This document shows positions 1 through 64,000 of a stretch of DNA of 64,000 nucleotides, piece after piece (the stretch's first letter is position 1; each line of letters starts with the position of its first letter). The notes under the pieces were generated by a model that saw nothing but the letters and a program-made list of their open reading frames with translations, did no database searches and was not told where the DNA came from. The position numbers and the translations under genes were made by a program. Where the stretch lies: assembly GCA_020161135.1 (NCBI GenBank), contig JAIUOB010000002.1, forward strand, positions 248,001-312,000, given 5' to 3'. The DNA comes from Gemmatimonadota bacterium. GTDB lineage: Bacteria; Gemmatimonadota; Gemmatimonadetes; Gemmatimonadales; Gemmatimonadaceae.

Positions 1-1442
1 ATGATGTCGTCGTCGGCCTTGCAGGTGCCGCTGGCCGTGCCCGGATTCGTGGCCTGCCGGAGGTCGTCGAGGACCACGACGTTGTTGCGCGCCGCGAGCG
101 TGACACGCCCACGCACCGTGCCACTCACGCCCACGCGCCCCTCGACGAAGATCGCCCCGCGGAAGTTGGGGTTGAGCGACGTGCTGAGCGGCCAGAGGTA
201 CGCGCCGTCGGGACGCGCGGCGACGAGCGGCGGGACGGAGCCGGCTGTGCGCGGCAGCCACTGGCCGCCGGCGTCGGCGGCGGTGAAGACTCCGGTGGCG
301 GTGAGCCGCGGGTCACCGCCCAGGAAGCAGCGCGCATTCGGATTGTCGAACGCGTCCTGCTTGAGGATCATCTTGAGGCGGTACGTTCCCCCGGCAGACT
401 CCAGCACCTGGGAGAAGCGCATGGGCGTCGCGGTGAGCGCGCCCACCGTCACCGTGACACCGCAGTTGGGGGAGTACAGCGTCGAGTCGAGCGGACCGGT
501 CGCACCGGCCGGCGGGACGATCGGACGTCCCGCTGCCCATCCCGCCCCCAGCGTGTTGTTCGTCTGTTGATAGACGCGGAAGTAGCCGTCGTCCGGTCCG
601 GTGGTGTTGCCGTCGCCGTCGGCATCGACGGCCACGAACTCGATGCGCATGGTCGTGTTCGCGCTGTCGCCCGTGGTGTAGGACGGCGTGAACAGGTAGC
701 CCGCGCGGGACGCGATGTTGCGCAGGATGTTGAGATCGGCGGTGCCGGGCAGCGCGATGCGCGCGACGATCTGCGCGGCGCCCTTGTCGAACTGGCCGTC
801 AGCGGCGTTGTACACGCCCTTGGCCGTGGTCACGATGTCCTTGAAGATGGCCTGGGGCGGCGTGCCGTCGGCGATGTAGATGGAGTCGTTCGAGTGGAGC
901 GGGCCGCTGGCGGTCCACTTGTTGGCGAACCAGAGGATGCTCCCCGAGGCGTTGCGGCCGACATCCGTGAAGTAGGCGTAGCGCGCGAACGAACTCTGGT
1001 AGACCAGGGCCCGGCGGATCGCCACGACCCCGCTCGCGTCGAGCGCCTTGGAGATGATCTCGGCCTGCACGCCGTACTCGCCGGCATTGCCGAGCGAGTC
1101 GACGTTGCCGATGCGCGAAGCCCACGTCCAGCGGCGCACGAGCGAACCGGACAGCGTCGCGCCGTCCTCGAAGGTTTGGTAGCCGGTGAGCGGCAGCGAG
1201 TCGAGCTTGGCGTTGAGGCGGTTGCGCGCCTCCTCCAGCCCCGTGAGCGCCGCGTCGTCGACGAGCGCGGCACGTTCACTCGCGCGCTGCGTGAGCGAGG
1301 TGCCCATGACCAACATGGACGACGCCAGCGCGATGGTGACGGCAACGACCGCCACGATCATGACGGTGACGAGCGCGGCGCCGCGGCGTGGCCGGATGAC
1401 GCGGCGACGCGGCTGTGCCGCAGAGGCTCGGGGCATGGTCAT
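1..1442 (-). CDS. PilX-like minor pilus assembly protein, 3' end cut by window
   Basis: An open frame runs from an ATG at 1442 to the window edge with no stop, so at least 480 codons are present and the C-terminus is missing. The N-terminus has basic residues, then RRGAALVTVMIVAVVAV, one hydrophobic helix near residues 15-42, as in PilX_N proteins, which lack a classical prepilin cleavage site. The rest is a long extracytoplasmic region rich in Ser, Thr, Gly and Asn. Near the edge it contains GAIFVEGRVGVSGTVRGRV, a beta-repeat pattern seen in secreted scaffold domains. The start overlaps the upstream PilW-like stop as ATGA, so translation is probably coupled. Context (three prepilins immediately upstream) supports a role in type IV pilus or pseudopilus assembly. 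It could also be a general secretion-associated protein. The exact function is inferred. Confidence 0.75.
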   Translation of the reverse strand, partial: MTMPRASAAQPRRRVIRPRRGAALVTVMIVAVVAVTIALASSMLVMGTSLTQRASERAALVDDAALTGLEEARNRLNAKLDSLPLTGYQTFEDGATLSGSLVRRWTWASRIGNVDSLGNAGEYGVQAEIISKALDASGVVAIRRALVYQSSFARYAYFTDVGRNASGSILWFANKWTASGPLHSNDSIYIADGTPPQAIFKDIVTTAKGVYNAADGQFDKGAAQIVARIALPGTADLNILRNIASRAGYLFTPSYTTGDSANTTMRIEFVAVDADGDGNTTGPDDGYFRVYQQTNNTLGAGWAAGRPIVPPAGATGPLDSTLYSPNCGVTVTVGALTATPMRFSQVLESAGGTYRLKMILKQDAFDNPNARCFLGGDPRLTATGVFTAADAGGQWLPRTAGSVPPLVAARPDGAYLWPLSTSLNPNFRGAIFVEGRVGVSGTVRGRVTLAARNNVVVLDDLRQATNPGTASGTCKADDDI

Positions 1443-2671
1443 GGCGTGGGCACCGACACGCTGCCGGAGATGGCGAGCCCGGAGAGGTTGGGCGTGCAAT
1501 CCTGCACGGCCAGCGCGTACCGGTAGCTCGCCGGGCGTGTGGGCACGCCGCCGTCACGCACGACGTACGACGTGGCCTGCGTGGCCGCGACGGTGCTGAT
1601 GGGCTCACCCCACGTGGCCGCGCCCACCTGCTGGCGCCACAGGACGTAGCGAATGACATCCTTCTCGCCGGCGCCGTCGTCGGTGGCGCGCGGGATGACG
1701 ATCTGCACGAACTGCGAATCGCTGCGCCAGCTCACCGACGCCGCCGACGGCAGCACCGGCGGACGGCCGCACGCACGTGACTGTCGCGCGTTGGCGATGT
1801 TGGGGAGCGGCACCATCCAGCGCACCACCTCCCGCACGTCGCCCTTGGGCGGCGTGGCTTCGTACTGCACCTCGACGGCGCGCAGCGCGTCGATGCGGCG
1901 CGATGCCGCCGTGCCGGTATCCCCCTCGACACCGCGCTTCGCGACGCTCTTGGTGAGCGGCAGCCACGCGCTCGGCACCGAGTCGAGGCCACTGAGCGCG
2001 GTGCTGAAGAGCGCCTGGTCGTAGTAGTAGCGGAAGAACGGCCGCCCCTGGTTGCGCGTGAGCCCCGTGGCCACCAGCTCGGGCGCCGCGCGGTTGACCT
2101 GCCGCCAGAGTGCGTAGGTGCGCCCCGCGTCTGACGAGTCGGGGGCGAACCAGAACTGGATGAGCTCGGCGTCACCGTTGATGAACGTGCCCGTCACCTG
2201 CGAGTAGTTCTGCAGCGGATACGTGAGCCCGGGGCGCGAGCCGCGTACGGCCGACGCCGCGTCGACCGTCATCGCGGTCACCTCGCCGGCGGGCGCCGAC
2301 GGATCGACGTACACGGCACCGGTCAGCCCCACCGAGTCGCGACTGTTGGTCGTGAGGTCGGCGTTGAAGGCGAAGGCGCTGTCGTTGGCGAGCACGATGA
2401 TGGGCTGCTCATCGGTCACGTTGGTGCCGGCCGTGCGCAGCTCCTGGCGCAGGAGGTCGCGACCGAACCGGCCGTTCTGCACGGACTGGCTGCGGTCGGA
2501 CAGCGCGCGCAGCCCCCGCCCCTGCGCCACGACGAAGCCCAGCGCGCCGGCGATGACGATGCCGAAGAGCGTCACCGAGATGAGCAGCTCGATGAGGGTG
2601 AGACCACGACGCGGGCGCGGCGTGGCCCAGCGGACGCGCGGACGCACACGCGCAGGGAGTCGCGGACTCAT
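1439..2671 (-). CDS. PilW-like type IV prepilin
   Basis: A 410-residue protein whose N-terminus is a basic leader ending RRG followed by LTLIELLISVTLFGIVIAG, the class III prepilin signal: cleavage after Gly by prepilin peptidase, Glu at +5 and a hydrophobic assembly helix. The length and large C-terminal globular domain fit PilW-type minor pilins. The start is an ATG that overlaps the preceding gene's stop (ATGA), and its own stop overlaps the PilX-like start in the same way. The longer open frame upstream of this ATG is not used, because it lies inside the PilV-like gene. It is expected to sit in the inner membrane before assembly and then in the pilus tip or a pseudopilus. Confidence 0.85.
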   Translation of the reverse strand: MSPRLPARVRPRVRWATPRPRRGLTLIELLISVTLFGIVIAGALGFVVAQGRGLRALSDRSQSVQNGRFGRDLLRQELRTAGTNVTDEQPIIVLANDSAFAFNADLTTNSRDSVGLTGAVYVDPSAPAGEVTAMTVDAASAVRGSRPGLTYPLQNYSQVTGTFINGDAELIQFWFAPDSSDAGRTYALWRQVNRAAPELVATGLTRNQGRPFFRYYYDQALFSTALSGLDSVPSAWLPLTKSVAKRGVEGDTGTAASRRIDALRAVEVQYEATPPKGDVREVVRWMVPLPNIANARQSRACGRPPVLPSAASVSWRSDSQFVQIVIPRATDDGAGEKDVIRYVLWRQQVGAATWGEPISTVAATQATSYVVRDGGVPTRPASYRYALAVQDCTPNLSGLAISGSVSVPTP

Positions 2672-3066
2672 GGGGCGGTGATCGAGATGGACCGGCGAAC
2701 CGGCAAGGGCATGAGCGTCGACGGCACGGCGCGCACGGTGACCTCGAGGCGCTTGATGCGACGACCGCCCGTCGTGTCGGCGGTGACGGTGGTGGTGCTG
2801 GTGAAGCCGTCGCTGCTGGGGTTGTAGCGCGCGCCGGCGAGCTGCTCGAGCGTGCTCCACGCCGGCCAGGTGCGCGCGAGACCGATGACCTGGTCCGCGC
2901 GTGCGAAGGCGCGGCTGCGCACGTTGGCGTCGCCGACCGCCCGCTGCAGCTTGGTCGTGCCCACGGCGATGCTGAGCACCACGCCCGAGAGGATGACCAT
3001 GGCGATCATCACCTCGATGAGCGTGAAGCCGCGGCGCGGGCGCGCGCGCGAGCGTGGTGTCGTCAC
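2668..3066 (-). CDS. PilV-like type IV prepilin
   Basis: A 132-residue minor pilin with a GTG start that overlaps the stop of the upstream prepilin gene (GTGA). The leader is short and Arg-rich, ends RRG and is followed by FTLIEVMIAMVILSGVVLS, a canonical prepilin-peptidase site with Glu at +5. The short C-terminal domain fits PilV/GspI-like proteins. It is the second gene of a four-gene set and is translationally coupled on both sides. The reading frame stays open far upstream, but that extension is antisense or out of frame to better genes and has no RBS. Role in the pilus tip complex is inferred from family and order (H/FimT, V, W, X). Confidence 0.85.
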   Translation of the reverse strand: MTTPRSRARPRRGFTLIEVMIAMVILSGVVLSIAVGTTKLQRAVGDANVRSRAFARADQVIGLARTWPAWSTLEQLAGARYNPSSDGFTSTTTVTADTTGGRRIKRLEVTVRAVPSTLMPLPVRRSISITAP

Positions 3067-3647
3067 TGACGCCTCCAGGCGCTGGCGGTGCGCACGTACA
3101 CGGTCACGCGCCCGGTGGCACGGTCGAGGCGCAGGGCGCGGGAGTCGATGTCGCCCACACCGGCGGCGCCGCGGCGGGAGGTGAGGTACAGCGTGCCGCC
3201 CTTCTCGAGGGCGCCGTTGCGTTGCACGATGAGCATGGGGACGCCGTTGTCCGATGGCAGGGCGGTGATGGCGTCGGTGTGTCCGTCGTAGAGCGGCGTG
3301 CCGAGGCCGCGGCCGAAGCGCACCCGCTCGCCCATGAGGAACGGGCGGGACTTCTCGCCGGCGTCGGCCCGGCGGTTGTTGTTCACGTCCCACACCGCGC
3401 GGGCCTGTCCGCGCGCGGTGTCGAGGAGCACGAGCACGTTGTGGCCCCGGGCCACGGCGTCGGCGCGGGCTGCGATGATCGCCATGCCCAGGGCGCGGGC
3501 GCCGCTGTCCACCTGCGATCGCTCGAGGCGCAGCTTGGGGAGCACGATCGCGCCGAGCACGCCGATCATGACCAGCACAATAGCCAGCTCGACGAGCGTA
3601 AAGCCGCGCGCCGAGCGCTCTCGCCGCCTGCATCGGCCGCTGCGCAT
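3063..3647 (-). CDS. GspH/FimT-like prepilin
   Basis: A 194-residue prepilin that opens the minor-pilin operon. The leader RSGRCRRRERSARG precedes FTLVELAIVLVMIGVLGAI, with the expected cleavage after Gly and Glu at +5. The C-terminal part has the beta-rich composition of GspH/FimT pseudopilins, including a YVRTAS-type terminal strand. Two possible starts lie upstream (GTG 3668, ATG 3665), but a GGAGGAG ribosome-binding site at 3656-3662 sits 8 bases before the ATG at 3647. That ATG gives a normal-length leader and is therefore chosen. The stop overlaps the next start as GTGA. FimT-like proteins in other bacteria bind DNA during transformation; whether this one does cannot be told. Confidence 0.85.
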   Translation of the reverse strand: MRSGRCRRRERSARGFTLVELAIVLVMIGVLGAIVLPKLRLERSQVDSGARALGMAIIAARADAVARGHNVLVLLDTARGQARAVWDVNNNRRADAGEKSRPFLMGERVRFGRGLGTPLYDGHTDAITALPSDNGVPMLIVQRNGALEKGGTLYLTSRRGAAGVGDIDSRALRLDRATGRVTVYVRTASAWRRQ

Positions 3648-3702
3648 GAGTCCGGTCTCCTCCATCACAGGGGAGTGTCGACCGGTGGAGCCTGAAGGTT
3701 GA

Positions 3703-3739
3703 GCAGCGGGCCCGCAGCGTGTTGCCGCGAGCCCGCTGC
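3703..3739 (-). terminator. Inverted repeat between EF-G-like gene and pilin operon
   Basis: GCAGCGGGCCCGC at 3703-3715 pairs with GCGAGCCCGCTGC at 3727-3739: 13 positions, one mismatch, 11-base loop. It lies between the stop of the EF-G-like gene and the first pilin gene, both read on the minus strand. No clear T-run follows, so it may be a Rho-assisted terminator or only a processing hairpin. Confidence 0.45.
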
Positions 3740-3805
3740 GTGACGGCGCGATGGCCGTGGAGCCGCCGGCCGGCGTGATGCGAGGCGAGGCGACGCGACG
3801 CGACG

Positions 3806-5902
3806 CTACGCCTCGGCCTCCTCCAGCTCCCGCGCATGCTCAGCCACCACCTTTTGCGCGGCCTCGTGCGGCATCTGCTCGTAGCCGCCGAAGCGGCGCG
3901 ACAGGGTGCCATGCCCGTGCGTGAGCGAGAAGAGCTGCGTCGCGTACAGGTGCAGCTCGGCCTGCGGGACCACCGCGCGGATGACCGTGCGATCGCCGGC
4001 AGTGTCGGTGCCGAGGATGCTCCCCCGTCGGCCCGAGAGGTCGCCCATCACGTCGCCCAGGAAGGCGTCGGGCACGGTGATTTCGAGCTGGTCGATCGGT
4101 TCGAGCAGCACCGGACGGCACTTGGGCGCGACGGCCTTGAAGGCGAGGATGCCGGCCATCTTGAACGACATTTCGTTCGAGTCGACGGAGTGCGTGGACC
4201 CGTCGTACAGCTCGACGCGGAAGTCGACCAGCGGGAAGCCCGCGAGGATGCCACGCGCCGACGCCTCCTGCACGCCCCGGTCGACGGCCGGCACGTACTT
4301 CGACGGGATCACGCCGCCGACGATCTTGTCCTCGAACAGGTAGCCCTCGCCGCGCGGCATGGGCGCCATGCGCACCCAGCAGTCGCCGAACTGGCCGCGG
4401 CCGCCGCTCTGCTTCTTGTGGCGCCCCTGCCCCTCGGCCTTCGCGGTGATGGTCTCGCGATAGGCGATGCGCGGCTTCGCGAGCTCGGCCTGCACGCCGA
4501 ACTTGCGCCTGAGCACGGCCATGGCCACGTCGAGGTGCCGCTCCCCCATGCCACCGACGATGGTCTCGTGCGTCTCCGTGTTGTAGTGCACGGTGAACGT
4601 CGGGTCCTCGTCGTGCAGGCGGTGCAGCCCCTGCTGGAGCTTGTCCTCCTCCCCACGGGTGGCGGCGCGCACGGCGAAGTGCACGACGCTCTCGGGGAAG
4701 GTGACCACCGGCAGGCGGATCGGATGCTCCTTCGTGGACAGAGTGTCGTTGGTGTGCGTGTTGCGCAGCTTGGTGACGCAGCCGATGTCGCCGGCGTGGA
4801 GCGTCATCACTTCCACCCGTTCGCGGCCGAGCGGCACCGACAGGTGGCCCAGCTTCTCGAGGCCGTCGCGGGTCGCGTTGTACACCTCCTGCCCCGTGTG
4901 CACCTTGCCGGAGAGGACGCGGAAGTAGCTCACGTCGCCCACATGCGGCTCCGCGAGCGTCTTGAAGACGAGCGCGGCGAACGGGCCGTCGTCCTTGGCG
5001 TGCAACTGCACCGTGTCGTGCCCCTCGGCGCCGGTGAGGGCGTGGATCTCCTCCATCTCCCAGGCGTTCGGCATGAGCTGCACCAGCTCGGTGAGCAGCG
5101 CCCGGATGCCGATCATGTTGTCCGACGAGACGCAGAACAGCGGGAAGAGGTCGAGGCGCGCCATGGCGTCCTTCATGCCGTGGATGGCGTCGTCGCGGTC
5201 GATCTCCTGCCCGTCGAGATAGCGCTCGAGCAACCCGTCGTCGGTGGCGCTGACGGCTTCGATGAGCTCCTGGCGATAGCGCGTGAAGCGCTCCATGCAG
5301 TCGGCCGGGATGTCCGCCTCGACGTACTCGCCCTTCGCACCGGCCGTGTACATGTAGGCGCGCTGCGTGAAGAGGTTGATGACGCCGCGGAAGTCCGCGC
5401 CTTCCCCGCACGGGATCTCGACCGGGATGACCTTGCTGGTCAGGCGGTCCTTGATCTGCTGGTAGATGCGGTCGAAGTCGGCGTGCTCCTTGTCCATCAT
5501 CGAGACGACGAACAGCACGGGATCCTGCTTGGCGACCGCGGCCCGGAAGAGCCGCTCGGTGCCCACCTCGACGCCGCCGTGGGCGCTCACCACGCACAGG
5601 GCACCGTCGGCGGCCGCGAGGGCGGCGAGCGCATCGCCCTGGAAGTCGAGCGAGCCCGGTGCGTCAATGAAGTTGATCTTCGAGTCCATCCATTCGGCGT
5701 ACGCGCATCCGAGACTGATCGAGTAGCCGCGTTCGATCTCCTCGGGGAGGTGATCGGTGATCGTGGTGCCGTCACGAATCGTCCCGTGGCGTTTGCCGGA
5801 ACCGGCAGCGAAGCAGAGTGCGTCAACGAGGCTGGTCTTTCCGCTGCCGCCGTGGCCGACCACGGCGACATTCCTGATGCCAGCGGAGTCGTAGTCCCTC
5901 AT
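3806..5902 (-). CDS. Elongation factor G paralogue (EF-G2-like) with degenerate G motifs
   Basis: A 698-residue protein with full EF-G architecture: GTPase domain, domain II, and C-terminal domains III-V ending in the EFG_C fold. Its length matches canonical EF-G (about 700). G1 is intact (GHGGSGKTS, residues 16-24). G3 reads DAPGSLDF (80-87), with Ser replacing the His that activates water in DTPGHVDF. G4, normally NKxD, reads SMMD (134-137), so the Asn and Lys that contact guanine are lost. The start ATG is followed directly by RDYDSAGIRNVAVVG, as expected for EF-G2 types; the longer frame upstream has no such homology. It probably binds the ribosome. Whether it hydrolyses or even prefers GTP is doubtful. 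The canonical fusA should lie elsewhere in the genome. Alternatives are ribosomal protection or recycling. Confidence 0.85.
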   Translation of the reverse strand: MRDYDSAGIRNVAVVGHGGSGKTSLVDALCFAAGSGKRHGTIRDGTTITDHLPEEIERGYSISLGCAYAEWMDSKINFIDAPGSLDFQGDALAALAAADGALCVVSAHGGVEVGTERLFRAAVAKQDPVLFVVSMMDKEHADFDRIYQQIKDRLTSKVIPVEIPCGEGADFRGVINLFTQRAYMYTAGAKGEYVEADIPADCMERFTRYRQELIEAVSATDDGLLERYLDGQEIDRDDAIHGMKDAMARLDLFPLFCVSSDNMIGIRALLTELVQLMPNAWEMEEIHALTGAEGHDTVQLHAKDDGPFAALVFKTLAEPHVGDVSYFRVLSGKVHTGQEVYNATRDGLEKLGHLSVPLGRERVEVMTLHAGDIGCVTKLRNTHTNDTLSTKEHPIRLPVVTFPESVVHFAVRAATRGEEDKLQQGLHRLHDEDPTFTVHYNTETHETIVGGMGERHLDVAMAVLRRKFGVQAELAKPRIAYRETITAKAEGQGRHKKQSGGRGQFGDCWVRMAPMPRGEGYLFEDKIVGGVIPSKYVPAVDRGVQEASARGILAGFPLVDFRVELYDGSTHSVDSNEMSFKMAGILAFKAVAPKCRPVLLEPIDQLEITVPDAFLGDVMGDLSGRRGSILGTDTAGDRTVIRAVVPQAELHLYATQLFSLTHGHGTLSRRFGGYEQMPHEAAQKVVAEHARELEEAEA

Positions 5903-6056
5903 ATCCTGGTCCCTCCCGCTCTTGGTGGAGCCGTTCCATCTGGTGCCTTCTGATGTGCGGCCGGGACCCCGGTGCGGCAAGACGGGAAAAACCTGACGGC
6001 CTGCAGCGCGGCAGCCTCGACCGTGGGCGGCGGGCGCGTCGAACCGGCCGGAATAC

Positions 6057-6110
6057 CGAAGGGGCACCGACCGGTGTGCGCGTGTGCGCTGCCGATCATG
6101 TGCCCCTTCG
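6057..6110 (-). promoter_or_regulatory. Long inverted repeat in leader of EF-G-like gene
   Basis: CGAAGGGGCAC at 6057-6067 is a perfect complement of GTGCCCCTTCG at 6100-6110. The intervening 32 bases contain a second self-complementary piece (CGG..GCGC, GTGT loop, GCGC..CCG). The element lies between the stop of the 185-residue gene (6159) and the EF-G-like start (5902). It may terminate the upstream gene or be a structured 5' leader of the EF-G-like mRNA. No T-run follows. Confidence 0.5.
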
Positions 6111-6158
6111 CCCTGCTGGTGTCACGGTCCTGCGATTCAGACGAAACAGAGACGGATA

Positions 6159-6716
6159 CTAGTCTCCCTCCACGTCGTAGGTGTACGCGTCAGCCTGCCG
6201 AATCGAATCGAGCCAGCTCTCCACTCCGGCGTCATCCTCGATGGTGCTGCCCGCCCCGCCGCTGGCCATGGTGGCCGACTTGAGGGAGAAGCTGAGCGCC
6301 CGCTCCGTGCCTTCCGGCCAGTCCGGCATTGCCAGACCTGCCGCCACCCGACGCAGCGTCGGGCCACAGTTGCCGAGCAGCTCGGAGGCACGCGCCTCGA
6401 GTGTCAGCAGCGGGATATCGAGGTCCTGCGTGACCAGGCGCCCGGTGGCACGATCGCGCCATGCCGAGTCACCGACCGCACCGCGGTCCGGCCACACACC
6501 CAAGTGGCGCACGACCCCCGAATGCACTGCCTCCAGACGCTCACTCTCGACGGTGGCGGCCAGCGCCAACGCGAGCGATTGCGCATCCGCCTCGCCATAC
6601 AGCGTCACTACTTCGCGCCGCGAGCGGGTTCCGAAGGGCAGCACGGGAATCGAGTTCACGTGCGCAAGCACCGGCGAATCGCTCGGACGCGTCTCGAGTC
6701 GCACGAGCACGTCCAT
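6159..6716 (-). CDS. Uncharacterised 185-residue protein
   Basis: I do not recognise this protein. The start ATG is supported by a strong ribosome-binding site, AGGAGG followed by ACCCG, directly upstream. It begins MDVLVRLETRPSDSPVLAHV, has no signal peptide or membrane segment, and is of mixed charge with an acidic C-terminus (YDVEGD). No cysteine cluster or catalytic motif stands out. Its stop lies about 250 bases before the EF-G-like start, with a long inverted repeat between, so it may or may not be in the same transcript. It is probably a soluble cytoplasmic protein. The strong RBS and the coding-like residue composition argue that it is real. Confidence 0.6.
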   Translation of the reverse strand: MDVLVRLETRPSDSPVLAHVNSIPVLPFGTRSRREVVTLYGEADAQSLALALAATVESERLEAVHSGVVRHLGVWPDRGAVGDSAWRDRATGRLVTQDLDIPLLTLEARASELLGNCGPTLRRVAAGLAMPDWPEGTERALSFSLKSATMASGGAGSTIEDDAGVESWLDSIRQADAYTYDVEGD

Positions 6717-6841
6717 CGGGTCCTCCTGGGTTGGGGATCGGGATTGAAGGCCGGCAGCATCGGCGCCTCGCACTCGCCGTCATGCGATAGACGTGCCACC
6801 GCCCGTGGAGCAACGTAGTACCCGCCACTTCTGTTGCCGAA

Positions 6842-6868
6842 GTGACCATGATCACCGGAATCGGTCAC
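6842..6868 (-). terminator. Candidate hairpin after the small membrane protein gene
   Basis: GTGACC (6842-6847) and GGTCAC (6863-6868) form a perfect 6-base inverted repeat with a 15-base loop, 22 bases past the stop of the membrane-protein gene. The stem is short and no T-run follows, so the call is weak. Confidence 0.25.
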
Positions 6869-6889
6869 GATTTGGTGAGCAGTGCGACG

Positions 6890-7375
6890 TCAGCCTGCCG
6901 ACTCGTCCACCTCAGCGGCCGCGACCCACACACCCGCCACGAGCGACACGGCAAGCGCCACCGCAACAGCAACCGCAGCAGGAACCGTTGCGGTCACTCC
7001 GTAGCCTACGCGCAACAGGGGAGGGAGGATCCACAGCGAGAGCGCGCAGTAGCCCGCCGCCGCCGCCAACGCCGCCAGCACCCGCGTGAGTCCACGGAGT
7101 GGCAGGATGAGCAGCGCGAGGAGCACACCCCACCCCGCCGCGATGGCAAGATGATGCAGGTATCCAAGCGCCACCGAGGTGAGCGGCGCCGAGACGGAGG
7201 CCACGCCGAGCCGTTCGAGCAGGGCACGCCCTGCCAGCCGGAAGACGCGACCGGGCTCGCCATCGCGCCAGCCGAGCCCGAGCAAGGCGCCACCCGTCGC
7301 GATGGTGGCCAACGTTCCCACAGCGAAGGCGCTGTCGAGCAGGTGCTGGAATCGGGTGGTCCGGGCGGCGGCCAT
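6890..7375 (-). CDS. Small integral membrane protein of unknown function
   Basis: A protein of about 161 residues from the ATG at 7375; a longer form from 7408 is possible. It contains four hydrophobic segments, near residues 13-38, 62-85, 93-118 and 125-150, separated by short Arg- or Gly-containing loops, so most of it is membrane. A conserved-looking YLHHLAIAAGWG stretch with two adjacent His residues lies in helix 2. I recognise no family. It is divergent from the DUF1800 gene, with about 100 bases between starts, and points toward the 185-residue gene. No strong RBS was found at either start. Confidence 0.55.
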   Translation of the reverse strand: MAAARTTRFQHLLDSAFAVGTLATIATGGALLGLGWRDGEPGRVFRLAGRALLERLGVASVSAPLTSVALGYLHHLAIAAGWGVLLALLILPLRGLTRVLAALAAAAGYCALSLWILPPLLRVGYGVTATVPAAVAVAVALAVSLVAGVWVAAAEVDESAG

Positions 7376-7472
7376 CGCCGAAAGATAGAGGACCGCCCGC
7401 CTTAACACCCGCCACCGCGCCGCCGTCGCACGGAGTGTCCCGCAGCCTTTGCCTCATCCGGAGTTTGCTGCC

Positions 7473-9419
7473 ATGCCCCACTGCTCACGCTCGTCTGCAC
7501 CCCCGCGGCGCCGCTTGGCGCCGTTTCCTTCCCTGCCATACCGCCGCACCGCGGCCGGCGTCACGCTGGCGCTGCTCGTCGGCACCGTTGTCTCGGCCTG
7601 CAGCTCCGCCACGGCGGGCGGCTCGGCGTCGGCCCCGACGGCCGCGCGCGCGTCCAGCGGTCCGCGCGAGCAGACGGCCGATCAGCAGGTCCAGCATGTG
7701 CTCAACCGCCTCGCCTTTGGTCCGCGTCCCGGCGACGCGGCGGCGGTGCGCGCCATGGGGGTCGATGCGTGGATCGAGCGGCAACTCCACCCGGAGCGCG
7801 TCGCCGACACCGCCATGACGCCCCTCCTCCGGCAGTACGCCACACTGGGCATGAGCGGGGGCGAACTGCTGGCCAAGTATCCGCCGCCGGCGCAGGCGCT
7901 GGCCCAGGCCACCCGTCGGGCCAACGGCCAGATCACCGCCGAGGACTCCGCCCGACTGCGCGAAGCGGCTCGACAGGGCGCGGCCATTCTGGGTGACCTG
8001 ACGGCGAGCCGCATTGCGCGCGCGGTGGCCAGCGAGCGGCAGCTCGAGGAAGTCCTCGTCGATTTCTGGGAGAATCACTTCAGCGTGTTCAGCGGCAAGG
8101 ATCGCACGCGGTACTTCCTCTCGGAGTACGACGTGCACACGATCCGACCGCACGCGATGGGCAAGTTCCGAGACCTGCTGGGCGCGGTGGCCAAGAGCCC
8201 CGCGATGCTCTACTACCTCGACAACTGGCAGAGCGTGGCCGACAGCGGCCGGCCGGTGCTGCAGTCGCTGCCCCCGCGCCAGGCGCAGCGGCGGGCCGCG
8301 GCGGTGCGCCGCGCCGCGCAGCAGAACCCGGCGGTGGCGCAGCTCGCGCAGCGACGCCGCGGGCTCAACGAGAACTATGCCCGCGAGCTCATGGAGCTGC
8401 ACACCTTGGGCGTCGATGGTGGCTACACGCAGCAGGACGTCATCGAGGTGGCGCGCGCGCTCACCGGCTGGACGCTGGAGCGGGGCGCGCAGGGCGGCGA
8501 CTTCGTCTTCCGCCCCATGGTGCACGACGCCGGCGCCAAGGTCATCCTCGGGCAGAAGTTTCCCGCGGGCCGCGGGCAGGAAGAGGGGGAGCAGGTGCTC
8601 GACCTGCTGGCCCGCCATCCGAGCACGGCGCGCTTCATCGCCACCAAGCTCGCGCGCCGGTTCGTGAGCGACACGCCCCCCGCCGCGCTGGTCGAGCGCG
8701 CTGCCGCGACCTTCCGTCGCACTGACGGCGACATTCGCGAGACGGTACGCACCATTGTCACGAGCCCGGAGTTCTTCAGCACGGCGGCCTATCGCGCCAA
8801 GGTGAAGAGTCCGTTCGAGCTGGTCACGAGCACGCTCCGGGCACTTGGGGCCCGGCCTGACGCGGCGCCGCGTGGCGGACCGCTGGTGGCGCAGCTCGTG
8901 GGCCGCCTCGGGCAGCCCCTGTACGGTCACCAGGCGCCCAACGGGTGGCCGGAGACCGGCGACGCGTGGATGAATACGGGCGCGATCCTCAATCGCATCA
9001 ACTTCGGGCTGACCGTGGCCAGCGGCCGCGTGCCGGGCGTGCGCCTGGCGCAGTGGCCGGCGGCCGCCTCGCTCAACGCGCTACCGCGCGAGCAACAGGT
9101 GGACGGCGTGATTCGCGAACTGCTGGGCGGCCAGGCCAGTGCCGACACGCGACAGGTGCTGCTCACCGGCACGAATCCGTTCCTCGCGGCCCGCGGGGGC
9201 GCGTCCGACTCGCTGTTGGTGAGTGATGACGACCGCATGATGACGCCGCCCGCCACACCGCCCGCGACGGGCTCGACGCCACCGGCACGCCTGCAGCAGC
9301 GCGGTGGTCGCGGTGCCGCCGCCGCGGCGGCCATGATGACCGCGCCGGGTGCGCCACCGGCCGGGCTCGCACAGATCGTGGGGCTCGCCCTCGGCGCCCC
9401 TGAATTCCAGCGTCGCTGA
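7473..9419 (+). CDS. DUF1800 family lipoprotein
   Basis: A 648-residue protein. A basic N-terminus precedes a hydrophobic segment ending VGTVVSAC, which fits a lipobox (V-S-A-C), so it is probably a lipoprotein. The body carries DUF1800 hallmarks: HVLNRLAFGPRPGD near the start, the WENHFSVFSGKD region, NYARELMELHTLGVDGGYTQ and DVIEVARALTGWTL. The ATG is preceded by CGGAG at suitable spacing. The DUF1501 gene follows after 19 bases, and this pairing is widespread in environmental bacteria, though the biochemical function is unknown. The C-terminal third holds a low-complexity Pro/Ala/Gly stretch. A role in the envelope or in handling secreted polymers is only an inference. Confidence 0.9.
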   Translation: MPHCSRSSAPPRRRLAPFPSLPYRRTAAGVTLALLVGTVVSACSSATAGGSASAPTAARASSGPREQTADQQVQHVLNRLAFGPRPGDAAAVRAMGVDAWIERQLHPERVADTAMTPLLRQYATLGMSGGELLAKYPPPAQALAQATRRANGQITAEDSARLREAARQGAAILGDLTASRIARAVASERQLEEVLVDFWENHFSVFSGKDRTRYFLSEYDVHTIRPHAMGKFRDLLGAVAKSPAMLYYLDNWQSVADSGRPVLQSLPPRQAQRRAAAVRRAAQQNPAVAQLAQRRRGLNENYARELMELHTLGVDGGYTQQDVIEVARALTGWTLERGAQGGDFVFRPMVHDAGAKVILGQKFPAGRGQEEGEQVLDLLARHPSTARFIATKLARRFVSDTPPAALVERAAATFRRTDGDIRETVRTIVTSPEFFSTAAYRAKVKSPFELVTSTLRALGARPDAAPRGGPLVAQLVGRLGQPLYGHQAPNGWPETGDAWMNTGAILNRINFGLTVASGRVPGVRLAQWPAAASLNALPREQQVDGVIRELLGGQASADTRQVLLTGTNPFLAARGGASDSLLVSDDDRMMTPPATPPATGSTPPARLQQRGGRGAAAAAAMMTAPGAPPAGLAQIVGLALGAPEFQRR

Positions 9420-9438
9420 CACGCCAGGAGACACGACC

Positions 9439-10716
9439 ATGGATCGACGAGTCTTTCTCAAGAACGGCGCGCTGTCGCTGGTGACCCTCGGGTTGTCGCC
9501 CAGCTTCCTGCGCCGCACGGCCTTCGCGATGGAGCTGCCGCGCGCGGCGCGCGGCAAGACGCTCATCGTGCTCTTCCAGCGGGGCGCGGCCGACGCGCTC
9601 AACGTGCTCGTGCCGTTCGGCGATGCGCATTACTACACGGCGCGGCCACAGCTCGCGATCGGTTCGCCGGCGCGCAGCAACGGCACGCTGGGCGCCATCG
9701 ACCTCGACGGCTTCTTCGGCCTGCACCCTGCGCTGCAGTCGTTCAAGCCGCTCTGGGATCGCGGCCTGCTGGCGCCCATCCACGCGGTGGGGAGCCCGAG
9801 TGCGACGCGCTCGCACTTCGATGCGCAGGACTACATGGAAACCGGCACACCCGACCGCAAAGGCACGACGGACGGGTGGCTCAACCGCTATCTCGCCGTG
9901 CAGGGCACCTGCGAGGCGTGCGTGCCCGGCAAGGCGCCGCCGCCGTTCCGCGCGGTGGCGATGGCGGCGCAGACACCACGCATTCTCGAAGGCAGTTCGC
10001 CGGTCGTCGCGATGAACTCCATCGAGGAGTTCTCGATCCGCACGGGCGGCGGTGACGCCGAGAAGCGCCTCGAGGCCCTGTATCGCACCGGGTCGGCCGA
10101 TCTCGTGCACGGCAGTGGTACCGAGATGTTCGAGGCGCTCAAGGTGCTGCGCGCGGCCAATCCGCAGCAGTACAAGCCGGCGGCCGGCGCCGACTATCCG
10201 CGCTCACCGTTCGGTCAGCGACTCGCGCAGATCGCGCAGCTCATCAAGGCGGGGGTCGGGCTCGAGGTCGCCTTCGCCGACGTGGGCGGTTGGGACACGC
10301 ACGTGAACCAGGGAGCGGCACAGGGACAGCTCGCGAACCGCCTGCGTGACTTCGGCGACTCGGTGAGTGCGTTGGTGGCCGACCTGGGTGACCGCATGGA
10401 CGACGTGGTGATCCTCACCTGCTCCGAGTTCGGGCGCACGGTGCGTCAGAACGGCACCGGCGGCACGGACCATGGGCACGCCGGCGCGATGTTCGTGATC
10501 GGCGGATCGCTGGGCACGTCGAAGAAGGTGCACGGCCGCTGGCCGGGGCTCGCGCCCGAGCAGTTGTACGAGGGGCGCGACCTCGCGCTCACGACCGACT
10601 TCCGCGCGGTGTTCAGCGAAGTCGTGAGCCGGCACCTCGGCGGCAACCGGCTCGACGCGATCTTCCCGGGCTACAGCGGTCGCGAGAAGGAGTGGCTGGG
10701 CGTGCTGCGGGGCTGA
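9439..10716 (+). CDS. DUF1501 family protein with Tat-like signal
   Basis: A 425-residue protein of the DUF1501 (sulfatase/alkaline-phosphatase-fold) family. The N-terminus MDRRVFLKNGALSLVTLG has a twin-arginine motif (RRVFLK) and a hydrophobic segment, so it is probably exported folded by Tat. Family landmarks include the FQRGAADALNVLVPFGD region, DVGGWDTHVNQG, CSEFGRTVRQNG and TDHGHAGAMFVIGG, the last being the His/Asp-containing region that resembles metal sites of the phosphatase fold. A GGAG ribosome-binding site precedes the start. It lies directly downstream of the DUF1800 gene, and the two are almost always co-encoded. The substrate is unknown. Confidence 0.92.
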   Translation: MDRRVFLKNGALSLVTLGLSPSFLRRTAFAMELPRAARGKTLIVLFQRGAADALNVLVPFGDAHYYTARPQLAIGSPARSNGTLGAIDLDGFFGLHPALQSFKPLWDRGLLAPIHAVGSPSATRSHFDAQDYMETGTPDRKGTTDGWLNRYLAVQGTCEACVPGKAPPPFRAVAMAAQTPRILEGSSPVVAMNSIEEFSIRTGGGDAEKRLEALYRTGSADLVHGSGTEMFEALKVLRAANPQQYKPAAGADYPRSPFGQRLAQIAQLIKAGVGLEVAFADVGGWDTHVNQGAAQGQLANRLRDFGDSVSALVADLGDRMDDVVILTCSEFGRTVRQNGTGGTDHGHAGAMFVIGGSLGTSKKVHGRWPGLAPEQLYEGRDLALTTDFRAVFSEVVSRHLGGNRLDAIFPGYSGREKEWLGVLRG

Positions 10717-10746
10717 GCCGGCTGGTGTAAGCATTGTGTCGGAAGA

Positions 10747-10792
10747 CGCCCGATGCGACCACACGGCGGCAACCGTGGCGTCGCGTCGGGCG
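10747..10792 (+). terminator. Nested hairpin after DUF1501 gene
   Basis: CGCCCGATGCGAC (10747-10759) pairs with GTCGCGTCGGGCG (10780-10792) over 13 positions with one G-T pair. Inside, CACGG (10762-10766) pairs with CCGTG (10773-10777). The structure begins 30 bases after the DUF1501 stop and is followed by TCTTCCC. It is a likely terminator or attenuating structure before the small secreted gene. Confidence 0.55.
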
Positions 10793-10825
10793 CTCGCATG
10801 AGTGTCCCCTCTTCCCGGAGTCCTC

Positions 10826-11128
10826 ATGCCCGTTCCTGTGCTGCTGCCGTTGCTCCTCGCGTCCGCGCTGTCGGTCTCACCCTCCGCGGCGCCGCAGGGA
10901 AGTCCCGCGCGCACGCCGGCGACCGCCGGCGAACAGCCGCGTATTCCGCTGGTGCGTCAGTCGGCGCCGCCGCCGCCGCCGGCGCGCGCGCGGGTGCCGG
11001 TCACGCGCGAGACCGCCGACAGCGCCCCACCACCGCCGCCGCGGACGGCTCGTCCGACGCCGTCCGGCGCCCCCACGGTGCCGCTCAAGCGCATGGCACC
11101 GCCGCCGCCACCGCCACCGCCACGCTGA
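10826..11128 (+). CDS. Short proline-rich secreted protein
   Basis: A 100-residue product: signal-like N-terminus MPVPVLLPLLLASALSVSPSA, then a tail of Pro-runs (APPPPPAR, APPPPPRTAR and a C-terminal run of eight prolines before Arg). A CGGAG ribosome-binding site 6-8 bases before the ATG supports this start over the in-frame GTG at 10802. No domain is recognised. The repeated PPPPP plus Arg pattern suggests an extended periplasmic or surface peptide. It follows the DUF1800/DUF1501 pair behind a strong hairpin and converges on the penicillin-binding protein gene. It could be spurious because GC-rich DNA easily yields Pro-rich frames, but the signal peptide and RBS favour a real gene. Confidence 0.5.
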   Translation: MPVPVLLPLLLASALSVSPSAAPQGSPARTPATAGEQPRIPLVRQSAPPPPPARARVPVTRETADSAPPPPPRTARPTPSGAPTVPLKRMAPPPPPPPPR

Positions 11129-11178
11129 CGGGAGGCCGACGTCGGTGACGCGACCGCGGTCGCGTCACTGGACGCTGT

Positions 11179-13689
11179 TCAGTCGCGAGCGCCGTCGCGG
11201 GCGCGCGGACGGGCCGGTGGCTCCGGCGCGCGCGGCGCGTGCGGGACCGACGGCGGGCGCCTGTCCTGGGCCGCCCGCTTGAGCTCCCGCAGCACCTTGT
11301 CGGCCACGGCACGGACGCGTGGATCGGCGCGCGTCGCATCGAGGATCCCTTCCATCACGTCGTCGATGAGTTCGGGTGACGCGGGCAGGTCGCGATCGCG
11401 TCGCGCCGAGCGCGGGCCACGATCGCGCCGGTCACCACGCCAGATCGGCTCATCCGGCTCCCACGTGTCGTCGCGCATCGCGATCCACTCGTCGCCGACG
11501 CACGATTCGCGCGGCGCGGTGCCGGTGCGGAAGTACTCGCGCCGCGACTCGCCGCACCACTCACCGGCCAGTTTTCCGGACGCGATGTCGATGACTCGCG
11601 TCTCGATGCCGGCCGGCGGCAGCCACGGCGTGTCGCGCTCGGGGCTGTGCCACCCGTCGCGCAGGAAACGGGCCCAGAGCGGCGCGGCGAGCCGCCCGCC
11701 CGAGGGGTTGTATCCCAGCGGCTGCGGGGTATCTGCACCGAACCACAGCCCCGCGACCAGCGTGGGCGTGTAGCCGACGAACCAGACATCGGCGCCATCG
11801 TTGGTGGTGCCGGTCTTGCCCGCCACGGGGCCGCGAATGCCCAGATCGCGCACCGCGCGTCCGGTGCCGCGATCGACGACGGTCTGCAGCAGCGACGTCA
11901 CGAGGAACGCGTCCGCCGCGTCGATCACCGCGCGCGGCGCGACATCGGGGCGCCGCCAGAGCTCGCGGCCGAACGCGTCCTCGACGCGCGTGACCAGCCA
12001 CGGCGTGACCGCATGGCCACCATTGGCGAACGGCGCATACGCCGCGGTGAGCTCGAGGGGCGTGACCGACGCGGCGCCCAGCGCGAGCGCAGGGACGAGC
12101 GGCAGCGGGCTCGCGATGCCCTGCGCGTGCGCGAGCGTGGCGATGCGCTGCACGCCGACCTCGCGACTCACACGCACGGTGGCGGCGTTGGCCGACCGGG
12201 CGAGGGCATCGCGCAGCGTGATGCGGCCGGCGTACTCACTGCCGTAGTTGTCGGGGCGCCACACATCACGGCCGACGCTCACTTCGACCGGTTCGTCGTC
12301 GACCATCGTCGCCGGGGTGTAGCCGGCCCGCAACGCGGCGGCGTACACGAACGGCTTGAAGGTGGAGCCGGGCTGCCGCTGAGCGCGCAAGGCGCGATGA
12401 AAGCCGCGACGCTCGACCCGCCGTCCGCCGACGATGGCGCGCACGGCGCCGGTGAGCGGATCGAGTGCGACCAGCGCACCCTCGGTGCGATTGCCGCGTC
12501 CGCGCACGGCGAAGCCACTTGCGTCGCGCTCCTGGTCGATGGCGGCGGCCCCACTCGCCACCGCGCGTTCGGCGGCCACCTGGGCGCGCCGGTCGATGGT
12601 GCTGTACACGCGGAGCTGCGCGTCGTTGAGCGCACGCGGAATGATGCCGAGCGCGCGCAGCGAATCGAGCGTGCCGCGGATGGCCTCGACCGCCCACGAG
12701 TCGGCGCCGCGCGTGGGCGTCCATTCGGACCGCGCGAGACGCAGCGGCGCGTTGCGCGCAGTGCGCAACGCCGCCGGTGACGCGACCTTGTCGCGCGCGA
12801 GCACGCCGATGACGACCGCACGACGCGCGAGCGCCTTGCGACGTGCATTGCGCGGCGAGTATGTGGTGGGCGCCTTCGGCAGGCCGGCCAGCAGCGCCGC
12901 CTCGGCCAGCGTCACGTTGCCGATGCTCTTGCCGAACAGGTCGCGACTGGCGCCCTCGACGCCATACACGCCGTTGCCAAGATAGATGGCGTTGAGATAG
13001 CGCTCGAGGATCTCGTCCTTGGTGAGGGCCGCCTCGAGCAGCCCGGCATAGCGCCACTCCAGCAGCTTGCGCCCCCAGCTGCGTTCGGCGGCCCGGTTGC
13101 CGAGAAAGACGTTGCGCGCGAGTTGCATGGTGATGGTGCTGGCGCCCTCGCGTACGCCGCCGGCCAGGACGTTGGCCACCGTCGCGCGCGCGACGCCACG
13201 CCAGTCGACGCCGTGGTGCGTGCGGAAGCGGCGATCTTCGACGGCGATGAAGGCGGCCTGCACGTGGGCGGGGACGCGTGTGAGTGGCACGTTGTCGCGC
13301 CGCACGACCGCGAGGCCACTCACGACGGTGCCGTCGTGCGCGTACAGCGTGCCGCCCTCGGTGGGCTGCCACGCGCGCAGCTCGGCCGGCGTGGGGCAGC
13401 CCTGGAAGCCGCACGACCACCACCAGCCACTGAGCGTCGCGGCGCCGACGAGCGCGGCGCCCACCGCGCCCCACGCCACGCGCTTGCCGAGGCGCGAGGT
13501 GGGCCAGCGAAGTCGCGGACGCCAGCGCGTGAACCGCGACGGGGACGCAGCGGCTGGCGACGCCGCCTCCTCGTTAGCTTGCGGGGCCGCAGCCAGTCCC
13601 TGTCCGAACTCCTGTACGCCCGCATGCCCGCTGTCGTGACCGACCTCGTGCCCCACGTCGTGACCACCGTCGTTTCGTCGCTCGCCCAT
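11179..13689 (-). CDS. Class A penicillin-binding protein (PBP1A/1C-like)
   Basis: A bifunctional peptidoglycan synthase of about 836 residues. After a disordered Gly/His/Asp-rich N-terminus there is one transmembrane helix (VAWGAVGAALVGAATLSGWW). The glycosyltransferase (GT51) domain carries EDRRFRTHHGVD, GASTITMQLARN, RKLLEWRYA and KDEILERYLN. The transpeptidase domain has all three penicillin-binding motifs: STFK, SAN and KTGT. It polymerises and cross-links glycan strands on the outer face of the inner membrane. The ATG at 13689 is chosen; a GTG at 13701 and later GTGs are possible. The gene is divergent from the deacetylase-like gene, with only 12-24 bases between starts, so the true start may lie further in. 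The Arg/Pro-rich C-terminal tail looks disordered. Confidence 0.93.
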   Translation of the reverse strand: MGERRNDGGHDVGHEVGHDSGHAGVQEFGQGLAAAPQANEEAASPAAASPSRFTRWRPRLRWPTSRLGKRVAWGAVGAALVGAATLSGWWWSCGFQGCPTPAELRAWQPTEGGTLYAHDGTVVSGLAVVRRDNVPLTRVPAHVQAAFIAVEDRRFRTHHGVDWRGVARATVANVLAGGVREGASTITMQLARNVFLGNRAAERSWGRKLLEWRYAGLLEAALTKDEILERYLNAIYLGNGVYGVEGASRDLFGKSIGNVTLAEAALLAGLPKAPTTYSPRNARRKALARRAVVIGVLARDKVASPAALRTARNAPLRLARSEWTPTRGADSWAVEAIRGTLDSLRALGIIPRALNDAQLRVYSTIDRRAQVAAERAVASGAAAIDQERDASGFAVRGRGNRTEGALVALDPLTGAVRAIVGGRRVERRGFHRALRAQRQPGSTFKPFVYAAALRAGYTPATMVDDEPVEVSVGRDVWRPDNYGSEYAGRITLRDALARSANAATVRVSREVGVQRIATLAHAQGIASPLPLVPALALGAASVTPLELTAAYAPFANGGHAVTPWLVTRVEDAFGRELWRRPDVAPRAVIDAADAFLVTSLLQTVVDRGTGRAVRDLGIRGPVAGKTGTTNDGADVWFVGYTPTLVAGLWFGADTPQPLGYNPSGGRLAAPLWARFLRDGWHSPERDTPWLPPAGIETRVIDIASGKLAGEWCGESRREYFRTGTAPRESCVGDEWIAMRDDTWEPDEPIWRGDRRDRGPRSARRDRDLPASPELIDDVMEGILDATRADPRVRAVADKVLRELKRAAQDRRPPSVPHAPRAPEPPARPRARDGARD

Positions 13690-13713
13690 GTCCTGGGTCA
13701 CCGTTGCGCGGGG

Positions 13714-14742
13714 ATGAACCGCGTCGCAGCCCGCTCGCGACGCATTCTGGGTGGGACACTCCTGACCGCGGCCGGGGTTGCGTGGGCCGTACCGGTCGCG
13801 GCGCAGAAGCCCCTACGGACACCGGCCAGCGAAAGTGCCACCGAAGGTGCCACGGCAAGCGCGCCCGCACGGACCCCGAACGAACTGGGCCGCATCCCCA
13901 TTCTCGAATGGCACCAGGTGGTGGATGCCGACGGCACCTACAAGGTGAGCCGTTCGCGCTTCCGGGCCGAGCTCGAGGAGCTGTATCGGCGCGGCTATGT
14001 GCCGGTGAACCTGTCGCAGGTGCTCGATCGCACGATCGACGTGCCCAAGGGGATGTCGCCGGTGGTGTTCACCTTCGACGACGCGTCGCCGAGCCAGTTC
14101 CGCTACATCGAACGCAACGGGCAGCTGGTGGTCGACCCGACGAGTGCCGTGGGGATCCTGCTGGACTTCATCGCCAGCCATCCCACATGGAAGCCGCGCG
14201 GGCTGTTCTGCATGCTGCCGGCCGCCGCGGCGGGACACGCGTTCTTCGGCGACAAGGGCATCGACGGACAGCAGAGCGCGTGGCGCCTGCGCAAGGTGCA
14301 GTTCCTCGCGCAGCAGGGGTTCGAGCTGTGCAACCACACGCTGTGGCATGCGAAGCTCAACAAGTATCCCGAGGCGGTGGTGCAGGAGCAGCTCGCGCGC
14401 GGCGCGATGGCCATCGACAGCGCGGTGCCGGGCTACCGGGTGCGGGCGCTGGCGTTGCCGTACGGGTTGTGGCCCAAGCACCGCGCGCTCGCGGTGTCGG
14501 GGAAGTGGACCGACCCCAAGTCGAAGCGCACCGTGGCGTACGCTCACGATGCCGTGCTCGAGGTGTCGGGCGGGCCGGCGCGCAGCCCGCACGACCCGGC
14601 CTTCGATGCGCACAAGCTGCCGCGCGTGCCGCTGCAGGGCGGCACGAAGCTCAGTACCACCCTCGACGCGATGGACAAGCCGGGACACGCGTGGGCGCGC
14701 TATGTCTCCGACGGCAATCCGCGCACGGTGGCGAAGCCGTAG
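13714..14742 (+). CDS. Secreted polysaccharide-deacetylase-like protein
   Basis: A 342-residue protein with a signal peptide (RRILGGTLLTAAGVAWAVPVAAQ) and a NodB-type fold. Motif 1 is FTFDD near residue 118, and motif 2 is HTLWH near residues 208-212, supplying the two His ligands of the metal site. IPILEWHQVVD near residue 65 resembles the 'LxYH' opening strand of carbohydrate esterase family 4 proteins. It probably removes acetyl or acyl groups from a cell-wall or exopolysaccharide, in the periplasm or outside. The divergent neighbour makes peptidoglycan, so wall glycan is a reasonable but unproven substrate. The stop codon lies inside a terminator hairpin. Confidence 0.85.
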   Translation: MNRVAARSRRILGGTLLTAAGVAWAVPVAAQKPLRTPASESATEGATASAPARTPNELGRIPILEWHQVVDADGTYKVSRSRFRAELEELYRRGYVPVNLSQVLDRTIDVPKGMSPVVFTFDDASPSQFRYIERNGQLVVDPTSAVGILLDFIASHPTWKPRGLFCMLPAAAAGHAFFGDKGIDGQQSAWRLRKVQFLAQQGFELCNHTLWHAKLNKYPEAVVQEQLARGAMAIDSAVPGYRVRALALPYGLWPKHRALAVSGKWTDPKSKRTVAYAHDAVLEVSGGPARSPHDPAFDAHKLPRVPLQGGTKLSTTLDAMDKPGHAWARYVSDGNPRTVAKP

Positions 14743-14762
14743 GCGCTACATCGAGGCCTACG
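14738..14762. terminator. Bidirectional terminator between convergent genes
   Basis: CGTAGGC (14738-14744, containing the deacetylase stop TAG) pairs with GCCTACG (14756-14762). A second GCCTACG lies at 14770-14776, within a 12-base direct repeat, GAGGCCTACGCC at 14753 and 14767. Either copy can pair with the left arm, and the second covers the stop codon of the convergent gene. Confidence 0.55.
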
Positions 14763-14771
14763 CCGTGAGGC

Positions 14772-15170
14772 CTACGCCCGCATCTTCTCCACGTCATCCC
14801 AGCGATCGACGGCGCGACGCAGGTGGGGTATGACGATGCTGCCGCCGACGATGAGCCCGATGCTCAGCGTCTCGAAGATCTCGTCACGCGTGCACCCTTC
14901 TTCGCCGCAGCGGACGATGTGATACGTGATGCAATCGTCGCAACGCAGCACGAGCGAGGCGACGAGTCCCAGCAACTCCTTCGTCTTCACGTCGAGCGCG
15001 CCGCCCTCGTAGGCGCGCCCGTCGAGATTGAAGAAGCGATTGATGACCAGGTTGTTCTCGCCGAGGATGCGCGTGTTCATGCGCTCGCGGAACTGCCGGA
15101 ACTCGGCGAGGGCGGCACTTTCGAGCGGTTCGGTGTGATCGTGCGGCGCACCGCGGGGGGTGTCGGTCAT
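14772..15170 (-). CDS. Carboxymuconolactone decarboxylase (AhpD-like) family protein
   Basis: A 132-residue protein of the CMD/AhpD alpha-helical family. The core contains LDVKTKELLGLVASLVL followed by RCDDCITYH, a CxxC with a following His as in AhpD-type thiol-disulfide or peroxidase-linked proteins, and then EEIFETLSIGLIVGG-like helices (here DEIFETLSIGLIVGG). It is cytosolic with no signal. The gene starts two bases after the stop of the helical-repeat gene and so belongs to the same transcript. Redox or peroxide defence is likely from the CxxC; true gamma-carboxymuconolactone decarboxylase activity is less likely without pathway neighbours. Confidence 0.88.
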   Translation of the reverse strand: MTDTPRGAPHDHTEPLESAALAEFRQFRERMNTRILGENNLVINRFFNLDGRAYEGGALDVKTKELLGLVASLVLRCDDCITYHIVRCGEEGCTRDEIFETLSIGLIVGGSIVIPHLRRAVDRWDDVEKMRA

Positions 15171-15172
15171 GC

Positions 15173-15766
15173 TCAGAACTCGTAGGAGCGCAGGGTGGTG
15201 AGCGCCGTCTCGAGCGCGGCGCGCTGCTCGGCCGTGGGGGAGTTGGCCCACAGCTCTTCGTAGGCGCCGATGGCCATGGCCAACGCCTCGCGATCGTGTT
15301 CGGCGGCGGCGAGCGAGGCGGCGTTGTCGGCGAGGGCGGCCTTGGCGAGCAGGTCGTCGGGGAAGCGCTGCGTGACCTGCAGCCAGCGCACGGTGCGGTC
15401 GCGCTGATTGCCTTCGGTGAGTGCCCAGAGGTGCCAGGCGCCGCGATGTGCGGGGTCGAGGGCGAGCGCGCGCGCCGCGAGATCGCCCACCACTTCGGGC
15501 CCGCGTCCGGAGAGCCAGTAGGCGTTGGCGAGCAGGACGATGGCGCGGACGTTGTCGGGTTGTGCCTCGACGATGCGTTCGTAGAGCGGGCCGGCGACCT
15601 CCGGGAGGTGCAGCCACGGCTCGGCGGCCATGACGAGGGCGTCGGGCGTGCTGGTGGCGCGCAGTTGGTGCAGGCGCTCCATGAGCGCGCCCACGTTGCC
15701 GCTCGCCTCATAGGCGTTGACGGCGTCGGCGAGCGCGGCGGGCAGATCGGTGAGTGGCGCAATCAT
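15173..15766 (-). CDS. TPR-like helical-repeat protein
   Basis: A 197-residue, mostly alpha-helical protein with TPR-like spacing. Repeats are suggested by LYERIVEAQPDNVRAIVLLA, then ALALDPAHRGAWHLWALTEG, and a third near LQVTQRFPDDLLAKAAL. It has no signal peptide, so it probably acts in the cytoplasm as a scaffold or partner. It is the first gene of a two-gene unit with the AhpD-like protein. The start is the first ATG after a 600-base region without genes. No enzyme motif was seen, and the function is unknown. Confidence 0.7.
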   Translation of the reverse strand: MIAPLTDLPAALADAVNAYEASGNVGALMERLHQLRATSTPDALVMAAEPWLHLPEVAGPLYERIVEAQPDNVRAIVLLANAYWLSGRGPEVVGDLAARALALDPAHRGAWHLWALTEGNQRDRTVRWLQVTQRFPDDLLAKAALADNAASLAAAEHDREALAMAIGAYEELWANSPTAEQRAALETALTTLRSYEF

Positions 15767-16080
15767 GCGCGTAAGGTAGGCGCGCCGGTGGCGACCGGGA
15801 GTCGTCGGGCTTTGTGCGCGGCGCGCAGGCGCGGCGTCACGTGACGGGTGCGCCGTGTCACGCGTCTGTGTCGTGTGGGCGGACGCGGCCGCGAGGGTTG
15901 CGCGAACGGCGGGGCGGGGCAATACTCCGAGTGACCTGTGCGCCGTTGGACCTCCGACGCGTGCTCCGCTCGGGATCGCAGCCTCTGCGCATCCGCGTTG
16001 CGATCAGGTTCCCGGATCTGCCTGGTCATCGTGCCGTCGTCCGACAGCAGATGACGGCGTCCCGCGGGTGGTCCGGCCGG
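15767..16080. other. Intergenic region between divergent TPR-like and rho transcripts
   Basis: No convincing gene was found. It contains a perfect 10-base palindrome GTCACGTGAC at 15836-15845, about 70 bases upstream of the TPR-like gene, with a related TGTCACGCG 10 bases further on. This could be a regulator site, but a random palindrome of this size is also possible. Confidence 0.3.
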
Positions 16081-16371
16081 TCAGTTCACGGTCGTCGTGC
16101 TCACCTGACCCGTCCTCCGCAGCTCCAAAGCCGAGCCCCCCGGCGCGCGACGTACCCGCACCGGCGGCGACCGCTTCGCTACGCCCAGCACCGCTTCGCT
16201 CTGCTCGCTTCGCCGCTGTCGCAGCCGCAGCACCTGTCGCATTGCCTCCGACGAGTTCTGTCTCGTTGCCTGTTCCCGGCATGGGGAGCGGCCTCGCCGC
16301 CCTGTGCCTGGCTCCGTCCGATCGTGCCTGGCCCGATCCCGTGAGCCGTTCGCACCACACGCAGTAGTCGA
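16081..16371 (+). promoter_or_regulatory. C-rich leader of rho, candidate rut/attenuation region
   Basis: The 290 bases before rho are pyrimidine-rich and depleted in G. By hand count, 16081-16260 has about 79 C and 47 G. An 11-base direct repeat, ACCGCTTCGCT, lies at 16170 and 16190, with a related CGCTTCGCC at 16206. C-over-G bias is typical of Rho-utilisation sites. In E. coli, rho is autoregulated by attenuation in its leader, so a similar arrangement is likely here but unproven. Confidence 0.45.
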
Positions 16372-18384
<2,013 letters not shown>

Positions 18385-18399
18385 CGCCGCCCTCCGTTC

Positions 18400-18427
18400 C
18401 GCCCCGGTGACAATGGTGCCCGGGGCG
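18400..18427 (+). terminator. Hairpin after rho
   Basis: CGCCCCGG (18400-18407) and CCGGGGCG (18420-18427) form a perfect 8-base stem with a 12-base loop, beginning 15 bases after the rho stop. No T-run follows. Confidence 0.55.
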
Positions 18428-18457
18428 TGACGGTGCGGCTCGAGTTGGACGTGTGAT

Positions 18458-18485
18458 TCAAGTCAGGGGAGCTGGGGCCCGATAC
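18458..18485 (+). promoter_or_regulatory. Candidate sigma-28 (FliA-type) promoter of the chemoreceptor gene
   Basis: TCAAG at 18458-18462 is followed, after 15 bases counted from TCAA, by GCCCGATAC (18477-18485). The known motility-sigma consensus is TAAA, about 15 bases, GCCGATAA. The match is good apart from one extra C and the A to C change in the -35 box. It lies about 75 bases before the receptor start, and chemoreceptor genes are classic members of this regulon. Confidence 0.4.
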
Positions 18486-18558
18486 CCGTCATCGAGCCTT
18501 TCCAGTTGTGGGCGACGCTGCCCGTGAAGATGTCGAGGCGCCCTTTCCTCAACTCCCC

Positions 18559-20775
18559 ATGTTCCGATCCCTTTCGCTCAGGGCCAAGATTTTGGCCCTT
18601 CCTGTGGTCGCCGGCGTCGGCTTCCTCGTGACGCTGGGCACGACCATCGTGCTTGGCAAGCGTGCCGAGTCGAAGTTGGTCGCCATCCAGAACGGCTACT
18701 CGCCGGCGCTGGAGCACAGCCGTCGTCAGACGGCGCTCCTCGAGTCGTACCAGCGCGCGCTGCGTGATGCCGTGGGCGCAAGCGACACCGGCGCGGTCTC
18801 GACCGCCGACACCATCCTGACGCGGTTCGCCGCCGTGAGCGACTCGCTCGCGCACAACACGACGGTCGACTCGGCTGCCGTGGCGACGATCGCGACCGGC
18901 TTCAAGGAGTACGCCACCCAGGCCAAGGCGACCAGCACCGGCATGATCACCGGCGCCATGGAAGACCTGATGGGCGGCATGACAGGGGTGAAGGTGAAGT
19001 ACGGCGCCCTGTCGACCAAGATGGACTCCCTGACCAAGGCGCAGGAGGCGGCGATCGCGGATGCGTTCGCGTCGGCCAACTCGCTGCAGTCGCTCACGCA
19101 GACGGTCACGACGGTGGTGCTGGTCGTGGCGCTCGCGTTGCTCGCCTTCCTCGCGTGGGGCACGCTCGGCAGCGTGATCGGCGCAATGCGCGAACTCTCG
19201 TCGACGGGCCGCGACATTGCGCGCGGCAAGATCGACGTGCAGGTCGACCTGCGCAGCAAGGACGAGATCGGCGAGCTGGCCGAGGCGTTCCGCGGCATGA
19301 TCGACTACATCGGCGGCGTCGCCACGGCGGCCGACCGGCTCGCGAGTGGCGACCTGAGCGCGAAGGTCGAGGTGCGCTCGGAGCACGATGTGCTATCGCG
19401 CAGCATCAACGGCGCGACGGACACGCTGAACGGCGTCGTGGGCGAGATCCACGGCGTGATCGAGGCGGCCACGAGCGGCGACCTCTCGAAGCGTGGCGAC
19501 CCGGCGCGCTTCCAGGGGGCCTACGCGACGCTGGTGACGGGCACGAATGCGACGCTCGATGCGGTCGTGAGCCCGATCGCCGAGGCGAAGGACGTGCTGA
19601 CGCGCGTCGCGGCGCGCGACCTGTCGGCGCGTGTCGAAGGCAACTATGTCGGCGAGCACGCCGCCATCAAGGAGTCGCTCAACACGGCGCTCGACAACAT
19701 CAGTGAAGTGTTCGCCTCGCTCACCACGGCCATCAGCCAGGTGAACTCGGCGGCGCGCGAGATCGGTGATGGCAGCCAGGAGCTGGCAAGCGGTGCCGCC
19801 GACCAGGCCGGCGCGATCGACCAGGTGTCGAACCGCATCGGGGTGGTGGACCAGCGCACGAAGGCGAACGCGGCCGATGCGGCCGAGGCGCGCGCGGCGA
19901 TGGACAAGGCGACGCACACGACCGAGCAGGGCGTGGAGCGCATGACGGCGCTGGCCGATGCGGTGGCCGAGATCAAGAAGTCGGCGGACGCGACGGCGAA
20001 GATCGTGAAGACGATCGACGAGATCGCGTTCCAGACGAACCTGCTGGCGCTCAACGCGGCCGTGGAAGCGGCGCGGGCCGGCGACGCGGGCAAGGGCTTC
20101 GCGGTGGTGGCCGACGAGGTGCGCAGCCTGGCGATCCGTGCCTCCGAGGCGTCGCGGAACACGGCGGCACTCATCGAGGAGTCGGTGCAGAAGGCCGAGA
20201 CGGGCGTCAAGCTCAACGAGAGCGTCACGCGGCGCCTCGAGGAAATCCGCACCGGCGTCCAGCGCGCGGCGACGATCATGAACAACATCGCCGAGGGCGC
20301 GGTCGAGCAGGAGAAGGAGCTCGCCGAGGTCACGGGCGCGATGTCGCAGATCAGCGGCCTCACGCAGCGCACGGCGGCGAACGCCGAAGAGTCGGCGAGC
20401 GCGGCGGCCGAGCTGTCGGCCCAGGCGGCCGAGATGCAGGAGCTGGCGGCGCAGTTCGAGCTCGGCGAGCGGCATGCCGTGGCCCGCTCGGTGTCGCGCG
20501 ACGTGCAGCGTGAGGTCGTGAACCGCGAGTACCAGCGCGATGCGCAGCGTGAGGCATCGCGTGAGGCGGCACCACGCTCGGCGGCGTCGGCGACGGCCCG
20601 CAAGCGGACGCCGGCCAAGGTGGCCGCGAAGGCCGCGGCGCCGGCACGCACTGCGCGTCCGGCCGGCAAGGCCCGCGCGGCGACGGCGGAGTCGGACGAT
20701 GTGTTTCCCGTGTCGGCGTCTGCGGTGATCCCGTTCGATGACGAGGGTGGCGACGATATCCTCGGCACGTTCTGA
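18559..20775 (+). CDS. Methyl-accepting chemotaxis protein with repeated HAMP units
   Basis: A 738-residue transmembrane receptor. TM1 is near residues 11-32 and TM2 near 190-215. They bracket a helical periplasmic domain of about 150 residues, consistent with a four-helix sensor. After the first HAMP there are about three further HAMP-like units (for example [29 protein letters not shown] and [15 protein letters not shown]). These are followed by a coiled-coil signalling domain with the conserved tip [20 protein letters not shown], which binds CheA/CheW. The C-terminal tail is Ala/Lys/Arg-rich ([19 protein letters not shown]) and then acidic, with no CheR-binding pentapeptide. The ATG at 18559 gives the normal [11 protein letters not shown] start. 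No strong RBS is present. A sigma-28-like promoter lies upstream and a strong hairpin follows. Confidence 0.93.
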
Positions 20776-20808
20776 TCGACGCCGACACGGTCCACTGGCC
20801 TCACCGGT

Positions 20809-20856
20809 GGAACAGGACGGGGAGTGCGCTGCGGCGCGCTCCCCGTTCGTCGTTCC
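20809..20856 (+). terminator. Strong intrinsic-type hairpin after chemoreceptor gene
   Basis: ACGGGGAGTGCGC (20817-20829) pairs with GCGCGCTCCCCGT (20834-20846) across a TGCG tetraloop, 13 positions with one T-G pair. An outer stem GGAAC/GTTCC lies at 20809 and 20852. The downstream arm is followed by TCGTCGTTCC. It starts about 35 bases after the stop codon. Confidence 0.75.
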
Positions 20857-20898
20857 GGCCGGCAGATGAACGTCCGTCAATGCCGACGTGTGGGACGG

Positions 20899-20919
20899 AT
20901 TGTCGAGAATCTGGACAAT
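20899..20919. promoter_or_regulatory. Operator-like inverted repeat upstream of porin gene
   Basis: ATTGTC (20899-20904) and GACAAT (20914-20919) form a perfect inverted repeat with a 9-base spacer, inside an unusually AT-rich patch about 110 bases before the porin start. The 21-base dyad fits a dimeric regulator site. A neighbouring TCCGTC..GACGGA dyad overlaps its left side. Which regulator binds is unknown. Confidence 0.35.
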
Positions 20920-21029
20920 TGTGCGCCGAACATTGGTCGCGCGGGCATGGGAGCCGAAGCCTCCATCAGAGGCGTGTCCGTCGCACACCGTGACGGTGCC
21001 CCGTGGCTCCCTCCACAACGACTCCACCC

Positions 21030-22178
21030 ATGCACTCACTCAACCGCATTGCCGCGATGGCGCTTGCCGTCGCCCTCCTCGTGCCGCCCGCGCTGCAGGC
21101 GCAGGACGATCGCCTCACCATCCATGGTGCGGCCTCGCTCGCGTACGGCAAGTCCGACAAGCTCCCGATCATGGGCGTGACGAAGGATGGCACGAGCGAC
21201 TACCGCATCCTGGCGCTGCAGTTCGGCTACAAGATCAGCGACAACGACCGCTTCGTGACGCAGCTCCTGCACCGCAAGAACGGTGAGAGCCCGCTCAACG
21301 CGATCACGCCGGCCATCGACCCGGTGTGGGCGTTCTACGAGCACAAGTTCAGCGGCGGCCAGTCGGTGAAGGTCGGCCGCAACCCGCTGCCGCGCGGCAT
21401 CTTCAACGAGATCCGCTACATCGGCACGCTGCTCCCGCTCTATCGCGTCGGCAACGCGGTGTATGGCGAGACGCTCGAGTTCGTGGACGGCGTGGTGTTC
21501 CGCGCCCCGATCTCGCTCGGCGGCGACTGGTCGCTCGACGCGACGGCGTTTGCCGGCGGCTATGACATCAAGGCGCAGATCCCGACGAGCAGCGGCGTGA
21601 GCGTCGTCGACTCGCGCAACGAGAACTCGGTGGGTGGCCAGGTGTGGCTCAAGACACCGCTCGAGGGCCTCCGCTTCGGTGTCTTCGGCAACAACTACCA
21701 GAGCACGCCGAGCGCGTCACTGCCGGCGGCGAACCGTCCGAAGCGCACGACCACGCTGCTCTACTCGGTCGACGCCGTGTTCAGCAAGGCGTTTGCCCGC
21801 GCGGAACTGACGACGTTCAAGCAGACCAAGGCGCCGAGCTTCGTCGACTTCCAGTCGTACTATGTGCAGGGCGGCATCACGCCCACGGAGAAGTTGACGC
21901 TGGTGGCCGAGTACAACAGCGGCCGCAACGTGATCCGCTTCGCCAATACGCCGATCCCGAACCTCGACCTGCCGCTCAACAAGGATCTGGCCATCGGCGC
22001 CGTGTACAAGCCGTCGGTGCACGTGGCCTTCAAGCTCGAAGGGCACCAGGTGAAGGGCTACCAGTTCGACACGCCGGTGCCGTCGGTCATCCCGCCGACG
22101 CGTCCGCCCCTCGTCGCCACCCTCGCGCCGGCCGCGAAGACCTACTTCGTGCTCGCCTCCGTCGCCGTCAGCTTCTGA
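21030..22178 (+). CDS. Porin-like outer-membrane beta-barrel protein
   Basis: A 382-residue protein with a signal peptide (IAAMALAVALLVPPALQAQ). The mature part alternates polar and hydrophobic residues as in a porin barrel, starts DDRLTIHGAASLAYGKSD and ends with an aromatic C-terminal residue (VASVAVSF), the usual signal for outer-membrane insertion by Bam. The chosen ATG gives a compact signal peptide; an in-frame GTG further upstream is less likely. It is followed after 14 bases by a PstS-like gene, so the pair is likely an operon for uptake or sensing. The solute cannot be read from the sequence. Confidence 0.78.
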   Translation: MHSLNRIAAMALAVALLVPPALQAQDDRLTIHGAASLAYGKSDKLPIMGVTKDGTSDYRILALQFGYKISDNDRFVTQLLHRKNGESPLNAITPAIDPVWAFYEHKFSGGQSVKVGRNPLPRGIFNEIRYIGTLLPLYRVGNAVYGETLEFVDGVVFRAPISLGGDWSLDATAFAGGYDIKAQIPTSSGVSVVDSRNENSVGGQVWLKTPLEGLRFGVFGNNYQSTPSASLPAANRPKRTTTLLYSVDAVFSKAFARAELTTFKQTKAPSFVDFQSYYVQGGITPTEKLTLVAEYNSGRNVIRFANTPIPNLDLPLNKDLAIGAVYKPSVHVAFKLEGHQVKGYQFDTPVPSVIPPTRPPLVATLAPAAKTYFVLASVAVSF

Positions 22179-22192
22179 TCGAGACCACTCCC

Positions 22193-22636
22193 ATGCCGAC
22201 ACTGATTCGACAGATGGCGAAGGGGCTGACCGTGGCGCTGCTGGCCATCGCGGCCGCCTCGGCCCCGGCCGCCGCGCAGGAATACAAGGTGATCGTGAAC
22301 AGCGCGAACAGCACGAGCGACCTGCCCGCCGACGTTGCCGCGAAGCTGTTCCTCAAGCAGGCCACGAAGTTCCCCAACGGCACCCCCGCGCAGCCGGTGG
22401 ACCTGGGCAAGGCCAGCGGCGTGCGCGCCGCCTTCAGCAAGGGCGTCCTCGGCCGCGCCGTGAGCGCGGTGGAGTCCTACTGGCAGCAGCAGATCTTCTC
22501 GGGCAAGGACGTGCCGCCCGCGACGAAGGCGAGTGACGACGAGGTGATTGCGTTCGTGAAGGCGAATCCCGGAGCGATTGGCTACGTGTCGGCGAGTGCC
22601 GGCACTGCGGGCGTCAAGGTCATTGATGTGAAGTGA
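22193..22636 (+). CDS. Short PstS-like periplasmic substrate-binding protein
   Basis: A 147-residue secreted protein with a cleavable signal (GLTVALLAIAAASAPAAAQ) and a mature part starting EYKVIVNSANSTSDLPADVAA. LFLKQATKFPNGTPAQPVD and AVESYWQQQIFSG resemble one half of PstS-type phosphate-binding proteins, and the end NPGAIGYVSASAGTAGVKVI matches the final 'GAIGYV' strand of that family. It is only half the usual length (about 300), as in the stand-alone short forms found next to porins and signalling genes. It probably binds a small anion in the periplasm. The 3' end overlaps the convergent dipeptidase gene by 17 bases. Confidence 0.75.
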   Translation: MPTLIRQMAKGLTVALLAIAAASAPAAAQEYKVIVNSANSTSDLPADVAAKLFLKQATKFPNGTPAQPVDLGKASGVRAAFSKGVLGRAVSAVESYWQQQIFSGKDVPPATKASDDEVIAFVKANPGAIGYVSASAGTAGVKVIDVK

Positions 22637-24008
22637 TGGACGCGCGGCGGCCGTACTCCTCGTAGAGGACGGCCGCCGCGTGCATGCCCCGCCGCACGTT
22701 GTCGACCGCGATCCACTCGTCGGGCGCGTGCGCGTTCTCCCCGGGCAGGCCGAAGCCCATGAGCAGTACCGGCGCGCCGAGGATGCGCTCGAAGTCGCCG
22801 ACCACGGGAATGCTGCCCCCTTCGCCCGTGATGACGGGCTCGCGCCCGAACGCCGCCGCGAGTGCGGCACGCCCTGCGTCGATGATGGGCCCCTGCAGGT
22901 CGGCACGCCACGGCCGACCGCCGTGCAGGTGCGTGACGGTGATGCTGACACCCGGCGGCGCGACACGGCGCACGTGCGCCTCGAGCAGCTGCGCGATGAC
23001 CACGGGATCCTGGTCGGGCACGAGACGACAGCTCACCTTGGCCATCGCCGTCGCGGGAAGCACCGTCTTCGCGCCCTCGCCGGTGTAGCCGCTGAGCAGG
23101 CCGTTCACCTCGCAGGTGGGACGCGTCCACAGCTTCTCGAGCGTGGTGTACCCGGCCTCGCCGCCGAGCGCGTCGACCTGCACCTCGTGCATGAGCCCCG
23201 CATCGCTGAAGGGCAGCTCGCGCATGGCCGCGCGCACGTGGTCCGGAAATGTCCGCACCGTGTCGTAAAAGCCGGGAATCGCGATGCGTCCGTCGGCGTC
23301 GTGCAGCGTGGCGAGGATGCGGGCGAGCGCCATGGCCGGATTCACCACGGCGCCGCCGTACATGCCGCTGTGCAGGTCGCCGGCCGGCCCGCGCACATCG
23401 ATCTGCACGTAGGCGAGTCCACGCAGGCTCGAGAGAATGCTGGGGATGCCCGGCGCGAACATCGTCGAATCGGAGATCACCACTGCGTCGCAGGCGAGTC
23501 GTTCGCGCTCGCGCGCGAGGAACTCCTCGAGGTGCGCGCTCCCCACCTCCTCCTCGCCCTCGGCCAGCACGATCACGTTGATGGGGAGGCGTCCGTGCAC
23601 GGCGAGATGTGCCTCGAGCGCCATGAGGTGGATCCAGAGCTGCCCCTTGTCGTCCACGGCGCCGCGCGCGAACAGCTTGCCATCGCGCACGGTGGGCTCG
23701 AAGGGCGGCGAGGTCCACAACTCGAGCGGCTCGACCGGCTGCACGTCGTAGTGCCCGTAGATGAGCAACGTGGGTGCGCCCGCCGGCGCGCCGCGCCATT
23801 CGCCCACGACAATGGGGTGGCCCGGCGTGGGCTCGATGCGCGCCGTGAGCCCGATGCGGGTGAGCGTGTCAGCGACGAACTGCGCGGTGCGCGCGCAGTC
23901 ACCTGCGTGTTCACTGCGCGCCGAGATCGACGGGAGGCGCAGGAAGGCATCGAGGTCGGCGAAGGCGCGGGCATCGTGCGCGGCGAGCCACTGCTGCAGT
24001 GCGGACAT
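22620..24008 (-). CDS. M20 family dipeptidase
   Basis: A 462-residue cytosolic metallopeptidase. M20 landmarks: YGHYDVQPVEPLELW (first metal His and the Asp), LFARGAVDDKGQL (bridging Asp), VLAEGEEEVGSAHLEEF (catalytic Glu plus metal Glu) and ITGEGGSIPVV with a late metal His near GENAHAPDEW. The lid (dimerisation) domain sits between. Sequence style matches the CNDP-like dipeptidase group, and length is typical. It cleaves small peptides, probably with a zinc pair. It lies 37 bases downstream of crcB on the same strand and may be in its transcript. The 3' end holds a hairpin that can terminate the opposing gene. Confidence 0.93.
   Translation of the reverse strand: MSALQQWLAAHDARAFADLDAFLRLPSISARSEHAGDCARTAQFVADTLTRIGLTARIEPTPGHPIVVGEWRGAPAGAPTLLIYGHYDVQPVEPLELWTSPPFEPTVRDGKLFARGAVDDKGQLWIHLMALEAHLAVHGRLPINVIVLAEGEEEVGSAHLEEFLARERERLACDAVVISDSTMFAPGIPSILSSLRGLAYVQIDVRGPAGDLHSGMYGGAVVNPAMALARILATLHDADGRIAIPGFYDTVRTFPDHVRAAMRELPFSDAGLMHEVQVDALGGEAGYTTLEKLWTRPTCEVNGLLSGYTGEGAKTVLPATAMAKVSCRLVPDQDPVVIAQLLEAHVRRVAPPGVSITVTHLHGGRPWRADLQGPIIDAGRAALAAAFGREPVITGEGGSIPVVGDFERILGAPVLLMGFGLPGENAHAPDEWIAVDNVRRGMHAAAVLYEEYGRRASITSHQ
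22643..22680 (+). terminator. Terminator of the porin/PstS-like operon inside the opposing gene
   Basis: CGCGGCGGCCGT (22643-22654) pairs perfectly over 12 bases with ACGGCCGCCGCG (22669-22680), with a further CCTC/GAGG inner stem. It starts 7 bases after the PstS-like stop and lies within the last codons of the convergent dipeptidase. No T-run follows. Confidence 0.55.
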
Positions 24009-24045
24009 GGCGGGCGGAGTGAGGGAGAGCGGGCGTATCGCGGCG

Positions 24046-24450
24046 CTATCGCGCGCCGACGCGCGCACCGGTGGCGAGGCCGGCCGCGGCGGCCGCGAGG
24101 CCGAGCAGCAGGCTGAGCGCGACGTACAGCAGGGCGCGGCCGGCGCGCCCCTGCTGCAGCAGCGTGACGGTTTCGGCGCTGAAGGTCGAGAAGGTCGTGA
24201 AGCCGCCGCACAGCCCCGCCGTGAGCGCGAGGCGCAGCACGTGATCGGCGTCGGGCGTGACGAAGAGGCGCACGAAGAGCCCCACCAGGAAGCTGCCGAC
24301 GACGTTGACCACGAGCGTGCCGGCCGGCAATCCACCGACGGGCGGCACCACCACGCCCAGGACGTACCGCAGCACACTGCCCAGTGCACCGCCGAGTGCG
24401 ACGGCCAGCAGCGCACCCACGGTGAGCGGACTGGTCACGCCGCCATTCAT
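24046..24450 (-). CDS. crcB: Fluoride channel CrcB/Fluc
   Basis: A 134-residue protein with four membrane helices. It exports fluoride as a dual-topology dimer. Diagnostic motifs: GGALGSVLRYVLG in helix 1, GTLVVNVVGSFLVG (with the conserved Asn) in helix 2, and GLCGGFTTFSTFSAE in helix 3, the Phe-box and Na+ site region. The start ATG overlaps the stop of the upstream glycosyltransferase (ATGA). I looked for a fluoride riboswitch upstream of the unit and saw none. Confidence 0.96.
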   Translation of the reverse strand: MNGGVTSPLTVGALLAVALGGALGSVLRYVLGVVVPPVGGLPAGTLVVNVVGSFLVGLFVRLFVTPDADHVLRLALTAGLCGGFTTFSTFSAETVTLLQQGRAGRALLYVALSLLLGLAAAAAGLATGARVGAR

Positions 24451-26072
24451 GGCGCTGCGGGTGCGGGCACCGGTCGGGCGCGTGGCAGGTCGCGCGCCAC
24501 ACGATAGAGCCAGATGCGCCGCGCGCTCACTTCACCGCCCTCGCGCTCCAGCGCGACGCGATCGCCGCGCCGCGTCTCTGCGAACCACTGCCCCACCACG
24601 CCGGCGAGCGAGTCGCCCTTGGCGTCGGCGTCGAAGACCACGACGAGCCCGTCGCCCGGACGGATGGTCTCCCACGGCGTGCGCCAGAGGTCGTACTGAT
24701 TCGTGCGTCCGCCAAGATTGAACGAGAAGACCGTCGGCTGTCCGCTCAGGTGGAAGGCGAGCTCGGACGCATCCTGATAGCGGTCGGCGGCCACGTGGCG
24801 ATCGACCGTGCCATCAAGGAAGGCGTCGGTGCGCGCGCGATCGACGGCGGTGGCGAGCGCCTGCCACCCGTGCGCGCGCGCGATGGGGTCGCGACGAGGC
24901 GGCAGCGGCAGCACGGGGTGCCACGCCTGCACGGCGAGGACGCCCAGCAGCAGCGCGGCGAGCCCGAGCCCGCGGCGCCACCAGCGCCCTTCGGCGTGCG
25001 GCGCGGTGGACGTGGCCAGCAGCAGGATGGCGCCCGGATAGATGAGCGCCGGCCAGTTGGCCTCGACGGCTCGGCGCGAGGCGCTCACGGCGAAGAACAG
25101 GAGCGGCACGAGGCTCACCACCGCGAGGGCGAAGCGGCGCGTGCGCACATCGGTCGCGTCGGCACCAACCCGGTCGCGCCAGCCATCGCGCAGCGCCTGC
25201 CACACCGCCATCGCGAGCAGCACGAAGAGGATCGGCGTCGCGAGCCCGGCCTGTCCGCCGAGCAGGTCGAGTTCGCGCGTGATCACGGTGCCGCGCGCGC
25301 TGGCGTTGAAGCCGTGCCCCAACTGGAAGCGGAACGAGGCCCAGTCGTTGAGGGCATTCCACACCACCACCGGCGCGAAGAGCAGCAGCGCCACGAACCC
25401 CGCGAGCCAGGGGCCCGGCTCGGCGAATCGGCGCCGGAGCGCCGGATGCACGAGGCAGGCAATGACGAGGCCGAAGGGGAGCAGCACGGCGGTGTACTTG
25501 GACACGAAGGCGACACCGAGGGCGCCGCCGGCGGCGAGCCACCATCCCGTGCTCTGTGACGACCGCAGCGGGGCGGCGAGGGCGCGTTCCACGGCGACCA
25601 GGGCGAGCATGGTCGAGGCGAAGAGGGGCGCGTCGGGTGTGGCCAGCACGAGCCCCAGCGCGGCGATGGGCAGGAGGGCGACGAGCTGGGCGGCGCGGCG
25701 CGCGGCCCGGACGCCCGGTTCCCCCTGCCCGGCCAACTGCCACGCGGCGGCGATGGCGGCGAGATGCGTGACGGCGGCGGCGAGTGCCGGCCCGAGCCGT
25801 ACCCCGCCCGATGTGCTCCCCGACAGCATCGTTCCGATGGCCACCAGCAGCGCGATGCCGGGCGGGTGGTCGAAGTAGCCGCCCTCGAGACGCCGCGACC
25901 ACTCCCAGTAGTAGGTCTCGTCCGGCAACAGCGGGACGAGGGCCGAGAGGATCATGCGGAGGAGGGCTGCGCCCACCACCCAGGCGGCGACGCTCGACCA
26001 CCCCGCCGACGCCGGGGCGCCGTCGGTGCGCGACGGTCTCATCTGGGGGCCGGTCCAGCGGCGTATTTCCAT
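24447..26072 (-). CDS. GT39/ArnT-like membrane glycosyltransferase
   Basis: A 541-residue polytopic inner-membrane protein with about 10-12 hydrophobic helices. The N-terminal loop PDETYYWEWSRRLEGGYFDH carries the acidic residue pair typical of the GT-C fold (PMT/ArnT, GT39 or GT83), where Asp/Glu binds the metal and lipid-linked sugar donor. ATPDAPLF and VSKYTAVLLPFG are also typical. The C-terminal part after residue 400 is soluble and periplasmic. It probably transfers a sugar from polyprenyl phosphate to lipid A, a glycan or protein. Two ATG starts are possible (26072 and 26042), neither with a clear RBS. It is translationally coupled to crcB, a pairing without obvious logic. Confidence 0.82.
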   Translation of the reverse strand: MEIRRWTGPQMRPSRTDGAPASAGWSSVAAWVVGAALLRMILSALVPLLPDETYYWEWSRRLEGGYFDHPPGIALLVAIGTMLSGSTSGGVRLGPALAAAVTHLAAIAAAWQLAGQGEPGVRAARRAAQLVALLPIAALGLVLATPDAPLFASTMLALVAVERALAAPLRSSQSTGWWLAAGGALGVAFVSKYTAVLLPFGLVIACLVHPALRRRFAEPGPWLAGFVALLLFAPVVVWNALNDWASFRFQLGHGFNASARGTVITRELDLLGGQAGLATPILFVLLAMAVWQALRDGWRDRVGADATDVRTRRFALAVVSLVPLLFFAVSASRRAVEANWPALIYPGAILLLATSTAPHAEGRWWRRGLGLAALLLGVLAVQAWHPVLPLPPRRDPIARAHGWQALATAVDRARTDAFLDGTVDRHVAADRYQDASELAFHLSGQPTVFSFNLGGRTNQYDLWRTPWETIRPGDGLVVVFDADAKGDSLAGVVGQWFAETRRGDRVALEREGGEVSARRIWLYRVARDLPRARPVPAPAAP

Positions 26073-26419
26073 AGACCGGGGAAAAGTGCATGCCGTACGG
26101 GGGACGCGGCACCTGTCGCCGACTCCGGGGGTAGCAGGCGATTGGTCGGGGCGCGTGGACGACCGGTGCGACCTGCGACACGATCGGCGACTGAATCGGG
26201 ACCTGGGCTCGCTTGCCCGGCGGGACTGCTCCGGTCAGGTTGTGCGCTGGACCGTGTCCGGCGCGGGGCCGGGGGCGCGCGTGCCGGGGGCGTGACGGTT
26301 ACGGCTGCCCCTGACAGTGCGTCCTTCTCTCGTATCCACGCGTCCCTCGCGGACTCCGATCCGGGCCGAGCTCATCGGCGCGGACGCTACTCACCTCAGT
26401 TCATACAGGACGGACCTGC
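26073..26419. other. Intergenic region between divergent glycosyltransferase and BIG2 lipoprotein genes
   Basis: About 350 bases with no credible gene. It must contain both divergent promoters, but no clear -35/-10 pair was seen. Its right part (26230-26300) is very G/C-rich with G-runs. Confidence 0.4.
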
Positions 26420-34886: not shown

Positions 34887-35833
34887 AGCCACCCCAGCGC
34901 GCGGGACTCGTCCACCGGTTCGGTGAAGGAGCACGAACCGATGCTCACGAGCCCGCGTTCGCGCGTCTCCGCGAGCGCCTGCCGCGAGAAGGTCGCGACA
35001 CCGCCGGCGTGCTCCCACGTCACCTGCTCGTCCGCAAAGCGAATGGCGGCCGGGTCGCCGGTCTCGAGCAATGCCAACGCCTCCGCATCGCTGCCGCCCT
35101 GCGCGATGTGCGTGGCGGCGAGCAGCACGGGGAGGAAGCCGAACATGCGCCCGGTGGGCGCGTCGTCCTGATAGGTGAGGCGATAGACGCCCGGCAGCGG
35201 ATGGTGCAGCCCGGCGGTGGCCTTGGCCGGCAGCGCGCGGTCGCTGCAGGCGCGCAGGAACCGCACGACCTGCGCCGCCGCCGGAAACGCCGTGGCGACG
35301 ATGCCGCCGGTGCGCAGCTTCGCGCGGCGCCCTGTGGCCGCGATCGCGTCGAGCATGGGCTCGAGCTGGTCGTCGACCGCGACCTCGATGTAGGTCGCCA
35401 GGTCGTGCGGCGTGGCGGCGTCGATGCGGGCGATGTCGTCGAGCGAGGCGGCCTTCACCTCGTAGCTGTCGACCAGCGCGCCGCACTCCTCGAAGCAGAC
35501 GCGATGACGCTCGTTGAAGGCGGCGATCTGCGCGAGATCGGCCTGCACGTCGCCGCTGCCCGTGGCCGCGAGCCGCCACGGGATGGCGCCCGCATCACGC
35601 GGCAGCAGCGGATCGGCCTGCACCGAGAACAGCTCGAGCGCCGACGCCGGGCAGATGAACCGGCCCAGCATCCAGCCGGCGCCGCCGGCGCGATAGTGCG
35701 CGAAGTTGCGCACGACCACCGGCATGGACAGCTCGGCCGGCGGATACAACCCGGCGTAGTCGATGAGCGCCTCGAACAGCAGGCGCGAGGCGCGCTCGGT
35801 GAGGAGGAACGCGGAGGCGCGGAGAGGGGACAA
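34883..35833 (-). CDS. Conserved uncharacterised protein coupled to fumarylacetoacetase
   Basis: A 316-residue soluble protein. I recall this as a widespread uncharacterised family, recognised by DYAGLYPPAEL near the N-terminus, KLRTGGIVATAFPAAAQVV in the middle and KATAGLHHPL followed by GFLPVLLAA. The alternation of strands and helices and the K-x-R-T-G-G and K-A-T-A-G segments suggest a TIM-barrel-like fold with phosphate- or carboxylate-binding loops; this is inference. The only start fitting the N-terminus is TTG, with AAGGA upstream. A GC-rich repeat copy lies within its first codons. It sits between nadC and fahA and is coupled to fahA, so a link to aromatic or quinolinate chemistry is plausible. 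No catalytic role is known to me. Confidence 0.7.
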   Translation of the reverse strand: MSPLRASAFLLTERASRLLFEALIDYAGLYPPAELSMPVVVRNFAHYRAGGAGWMLGRFICPASALELFSVQADPLLPRDAGAIPWRLAATGSGDVQADLAQIAAFNERHRVCFEECGALVDSYEVKAASLDDIARIDAATPHDLATYIEVAVDDQLEPMLDAIAATGRRAKLRTGGIVATAFPAAAQVVRFLRACSDRALPAKATAGLHHPLPGVYRLTYQDDAPTGRMFGFLPVLLAATHIAQGGSDAEALALLETGDPAAIRFADEQVTWEHAGGVATFSRQALAETRERGLVSIGSCSFTEPVDESRALGWL

Positions 35834-35860
35834 CGTCGATGTCCTTGCGGAGGCGCGGAG
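35811..35860. repeat. Direct repeat GCGGAGGCGCGGAG, two copies
   Basis: The identical 14-mer GCGGAGGCGCGGAG occurs at 35811-35824 and 35847-35860. One copy overlaps the 5' codons of the uncharacterised gene and the other lies just upstream. A closely similar sequence is at 49802-49825. The pattern resembles small intergenic repeats that recur across genomes of environmental bacteria. Confidence 0.55.
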
Positions 35861-35896
35861 GGTGAGAAAGGCGTCGATCGTCGCGCGGAGCGGCGT

Positions 35897-36904
35897 TCAG
35901 AGGCCGTCGAAGTCGAGGCCGAGGTCGAGGGCGGGCGCCGAGTGGGTGAGTGCACCGATGGAGATGCGATCGACACCGGCTTCGGCGATGCGGCGCACCG
36001 TCTCGAGGCGCACGCCGCCCGACGCCTCGGTGAGGGCCCGGCCGCGGCAGCGCGACACCGCGTCGGCGAGTTGCTCGGGCGTCATGTTGTCGAGCAGGAT
36101 CGCGTCGGCGCCGGCGGCAAGCGCGGCATCGACCTGCGCGAGCGTGTCGCATTCCACCTGGATCATCGTGCCCGGCATCGCGAGACCGCGGGCGCGGGAC
36201 ACCGCCATGGCGATGTCACCGTTCACGGCGGCGAGGTGGTTGTCCTTGATGAGGACCCCGCTGCGCAGGTCGAGGCGGTGATTGGTGCCACCGCCCGCGC
36301 GCACCGCGTACTTCTGCAGTGCGCGCCAACCCGGGAGCGTCTTGCGCGTGTCCACGATCACGGCGTCGGTGCCGCGCACGAGGTCGACGAAGCGTGCCGT
36401 GAGCGTCGCCACACCAGAGAGGTGCTGCAGGTAGTTGAGCGCGGTGCGCTCGGCCGACAGCATGCCGCGTGCGTGGCCGGTGAGCGCCAGCACCGTGGCA
36501 CCGGCCGTGACACGCATGCCGTCCTCGGCCTCGATGCGAATCGTGACGGCGGGATCGAGCTGCCGGAACGCCTCCACCGCCAGCGCCACGCCCGCCACGA
36601 TACCGTCGTGGCGCGCGACGACCGCGCTGCGCACGTGTCGTCCGCTCACCACCGTGGCCAGCGTCGAGATGTCGTTGAACGCCTCGTCCTCGAGCAGCGC
36701 CTGCCGGACGTGGGCCGCCGTGGCGTCCGCATCGAGCGGAAAGCCCAGCGCCTGCGCCGACGGCAGGCGCACCGCCTTGGTGTCGAGTGGGGTGATGGTG
36801 CGCGGCACACCCGGGGTGGGCATGCCGCCGTGTGGAGTGGCCGCTCCCGTCGTCGGGGCGCCGTGGGGCGGCGTGGGGCGGAGCGGCGGGTGATAGGACG
36901 TCAT
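35897..36904 (-). CDS. nadC: Nicotinate-nucleotide pyrophosphorylase (quinolinate phosphoribosyltransferase)
   Basis: A 335-residue enzyme making nicotinate mononucleotide from quinolinate and PRPP. Landmarks: LLEDEAFNDISTLATV at the N-terminal domain, SAERTALNYLQHLSGVAT, VDTRKTLPGWRALQKYAVRAGG with Arg/Lys of the quinolinate site, HRLDLRSGVLIKDNHLAAV and ASGGVRLETVRRIAEAGVD. An extra N-terminal tail of about 40 residues rich in Pro and Gly is unusual but follows directly from the ATG that overlaps the nadA stop (ATGA), so it is probably translated. Third gene of nadB-nadA-nadC. Confidence 0.96.
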   Translation of the reverse strand: MTSYHPPLRPTPPHGAPTTGAATPHGGMPTPGVPRTITPLDTKAVRLPSAQALGFPLDADATAAHVRQALLEDEAFNDISTLATVVSGRHVRSAVVARHDGIVAGVALAVEAFRQLDPAVTIRIEAEDGMRVTAGATVLALTGHARGMLSAERTALNYLQHLSGVATLTARFVDLVRGTDAVIVDTRKTLPGWRALQKYAVRAGGGTNHRLDLRSGVLIKDNHLAAVNGDIAMAVSRARGLAMPGTMIQVECDTLAQVDAALAAGADAILLDNMTPEQLADAVSRCRGRALTEASGGVRLETVRRIAEAGVDRISIGALTHSAPALDLGLDFDGL

Positions 36905-37911
36905 TCGCCAGGGTCCTCCGGTCCGAAGGGGCTGGTGCCGGGCGTGCCGCCCACGGCCACCATGCGCTCGATGGCCGTGCGGGCGCGCGCCGCCACGTCG
37001 GCGGGCACGGTGATGCGATGCTGCCGGAACTTCAGGGCGTCGCGCACCTTCTCGAGCGTCGTGACCTTCATGAACGAGCACGACGCACGATCATTGGCGG
37101 CGATGAACTGCTTGCCGGGATGCGCACGACGCAGCCGGTGCAGGATGCCGATCTCGGTGGCGACGATGAACGTGTCGTGATCGCTCTGCGCGGGACGCTT
37201 GATCATCCCCTCGGTGGAGAGGATGTGCACGTTCGCGGCATCGACCGCACCGGCCCCGATCGCCTCCACCACGGGCGTCGCGCAGCCGCACTCGGGATGG
37301 ATGAGGAACTCGGCGCCCGGATACGCGGCGCGCGTGCGCGCGATGTGCTCGGGGTCGATGCCCGCGTGCACATGGCACTCCCCCATCCACACATGGATGT
37401 TCTGGCGTCCGGTCACGCGACGCACGTGCGCGCCGAGGAACATGTCGGGGAGAAAGAGGATGTCCTGCTCGGGCGGAATCGCGTGGATGACCTCGACCGC
37501 GTTGCCGCTCGTGCAGCACCAGTCGCTCTCCGCCTTCACCTCGGCCGTCGTGTTCACGTACGCCACCACGACCGCGCCCGGATGCTGGGCCTTCCACGCG
37601 CGGAGCTGCTCGGCGTCGATGGTGCCGGCCAGCGAGCAGCCTGCCGCGAGGTCCGGCAGCAGCACCGTCTTGTCGGGCGACAGGATGGCCGCCGTCTCCG
37701 CCATGAAGTGCACGCCGCAGAAGACGATCACCTCGGCGTCGGTCGCTGCCGCCTCGCGCGAGAGCCCCAGCGAGTCGCCGACATAGTCGGCCACGTCCTG
37801 CACTTCGGGGCGCTCGTAGTTGTGCGCGAGGATGACCGCGTTGTTGGCGGCGGCGAGGGCGCGGATTTCCTCCGCGAGGGCCACGTCGTAATGGGCTTCC
37901 AGAACGGTCAT
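36901..37911 (-). CDS. nadA: Quinolinate synthase
   Basis: A 336-residue 4Fe-4S enzyme that condenses iminoaspartate with dihydroxyacetone phosphate to quinolinate. Conserved pieces: LAHNYERPEVQDVADYVGDS, VIVFCGVHFMAETA (first cluster Cys), VNTTAEVKAESDWCCTSGNA (second), EFLIHPECGC (third) and STEGMIKRP. It begins 4 bases after the nadB stop and its own stop overlaps nadC by ATGA, so the three are one unit. Cytosolic, sensitive to oxygen. Confidence 0.97.
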   Translation of the reverse strand: MTVLEAHYDVALAEEIRALAAANNAVILAHNYERPEVQDVADYVGDSLGLSREAAATDAEVIVFCGVHFMAETAAILSPDKTVLLPDLAAGCSLAGTIDAEQLRAWKAQHPGAVVVAYVNTTAEVKAESDWCCTSGNAVEVIHAIPPEQDILFLPDMFLGAHVRRVTGRQNIHVWMGECHVHAGIDPEHIARTRAAYPGAEFLIHPECGCATPVVEAIGAGAVDAANVHILSTEGMIKRPAQSDHDTFIVATEIGILHRLRRAHPGKQFIAANDRASCSFMKVTTLEKVRDALKFRQHRITVPADVAARARTAIERMVAVGGTPGTSPFGPEDPGE

Positions 37912-37915
37912 CGAG

Positions 37916-39439
37916 TCACCACGTGATGAGCTTGCCCTGCCACTTGCGGCGGGTCTTGGGAAAATCGCTGCGGAAGTGCCCTCCCCGCGACTCCTTGCGC
38001 AGCAGCGCCGCTTCGGCCACGAGGGTCGCCGTGGTGAGCAGGTTGCGCTCCTCCGTGGCGCCCGGCGCGAGCCGCGAGCCGAGGTGGTGCAGTGCCGCGA
38101 TGCAGCGTCGCAGGCCGCTGGCCGTGCGGGCGATGGCGGCGTGGTCCCACATGAGCTGCCGGATCTCATCGGCGGCCACCTGGGCGGCGCCCCGGTCGTC
38201 GAGCGCGGGCACGCTCCAGTCCGCAGCCGGTGGCGCGGGCAGGTCGAGCGGGGTGTGCGCGAGGTCGCGCGCCACGCGTTCCGCGAAGACGAGCCCCTCG
38301 AGGAGCGAATTGGAGGCCAGGCGGTTGGCACCGTGCACCCCGGTGCGGGCCACCTCACCCACGGCGTACAGGCGGGGGAGGCTCGACCGCCCCGCGAGGT
38401 CGGTCACGATGCCGCCCATCATGTAGTGCGCCGCCGGGGTGACGGGCATCGGCTCCTGCGACGGATCGATGCCGCGCGCGCGGCACAGTTGATCGATGCC
38501 CGGGAAGCGCTCGGCGAAGCGCGCGCCCATGTGCGTCGCGTCGAGGAAGACCTGCCCGTGCGCCTGCTGCTCGCGGAAGATCTCGCGCGCGACGACATCC
38601 CGTGGGGCCAGTTCGGCCAGCCGGTGGCGACGCGGCATGAAGCGCTGGCCGCGGGCGTTGAGCAGCACCGCCCCTTCGCCGCGCACCGCCTCCGACACGA
38701 GCGCCAGCGGGTTCTCCGGCGTGTCGAGCGCGGTGGGGTGGAACTGGACGAACTCCATGTCCCCCAGCTTGGCGCCCGCCCGGTGGGCAATGGCGAAGCC
38801 GTCGCCGGTGGCCACCTGCGGATTGGTCGTGTACCGGAAGATCTGTCCGCAGCCACCGGTGGCGAGCACCGTCGCGTCGGCCACAATCTCGACCGGCCGG
38901 CCGGCCAGCGAGGCGCGCACGCCGGCGCAGTGCACGCCGTCCTCGTCCTCGACGAGCAGCAGGTCGAGCACGCGGGCCGTTTCCTGCACCGTGACGGCAG
39001 CCGACTCGCGGACCTTGGCCACCAGGGCGCGGGCCACCTCGGCACCCGTCTGGTCGCCGTGGGCGTGCACGATGCGGTGGCGCGAGTGGGCGGCTTCCTT
39101 GCCCAGCTTGAAGTCGCCGTCCGGGTCGAGGTCGAAGCGGGCGCCGGCGGCCTGGAGTTCGCGGACCCGGGCGGGCCCCTCCTGCACCAGAACCTGCACC
39201 GCCTCGGCGTCACACAGCGCAGCCCCGGCGGCGAGCGTGTCGGCCCGGTGCAAGTCCGGGGAGTCACCGGCGCCGAGGGCAGCGGCAATGCCCCCTTGTG
39301 CGTATGCCGTGGCGGAGTCGAAGAGCGTGCGCTTCGTGAGCACCATCACCGGCCCGTGCTCGGAGGCACGCCATGCGGTGTGGAGCCCGGCCACGCCGCT
39401 CCCGATGACAAGGAACCGCGTGCGGATCCGGTCGGTCAT
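37916..39439 (-). CDS. nadB: L-aspartate oxidase
   Basis: A 507-residue FAD enzyme that oxidises L-aspartate to iminoaspartate for NadA. The N-terminal dinucleotide motif FLVIGSGVAGLHTAWRAS binds FAD. The SATAYAQGGIAAALG loop, HSRHRIVHAHGDQTG, EFVQFHPTAL and the PVTPAAHYMMGGI segment with catalytic His/Arg are all typical. The C-terminal helical domain ends FRSDFPKTRRKWQGKLITW. It opens the nad operon, and the divergent TPR-protein gene starts 126 bases away, so that interval should hold both promoters. Quinone, fumarate or oxygen can serve as acceptor. Confidence 0.96.
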   Translation of the reverse strand: MTDRIRTRFLVIGSGVAGLHTAWRASEHGPVMVLTKRTLFDSATAYAQGGIAAALGAGDSPDLHRADTLAAGAALCDAEAVQVLVQEGPARVRELQAAGARFDLDPDGDFKLGKEAAHSRHRIVHAHGDQTGAEVARALVAKVRESAAVTVQETARVLDLLLVEDEDGVHCAGVRASLAGRPVEIVADATVLATGGCGQIFRYTTNPQVATGDGFAIAHRAGAKLGDMEFVQFHPTALDTPENPLALVSEAVRGEGAVLLNARGQRFMPRRHRLAELAPRDVVAREIFREQQAHGQVFLDATHMGARFAERFPGIDQLCRARGIDPSQEPMPVTPAAHYMMGGIVTDLAGRSSLPRLYAVGEVARTGVHGANRLASNSLLEGLVFAERVARDLAHTPLDLPAPPAADWSVPALDDRGAAQVAADEIRQLMWDHAAIARTASGLRRCIAALHHLGSRLAPGATEERNLLTTATLVAEAALLRKESRGGHFRSDFPKTRRKWQGKLITW

Positions 39440-39565
39440 AGTAGTTTCAATCAAAGGACATCGGGTCCCCAACAGAACCCCTGGCCCGTGGGCGTCGACG
39501 TGCGGCTCCTCCGCACTGCCGCACTTCCCGGCCCCACCCCTTCCGTACATCTCAGAGGACGTGTC

Positions 39566-41077
39566 ATGCGCTTGAGGTTCATCGCCGGCGCGGCTGCCGT
39601 TGCCACCCTGGCCGGGCTCGCCGCCCCCGTCGCGGCTCAGCCCGGCGGCGTGTCGACGCCCTGCTCCATCGACCAGAACAATCCCAAGGAGCTGGCCGCG
39701 CAGGTCTTCAAGCTCACGCAGGCGCGCAGCGCGACCGGCGACCAGCGCCGGAAGCTGCTGAGCGAGATCGCGAAGGAGCTCGACACCAAGCCCGAGCGGT
39801 TCGCCAAGAACCCGGCCGGCTACAACTCGGTCCTCACGCAGATGCTGACCATCTGGGGCAACGAGCCCACGATGGTGGTCACGCCCGTGACGCGCGGGCA
39901 GCTGGGCTTCGTGACGAACCCGGCCGAGCCGTACGATGTCATGCAGGAACTCGACAAGGGGTTCAAGGCGATGGCCGCGGCCGCCCCGTCGTGCGCCGAG
40001 GAAATCGAGGGCGGGCGGCAGAACGAGGTGTGGCTGGCCAACGTGCGCGCGGCGCTCGATGCGCAGGGCGCCGGCAAGATGGATTCGGCGGAGTACTACG
40101 CGAAGCGCTCGATGGTCATGACGGGCAAGAATCCGTATCCGCACTATGTGCTGGCCAACGTCGCGAACGCCCGCAACGACCAGAAGGGTGCCGTGCTGCA
40201 CTGGGGCCACGTGGTGCAGTACGCCGGCACCGACACGACGTATCGCGACCTCAAGCACAACAGCCAGTACTACATGGGCATGACGCAGCTCGAGCTGGCG
40301 GCGGCGGCGAGTGGCGCCGATCAGCAGCAGCTGGCCAAGGAGGCGGCGGCGACGCTCAAGACCGTGATGGAGGAGCAGCCGGAGAATCCGGACGCCGCCA
40401 ACATCATGCGCGCCCGTGCCGATGCGCTGACCTTCGCGAAGGACACGGCGGCCATTCCCGGCGTCTATGCGCCACTGCTGGCCGCGCCGGAGAAGCACCC
40501 CGACCTGCTGCTCACCATGGCCGGCGTGATCGCGACGCAGCTCAACCGCAGCGACGACGCGCTCAAGCTGTTCGAGGGCGCGTCGGCGCAGAACGTCGCG
40601 GCGCGTGACGCGCTCCGCAACGTGGCGGCCACGTACTACGGCAAGGACAACTTCACCAAGATGTTCGAGCCGACGCGCAAGCTGGTCGAGATCGACCCGA
40701 ACAACTACGAGGCGTGGATGCTCTTCGCCTACGCGTCGCAGGGCATGGCGCGCGGTGCGAAGGTGGCGGCCGAGAAGAAGGCGTGGACGGACTCGCTGGT
40801 GAAGTACCAGACGTATGCCGACGGACTGCCGGTCAAGGTGGACGTCGCGACGTTCACGCGCGGCAAGGACAACGTGTCGCTGCAGCTCACGCTCGAGCAG
40901 GTCGCGGCGGCGGGCGGCACGCACACCGTCGAAGTCGAGTTCGTCGACGCGAAGGGGGGCGTGATCGCCAAGGCCACCGAAAGCTCGGGCCCCATGAAGG
41001 CCGGCGAGAAGAAGTCGGTGACGCTCAAGGCCACCGGCACCAACATCGCCGGGTTCCGCTACAAAGCACTGAAATAG
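39566..41077 (+). CDS. Secreted TPR-type protein of unknown function
   Basis: A 503-residue protein with a signal peptide (LRFIAGAAAVATLAGLAAPVAAQ). The mature part is largely helical with TPR-like helices near residues 165-200 (YYAKRSMVMTGKNPYPHYVL), 330-380 and 385-400 (PTRKLVEIDPNNYEAWMLFA). The C-terminal 100 residues switch to a beta-rich domain (VEVEFVDAKGGVIAKATESS). A GAGG ribosome-binding site precedes the ATG. The next gene, an outer-membrane protein, starts 2 bases after its stop, so the two are probably co-translated. It is likely a periplasmic or outer-membrane-associated scaffold. No enzyme signature. Confidence 0.75.
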   Translation: MRLRFIAGAAAVATLAGLAAPVAAQPGGVSTPCSIDQNNPKELAAQVFKLTQARSATGDQRRKLLSEIAKELDTKPERFAKNPAGYNSVLTQMLTIWGNEPTMVVTPVTRGQLGFVTNPAEPYDVMQELDKGFKAMAAAAPSCAEEIEGGRQNEVWLANVRAALDAQGAGKMDSAEYYAKRSMVMTGKNPYPHYVLANVANARNDQKGAVLHWGHVVQYAGTDTTYRDLKHNSQYYMGMTQLELAAAASGADQQQLAKEAAATLKTVMEEQPENPDAANIMRARADALTFAKDTAAIPGVYAPLLAAPEKHPDLLLTMAGVIATQLNRSDDALKLFEGASAQNVAARDALRNVAATYYGKDNFTKMFEPTRKLVEIDPNNYEAWMLFAYASQGMARGAKVAAEKKAWTDSLVKYQTYADGLPVKVDVATFTRGKDNVSLQLTLEQVAAAGGTHTVEVEFVDAKGGVIAKATESSGPMKAGEKKSVTLKATGTNIAGFRYKALK

Positions 41078-41079
41078 CG

Positions 41080-42432
41080 ATGCACTGGCAGTCGTACGCG
41101 GGCGTCGTGGCCATCCTGGCTGCGACGCCCGTCGTCGTCCCGGGGCGTGCGCACGCGCAGCCCACCGACAGCACCGCGCGTGTGCAGCTCGGCGCGATGG
41201 CCGTTGCGCTGGGCACGACGAGCGCCCCCGCGGTCGCCGGTCGTCGGCTCACCGAAGGGTATCTGTCGCAACCCAACCTGCTGGGCGCGGCCACGCTGTG
41301 GCAGCGCCCGCGCGTCGCCGTGCGCGCAGTGGGCACGCTCAACGCCGAGGGGTACACGCTGCGGCGGGGCGAGCTCACGGCCGGCAGCTACGGCGAGGGT
41401 TATGTGGACCGGCGGCACCCGCACACGCTCGTGCACGAGGCCATGCTGACGGTGCGCGCGATGCCGTCGCCCGAGGCGGGGTGGCGCGCATCGCTGGCGG
41501 CGGGCAAGGGGTTCGTGCCGTACGGCACCGACGACCCCATGATGCGACCATTCGTGAAGTATCCCGTCAACCACCACCACGCGCAGCTCCTCGAGCGCGT
41601 GCAGGGTGTGGCGGCGCTGCAGGTGGGCACGCGCGCGCGCGGCGCGACGCTCGAGCAGGCCTGGTTCAATGGCGACGAACCCGTGGCGCCCTTCACGGGC
41701 CCGCAGTGGCGCCGCGTGGGCGACTCGCACGCCACCCGCCTCACGCTGCACGGTGCCCGCGCCTTGGAGGCGCAGCTCAGCCACGCGTTCGTGCGCAGCC
41801 CGGGCATCACCCAGGGCGGCGCCTTCGATCATCGCCAACTCAGCGCGAGTGTGCGCTGGCAGCCCTCCGACGCGGCGCACGATCACGCGTCGCCAACGTC
41901 GCGCGATGCGGAGCACGGTGCGGACCACGACGCGAACCGCGATACACGCCCGCGCGACGCGTCACCGCGCCTCACGTACCTGCTGGCCGAGGTCGCGCGC
42001 ACCGACGAAGGCGCCAACGGCGCGCGCGCCTTCCGCTACGAGAGTGCGCTCATCGAGGCGACGGGGGCGTGGCGCCGCTGGCAGCTCGCGGCGCGCGTCG
42101 AGCGCACCGACCGCCCCGAGCCCACACGCCTGCTCGACGTGTTCCGTACCACCACCGGCCACATCGACTTCCAGATCGTCGGCATCACCCGGTGGACGAC
42201 GGGCACGCTGCACCTCGACGCCCCGCCCCGCACCCTGCTGCGCACCGCCGTCGTCCCCTTCGTCGAGGCGACGCGCGCCTCGGCCGTCGCGCGGCAGCGC
42301 CCGGCGGTGTTCGAGCCCGCGGCGTTCTATGGCAGCGCGCGGCAGTGGTCCCTGTCGGCGGGCCTCCGGCTGCACGTGGGACGCATGCGGGCCCGCATGG
42401 GACGCTACGGGGTATTGGACTCGGCACTATGA
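41080..42432 (+). CDS. Predicted outer-membrane protein with His-rich segment
   Basis: A 450-residue protein with a signal peptide (GVVAILAATPVVVPGRAHAQ). The mature region shows repeated amphipathic strands typical of a barrel or surface beta-protein (for example LEAQLSHAFVRSPG and WQLAARVERTD). There are conspicuous His-containing parts: RRHPHTLVHE, YPVNHHHAQLLE and a polar insert with DHASP..EHGADHDANRD near residues 265-290, possibly a metal-binding loop. It follows the TPR protein by 2 bases and precedes an LVIVD lipoprotein. I know no named family for it. Confidence 0.65.
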   Translation: MHWQSYAGVVAILAATPVVVPGRAHAQPTDSTARVQLGAMAVALGTTSAPAVAGRRLTEGYLSQPNLLGAATLWQRPRVAVRAVGTLNAEGYTLRRGELTAGSYGEGYVDRRHPHTLVHEAMLTVRAMPSPEAGWRASLAAGKGFVPYGTDDPMMRPFVKYPVNHHHAQLLERVQGVAALQVGTRARGATLEQAWFNGDEPVAPFTGPQWRRVGDSHATRLTLHGARALEAQLSHAFVRSPGITQGGAFDHRQLSASVRWQPSDAAHDHASPTSRDAEHGADHDANRDTRPRDASPRLTYLLAEVARTDEGANGARAFRYESALIEATGAWRRWQLAARVERTDRPEPTRLLDVFRTTTGHIDFQIVGITRWTTGTLHLDAPPRTLLRTAVVPFVEATRASAVARQRPAVFEPAAFYGSARQWSLSAGLRLHVGRMRARMGRYGVLDSAL

Positions 42433-42490
42433 TGCCGGGCATGCGCGTGCCCTGCGCGCGGCCATGTTGTCGAACCCATTCCTGACCCGT

Positions 42491-43735
42491 ATGCATCGCC
42501 TGCCGACCGTTCGCCGCGTCACCACGACCGCCGCGTTGACGCTGGTACCGGTGTTGGCGCTGCTTGGCGCCTGCAGCGATGGCAACGACCTGCCGTTGGC
42601 GGTCGAGCCGCCCGTCACGACCACTCCGCGCCCGCCTGCGGCGGTGGCCTCGCTGGGGCTGGGGGCGGTCAACGAGCGCTACACGGCCGAACTGTGGGTG
42701 CGTGGTACCACGGCATACACCAGCACCTGGGGGCTGCGTGGCCAGGCCCGCGGCAACGCCGTGAAGATCTGGGACGTCTCGGCCAGCACGCCGCGTCTCG
42801 TCGACAGCGTGATCGTGGAGAACGCCTCGACCACCGGCGACGTGCAGGTGTCCGACGACGGACGGCTGCTGCTGGTCGCCATCGAGTCCAACCCGAATGG
42901 CGGCATCGCTCTCTACGACCTGACCGACGCGCGAAAGCCGCAGCTCATCACGCGCACCACCGGCGGCGAACTGCAGTACGGCGTGCACACCGCCGAGCTG
43001 GCGCGGGTGAACGGCGTGCTCTACGCCTTCTGCGCCATCGATCCGGCCAACGGCGTGCCGGCGCGCCTCGTGGTGCTCGACCTCTCCACCCCTGCCGCGC
43101 CACGCACGGTGTTCTCGCAGGCCATGGGCACGCCCTATGTGCACGACGTGTTCGTGCGCGACGGCTGGCTTTTCGCGGCCGACTGGAACGCCGGGCTCGG
43201 CATCTGGGACATTGGCGCGACCGCTGCCGGCACGGTGGCCGCGCCGCGCAAGGTCGCGCAGGCCACCACCGTGGGCGGGCAGGTGCACAACGTGTGGTGG
43301 CTGCACGACCCCAGCTCGGGAGCCAAGCGATACCTGCTGGTCGGGCAGGAGGGGCCGGGGTCCATCGGGTCGTCGAGCCGCGGCGATGTGCACGTGGTGG
43401 ACGTGAGCGACATGACCGCCCCGCGCGAGGTGGCCGTCTACAACGTGCCCGGCGCCGGCACGCACAATTTCTCCGTCGACGAGGCCGCAGGGTTTGCCTA
43501 CGCCGCCTACTACAACGGCGGGGTCAAGGTGCTCGACGTGCGCGGCGATCTCGGCACCTGCACGGCCGCCCAGATGACCGCCGACCGTCGGTGTGACCTC
43601 CGGCTCATGGGACGTGAGACGGCACTGTTCTCGAGCGGAACCACGTATGTATGGGGCGTGCACTGGTCGACCAGCGGCCTCTTCGCCTCGGACATGCTCA
43701 ACGGCCTCTGGCGGCTGACGCCCGTGACGCGCTAG
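42491..43735 (+). CDS. LVIVD-repeat (beta-propeller) lipoprotein
   Basis: A 414-residue lipoprotein: the signal ends LALLGAC with the lipobox L-G-A-C. The remainder has LVIVD-type propeller blades: VKIWDVSASTPRLVDSVIVE, IALYDLTDARKPQLITRT, LVVLDLSTPAAPRTVF, LGIWDIGATAAGTVAAP, VHVVDVSDMTAPREVAVYNV and VKVLDVRGDL. About six blades suggest a closed propeller, exposed on the outer or inner membrane. The ATG at 42491 gives the more normal signal length; an in-frame ATG at 42464 also exists. Ligand unknown. It lies between the predicted outer-membrane protein and the nucleoside transporter genes on the same strand. Confidence 0.85.
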   Translation: MHRLPTVRRVTTTAALTLVPVLALLGACSDGNDLPLAVEPPVTTTPRPPAAVASLGLGAVNERYTAELWVRGTTAYTSTWGLRGQARGNAVKIWDVSASTPRLVDSVIVENASTTGDVQVSDDGRLLLVAIESNPNGGIALYDLTDARKPQLITRTTGGELQYGVHTAELARVNGVLYAFCAIDPANGVPARLVVLDLSTPAAPRTVFSQAMGTPYVHDVFVRDGWLFAADWNAGLGIWDIGATAAGTVAAPRKVAQATTVGGQVHNVWWLHDPSSGAKRYLLVGQEGPGSIGSSSRGDVHVVDVSDMTAPREVAVYNVPGAGTHNFSVDEAAGFAYAAYYNGGVKVLDVRGDLGTCTAAQMTADRRCDLRLMGRETALFSSGTTYVWGVHWSTSGLFASDMLNGLWRLTPVTR

Positions 43736-43802
43736 CCGCCCTCTCGCGTCGCGGGGTGCGCCCCCTTCCGACCGGTCGCCCCGGCGGCGAACCTTCCGGG
43801 TC

Positions 43803-44855
43803 ATGCGTCGGACCCTCCTCCTGATCGGGGCACTGCTCGCCGCCCACCTCGCCCTCCTCACGATCACCCCGGCCGGTGCCACCGGCGCGGCGTCGGCCGA
43901 CGGCCTCGACGTCGGCATCGTGTTCGACGTGGGCGGTCGCGGCGACAAGTCCTTCAACGACGGCGCGTACCTCGGCGGCGTCCGCGCCGCGCGTGACCTC
44001 GGCGCGCGCATCACGTACATCGAGCCGGGCGAGGGTTCCGACCGCGAAGCGGGACTGCGCCTGCTGGCGGCCGAGGGGATGGATCTCGTCATCGGGGTGG
44101 GCTTCATCTTCACCGACGACGTGAACGTGCTCGCGCGTGAGTATCCCACCGTGCGCTTCGCCGACGTCGACTACGCCGTGTCGTTCGACAGCACCGGCGC
44201 GCCCATTCCCCTCGCCCCGAATCTCAAGGCGCTCAAGTTCCGCGAGGAGGAGGGGTCGTTCCTCGTCGGTGCACTCGCTGCGCTCGTGGGGAAGAGCAAG
44301 AAGGTGGGCTTCGTGGGCGGCATGGACATCGCGCTCATCCACAAGTTCGAAGCCGGCTATCGCGCCGGCGTGAAGCACGTCTGCCCCGACTGCCAGGTGC
44401 TCGTGGGCTACGCCGGCGTCACGCCGGAAGCGTTCCGCAATCCCGGCCGCGGCAAGGAGATGGCGCTCGCGATGTACAACCAGGGCGCCAACATCATCTT
44501 CCACGCCTCCGGCTCCACCGGCCTCGGCGTGTTCGAGGCCGCGCGCACCACCAACAAGCTCGCCATCGGGGTCGATGCCGATCAGTACAGCGAGGCGCCC
44601 GGGTTCGTGCTCACGAGCATGGTGAAGGGCATCGACGAGTCGGTGTACCAGGCCATCAAGGCGGTCAAGGAAGGACGCTTCACCGGCGGCGTGCAGCAGT
44701 TCGGGTTGGCCGAGAAGGGCGTGGGATACGTGTACGACGACAACAACCGCGCGCTCATCCCCGACGACGTGCGCGCACGCCTCGATGCACTCACGCAGGA
44801 CATCATCGCCGGCCGCATCACGGTGCCGTCGACTCGCGAGGCGGCGCCGAAATGA
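43803..44855 (+). CDS. BMP family substrate-binding protein (PnrA/NupN-like)
   Basis: A 350-residue periplasmic binding protein of the basic-membrane-protein family, which binds purine or other nucleosides for ABC import. After a signal region come DVGIVFDVGGRGDKSFNDGA, MDLVIGVGFIFTDDVNVLA, VGFVGGMDIALIHKFEAGY, NIIFHASGSTGLGVFEA and VLTSMVKGIDESVYQAI, which follow the BMP pattern through both lobes. Unlike many BMP proteins, no lipobox Cys is seen, so it may be soluble. The stop overlaps the ATPase start (ATGA). It heads the transporter operon. Confidence 0.9.
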   Translation: MRRTLLLIGALLAAHLALLTITPAGATGAASADGLDVGIVFDVGGRGDKSFNDGAYLGGVRAARDLGARITYIEPGEGSDREAGLRLLAAEGMDLVIGVGFIFTDDVNVLAREYPTVRFADVDYAVSFDSTGAPIPLAPNLKALKFREEEGSFLVGALAALVGKSKKVGFVGGMDIALIHKFEAGYRAGVKHVCPDCQVLVGYAGVTPEAFRNPGRGKEMALAMYNQGANIIFHASGSTGLGVFEAARTTNKLAIGVDADQYSEAPGFVLTSMVKGIDESVYQAIKAVKEGRFTGGVQQFGLAEKGVGYVYDDNNRALIPDDVRARLDALTQDIIAGRITVPSTREAAPK

Positions 44856-46417
44856 CCATGCCGGGTGCGAACGCCACGGGCTCCATCGCCGTGCGCATGC
44901 AGGGCGTGGTGAAGACCTTCGGCGGCGTCGTGGCCAATCGCGACGCGACGCTCGAGGTGCAGCGCGGCGAGATCCACGCGCTCGTGGGCGAGAACGGCGC
45001 CGGCAAGAGCACGCTGATGCGGGTGCTGAGTGGCATGTACGCCCCTGACGCCGGACGCGTGGAGGTGGGTGGCCGCGACGTGACGGGGTGGCGCACGCCG
45101 GCTGCCATCGCCGCCGGCGTGGGCATGGTGCACCAGCACTTCATGCTCGTTCCCACGCTCACCGTGGCCGAGAACGTGGTGCTGGGGCAGGAACCCACGA
45201 GCGGATGGCGCATCGACATCGCGAAGGCCGTGCGCGACGTGGAGGCGCTGTGTGCACGCACCGGGCTGCACGTGGACGCGCGCGCGACGGTGGCGGACCT
45301 GTCGGTGGGCGAGGCGCAGCGCGTCGAGATCCTCAAGGCGCTGCATCGCGGTGCCACCACGCTCATCCTCGACGAACCCACGGCAGTGCTCTCGCCGCCT
45401 GAAGTGCAGGAGCTGTGGGGCGTGCTGCGCGCACTGCGGGCCGCGGGTGGCACGGTCGTGCTCATCACCCACAAGCTCGACGAAGTGGTCGCCATCAGCG
45501 ACACGATCACCGTCATGCGGAGTGGCGCCACGGTTGCGCGCTTCGCGACGGCGGGCACGACGCCCCGCGACATCGCCCGCGCCATGGTCGGGCGCGACGT
45601 CGCGCTGCACCTCGAGAGTGCGCCGGGCGGCGACGCGACGAGCGCCGGCGCGGTGGGTGCGCATGCCGACGCAGCGCCTGCGTTGCGCGTCGAGCAGCTC
45701 ACGGTGCGCTCCGACCGCGGCACCGACGCCGTGCGCGATCTCTCCTTCGACGTGCGCCCGGGGGAGATCCTCGGCATTGCCGGCGTCGAGGGCAACGGAC
45801 AGACCGAGCTCCTCGAGGCCATCGCCGGACTGCGCGCAGCGGCGCACGGCCGCATTGCCCTCGGTGCGCGCGATCTCGCGGCGCTCGACGTGCGTGCCCG
45901 CGCCGACGCCGGGCTCTCGCACATCCCCGAGGACCGCCACCGTCGCGGCCTCGTGCTCGACTACTCCATCGCCGACAACCTCATCCTCGGGCGACAGCAT
46001 CACTTCGGCACACGCGGCGCACTCGACATGGCGCGCATTGCCGCGAACGCCGCCGAGCAGGTGAAGCGCTTCGACATCCGCCCGCCGGTCGCGACCCTGC
46101 CGGCCCGCGCGCTGTCGGGGGGCAACCAGCAGAAGATCGTCATTGCCCGCGAGATGGGACGTGCCTTCAGCGTGCTGCTGGCCGCCCAGCCCACGCGCGG
46201 CGTGGACGTGGGCGCCATCGAGTTCATCCACGCACAACTGCGCGCAGCGCGCGACGCCGGGAAGGCCATCCTCCTCGTGAGCGCCGATCTCACCGAAGTG
46301 CTGGCCCTCGCCGACCGCATCGCGGTCATGTATGGCGGACGCTTCGTGACCATCCGGCCCGCGTCGGCGTGCTCGGCGGAGATTCTCGGCCCCTTCATGA
46401 CGGGGGCCGCCGCATGA
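44852..46417 (+). CDS. Nucleoside ABC transporter ATP-binding protein, two ABC domains
   Basis: A 521-residue double ATPase of the NupA/RbsA type. Domain 1 has Walker A GENGAGKST, the signature LSVGEAQRVEILKAL and Walker B TLILDEPTAVLSPPE. Domain 2 has GVEGNGQTELLEAI in place of a standard Walker A, the signature LSGGNQQKIVIARE and AAQPTRGVDVGA. The degenerate second nucleotide site is normal for this group. The signature of domain 1 has Ala where LSVGEQQ is usual. It energises nucleoside uptake with the following two permeases. Coupled by ATGA to both neighbours. Confidence 0.94.
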   Translation: MTMPGANATGSIAVRMQGVVKTFGGVVANRDATLEVQRGEIHALVGENGAGKSTLMRVLSGMYAPDAGRVEVGGRDVTGWRTPAAIAAGVGMVHQHFMLVPTLTVAENVVLGQEPTSGWRIDIAKAVRDVEALCARTGLHVDARATVADLSVGEAQRVEILKALHRGATTLILDEPTAVLSPPEVQELWGVLRALRAAGGTVVLITHKLDEVVAISDTITVMRSGATVARFATAGTTPRDIARAMVGRDVALHLESAPGGDATSAGAVGAHADAAPALRVEQLTVRSDRGTDAVRDLSFDVRPGEILGIAGVEGNGQTELLEAIAGLRAAAHGRIALGARDLAALDVRARADAGLSHIPEDRHRRGLVLDYSIADNLILGRQHHFGTRGALDMARIAANAAEQVKRFDIRPPVATLPARALSGGNQQKIVIAREMGRAFSVLLAAQPTRGVDVGAIEFIHAQLRAARDAGKAILLVSADLTEVLALADRIAVMYGGRFVTIRPASACSAEILGPFMTGAAA

Positions 46418-47625
46418 GCGCACAGCCCGGGCAGCGTGACACCGCAACCGACGCGAGCGCCCGCACCACCGGCGAGATGCGCGCGCAGAGTGAAGCCCCG
46501 GCCGCACGGCAGCCGTCGGCAGTCTGGGATGCCGTGCTGCCGCCGCTGGTGGCGCTGTGCATCGCCGCCGTCGTGGGCGACCTGCTCATCCTCACCTTCG
46601 GCGAAGCGCCCGCCAACGTCTTCGCCCTGCTGGTGAAGGGCACGTGGGGCAACGCCTACGGCATCGGTCAGGTGCTGTACAAGACGACCACGCTCACCTG
46701 CACCGGGCTGGCGTTCGCGCTCGCCGCGCGCGCCGGACTGTTCAACGTGGGCGCTGAGGGGCAAGTGGCCGCGGGCGGCTTTGGTGCCGCGCTGGCCGGG
46801 CTGCTGCTGCCGGCCGGCACACCGGCGCTGCTCGCGGTGCCGCTCTGTTTGCTGGCGGCCATGAGCACCGGCGCGCTGGTGGGCGCCGTGCCCGGCGTGC
46901 TGCGCGCGCGCTTCGGGGCAAGCGAAGTCATCGTCACCATCATGCTCAACTTCGTGGTGCTCGCGCTGCTCAGTTGGCTCGTGAGCGCCAAGCTGCATGT
47001 GCCCGAGACGCTCCACACGCCCGCCATCAACGCCGGCACCCTCCCGCGCCTGGCGGAGTGGTTCCCCATGTTCCGCGGCAGCGCGGCCAACAGCGTGCTG
47101 CTGCTGGCCGTGTGCGCGGCGGTCGCGAGCTGGTGGTACCTGTTCCGCACGCGCGCCGGCTACGAGCTGCGCGCCGTGGGGCTGCAACCCGATGCGGCCG
47201 AGTACGGCGGCGTGCGCGTGCCCATGGTGCTGGGCGTGACCATGGCGCTGTCGGGGGCGCTGGCCGGCCTCGGGGGCGTCAACTTCGTGCTCGGCTACAA
47301 GGGCTACTACGAAGACGGCTTCGCCGGCGGCGCCGGCTTCCTGGGGATCGCCGTCGCACTCGTGGGGCGCAATCACCCCATCGGCATCATCGGCTCGGCG
47401 CTGCTCTTCGCGACGCTGTCGCAGGGCGGGCTCGCGGTGAACGCCATCGTGCCCAAGCAGCTCACGGACATCCTCACCGCGGTGGTCATTCTCGCGGTGG
47501 CTACGGCCGTGCCCGAAGTGCGTCGCCAGCTTCGCGCGGCCGCGGCGGGCGTGCTGGCCACCGCGACGGCTGCGCGGCAGCGCGCGAATCGCGCCGGCAA
47601 CGACGTGCGGGGGGCCGGCGCATGA
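46414..47625 (+). CDS. Nucleoside ABC transporter permease (NupB/YufP-like)
   Basis: A 403-residue permease with about eight to ten helices in the BPD_transp_2 family. Typical regions: TLTCTGLAFALAARAGLFNVGAEGQ, GASEVIVTIMLNFVVL (the coupling loop to the ATPase), ELRAVGLQPDAAEYGGVRV and GGAGFLGIAVALVGRNHPIG. The N-terminal tail of about 35 residues is polar and cytosolic. Starts as ATGA with the ATPase gene and ends as ATGA with the second permease, so it is made in step with both. Confidence 0.93.
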   Translation: MSAQPGQRDTATDASARTTGEMRAQSEAPAARQPSAVWDAVLPPLVALCIAAVVGDLLILTFGEAPANVFALLVKGTWGNAYGIGQVLYKTTTLTCTGLAFALAARAGLFNVGAEGQVAAGGFGAALAGLLLPAGTPALLAVPLCLLAAMSTGALVGAVPGVLRARFGASEVIVTIMLNFVVLALLSWLVSAKLHVPETLHTPAINAGTLPRLAEWFPMFRGSAANSVLLLAVCAAVASWWYLFRTRAGYELRAVGLQPDAAEYGGVRVPMVLGVTMALSGALAGLGGVNFVLGYKGYYEDGFAGGAGFLGIAVALVGRNHPIGIIGSALLFATLSQGGLAVNAIVPKQLTDILTAVVILAVATAVPEVRRQLRAAAAGVLATATAARQRANRAGNDVRGAGA

Positions 47626-48500
47626 TGCTCCTCGCCATGCTGCTGCAGGCCATTCGCATCGCCGTGCCGTACCTGCTGGCGGCGGCGGGCGGCGTGATGA
47701 GCGAACGCATCGGCGTCATCGCGCTGTGGCTCGAGGGGATGATGCTCTCCGGTGCGTTCGGGGCGGCGCTGGGCAGTCACTACACCGGCTCGGCGTGGGG
47801 CGGCCTCGTGGGCGCGCTGGTCGCGGGCGCGATCGTCACGAGCGTGCTCGCCGTGGCCACGCTGCGCTTCAAGGCCAACCAGGTGGTCGTGGGCGTGGCG
47901 GTGAACCTGCTCGTGGTGGCCGGGACGCGCTTCTTCCTGCGACTCGTCTTCGACAGCGCCAGCAACTCGCCGCGCGTGCCCGGGTTCGGCGGCGAGGGCG
48001 CGTCGTACGCGATGCTCGCGAGCTTCATGAACCCGGTGGTGTGGATCGGGCTCGTCGCCCTCCCGGCCCTCGGCTGGCTGCTGTCGTCCACGCCGTTCGG
48101 GCTCCGCGCACGCGCCGTCGGGGAGAAGCCCGAGGCGGCCGCGTCGCTCGGGGTGTCGGTCACTGGCCTGCGCGTGCGCGGCCTGTTCCTCGCCGGGGCG
48201 CTCGCGAGCCTGGGCGGTGCCTACCTCGCGCTCGACCAGCACCAGTTCACCGACGGCATGACGGCCGGGCGCGGCTTCATCGCGCTGGCCGCGGTCATCT
48301 TCGGCCGCTGGCAGCCCGTGCGTGTGGCGGTGGCGTGTCTCCTGTTTGCCGGCGCCGAGACGTTGCAGATCCAGTTGCAGGGGACGCAGGCCATTCCCAG
48401 CCAGTTCGTCGAGATGATCCCGTACGTGCTCACCATCGTGGCGCTGGCCGGTGTGGTCGGTCGCAGCGTGGCCCCTGCGGCGCTCGGAAAGACGGAGTGA
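47622..48500 (+). CDS. Nucleoside ABC transporter permease (NupC/YufQ-like)
   Basis: A 292-residue second permease of the same family. Helices alternate with conserved loops: VPYLLAAAGGVMSERIGVI (substrate-path helix), LEGMMLSGAFGAAL, RFKANQVVVGVAVNLLV and GEKPEAAASLGVSVTGLRVR (coupling loop), then GGAYLALDQHQFTDGMTAGRG and GFIALAAVIFGRWQP. The pair of permeases forms the channel with the BMP protein and ATPase. It is coupled by ATGA upstream and by GTGA to the MFS gene downstream. Confidence 0.93.
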   Translation: MMLLAMLLQAIRIAVPYLLAAAGGVMSERIGVIALWLEGMMLSGAFGAALGSHYTGSAWGGLVGALVAGAIVTSVLAVATLRFKANQVVVGVAVNLLVVAGTRFFLRLVFDSASNSPRVPGFGGEGASYAMLASFMNPVVWIGLVALPALGWLLSSTPFGLRARAVGEKPEAAASLGVSVTGLRVRGLFLAGALASLGGAYLALDQHQFTDGMTAGRGFIALAAVIFGRWQPVRVAVACLLFAGAETLQIQLQGTQAIPSQFVEMIPYVLTIVALAGVVGRSVAPAALGKTE

Positions 48501-49762
48501 GCACACCGGCAGGCACACCGACTGGCACACCGGCTGGCCCCCCGTCGACCGCCGGCGACGGCGCGGCCGACAATCGCACGGTCTTCGCGAAGCTCGTCAT
48601 TCTCATGATCACGGCATTCATCGACATGCTCGGCATGTTGATGATCCTGCCGCTGCTCCCGTTCTACGCGAAGAACCTTGGCGCGGACGGACTGGTCGTG
48701 GGCCTGCTGGTGAGTTCGTTCAGCGTGGCGCAACTGCTCAGCGCGCCGGTGTGGGGGCGCTTCAGCGATCGCTACGGGCGGCGCCCGGCGCTCATGGTCG
48801 GGTTGGGTGCCAGTGCGATCGCCTATGTGGTGTTCGCGTTCTCCAACTCGCTGTGGCTGCTGTTCCTGTCACGCATCGTGCAGGGTGCAGGCGGTGGCAC
48901 CGTGAGTGTCATCCAGGCCTACGTGGCCGACGCCACGAAGCCCGAGGATCGCGCCAAGACGCTGGGCTGGTTGTCGGCCGCCACCAACGCGGGTGTGGCG
49001 CTGGGGCCCGTGCTGGGCAGTTGGATGCAGCACTTCGGCCCGCACACACCGGGGCTCGTGGCAGCGGTGCTGTGCCTGCTCAACATGTCGTTCGCCTGGC
49101 GCTACCTGAGCGAGTCACGCGTGGCCGGCAGCGATGCCACCAAGGCCAAGCCGCGGGGCAGTCGCGAGACCGTGTTCCGGGTGCTCAGTCACCCCAGCGA
49201 ACCCGCGTCGCGTCTCGTGCTCATCTACGCGATCTCCATCGGCGCCTTCCAGGGCACGACCGCAATTCTGGCGCTGTTCCTCGCCTGGCGCTTCAAGGTC
49301 ACGGCCGACACCATCGGCTACTTCTTCATGTACATGGGCACGCTCAGCGTGGTGGTGCGCGCGCTGCTGCTGGGCAAGTTCGTCGACCGCATCGGCGAGC
49401 CGCGCCTGTCGCGTGCAGGGCTGGTGCTGCTCGCGGTGGGCCTCACGGGCGTATCGCTGTCGCGCGACTACGTGACACTGGCGCTGGCGGTCGGCCTGCT
49501 GCCGCTGGGCACCGCGTTCACCTTTCCGTGCGTGACCGCCATGCTGTCGCGCGTGGTGAGCAGCAGCGAGCGCGGGCTCTACATGGGCGTGCAGCAGACG
49601 TACGGCGGCATCACGCGGGTCGCGTTCCCCATCATCCTCGGCGCGGCGTTCCAGTTCCTTGGCGAGCAGACGCCGTTCTGGATCAGCGCGACGCTGGTGC
49701 TCAGCACGCTGCTCATGGGGCGTGACCTCGAGCGGTATGCACCACGGGCGCTCAAGAGCTGA
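48497..49762 (+). CDS. MFS transporter (TCR/Tet-like)
   Basis: A 421-residue 12-helix major facilitator. Loop 2-3 has GRFSDRYGRRPALMVG, the MFS motif A; LFLSRIVQGAGGGTVSVIQA is helix 4 and its motif B region; and NAGVALGPVLGSWM resembles the drug-exporter antiporter motif C. The N-terminus is a Thr/Pro-rich cytosolic tail of about 25 residues. The GTG start overlaps the NupC stop (GTGA), so it belongs to the nucleoside operon. It could export a nucleoside analogue or metabolite; substrate inferred only from context. Confidence 0.9.
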   Translation: MSTPAGTPTGTPAGPPSTAGDGAADNRTVFAKLVILMITAFIDMLGMLMILPLLPFYAKNLGADGLVVGLLVSSFSVAQLLSAPVWGRFSDRYGRRPALMVGLGASAIAYVVFAFSNSLWLLFLSRIVQGAGGGTVSVIQAYVADATKPEDRAKTLGWLSAATNAGVALGPVLGSWMQHFGPHTPGLVAAVLCLLNMSFAWRYLSESRVAGSDATKAKPRGSRETVFRVLSHPSEPASRLVLIYAISIGAFQGTTAILALFLAWRFKVTADTIGYFFMYMGTLSVVVRALLLGKFVDRIGEPRLSRAGLVLLAVGLTGVSLSRDYVTLALAVGLLPLGTAFTFPCVTAMLSRVVSSSERGLYMGVQQTYGGITRVAFPIILGAAFQFLGEQTPFWISATLVLSTLLMGRDLERYAPRALKS

Positions 49763-49801
49763 GGCCGTCGCCGGCCGGGCGTAGGGCATGGAACTGCCTC
49801 A

Positions 49802-49825
49802 CGCGAAGGCGCGAAGACGCGAAGG
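49802..49825. repeat. Heptad-like repeat CGCGAAGGCGCGAAGACGCGAAGG
   Basis: Three tandem units of about 8 bases (CGCGAAGG, CGCGAAGA, CGCGAAGG) lie in the 67-base gap between convergent genes. It is similar to GCGGAGGCGCGGAG near 35.8 kb, with G to A changes. Probably a member of a dispersed intergenic repeat family. Confidence 0.55.
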
Positions 49826-49829
49826 AAGA

Positions 49830-51062
49830 CTACGGGGTTACGCTCGCCACCACCCGCCAGATCTCTCCCGTCCCCGTCGCCACGTACAGGCTGCCATCGG
49901 GCGCCAGGGTGAGCGCGCGCACGCGCACGTTGGGGAGCGGGGCCTGCACCACAGCGCGCGCCGCGCCCGCGCTGTCGAGCTGCAGCAGCACGAGGCGCGG
50001 TGCCGCCATGATGCCCACGGCCAGCCGCCCGTTCCACGCGCCCCACTGCGCCCCACGCACGAACTCCGCGGGACCCATGCCCTGCGACGCACCGTTGTTG
50101 GTCCACGCGGGGCGCATCGCGTTCGGGAAGCGCCCGACGTCGGTCATGGGCATCGTCGTCGCGTTGCCCGCATAGCCGCAGTACCCGTCCGGACAGCTCA
50201 GCGACGGCCTCTGCTGCGGATCCCAGCCCGCGTTGCCGCCGTTCACCAGCGCCGTCACCTCATCGCTGTGGTTGGGTCCGTGCTCGGCTACGTACGGCTG
50301 CCCTGACCCCGGACGAAACGCCACGCCCTGCACGTTCCGATGCCCGTACGTGAATATGCGGGCGTCGAAGCCCGCCGGCGGCGCATTGCCGGGCGCGGGC
50401 AGGCCGGCGCTCGTGAGGCGCAGCACCTTGCCGCCCAACCGTGTCGGATGCTGCGGCAGCGTGGGGTTGTGGTTGTCTCCCGTCGTCACGTACAGCAGGC
50501 CGTCGGGACCGAAGCGGAGACGCCCGCCACTGTGTGCCCCCGCACCGCCCACACCGTTCCCCTGATCCTTGAACGGAATGTCGGTGACGATGTCCGTGCG
50601 ACCACTCGCCTGCGTGTAGCCGGCGTCGACGACGAGACGCACCACGCGATTGGTGCGCGGCGTGCTCGCCGATGAGAGCATGTACACGTACACCGTGCGG
50701 TTGCTCGCGAACTGCGGATCGAGCGCGACGCCATGCACGCCGCTCTGCCCCACACACACGAGGTCCGGCGCCACGAGCGCCGCGCCCGCGGTGCCGAAGA
50801 GGCGCACCACGCTGCCGTCGGCACGGCGCACGGAGAGGCCGCGACATTTCTCGGTGTAGAACATCGCCCCGTCGGGCGCGACCGCGATGTCCCACGGCTC
50901 GGCCAGGCCCTGCAGGACCACCGTCCACGTGAGCGTCGGCACCGCGGCGGTTTGCGTGGTCGTGTCCGGGGTGACGGGGGTCTCGACCACCGGGTCGTTC
51001 CCATTGCCCGAGCACGCCACGAGCAGGCTCAGCGCTATCGACGAGACGTGAGTGTGGTTCAT
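49830..51062 (-). CDS. PQQ-dependent sugar dehydrogenase-like lipoprotein (GSDH family)
   Basis: A 410-residue lipoprotein (signal ends SLLVAC, then SGNGND). The body is a six-bladed quinoprotein-type propeller of the glucose/sorbosone dehydrogenase family: LAEPWDIAVAPDGAMFYTEK, SGVHGVALDPQFASNRTVYV, GAHSGGRLRFGPDGLLYVTT, TYGHRNVQGVAFRPGSG, VAEHGPNHSDEVTALVNGGN and GSLYVATGTGEIWRV. The Gly-Asp-Asn-His and Arg-Asn-Val-Gln-Gly segments are those that bind PQQ and Ca2+ in family members. Probably an exported sugar or aldose oxidase. Whether PQQ is made cannot be judged here. Confidence 0.9.
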   Translation of the reverse strand: MNHTHVSSIALSLLVACSGNGNDPVVETPVTPDTTTQTAAVPTLTWTVVLQGLAEPWDIAVAPDGAMFYTEKCRGLSVRRADGSVVRLFGTAGAALVAPDLVCVGQSGVHGVALDPQFASNRTVYVYMLSSASTPRTNRVVRLVVDAGYTQASGRTDIVTDIPFKDQGNGVGGAGAHSGGRLRFGPDGLLYVTTGDNHNPTLPQHPTRLGGKVLRLTSAGLPAPGNAPPAGFDARIFTYGHRNVQGVAFRPGSGQPYVAEHGPNHSDEVTALVNGGNAGWDPQQRPSLSCPDGYCGYAGNATTMPMTDVGRFPNAMRPAWTNNGASQGMGPAEFVRGAQWGAWNGRLAVGIMAAPRLVLLQLDSAGAARAVVQAPLPNVRVRALTLAPDGSLYVATGTGEIWRVVASVTP

Positions 51063-51130
51063 GTGCGTGGTACGCGCGACGCGGCGCTCACGTTCCGCGC
51101 ACTCCGTGGCAGCGCAGTTGGCGCGTCGCG

Positions 51131-53143
51131 TCAGCCGAACATCGCCCCCGCGTCTGCCGGCGCGAGCCCGACATCCACCGACTCGTCGCCGCCATGCTGC
51201 CGGCGTACCATGCCGGCGTACAGTCCACCGGTGGCCGTGAGTGATTCGTGCGTCCCTTGCTCGACCACGCGGCCGTCCTGCATGAGCAGGATCAGGTCGG
51301 CCGACCGCACCGTGCTCAGCCGATGCGCGATGATGAACGTCGTGCGGCCGGCCACGAGGTCGCCCAGTGACGCCTGGATGAGCTGCTCGCTCTCGGTGTC
51401 GAGGTTGCTCGTGGCCTCGTCGAGAATCAGGAGCTGCGGGTCGGCGAGAATTGCGCGCGCGATGGCCAGCCGCTGCTTCTGTCCGCCGGACAGCTTGACG
51501 CCTCGCTCGCCGACGATGGTCTCGTACCCCTCCACCAGCCGCTCGATGAACTCGTGCGCATTCGCGCGCCGCGCCGCCTGCTCCACCTCGGCCATCGTCG
51601 CATCGTGGCGACCGTAGGCGATGTTGTCGCGGATCGACCCGTCGAACAGGAACACGTCCTGCTGCACGATCGCGAGGCGTGACCGATAGCTCGCCAGCCG
51701 CATCTGCCGCAGGTCGATGCCGTTGACGAGAATGCGCCCGGTGGTGGGGTCGTGGAAGCGCGCGACCAGGTCGGTGACCGTCGTCTTGCCCGCGCCACTG
51801 CGCCCCACGAGCGCCACGACCGTGCCGCCGGCAATGTCGAGCGCGAGGTCATGCAACACCGGCACGCCCTCGCGGTACGCAAAGCCCACCTGCTCGAACT
51901 GGATGCGATCGAAGCGCACCGGGGCGTCGACGGCGCCGGGCACATCGGGCTTGTCGGGCGCCATCGCGAGCACCTCGAACACGCGCTCCATGGCCGCCAG
52001 CGCACGCTGCATCTCGCTGAAGCCGTTCACGATGTTCCAGACGGGGCCCATGAGCAGGAACGTGTACCACTGGAAGGCGAAGATGTCGCCCACCGTGGCC
52101 CGCCCGTCGAGCGCGAGGTGGCCACCGTACCAGACAATGACCACGTTCACGATGGCGATGAGCAGCCCCCAGCTCGTCCACAACCACAGTTCGCGCCGCC
52201 CGGCGAACAGCTCCTTCCGCAGCACGGTGTGGCGCCCCTGCATGTAGGCGAGCAGTTCGCGCACCTCCTGCCGGAACGCGCGCACCACGCGAATGCCGCT
52301 GAACGCCTCGCCCACGCGCCCGTCGATGAGCTCGACGTCCTTGCGCACCACGCGATACACCGGACGGATGCGCTTCGCGAAGGTGAAGCTCATGAACATC
52401 GCGCCGGGGATGACCGCGAGGGCCGTGAGCGTGAGCCGCCAGTTGAGCGTGAACAGCACGCCCATGGCGATGAGCAGCTTGGCCACGGAGATCGACGGCG
52501 AGATGATCGCCATCTGCAGCAGTCCGCTCGTCGTCTCCACGTCACCGCTCAGGCGCGACAGCAAGCCGCCGGTCTTCATGTCCCACAACCTGGACAGCGG
52601 CAGGTGCAGGAACCGGTCGAAGATCGCGCGGCGCAACGACAGGATGACGCGCACATTGAGGATGCGCTGCGTGTAGTCCTTGGCCACCGTGATGCCCGCC
52701 GACGCGACCACGAGCGTGAGGAACAGCGCGCCCGCGACATTCAGGCGCCACACCCGCTCGGCACGCGGCAGCTCGACCAGCAGCACCTTGTCGACGATCC
52801 ACCGCATGAAGAGCGGCTCCACCGACTGCGCCAACGCCGAGAGCAGCGCGAGCCCCGCCACCGCCAGCAGCCGCCCGCGATGCGGGCGAAGCCAGCGGAG
52901 ATAGTCGCGCAGGTAGTCGCCGCGCTTGCCCGTCAGCAGCCCGTCCCGCACGCGCCGCAGCCGGTGCCACACCCCGCGCGGTGCCGGCGACGCCGCGTCC
53001 CCAGCGGCCGGCGCACCCTTCCCGTCGCGATCGGGATCACCCAACGTCCCTGCGTGATACTGTCGCACGAACTCGCGATAGCGCTGCTTCGACGAACCCG
53101 GCGCACCCGGGCGGCCGGAGGAACCGGTGCTGTCGCTGGCCAT
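51131..53143 (-). CDS. ABC exporter, fused permease-ATPase (MsbA/LmrA-like)
   Basis: A 670-residue type IV ABC half-transporter. A polar N-terminal tail of about 85 residues precedes six membrane helices (residues about 95-390). The ATPase has Walker A GRSGAGKTT, Q-loop QQDVFLFDGSIRDNIAYG, signature LSGGQKQRLAIARAI, Walker B LLILDEATSNLD and the His switch in IIAHRLSTV. It probably works as a homodimer exporting lipids, drugs or peptides. ATG at 53143; a GTG at 52972 would remove the tail. The divergent malQ starts only 33 bases away, so either the promoters overlap or the true start is further in. Confidence 0.93.
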   Translation of the reverse strand: MASDSTGSSGRPGAPGSSKQRYREFVRQYHAGTLGDPDRDGKGAPAAGDAASPAPRGVWHRLRRVRDGLLTGKRGDYLRDYLRWLRPHRGRLLAVAGLALLSALAQSVEPLFMRWIVDKVLLVELPRAERVWRLNVAGALFLTLVVASAGITVAKDYTQRILNVRVILSLRRAIFDRFLHLPLSRLWDMKTGGLLSRLSGDVETTSGLLQMAIISPSISVAKLLIAMGVLFTLNWRLTLTALAVIPGAMFMSFTFAKRIRPVYRVVRKDVELIDGRVGEAFSGIRVVRAFRQEVRELLAYMQGRHTVLRKELFAGRRELWLWTSWGLLIAIVNVVIVWYGGHLALDGRATVGDIFAFQWYTFLLMGPVWNIVNGFSEMQRALAAMERVFEVLAMAPDKPDVPGAVDAPVRFDRIQFEQVGFAYREGVPVLHDLALDIAGGTVVALVGRSGAGKTTVTDLVARFHDPTTGRILVNGIDLRQMRLASYRSRLAIVQQDVFLFDGSIRDNIAYGRHDATMAEVEQAARRANAHEFIERLVEGYETIVGERGVKLSGGQKQRLAIARAILADPQLLILDEATSNLDTESEQLIQASLGDLVAGRTTFIIAHRLSTVRSADLILLMQDGRVVEQGTHESLTATGGLYAGMVRRQHGGDESVDVGLAPADAGAMFG

Positions 53144-53175
53144 GCACAAGCCTACTGCCCTGACCTCCGTTCCAC

Positions 53176-54624
53176 ATGCCGTTTCCCCGCGTCGCCGGCA
53201 TCCTGCTGCACCCCACGTCGCTCCCGGGCGTGGGCATTGGCGACTTCGGCCCCGACGCGTTGCGCTTCGTCGACTGGCTCGCCGACGCCGGCATGCGCGT
53301 CTGGCAGGTGCTGCCGCTGGGGCCCACCGGCTATGGCAACTCGCCGTACCAGTGCTTCTCGGCCTTCGCCGGGAACCCGATGCTGGTACACGTGCCCGGC
53401 TTCACCGGCCGCTACGACCGCCAGCGGGTCGATTTCGCACGCGTGCTGCCGGACAAGCGCGCCGCGCTCGATGCGTGGCTCGACACGATGCCCTACGACG
53501 ACGCCGTGCGGGCCTTCGTCGACGCCGAGGCGCACTGGCTGGTCGACTATGCGCGCTTCATGGCGCTCAAGGGCGCGCACGACGGGCGCGCATGGACGAC
53601 GTGGGAGCACGGGGCGGCGCATCGCGAGGCGGCCGCACTGGCCGCGTGGGATGCGCGCTTGCGTCCCGTCATCGAGCGCACGCACAAGGAGCAGTTCGTG
53701 TTCGCGCAGCAGTTCGCGGCGTTGCGCGCCGCATGTCGCGCGCGCGGCATCGCACTCATGGGTGACCTCCCCATCTACGTCGCGCACGATTCGGCCGACG
53801 TGTGGGTGCATCGTGCGCAGTTCCAGCTGCGCGACGATGGCACCCCGCGCGTGCAGGCGGGCGTGCCGCCCGACTATTTCAGCGAGACCGGGCAACTGTG
53901 GGGCAACCCGCTGTACGACTGGCCGCGCATGCAGCGCGACGGCTTCCGATGGTGGATCGCGCGCATGCGCGCGGCGCTCGCCCACTTCGACATGGTGCGC
54001 CTCGATCACTTCCGTGGCTTCGAGGCCTACTGGGAGGTACCCGGCGACGCCCTGACGGCGGTGGACGGCCGCTGGTGTCCGGGGCCCGGACTTCCGTTCT
54101 TCGAGGCGCTCACGGCCGCCCTGGGGCCCCTGCCCATCGTGGCCGAAGATCTGGGGCTCATCACGCCGGAGGTGACCGCGCTGCGCGAGGCGTGCGGCTT
54201 CCCCGGCATGGCTGTGCTTCAGTTCGCCTTCGATACGCCGGACTCGACGTTCCTGCCGCACCGGCATGTGCGCGACAGCGTCGTGTACACAGGCACTCAC
54301 GACAACGACACCGCCGCCGGGTGGTGGGCCTCCGTGGTGGCCGGGGACGACGGCACGGGCGCCGAAGGGACGCGCGCCCTCGCGCAGCGCTACCTCGAGA
54401 CCGATGGGCGGGACATGCCGTGGACGCTCATCCGCACCGCGCTCGCCTCAGTGGCCGATACCGCGCTCGTCCCCCTGCAGGACGTGCTCGCGCTCGGCAG
54501 CGACGCGCGCATGAACCTGCCCGGGCGGACGGATGGCAATTGGGCGTTCCGCTTCGCCTGGGACCAGCTCACGCCCGCGCAGGCGACGCGGCTGCGCGCG
54601 CTCGTGTCGACCTACGGTCGCTGA
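53176..54624 (+). CDS. malQ: 4-alpha-glucanotransferase (amylomaltase)
   Basis: A 482-residue GH77 enzyme that moves alpha-1,4-glucan segments between oligosaccharides in the cytoplasm. It starts with the family opening AGILLHPTSLPGVGIGDFG. Catalytic region: ALMGDLPIYVAHDSADVW, nucleophile Asp in FDMVRLDHFRGFEAYW, acid/base Glu in IVAEDLGLITPEV and the transition-state Asp in VVYTGTHDNDTAAGWW. Length is typical. The C-terminal LPGRTDGNWAFRF is also conserved. No other glycogen or maltose genes are near. Confidence 0.97.
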   Translation: MPFPRVAGILLHPTSLPGVGIGDFGPDALRFVDWLADAGMRVWQVLPLGPTGYGNSPYQCFSAFAGNPMLVHVPGFTGRYDRQRVDFARVLPDKRAALDAWLDTMPYDDAVRAFVDAEAHWLVDYARFMALKGAHDGRAWTTWEHGAAHREAAALAAWDARLRPVIERTHKEQFVFAQQFAALRAACRARGIALMGDLPIYVAHDSADVWVHRAQFQLRDDGTPRVQAGVPPDYFSETGQLWGNPLYDWPRMQRDGFRWWIARMRAALAHFDMVRLDHFRGFEAYWEVPGDALTAVDGRWCPGPGLPFFEALTAALGPLPIVAEDLGLITPEVTALREACGFPGMAVLQFAFDTPDSTFLPHRHVRDSVVYTGTHDNDTAAGWWASVVAGDDGTGAEGTRALAQRYLETDGRDMPWTLIRTALASVADTALVPLQDVLALGSDARMNLPGRTDGNWAFRFAWDQLTPAQATRLRALVSTYGR

Positions 54625-54962
54625 GCCGCATCGGCCTGGCTATTGACGGTCTTCCTGCCACGGCGATACGGGAGTGGTGCCCTCGTGAATGCAGGGTTGC
54701 GCGAGCTTCCAACAGCCGTTCCGGAATCTGGTTCCTTCGTGACATGGGCCCGCCAGTCCTAGACTGTCGCGTCTAATGGACACCTGCTGCGTCGCGCCAC
54801 ATCATCGGGCATGGACGCCGCGTGGACTCACGGACACGCCCGACAGCCTCACGCTGCGTCCGGCTATGTGGAGGGCGTGATGCATACTGGCCATCGCCAG
54901 ACGGGAGTTCCGGTTGTCGACGTCGCGCAGGCACTGCGCGTCGACCCGATGCGTCAGCCCCG
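54625..54962. other. Intergenic region upstream of the histidine kinase gene
   Basis: No convincing gene. A possible promoter is TTGACG (54643-54648) with GATACG about 16 bases on. An inverted repeat TAGAC/GTCTA lies at 54760-54775 (6-base spacer). The leader from the promoter to the kinase start would be over 300 bases long. Confidence 0.3.
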
Positions 54963-55007
54963 GCGTGTACGCCAACCGCGTGTACGCCAACCGCGTGTAC
55001 GCCATGC
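54963..55007 (+). repeat. 15-base tandem repeat at the start of the kinase gene
   Basis: GCGTGTACGCCAACC is repeated 2.8 times (54963, 54978, 54993), the third copy breaking at the ATG of the kinase gene (55004). In the kinase frame it would encode VYANR units, so a start further upstream would add them to the protein. The unit is a multiple of three, so copy-number change would not shift the frame. Confidence 0.75.
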
Positions 55008-56818
55008 GTAAGCCGCCCTCCCGCAGCACCGACCGCGCGTCGCGTACGCTGCGTCTCGAGGATGGCGGCGCCGCGCACGCAGAAAGCCTGCCGGCCACGC
55101 ATGACGCCCACGGCACTACGCACGATGCGGGCGTCGACCGCAGCGATGCCCGCAGCGCGGCGCGCCGCGCGACGCCGCTCGCGGCCGTGTCGGGGGTCGC
55201 GCACGTGCTGGCACGCGGGCTCGAAGGCGCCGCGCTGGTCGAGGCGCTCGCGCAGGTCATCGGCCCGCTGGTGGGCGCTGAACTGGCGCTCGTGGCCACC
55301 GTGCACGATGGCGATATCTCCACGCTGGCTGGCAATCGCCAACTCGACGATCCGCGCACCGCAGCGGTGCTGCGCACCATCATGAACCTCGCGGCGCTCC
55401 GCCGGCAGCATCTCGTGGCCGGCGATCCGTTCGCGCTGGTACCCGGCACCTTCACCACGCCCGCCTCGCTGGGCTGGTCGAGTCTCGCGGTCATTCCCGC
55501 CGTGCATCACGCCGGACAGACCACGGCGGTGGTCCTCGTCGCGAGTCGCGCCGCCGATGCCTTCGACGCGGAAGACGTGGTGCTGCTCGACACGATCGCC
55601 GAGCAGATGCTCGTGGGGCTCGACCGGGCGCAGCTCGTCGGGCGGTTGGGAGAGTGGTCGAATGGTCTCGAGGCGCTCCTCGCCTTCTCGGCCTCGGTGC
55701 ACGGGCAGCGCGCGCCGGCGATCCTGGTGAACGAGATGGTCGAGCATGCGGCGCGTTTCCTCAAGGCCGATGGCGGTCGCGGCGGCCTCGTCACGGTCGA
55801 CGCCGATGGCACGCTTGCGATGGAGAGCACCGCGTACCTGCGGCAGGGCACGTGGCGCCCGGTCGCACGGCGCTGGCGTACGCGCGAGGGCATTCCGGGG
55901 CGTGTGCTCGACCACGAGTTCGCGTATCTCGTTCCCGACTATCCGAACGACCCGGCGGCCGATCCCGAGCTCGTCGACGAAGGGTTGGTGCGCCATGCCC
56001 TGGGCGTACCGCTGCGCGACACGGCCCGCGAGGTCATCGGCTTCCTCGAGCTGCACCGGGACGCCGAGCGGGCGGCGTTTTCGTGGGACGACGCGGCGTT
56101 TCTCGAGTCGCTGGCCGACACGACCGCGATGGCCATCGAGAACTCGCGCCTCGTGACCGCGCTCGAAGCCAAGAACGACGAAGTCCGCCAGCTCTTCGCG
56201 CGTCACGCCGAGCGCCTCGAGGAGGAGCGCCAGCACGTCGCCCGCGAGTTGCACGACGAGACCGGGCAGGCGCTGGTGGGCGTGAAGCTGGCGCTGCAGT
56301 CGCTCACCCGCGTGATGCCACCGGGCAATCCCGCGGTGACCGCACCGCTCGACGAGCTGCGCCTGCAGGTGAACCAGGCCACCGCGCGCCTGCGCCAGCT
56401 CGCGCGACGTCTGCGTCCCCCCACGCTCGACCAGCACGGCCTCGCGGCCGCACTGCAGCAGCTTGCGCACGACACGGAGCAACGCAGCGGCGCCGCGGTG
56501 CGGGTCACCATCGACGCGCAGGCGGGCGAGCGGTGGCCGTTGCAGGAAACGGCCGTGTTCCGGGTGGTGCAGGAAGCGCTCACCAACGCCGTGGGGCACG
56601 GACAGGCCACGCACGTGACGGTCGAGGTCGCCGTGACGGCGCACACCGTGGCCGTACGCGTCCACGACGACGGCCGTGGCTTCGCCGTCGACAAGGCCAC
56701 CGATGGACTCGGGCTGCGCGGCATCCGGGAACGGGTGCACCAGCTCGGCGGGGCTGTACGCCTCGAGAGTACCCCCGGCCACGGCACGACCGTGGCGGTC
56801 GATCTACCGCTCCGCTAG
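55004..56818 (+). CDS. GAF-domain sensor histidine kinase (NarX/DesK-like, HisKA_3)
   Basis: A 604-residue cytosolic kinase with no membrane helices. A disordered N-terminus of about 60 residues precedes two GAF-like domains (about 65-215 and 225-390). A helical region EEERQHVARELHDETGQALV carries the phospho-accepting His in the HisKA_3 style (R-E-L-H-D-E). The HATPase domain has QEALTNAVGHGQATHV (N box), VRVHDDGRGFAVD (G1) and DGLGLRGIRERV (G2). The start is uncertain: ATG 55004 directly follows a 15-base tandem repeat, and no RBS is evident. A LuxR-type regulator follows 12 bases later, a typical partner. Confidence 0.88.
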   Translation: MRKPPSRSTDRASRTLRLEDGGAAHAESLPATHDAHGTTHDAGVDRSDARSAARRATPLAAVSGVAHVLARGLEGAALVEALAQVIGPLVGAELALVATVHDGDISTLAGNRQLDDPRTAAVLRTIMNLAALRRQHLVAGDPFALVPGTFTTPASLGWSSLAVIPAVHHAGQTTAVVLVASRAADAFDAEDVVLLDTIAEQMLVGLDRAQLVGRLGEWSNGLEALLAFSASVHGQRAPAILVNEMVEHAARFLKADGGRGGLVTVDADGTLAMESTAYLRQGTWRPVARRWRTREGIPGRVLDHEFAYLVPDYPNDPAADPELVDEGLVRHALGVPLRDTAREVIGFLELHRDAERAAFSWDDAAFLESLADTTAMAIENSRLVTALEAKNDEVRQLFARHAERLEEERQHVARELHDETGQALVGVKLALQSLTRVMPPGNPAVTAPLDELRLQVNQATARLRQLARRLRPPTLDQHGLAAALQQLAHDTEQRSGAAVRVTIDAQAGERWPLQETAVFRVVQEALTNAVGHGQATHVTVEVAVTAHTVAVRVHDDGRGFAVDKATDGLGLRGIRERVHQLGGAVRLESTPGHGTTVAVDLPLR

Positions 56819-56830
56819 CTGAGGTCCGTC

Positions 56831-57523
56831 ATGCACGCTCCCCGTCCCCGTCTCGTCCTCGTCGATGACCACGCGCTCGTGCGGCGCGGTCTGGCCATGC
56901 TGCTGCGCATCGATGCCCGCTACGAGGTGGTGGCCGAGGCGCGGAGCGGCGAAGACGCGCTCGAGGTGATCGCCCGTGAGCACCCCGACCTGGTGCTGCT
57001 CGACCTCAACCTGCCGGGGATCGACGGGCTCGAGACTTTGCGACGGCTGCGCGCGCAGGGGCGCACCTGCCGCGTGCTCATCGTCTCGATGCACGACGAG
57101 CACCACCTGGTGGGCGAGGCGCTCCGCAACGGCGCCGACGGGTACCTGCTCAAGGACTCGATGGATGAGGAGCTCTTCCACGCCATCGAGGTGTTGCTGC
57201 GCGGCCAGCGCTACCTGGCCAAGGCCATCGATCGCAGCCGCGTGGTGACCGCCGCGAACAAGGGCAACGCCCCCACCGCGCGCGAGTACGAGGTACTGCA
57301 GCTCATCGCGGCCGGCCTCACGACGGGCGAGGTGGCGGTGCGGCTGCGGATCTCGCCGCACACCGCCACGCGCCATCGCGCGAACCTCATGCACAAGCTC
57401 GAGGCGCACAACCAGGTCGAGCTGCTGCGCAACGCCAGTCGGCGCGGCTTCCTGGTGCTCGGCCACGGCGCGGCGCCCCACGGCGCCGCGGCCGAGAACG
57501 CCCTGCTCAGTACGACACGCTGA
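56831..57523 (+). CDS. LuxR-type response regulator, partner of the GAF kinase
   Basis: A 230-residue regulator. Receiver: LVLVDDHALVRRGL, phospho-acceptor Asp in LVLLDLNLPGIDGL, Ser/Thr switch in VLIVSMHDEH and Lys in GYLLKDSMDEE. C-terminal HTH: PTAREYEVLQLIAAGLTTGE through ISPHTATRHRANLMHKLEAH. It starts 12 bases after the kinase stop, so kinase and regulator form an operon. The 3' end overlaps the opposing gene by 17 bases, and the terminator hairpin lies inside that gene. Confidence 0.94.
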   Translation: MHAPRPRLVLVDDHALVRRGLAMLLRIDARYEVVAEARSGEDALEVIAREHPDLVLLDLNLPGIDGLETLRRLRAQGRTCRVLIVSMHDEHHLVGEALRNGADGYLLKDSMDEELFHAIEVLLRGQRYLAKAIDRSRVVTAANKGNAPTAREYEVLQLIAAGLTTGEVAVRLRISPHTATRHRANLMHKLEAHNQVELLRNASRRGFLVLGHGAAPHGAAAENALLSTTR

Positions 57524-58841
57524 CCCCGCGCCCGGCATTGAAGCGCGGGTTCACCACCGTGTTGTAGATCGACCCGAAAGTGTAGCTCAGGCCGAAGTTG
57601 ACGTTGAAGCGGTAGTTGGTGGCGAGGGCCTGCTGCCGCGCGATGACCTCGCTCTCACTGAGCTCACCGCGCGGCAGGTACAACTGGTCGTTCACGCGCG
57701 TGTAGCTGCCGCCGAAGTTGAAGGCGAGCCCCTTCGCGATGCGCAGGTCGACGTACGAGCTCACCCCGTAGCTGTTCTTGTCGAGGTCGTGGAGGAACTG
57801 CGACCCGAAGAGCTGCGCATTGACCGACCCCCACGGCTGGCGCGCATTCCACGACAGCGTCATCGACTGCAGGGGGCGCGTCTCATCGGTCACCCCGTAC
57901 ACGGTGGTCTGCTTGTAGTCGTTGTGCACCACGCCCACGGAGTAGAACGCCGTGAGCTGCCGCCGCGTGAAGTCCTTGTAGTCGAAGTAGTTCCACTCGA
58001 CCGCAGGCTGCACGCGCAGGTTCATGCGGTAGTTGTTGTAGTCGGAATAGGCGCCGCTCACCACCATGCCGGCCGCCCAATGCCCCCCGATGGCCCGCGT
58101 GATCATCGCGTTGCCGCCGTAATTGCGCAGCAGGTTGGTGAAGGTGGTCGTGTCGGACACCCGGAACTTGCTCTCGTCGTAACCCAGATTGGCGCCCACG
58201 CCCATCTTCCACCCCGCCGTCACGCGACTGGCCGATGCATTGAGGAAACCGTAGCGAAAGGTCTGTCGCTTCTCCCCGCTGCCGAAGCCGTTGGCCGAGA
58301 TGCGATAGATCCAGAAGTTCCACGGATCCTTCACACCGCGCGGCGAGGCCGGTGCGCCGGTCGGCGCGCGGAACGTCATGTCGATGCGCGAGGCGAGCGG
58401 CGTGCGCGCGGCGTAGGGCGCGAGCAGCAGACCAAAGGTGCGTGCGAGCTGGCGCCGCACCACGTCGTCGGCGTCGTTGGGGTTGGCGATGACCACCGCC
58501 GTGTCCGCGCGCCCGCGGTAGCGGTCATTGCCCAGCGCCGCGATCGTGTACTCCGTGCCCCCCGCCCCCGTGCGCAGCGAGGTGACCAGCAGCAGCACGT
58601 CCGAGTACAGCCGGTCGCGCACGAAATTCACCCAGCGCATCTGGTCGCGAAAGAAATCGAAGTCGCAGCGATTGCTCTGGCAGTCCACGAAGACCCGCAC
58701 CGCGCCCGCCTGCGAGGTGTCCGGCGCCGATGGCGGCGCGCCTGCGGGAGGCCCCGGCTGTGCCGCCAGGGAGAGGGCGGGCACGAGCAGGGCACTGGCC
58801 ACGGCGAGGCGGCATCGCTTCATCTGGCGTGCGAGTGACAT
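57507..58841 (-). CDS. Uncharacterised two-domain protein with C-terminal beta-barrel
   Basis: A 444-residue protein with signal peptide (LAVASALLVPALSLAAQ) and a Pro/Ala spacer. The first domain (about 40-170) has VFVDCQSNRCDFDFFRDQMR, FVRDRLYSDVLLLVTSLRTG and AGGTEYTIAALGND. I recall this arrangement (vFxDCxxxxCDFDyxR..VnyVRDRxxadVhvL) from Bacteroidota and Gemmatimonadota proteins without known function. The second half is a barrel: alternating strands (WNYFDYKDFTRRQLTAFY, SYVDLRIAKGLAFNFGGSY) ending FNAGRGVSVSY with an aromatic terminus. It is probably in the outer membrane, with a periplasmic first domain. Two Met starts are possible (58841, 58823), neither with a clear RBS. Confidence 0.75.
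   Translation of the reverse strand: MSLARQMKRCRLAVASALLVPALSLAAQPGPPAGAPPSAPDTSQAGAVRVFVDCQSNRCDFDFFRDQMRWVNFVRDRLYSDVLLLVTSLRTGAGGTEYTIAALGNDRYRGRADTAVVIANPNDADDVVRRQLARTFGLLLAPYAARTPLASRIDMTFRAPTGAPASPRGVKDPWNFWIYRISANGFGSGEKRQTFRYGFLNASASRVTAGWKMGVGANLGYDESKFRVSDTTTFTNLLRNYGGNAMITRAIGGHWAAGMVVSGAYSDYNNYRMNLRVQPAVEWNYFDYKDFTRRQLTAFYSVGVVHNDYKQTTVYGVTDETRPLQSMTLSWNARQPWGSVNAQLFGSQFLHDLDKNSYGVSSYVDLRIAKGLAFNFGGSYTRVNDQLYLPRGELSESEVIARQQALATNYRFNVNFGLSYTFGSIYNTVVNPRFNAGRGVSVSY
57525..57549 (+). terminator. Hairpin after response regulator, inside opposing gene
   Basis: CCCGCGC (57525-57531) and GCGCGGG (57543-57549) form a perfect 7-base stem with an 11-base loop, starting directly after the response-regulator stop, followed by TTCACC. 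It lies within the last codons of the opposing gene. Confidence 0.5.
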
Positions 58842-59072
58842 TGTGGCGGGAGAAAGGGGAAAGACGCATCTGCGGGGGACCAATGGCCACAGCGTGCGGT
58901 TCGACACCGGCCGGCACCAGAGGGTTCAGCCACTCCTCATCTTTCCTTCACCGGGACGTCATGTTTGCTTTTGGCCAACGCCGTGCCCCGTGCAATGCCG
59001 TCGCCCTGGCGACGCGTTACACATGACGAGGCCCGCGCCCTGCCCTCCTCTCTCCCTGCCCGCGTCCTCGCC

Positions 59073-59810
59073 ATGTCCACGCCCCGTCGCGATTTCCTGC
59101 TGCATGCCGGCGCTGCCTCCCTCGCGTCCCTCACCCTCCCGGCGATCGCGCGTGGCGCGGACGCATCGGCGTCGCACGCCGCGTCCCGCTCCGAGGCCAC
59201 CGTGCTGCGCGAGGGGCTCGAGGCGTGGGAGGCGGAGTGGCGCGACGGACAGCCACCACAGGCGCCGGTGTGGGACACGAGCTGGACGCAGAGGATCACC
59301 GGCAAGCACAAGGCGATGTTCGACGTGCCCGAGATCGAGGGCGGCGCCGGCGTCTTCCGTGCCTCCATCTGGGGGCGTCAGTTCACCGATGTGCTCAAGC
59401 TCCAGCCCAGCGACATCTCCACGGTCATCGTGATTCGCCACAGCGCCATTCCGCTGGCGATGAACCAGGAATTCTGGACGACCTACGAGGTGGGCAAGCA
59501 GTTCAAGATCAAGGGCGACGACGGCAAGACGATGAAGCTCAATCCGATTCTCGCCAAGCCCGACGCCACCGGCAGCGGTTCGCCCTTCCAGCTGGACAAG
59601 CAGATCGCTGGCGGCGCGATTGTGCTCGGGTGCAACCTCGCCTTCGGCGGCATCGTCTCGATGATCGTCAAGCAGGACAAGCTCAAGATGCCCGAAGCGC
59701 GCACCAAGGCGCTCAGCATGCTGGTGCCGGGCGTCATCCTGCAGCCCAGCGGCATCTTCGCGAACGTCATGGCCTGCGAAGCGGGGTGCGCGTTCGTGCA
59801 GGCGGTGTAG
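59073..59810 (+). CDS. Tat-exported DsrE-like protein
   Basis: A 245-residue protein. MSTPRRDFLLHAGAASLASL has the RRDFL twin-arginine motif and hydrophobic stretch, so it is exported folded. The mature domain (about 60-245) has a DsrE-like layout: STVIVIRHSAIPLAMN (first strand with His), AGGAIVLGCNLAFGGI (strand with a Cys) and VPGVILQPSGIFANVMACEA followed by GCAFVQA, which resembles the terminal 'v.vpSGv...q..G.ay' of DsrE/DsrF-type sulfur-relay proteins. The assignment is from pattern, not a search. The start ATG gives a compact Tat signal; longer frames upstream lack one. Both its stop and the stop of the opposing tldE-like gene sit in one palindrome. Confidence 0.7.
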   Translation: MSTPRRDFLLHAGAASLASLTLPAIARGADASASHAASRSEATVLREGLEAWEAEWRDGQPPQAPVWDTSWTQRITGKHKAMFDVPEIEGGAGVFRASIWGRQFTDVLKLQPSDISTVIVIRHSAIPLAMNQEFWTTYEVGKQFKIKGDDGKTMKLNPILAKPDATGSGSPFQLDKQIAGGAIVLGCNLAFGGIVSMIVKQDKLKMPEARTKALSMLVPGVILQPSGIFANVMACEAGCAFVQAV

Positions 59811-59847
59811 CCCGCACGGCGCACCCCGCGTGCGCCGTCTACACCGC
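59802..59847. terminator. Palindromic bidirectional terminator spanning two stop codons
   Basis: The outer arms GCGGTGTAG (59802-59810) and CTACACCGC (59839-59847) are complementary. Inner arms ACGGCGCAC (59816-59824) and GTGCGCCGT (59830-59838) are complementary around a CCCGC loop, with a 5-base CCCGC bulge on the left. Both stop codons (TAG on each strand) are in the outer arms, so transcription from either side meets the hairpin at once. Confidence 0.75.
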
Positions 59848-61242
59848 GTCCGACAGACTCGAGAAGGTGAAGTCGCGCACCTTGAGGGGCGGCATGTACA
59901 CCGCGCCGCCGGCGCCGAGGTTCTCCGAGGCGTTGATGCGCACACTCGGCCCCAGTGCCTCGAGGTTGTTGAGGAAGAAGATCGGGCTCTCGTTGAACCG
60001 GAAGTTCTTGATGGGGCGCGTGACCTTGCCGTTCTCGATGAGGAACGTGCCGTCGCGCGTGAGGCCCGTGTAGAGAATCGTGCGCGGGTCGACGCTGCGG
60101 ATGTACCAGAAGCGCGTCACCAGCACCCCGCGCGCGGTGCTCTTCACCATGTCGGCGATGCTCGACGTACCGCCCAGCATGCGCAGCGAACGGGCGCCGC
60201 CGAAGCCACCGCCACCGGCCCGCGTGGGCGCGACGTTCTTCTGCTGCGCCCAGTAGCGGTCGTAGTTGAGGTTCTTCACCACGCCGTTCTCGATCCACAC
60301 CACCTTCTCGAGCGGCACACCGTCACCATCGAACCCGCCGGTCATGCTCGGCGCGTCGGCCGGGTCGGTGAGCAGGGTGACGCGGTCATCCACCACCTTG
60401 AGCCCGAGCTTGTTGCCGCCACCGGGCTTGGAGAAGAACGAGCGCCCTTCGTCCGCCGCGCGCGCCTGCATGGCGCCGGTGATGAGCTGCACGAGGTTGC
60501 CCACCGCCGTGGGCTCGAGGATGGTCGTGTAGCGCCCCGGCTCGATGGCCACCGGGCTCCGACTGTCGCGCGCCTTCTGCACCGCCGTCGCGGCCACCGC
60601 GGCGGGGTCGAGATCGGCGAAGGTCGATCCATCGCTACACGCCCACCCGCTGCCCGTGCCATCGGGACTGCGCACGGTGGCCGTCATCGTCACCGTCGAC
60701 GTGGCGTCGTAGGCGAACAGCCCCTTCGAGTTGGCGAGGGCACTCGCCCCGGCGCGGCACTCGATGAAGCCGGTCGCGACGAGGTTGTTCGCGCGCGCCA
60801 GCTCCGTCACGATCTTGGCCGCCGCCGCCCGCTCAGCCGGCGACGGCATGGACAGCGCCCGCTCCCGCAACGGCGGGTACGTCTGCGCGCCCAGCTCCGG
60901 CATGCGTTCCGGGTTGGGCGGCACGAGCTGCGCGATCTCGTGCGCCTGCTTCGCCGCCGCGGCCAGTGACGCCTCGTCGAGCCGGTTGGTGTTCACGCTG
61001 GCGCTGCGGTTCCCCACCGTCGCCGTGATCGTGACCTGCGTGTCCTGGTTCTCGCCCGACGTGGTGACCTGATTGAGCGCGAAGCGCGTGTCGGCGCGCG
61101 CCGTGCTGTTGATGGTCACGCGCGTCTCCTCGGCCGGCGAGTGCCGGAGGGCGCGCTGCGCGATCTCCTGCGCTTCCGCGCGCGAGAGCACGTTGACCGG
61201 CGCGAACAGCGAACGCGGGGCGCTCATGCGTGAGGAGCTCAT
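59839..61242 (-). CDS. tldE: TldE/PmbA-like protein
   Basis: A 467-residue protein of the TldD/TldE (PmbA) family. TldE is the non-catalytic partner that stabilises TldD in the heterodimeric peptidase. Family segments: ENQDTQVTITATVGNRSASV in the N-terminal lobe, TSTVTMTATVRSPDGTGSGW, GRYTTILEPTAVGNLVQLI and the barrel region FDGDGVPLEKVVWIENGVVK through GLTRDGTFLIENGKVTRPI. No HExxxH is present, as expected for TldE. It has no signal peptide. The start overlaps the tldD stop (ATGA), so it is translated right after TldD, the usual order in a coupled pair. Confidence 0.93.
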   Translation of the reverse strand: MSSSRMSAPRSLFAPVNVLSRAEAQEIAQRALRHSPAEETRVTINSTARADTRFALNQVTTSGENQDTQVTITATVGNRSASVNTNRLDEASLAAAAKQAHEIAQLVPPNPERMPELGAQTYPPLRERALSMPSPAERAAAAKIVTELARANNLVATGFIECRAGASALANSKGLFAYDATSTVTMTATVRSPDGTGSGWACSDGSTFADLDPAAVAATAVQKARDSRSPVAIEPGRYTTILEPTAVGNLVQLITGAMQARAADEGRSFFSKPGGGNKLGLKVVDDRVTLLTDPADAPSMTGGFDGDGVPLEKVVWIENGVVKNLNYDRYWAQQKNVAPTRAGGGGFGGARSLRMLGGTSSIADMVKSTARGVLVTRFWYIRSVDPRTILYTGLTRDGTFLIENGKVTRPIKNFRFNESPIFFLNNLEALGPSVRINASENLGAGGAVYMPPLKVRDFTFSSLSDAV

Positions 61243-62888
61243 GCGCGCCTCCCGGTGTTGATGATGTTGGTCTGCGCGAACAGCGACGGCACACAGCCGT
61301 GGCTCACGGCGTTCGACTGCCCCGGCTGCCCCTTCGCATCACCGAAGGCGCCACCCAACTGGTAGCTGCGCGGGCCACCGACGGCCTTGAGGTTCTTCCA
61401 GAAGTCCGGCGTGCGGAACTGGTAGGCGACATCCTTGAGCTGCCCGACGATCTTGCCGCCGCGCACCTCGTAGAAGAGCTGTCCCGCGAACTGCCCGTTG
61501 TAGCGCTGCTGGTCGATCGAGAACGAGCCGTCCCCGACAATGGCGATGCCGCGATCCATCTTCGCGATCATGCTCTCCCAGGTGTCGTCGTTGCTGCCAG
61601 GCAACTGACTCACGTTGGGCATGCGCTGGAACTGCACGTCGGCCCAGCTTTGCGCGTAGCTGCAGCCGTAGCTGCGCACCGGCTTGCCGATGCGCCGGTA
61701 GTAGTCGCCCATGAGCGTGGCCTGCTCGCGCGTCGTCTGGTAGTCGACGAACACGCCGTCCTTCACGATGTCGAACTTCACCGGCTTCACGGCTTCATCG
61801 TCCCAGCCGATGGCGCCCAGCGATCCGGGCTGCTCGCGGTCGCCGACGATGTTCATGAGCGGCGAGCCGTACTGCAGCTTGCCCAGCACCGCGTCTGGCG
61901 GGGCGACGAAGCTCGTGCCGGCGTAGTTGGCCTCGAAGCCGAGTGCGCGGTCGAGCTCCGTGGGGTGCGCGATGACCTCGTGAATGGTGAGCCAGAGATT
62001 GGACGGATGCAGCAGCAGGTCGTAGCGGCCCGGCTCGACCGGCTTGGCGCTCAGCTTCTGCACCGCGAGTTCGGCCCACTCCGGCGCGCGCTCCCGCAGG
62101 CGACTGCCGGTGACGTGCTCGTAGCCGAGCCCCATGGGCGCGACTTCGTTGCTCGCGACGCTCTGGAAGTCGCTGAAGTCGGCCGACACGGCCGTGACCG
62201 AGAGCTGCGGATAGGTGCGGAAGATCGTCTGCACGATGTAGGAGTCGTCGGTCGTCATGAGCGACTTCTCCTCGCGCAGGAAGAACATGCTGGAGTTCAC
62301 CGTGCGCACGCCCTTCACCTTGAGCGCAGCCTCGTTGGCCGCGAGCAGGAAGGCGACCTTGTCGGGCACGCTGATGGTGAACGGGTCGACCTGGATGGGG
62401 CTGCGCCAGGTGCCCTGCTGCTTCCCCTCGGTGGGCGCGAGCACGACCGGCCGCAACTGCGACGCCCGGTTGGCGCGGGCCTGCTCGAGGGCGGCCCGCG
62501 TGACGCGCGCGATGTTGTCGGCATCGAGCGTGCTGGTGGCCGCAAAGCCCCACGCGCCGTCGACGAGGGTGCGCACGCCCAGGCCGAAGGTGTCGGTGTC
62601 GCTCACCCCCTGCACGATGCGGTCGCGGGTGCTGACGTTCTGCTGGCGGCGCGCGGCGACGCGCACATCGGCGTAGCTGGCGCCCCCGCGGCGCGCCACG
62701 TCGAGCGCGGTCGCCATGAGCGCCTTGATGGCCGGGTCGTCCACCGGGACCTGGTCGAGGCCGGTGAGGGGGCGCGGCCGCAGGATGGCGGCCTGCGCGG
62801 GGGCGGGCGCCACGAGGGCACCGGCCGCCAGCGTTCCGGCGGCCACGGTGGCGCCGGTTCTCAGGAAGTCGCGTCTGGAGGGAGACAT
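61239..62888 (-). CDS. tldD: TldD-like metallopeptidase with Tat signal
   Basis: A 549-residue peptidase of the TldD family. The catalytic site is HEVIAHPTELD (H303, E304, H308), matching HExxxH of TldD, and a Cys near residue 532 (QSNAVSHGCVPSLF) takes the place of the third metal ligand. Unlike E. coli TldD, which is cytosolic, it begins MSPSRRDFLRTGATVAAGTL with a twin-arginine motif and hydrophobic stretch ending near AQA, so it should be exported folded. ATG 62888 is chosen over a TTG 6 bases upstream. E. coli TldD/TldE cut unfolded peptides such as microcin B17 leader or CcdA. Here the substrates would be periplasmic. Confidence 0.93.
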   Translation of the reverse strand: MSPSRRDFLRTGATVAAGTLAAGALVAPAPAQAAILRPRPLTGLDQVPVDDPAIKALMATALDVARRGGASYADVRVAARRQQNVSTRDRIVQGVSDTDTFGLGVRTLVDGAWGFAATSTLDADNIARVTRAALEQARANRASQLRPVVLAPTEGKQQGTWRSPIQVDPFTISVPDKVAFLLAANEAALKVKGVRTVNSSMFFLREEKSLMTTDDSYIVQTIFRTYPQLSVTAVSADFSDFQSVASNEVAPMGLGYEHVTGSRLRERAPEWAELAVQKLSAKPVEPGRYDLLLHPSNLWLTIHEVIAHPTELDRALGFEANYAGTSFVAPPDAVLGKLQYGSPLMNIVGDREQPGSLGAIGWDDEAVKPVKFDIVKDGVFVDYQTTREQATLMGDYYRRIGKPVRSYGCSYAQSWADVQFQRMPNVSQLPGSNDDTWESMIAKMDRGIAIVGDGSFSIDQQRYNGQFAGQLFYEVRGGKIVGQLKDVAYQFRTPDFWKNLKAVGGPRSYQLGGAFGDAKGQPGQSNAVSHGCVPSLFAQTNIINTGRRA

Positions 62889-62968
62889 GTCCAAGAAGTT
62901 ACCCCCCGGTCGGGTTTGCGCTGAGGCCGTCCCGGCCCCATCGTCGGGCGTCCCTCCACCATCCCTCC

Positions 62969-64000
62969 ATGCGCCGCTTCATCCCTGCCCTCTGCCTCGC
63001 CGCCGCGCCGTGCGTGGCCCCCTTCGCCCCGCTTGCCGCGCAGCCGCTGCGCATGGCACCGGGCGCCCCCACCACGCTCACGCCGGAGCAGCAGGCCGCC
63101 CGCGCCATCTACAAGGAGATGGTGGACGTCAACACCGTCGACTCGGTGGGATCGGTGACGAAGCTGGCGGAGCTGCTCGCCAAGCGATTCCGCGACGCGG
63201 GCTTCCCGGCGAGCGATGTGCGCATCGTGGGCCCGGCCAACGCGCCCACCAAGCACAACCTCATCGTGCGCTATCGCGGCAAGACGCCGTCACGCGGCAA
63301 GCCGATCCTGCTGCTCGCGCACCTCGATGTCGTGGCGGCCCTCCGCAGCGACTGGCCGCGCGATCCGTTCACCATGGTCGAGGAGAATGGCTGGTTCCTC
63401 GGCCGCGGCGTGGCCGACGACAAGTCGATGGCGGCGGCACTCACCGCCAACGTGCTGCGCTACAAGCGGGAAGGGTGGGTGCCCGAGCGCGACCTCATCC
63501 TCGCGCTCACCGCCGACGAGGAAGGCGGTGGCAGCAACGGCGTCTCGTGGCTCATCGAGAACCATCGCGACCTCATCGACGCCGAATACGCGATCAACGA
63601 GGGCGGCGGCGGCACGCTGGACATGGACGGCAAGCCGCTCTTCCACAGCATCCAGGCGGCGGAGAAGGTCTACACCGACTTCACGCTCACCGTGCTCAAC
63701 ACCGGTGGCCACTCGAGCGTGCCGCGCAAGGACAACGCCATCTACTCACTGGCACAGGCGCTGGTGAAGATTCAGGCGTACACGTTTCCGGTCGAACTCA
63801 ACGACGTGACGCGCCCGTTCTTCGAGCAGACGGCCAAGGTGGAGATGCCGTCCCTGGCCGCCGCCATGCGCGCCATCGCGGCCAACGCGAACGACACGGC
63901 GGCGGCGCGCATCATCTCCACCGACCCGCGCTACGCGTCGATGCTGCGCACCACCTGCGTGGCCACCCGACTGGGCGGTGGCCATGCCAACAACGCGCTG
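62969..64000 (+). CDS. Secreted M20 family metallopeptidase, 3' end cut by window
   Basis: The N-terminal 344 codons of a zinc peptidase; the frame is open to the window edge. A signal peptide (IPALCLAAAPCVAPFAPLAAQ) indicates export. Catalytic landmarks: ILLLAHLDVVAALRSDW (metal His, Asp), WFLGRGVADDKSMAAAL (bridging Asp), ALTADEEGGGSNGVSWL (Glu pair) and VLNTGGHSSVPRKDNAIYSL at the lid domain. It differs from the cytosolic M20 dipeptidase at 22.6-24.0 kb in having a signal. It is divergent from tldD with 80 bases between starts. It may act on peptides from the same compartment as TldD/TldE. Confidence 0.93.
   Translation, partial: MRRFIPALCLAAAPCVAPFAPLAAQPLRMAPGAPTTLTPEQQAARAIYKEMVDVNTVDSVGSVTKLAELLAKRFRDAGFPASDVRIVGPANAPTKHNLIVRYRGKTPSRGKPILLLAHLDVVAALRSDWPRDPFTMVEENGWFLGRGVADDKSMAAALTANVLRYKREGWVPERDLILALTADEEGGGSNGVSWLIENHRDLIDAEYAINEGGGGTLDMDGKPLFHSIQAAEKVYTDFTLTVLNTGGHSSVPRKDNAIYSLAQALVKIQAYTFPVELNDVTRPFFEQTAKVEMPSLAAAMRAIAANANDTAAARIISTDPRYASMLRTTCVATRLGGGHANNAL

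Follow-up and report, generated by a model that had tools for sequence, protein, structure and literature searches.

TldD carries a Tat signal and TldE does not: a putative exported TldD/TldE metallopeptidase with a proposed Asp metal site in Gemmatimonadota

A TldD/TldE pair encoded in a 64,000-nucleotide stretch of Gemmatimonadota DNA (the window) probably constitutes a folded, extracytoplasmic metallopeptidase that is exported by Tat hitchhiking and has a His-His-Asp metal site. As read from the genes, a signal is present on one subunit only and its partner has none, which is the arrangement of a hitchhiker complex. In the established Tat hitchhiker complexes HybOC and PaoABC, subunits that lack a signal are exported only in company with the tagged one (PMC4273604). 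A search of openly accessible literature found no paper on an exported TldD/E; it is quite possible that a database flags a Tat signal on such TldDs.

Both proteins of the window (Table 1) match the three PmbA/TldD domains (PF01523, PF19290 and PF19289) above the Pfam curated cut-offs. The best score of TldD against the NCBIfam TldD equivalogs (NF008006, NF040952) is 85.9 bits, below the cut-off of 635, and TldE scores 35.9 bits against the PmbA equivalog (NF008268), below the cut-off of 438; the two are therefore homologues and not equivalogs. The AlphaFold models are good (pLDDT 82.9 for TldD, where the signal region is of low confidence, and 86.9 for TldE). By Foldseek the TldD model is matched best by E. 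coli TldD (5nj5_A, E 1.2e-33, TMt 0.79) and the TldE model by a TldE (6j6a_A, E 3e-31), i.e. the TldD and TldE/PmbA folds are recovered. The pair resembles the E. coli TldD/TldE (PmbA) microcin-processing metalloprotease (PDB 5NJ5; PMC5810440) in both subunit folds, in the HExxxH motif, in the conserved Glu270, Asp272 and Lys456 positions and in having one catalytic and one non-catalytic subunit. E. coli TldD differs in that it has no signal, uses Cys454 as third ligand and is only about 20% identical.

Table 1. Features of the tldDE locus and its neighbours, in window coordinates
Feature	Position	Strand	Basis
tldD, PmbA/TldD metallopeptidase catalytic subunit, 549 aa	61239..62888	-	Pfam domains and AlphaFold model
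tldE, non-catalytic partner, 467 aa, without signal peptide	59839..61242	-	Pfam domains and model
ATGA overlap of tldD stop and tldE start (translational coupling)	61239..61242	-	read from sequence
Tat signal peptide, residues 1-33, predicted cleavage between APAQA and AIL	62790..62888	-	read from sequence
RRDFL twin-arginine motif, residues 5-9	62862..62876	-	read from sequence; conservation
HEVIAH (HExxxH), residues 303-308, two His zinc ligands and catalytic Glu	61965..61982	-	aligned with E. coli 262-267
Asp517, position of E. coli zinc ligand Cys454	61338..61340	-	alignment
M20 peptidase, Sec-type signal, divergent, runs off the window	62969..64000	+	PF01546, E 7.5e-19
Tat-signal protein (MSTPRRDFLLHAG), no known Pfam family, convergent with tldE	59073..59810	+	read from sequence

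How convincing is the signal? The TldD N-terminus reads MSPSRRDFLRTGATVAAGTLAAGALVAPAPAQA, followed by AILRP, with an SRRDFL motif and an AQA cleavage site. Judged by its residues, the protein has what a Tat substrate would be expected to have, namely an SRRxFLK-like n-region, a moderate h-region, an AxA site and a TatC, which was found in the source genome. The canonical RRDFL signal described in the initial annotation is present, and R5, R6 and F8 do not vary among 53 aligned orthologues. As the motif is also carried by all clade members with a readable N-terminus, it is not a chance occurrence. TldE, annotated as signal-less, does lack a signal: it starts with MSSSRMSAPRSLFAPVNVLSR, and the domain begins directly. 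A longer TldE N-terminus that hides a signal was considered, but no in-frame upstream RRxF with a real h-region was found.

A survey of TldD/TldE pairs in the phylum, which the initial annotation had proposed, shows that the Tat signal occurs on TldD only and is universal in the clade; a local oddity is thereby ruled out. The source genome, from Gemmatimonadota and 93.6% complete, encodes exactly three TldD/E pairs, with RR-x-F-L on all three TldDs and on none of the three TldEs. A similarity search gave 65 loci, 64 of them of the window kind and one a signal-less archaeal gene, and the family is present in 108 of 200 genomes of the phylum. Among 183 distinct TldDs that were read, 152 from 8 families belong to the window's clade and have a readable N-terminus; all 152 carry a Tat signal, also the 15 among them in which active-site residues have been lost. 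The motif is of the RRxF type in 151 distinct signals, and lipobox forms occur in 6 Gemmatimonadota Tat signals. Untagged sequences in the clade score range are limited to three truncated where the fetched stretch ends and three from other phyla; phyla beyond Gemmatimonadota were sampled via plasmid records and one archaeal match. None of the paired TldEs of the clade has a signal. Five TldEs (L175, L176, L177, L152 and L153) have an N-terminal extension with RR motifs (RREVI, RREAI, RRELI, RRDAI) but no hydrophobic region; these could be remnants of Tat signals or have arisen by chance.

It is very improbable that the TldD N-terminus fails to work as a Tat signal, leaving an ordinary TldD/E in the cytosol or tethered to the membrane. 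The characterised TldD/E system is not described as exported, which speaks for such a reading, but the RRxF and h-region are constant over the clade and lipobox variants occur. In addition, some families of the phylum have a further, canonical-like type of TldD that lacks a signal; it provides an internal control and shows that the signal is not a general feature of the TldD family.

Does TldE have another TldD to pair with? Eight genomes were enumerated with two Pfam domains, and 27 of 27 TldDs in them are tagged. There is thus no untagged TldD in these genomes for TldE to serve, and that candidate explanation was rejected.

Several lines tie TldE to TldD. The ATGA pointed out in the initial annotation is a genuine 4-base overlap, and in 130 distinct D-E pairs of the Tat clade the genes overlap by 4 bases in 95 and by 1 base in 15. 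Gene order varies (D-E, E-D, tandem D-E-D-E and D-D-E), and the signal always stays on D. The TldD and TldE trees match (mirror-tree r of 0.934 in the clade, against 0.184 for the best of 500 permutations), which is the co-inheritance expected of partners, although alone it is no proof of contact. None of 122 clade TldEs has the HExxxH motif, and TldE should therefore need TldD. The lower Cys content of clade TldEs (0.34% vs 0.71% in controls) is a weak comparison with only six controls and is given no weight here.

Export of TldD alone, as a monomer or homodimer, with TldE left in the cytoplasm, e.g. as a chaperone or a proofreading partner that dissociates ahead of translocation, is unlikely. 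In favour of such a reading, TldE itself lacks a signal. TldE-type homodimers have been crystallised, and Hu et al. (2012, as cited in PMC5810440) reported an active TldD homodimer from an archaeon, so that an exported TldD-only form is conceivable. In E. coli, however, activity needs both subunits (PMC5810440). The TldE of the window has the full TldE fold, lacks the catalytic motif and tracks TldD closely. Moreover, known Tat chaperones are small dedicated proteins, unlike a 49 kDa subunit homologue such as TldE.

Of interest is the metal site, where the initial annotation was right about one element and wrong about another. The HExxxH motif is intact, as had been claimed, and is invariant in 53 aligned TldD orthologues. 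The supposedly intact catalytic Cys is replaced: Asp517 (FGDAKGQPGQ) aligns with E. coli Cys454. E. coli TldD binds its metal through His262, His267 and Cys454, with Lys456 tethering the same strand (PMC5810440). Where 11 diverse TldDs of other types invariably have Cys-Gly-Lys, the window TldD has Asp-Ala-Lys. Profile-profile alignment pairs Asp517 with Cys454, and a gap-free comparison with Mycobacterium (INCGKAQPGQ vs FGDAKGQPGQ) is unambiguous. At the third-ligand position Asp is found in 137/137 catalytic Tat-clade TldDs and Cys in 20/20 signal-less catalytic TldDs, the N-terminus of one of the latter (L146) being uncertain. The Cys-to-Asp change itself is already known, since Ghilarov et al. 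(2017) state in one sentence, without a link to export, that Asp can replace Cys 'in Gemmatimonas sp.' (PMC5810440); Asp517 would thus represent a variant site within the TldD/PmbA family. In the literature searched, no connection of the change with an exported clade came to light. A thermolysin-like His-His-Asp site, with Asp as a predicted metal ligand, is the best explanation of these residues.

The cysteine in the SHGC motif of the window TldD is residue 532, separate from the third-ligand position, and paralogues have SHGS. Of the 137 catalytic Tat-clade TldDs, 135 have Cys409 or Cys532, so that a cysteine may have some role near the active site. A conserved Cys409-Cys532 disulfide is ruled out, as the two do not co-occur. 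A gene annotated as a metalloprotease in Streptomyces phage Success (NC_073472.1:6519-6764) matches about the last 80 TldD residues only, at 57% identity; this stretch bears the third metal ligand.

The closest relatives found outside the phylum are actinobacterial TldD/PmbA pairs (Mycobacterium ulcerans plasmid, L134; Nonomuraea, L135), with 40-43% identity. They share the D-E gene order and the SHGC motif with the window pair, but their TldDs have no Tat signal and keep the third-ligand Cys. In a maximum-likelihood TldD tree of 32 rows, the Actinobacteria (Cys, no signal) are sister to the Tat and Asp clade (support 99/96), which itself has support 81/81; Heimdallarchaeota and Pseudomonas/Burkholderia (Cys, no signal) lie outside. 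Signal-less TldD/E would thus be the ancestral form on this tree, and the simplest reading is that the Tat signal and Asp were gained on one branch. The two changes would then represent a single linked event and not replicated evidence.

Two TldDs lie on the canonical branch, outside the window's clade, and make up a separate lipid-anchored form: L137 (Parabacteroides distasonis plasmid) and L199 (Gemmatimonadota genome G188). Like the window TldD they have a Tat signal that is missing from the neighbouring TldE; unlike it they have a lipobox after the signal, an E. coli-like sequence and the Cys ligand. Export therefore does not require Asp.

At least two lines (f5/G006 and G190) later lost the active site but kept the Tat signal, and a gene in G071 may represent another such loss. 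Both HExxxH and the third ligand are missing from the tagged TldDs L159, L160, L161, L163, L165 and L166 (f5), L156 (G006) and L212 (G190). Those of family f5 are encoded in D-D-E operons, where each TldE is accompanied by two inactive TldDs. Inactive exported TldDs presumably bind rather than cut. The broader scenario, in which the whole clade moved to the envelope by hitchhiking, exchanged a redox-sensitive Cys for Asp on the branch of signal gain and in places lost catalysis later while keeping export, is favoured, if by a little.

Might some TldD be made without its signal, from an internal start or as a retained precursor, giving a cytosolic TldD/E beside the exported form? The ancestral state was signal-less, TldE still is, and there are in-frame Met codons downstream of the TldD signal, e.g. 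in LMATAL around residue 58. This Met, however, is predicted by the model to fall within the first helix of the domain. Moreover, Asp is found at the ligand position throughout the clade, and none of the eight enumerated genomes keeps a cytosolic Cys copy. A dual location thus appears quite improbable.

Hitchhiking of the assembled pair, the preferred reading, can be outlined as follows. TldD and TldE would be made from coupled genes, and would fold, bind metal and form the complex while still in the cytoplasm. Passage of the entire heterodimer (roughly 105 kDa, estimated from length) through the inner membrane would be directed by the Tat signal of TldD, which would then be cleaved, or lipidated in a few relatives. 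PaoABC has a size of 135 kDa (PMC4273604) and is exported, which places the TldD/E heterodimer within range. The likeness to HybOC and PaoABC (PMC4273604) extends to one tagged and one untagged subunit and to a folded metalloprotein complex; those are, however, redox enzymes with demonstrated co-export, whereas TldD/E is a peptidase for which co-export is proposed. On the outside, the hollow heterodimer would trim unfolded peptides with its His-His-Asp site instead of the cytosolic His-His-Cys. Metal loading before export would account for the use of Tat and not Sec, and an Asp ligand might be less prone to oxidation than Cys outside the cytoplasm.

The gene neighbours offer a hint of context. 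The secreted M20 peptidase of the initial annotation was borne out by its Pfam match and Sec-type start, and it is transcribed divergently from tldD. An M20 gene is also found beside close orthologues in about 18 other loci, which suggests a functional link to TldD/E; from this context one might guess that the two act side by side in trimming periplasmic peptides. The other neighbour had been called a Tat-exported DsrE-like protein. It has the Tat signal, but the likeness to DsrE was not borne out by Pfam, where there is no match even at E<=1. Its relatives lie beside close orthologues in 16 loci, and the gene, being convergent, is outside the tldDE operon. A signal-less TldD/TldE pair on a Burkholderia stagnalis plasmid (L136, 1-6426) lies directly 3' of a dipeptide ABC transporter, which hints at a part in peptide utilisation.

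The known functions of TldD/E are the removal of microcin leaders and the degradation of peptides, and it has been treated as an intracellular enzyme. The pair described here is, on the comparisons made, a conserved variant of this enzyme, and its two subunits are probably exported jointly in the folded state. The natural occurrence of the Cys-to-Asp change in the clade bears on the dispute over whether Cys454 is a metal ligand or part of a disulfide. If true, an envelope TldD/E would bring a non-redox enzyme into the small set of Tat hitchhiker complexes and would represent a natural case of a metal-site change that accompanies a change of compartment. It would also be an unrecognised periplasmic peptidase in a common phylum.
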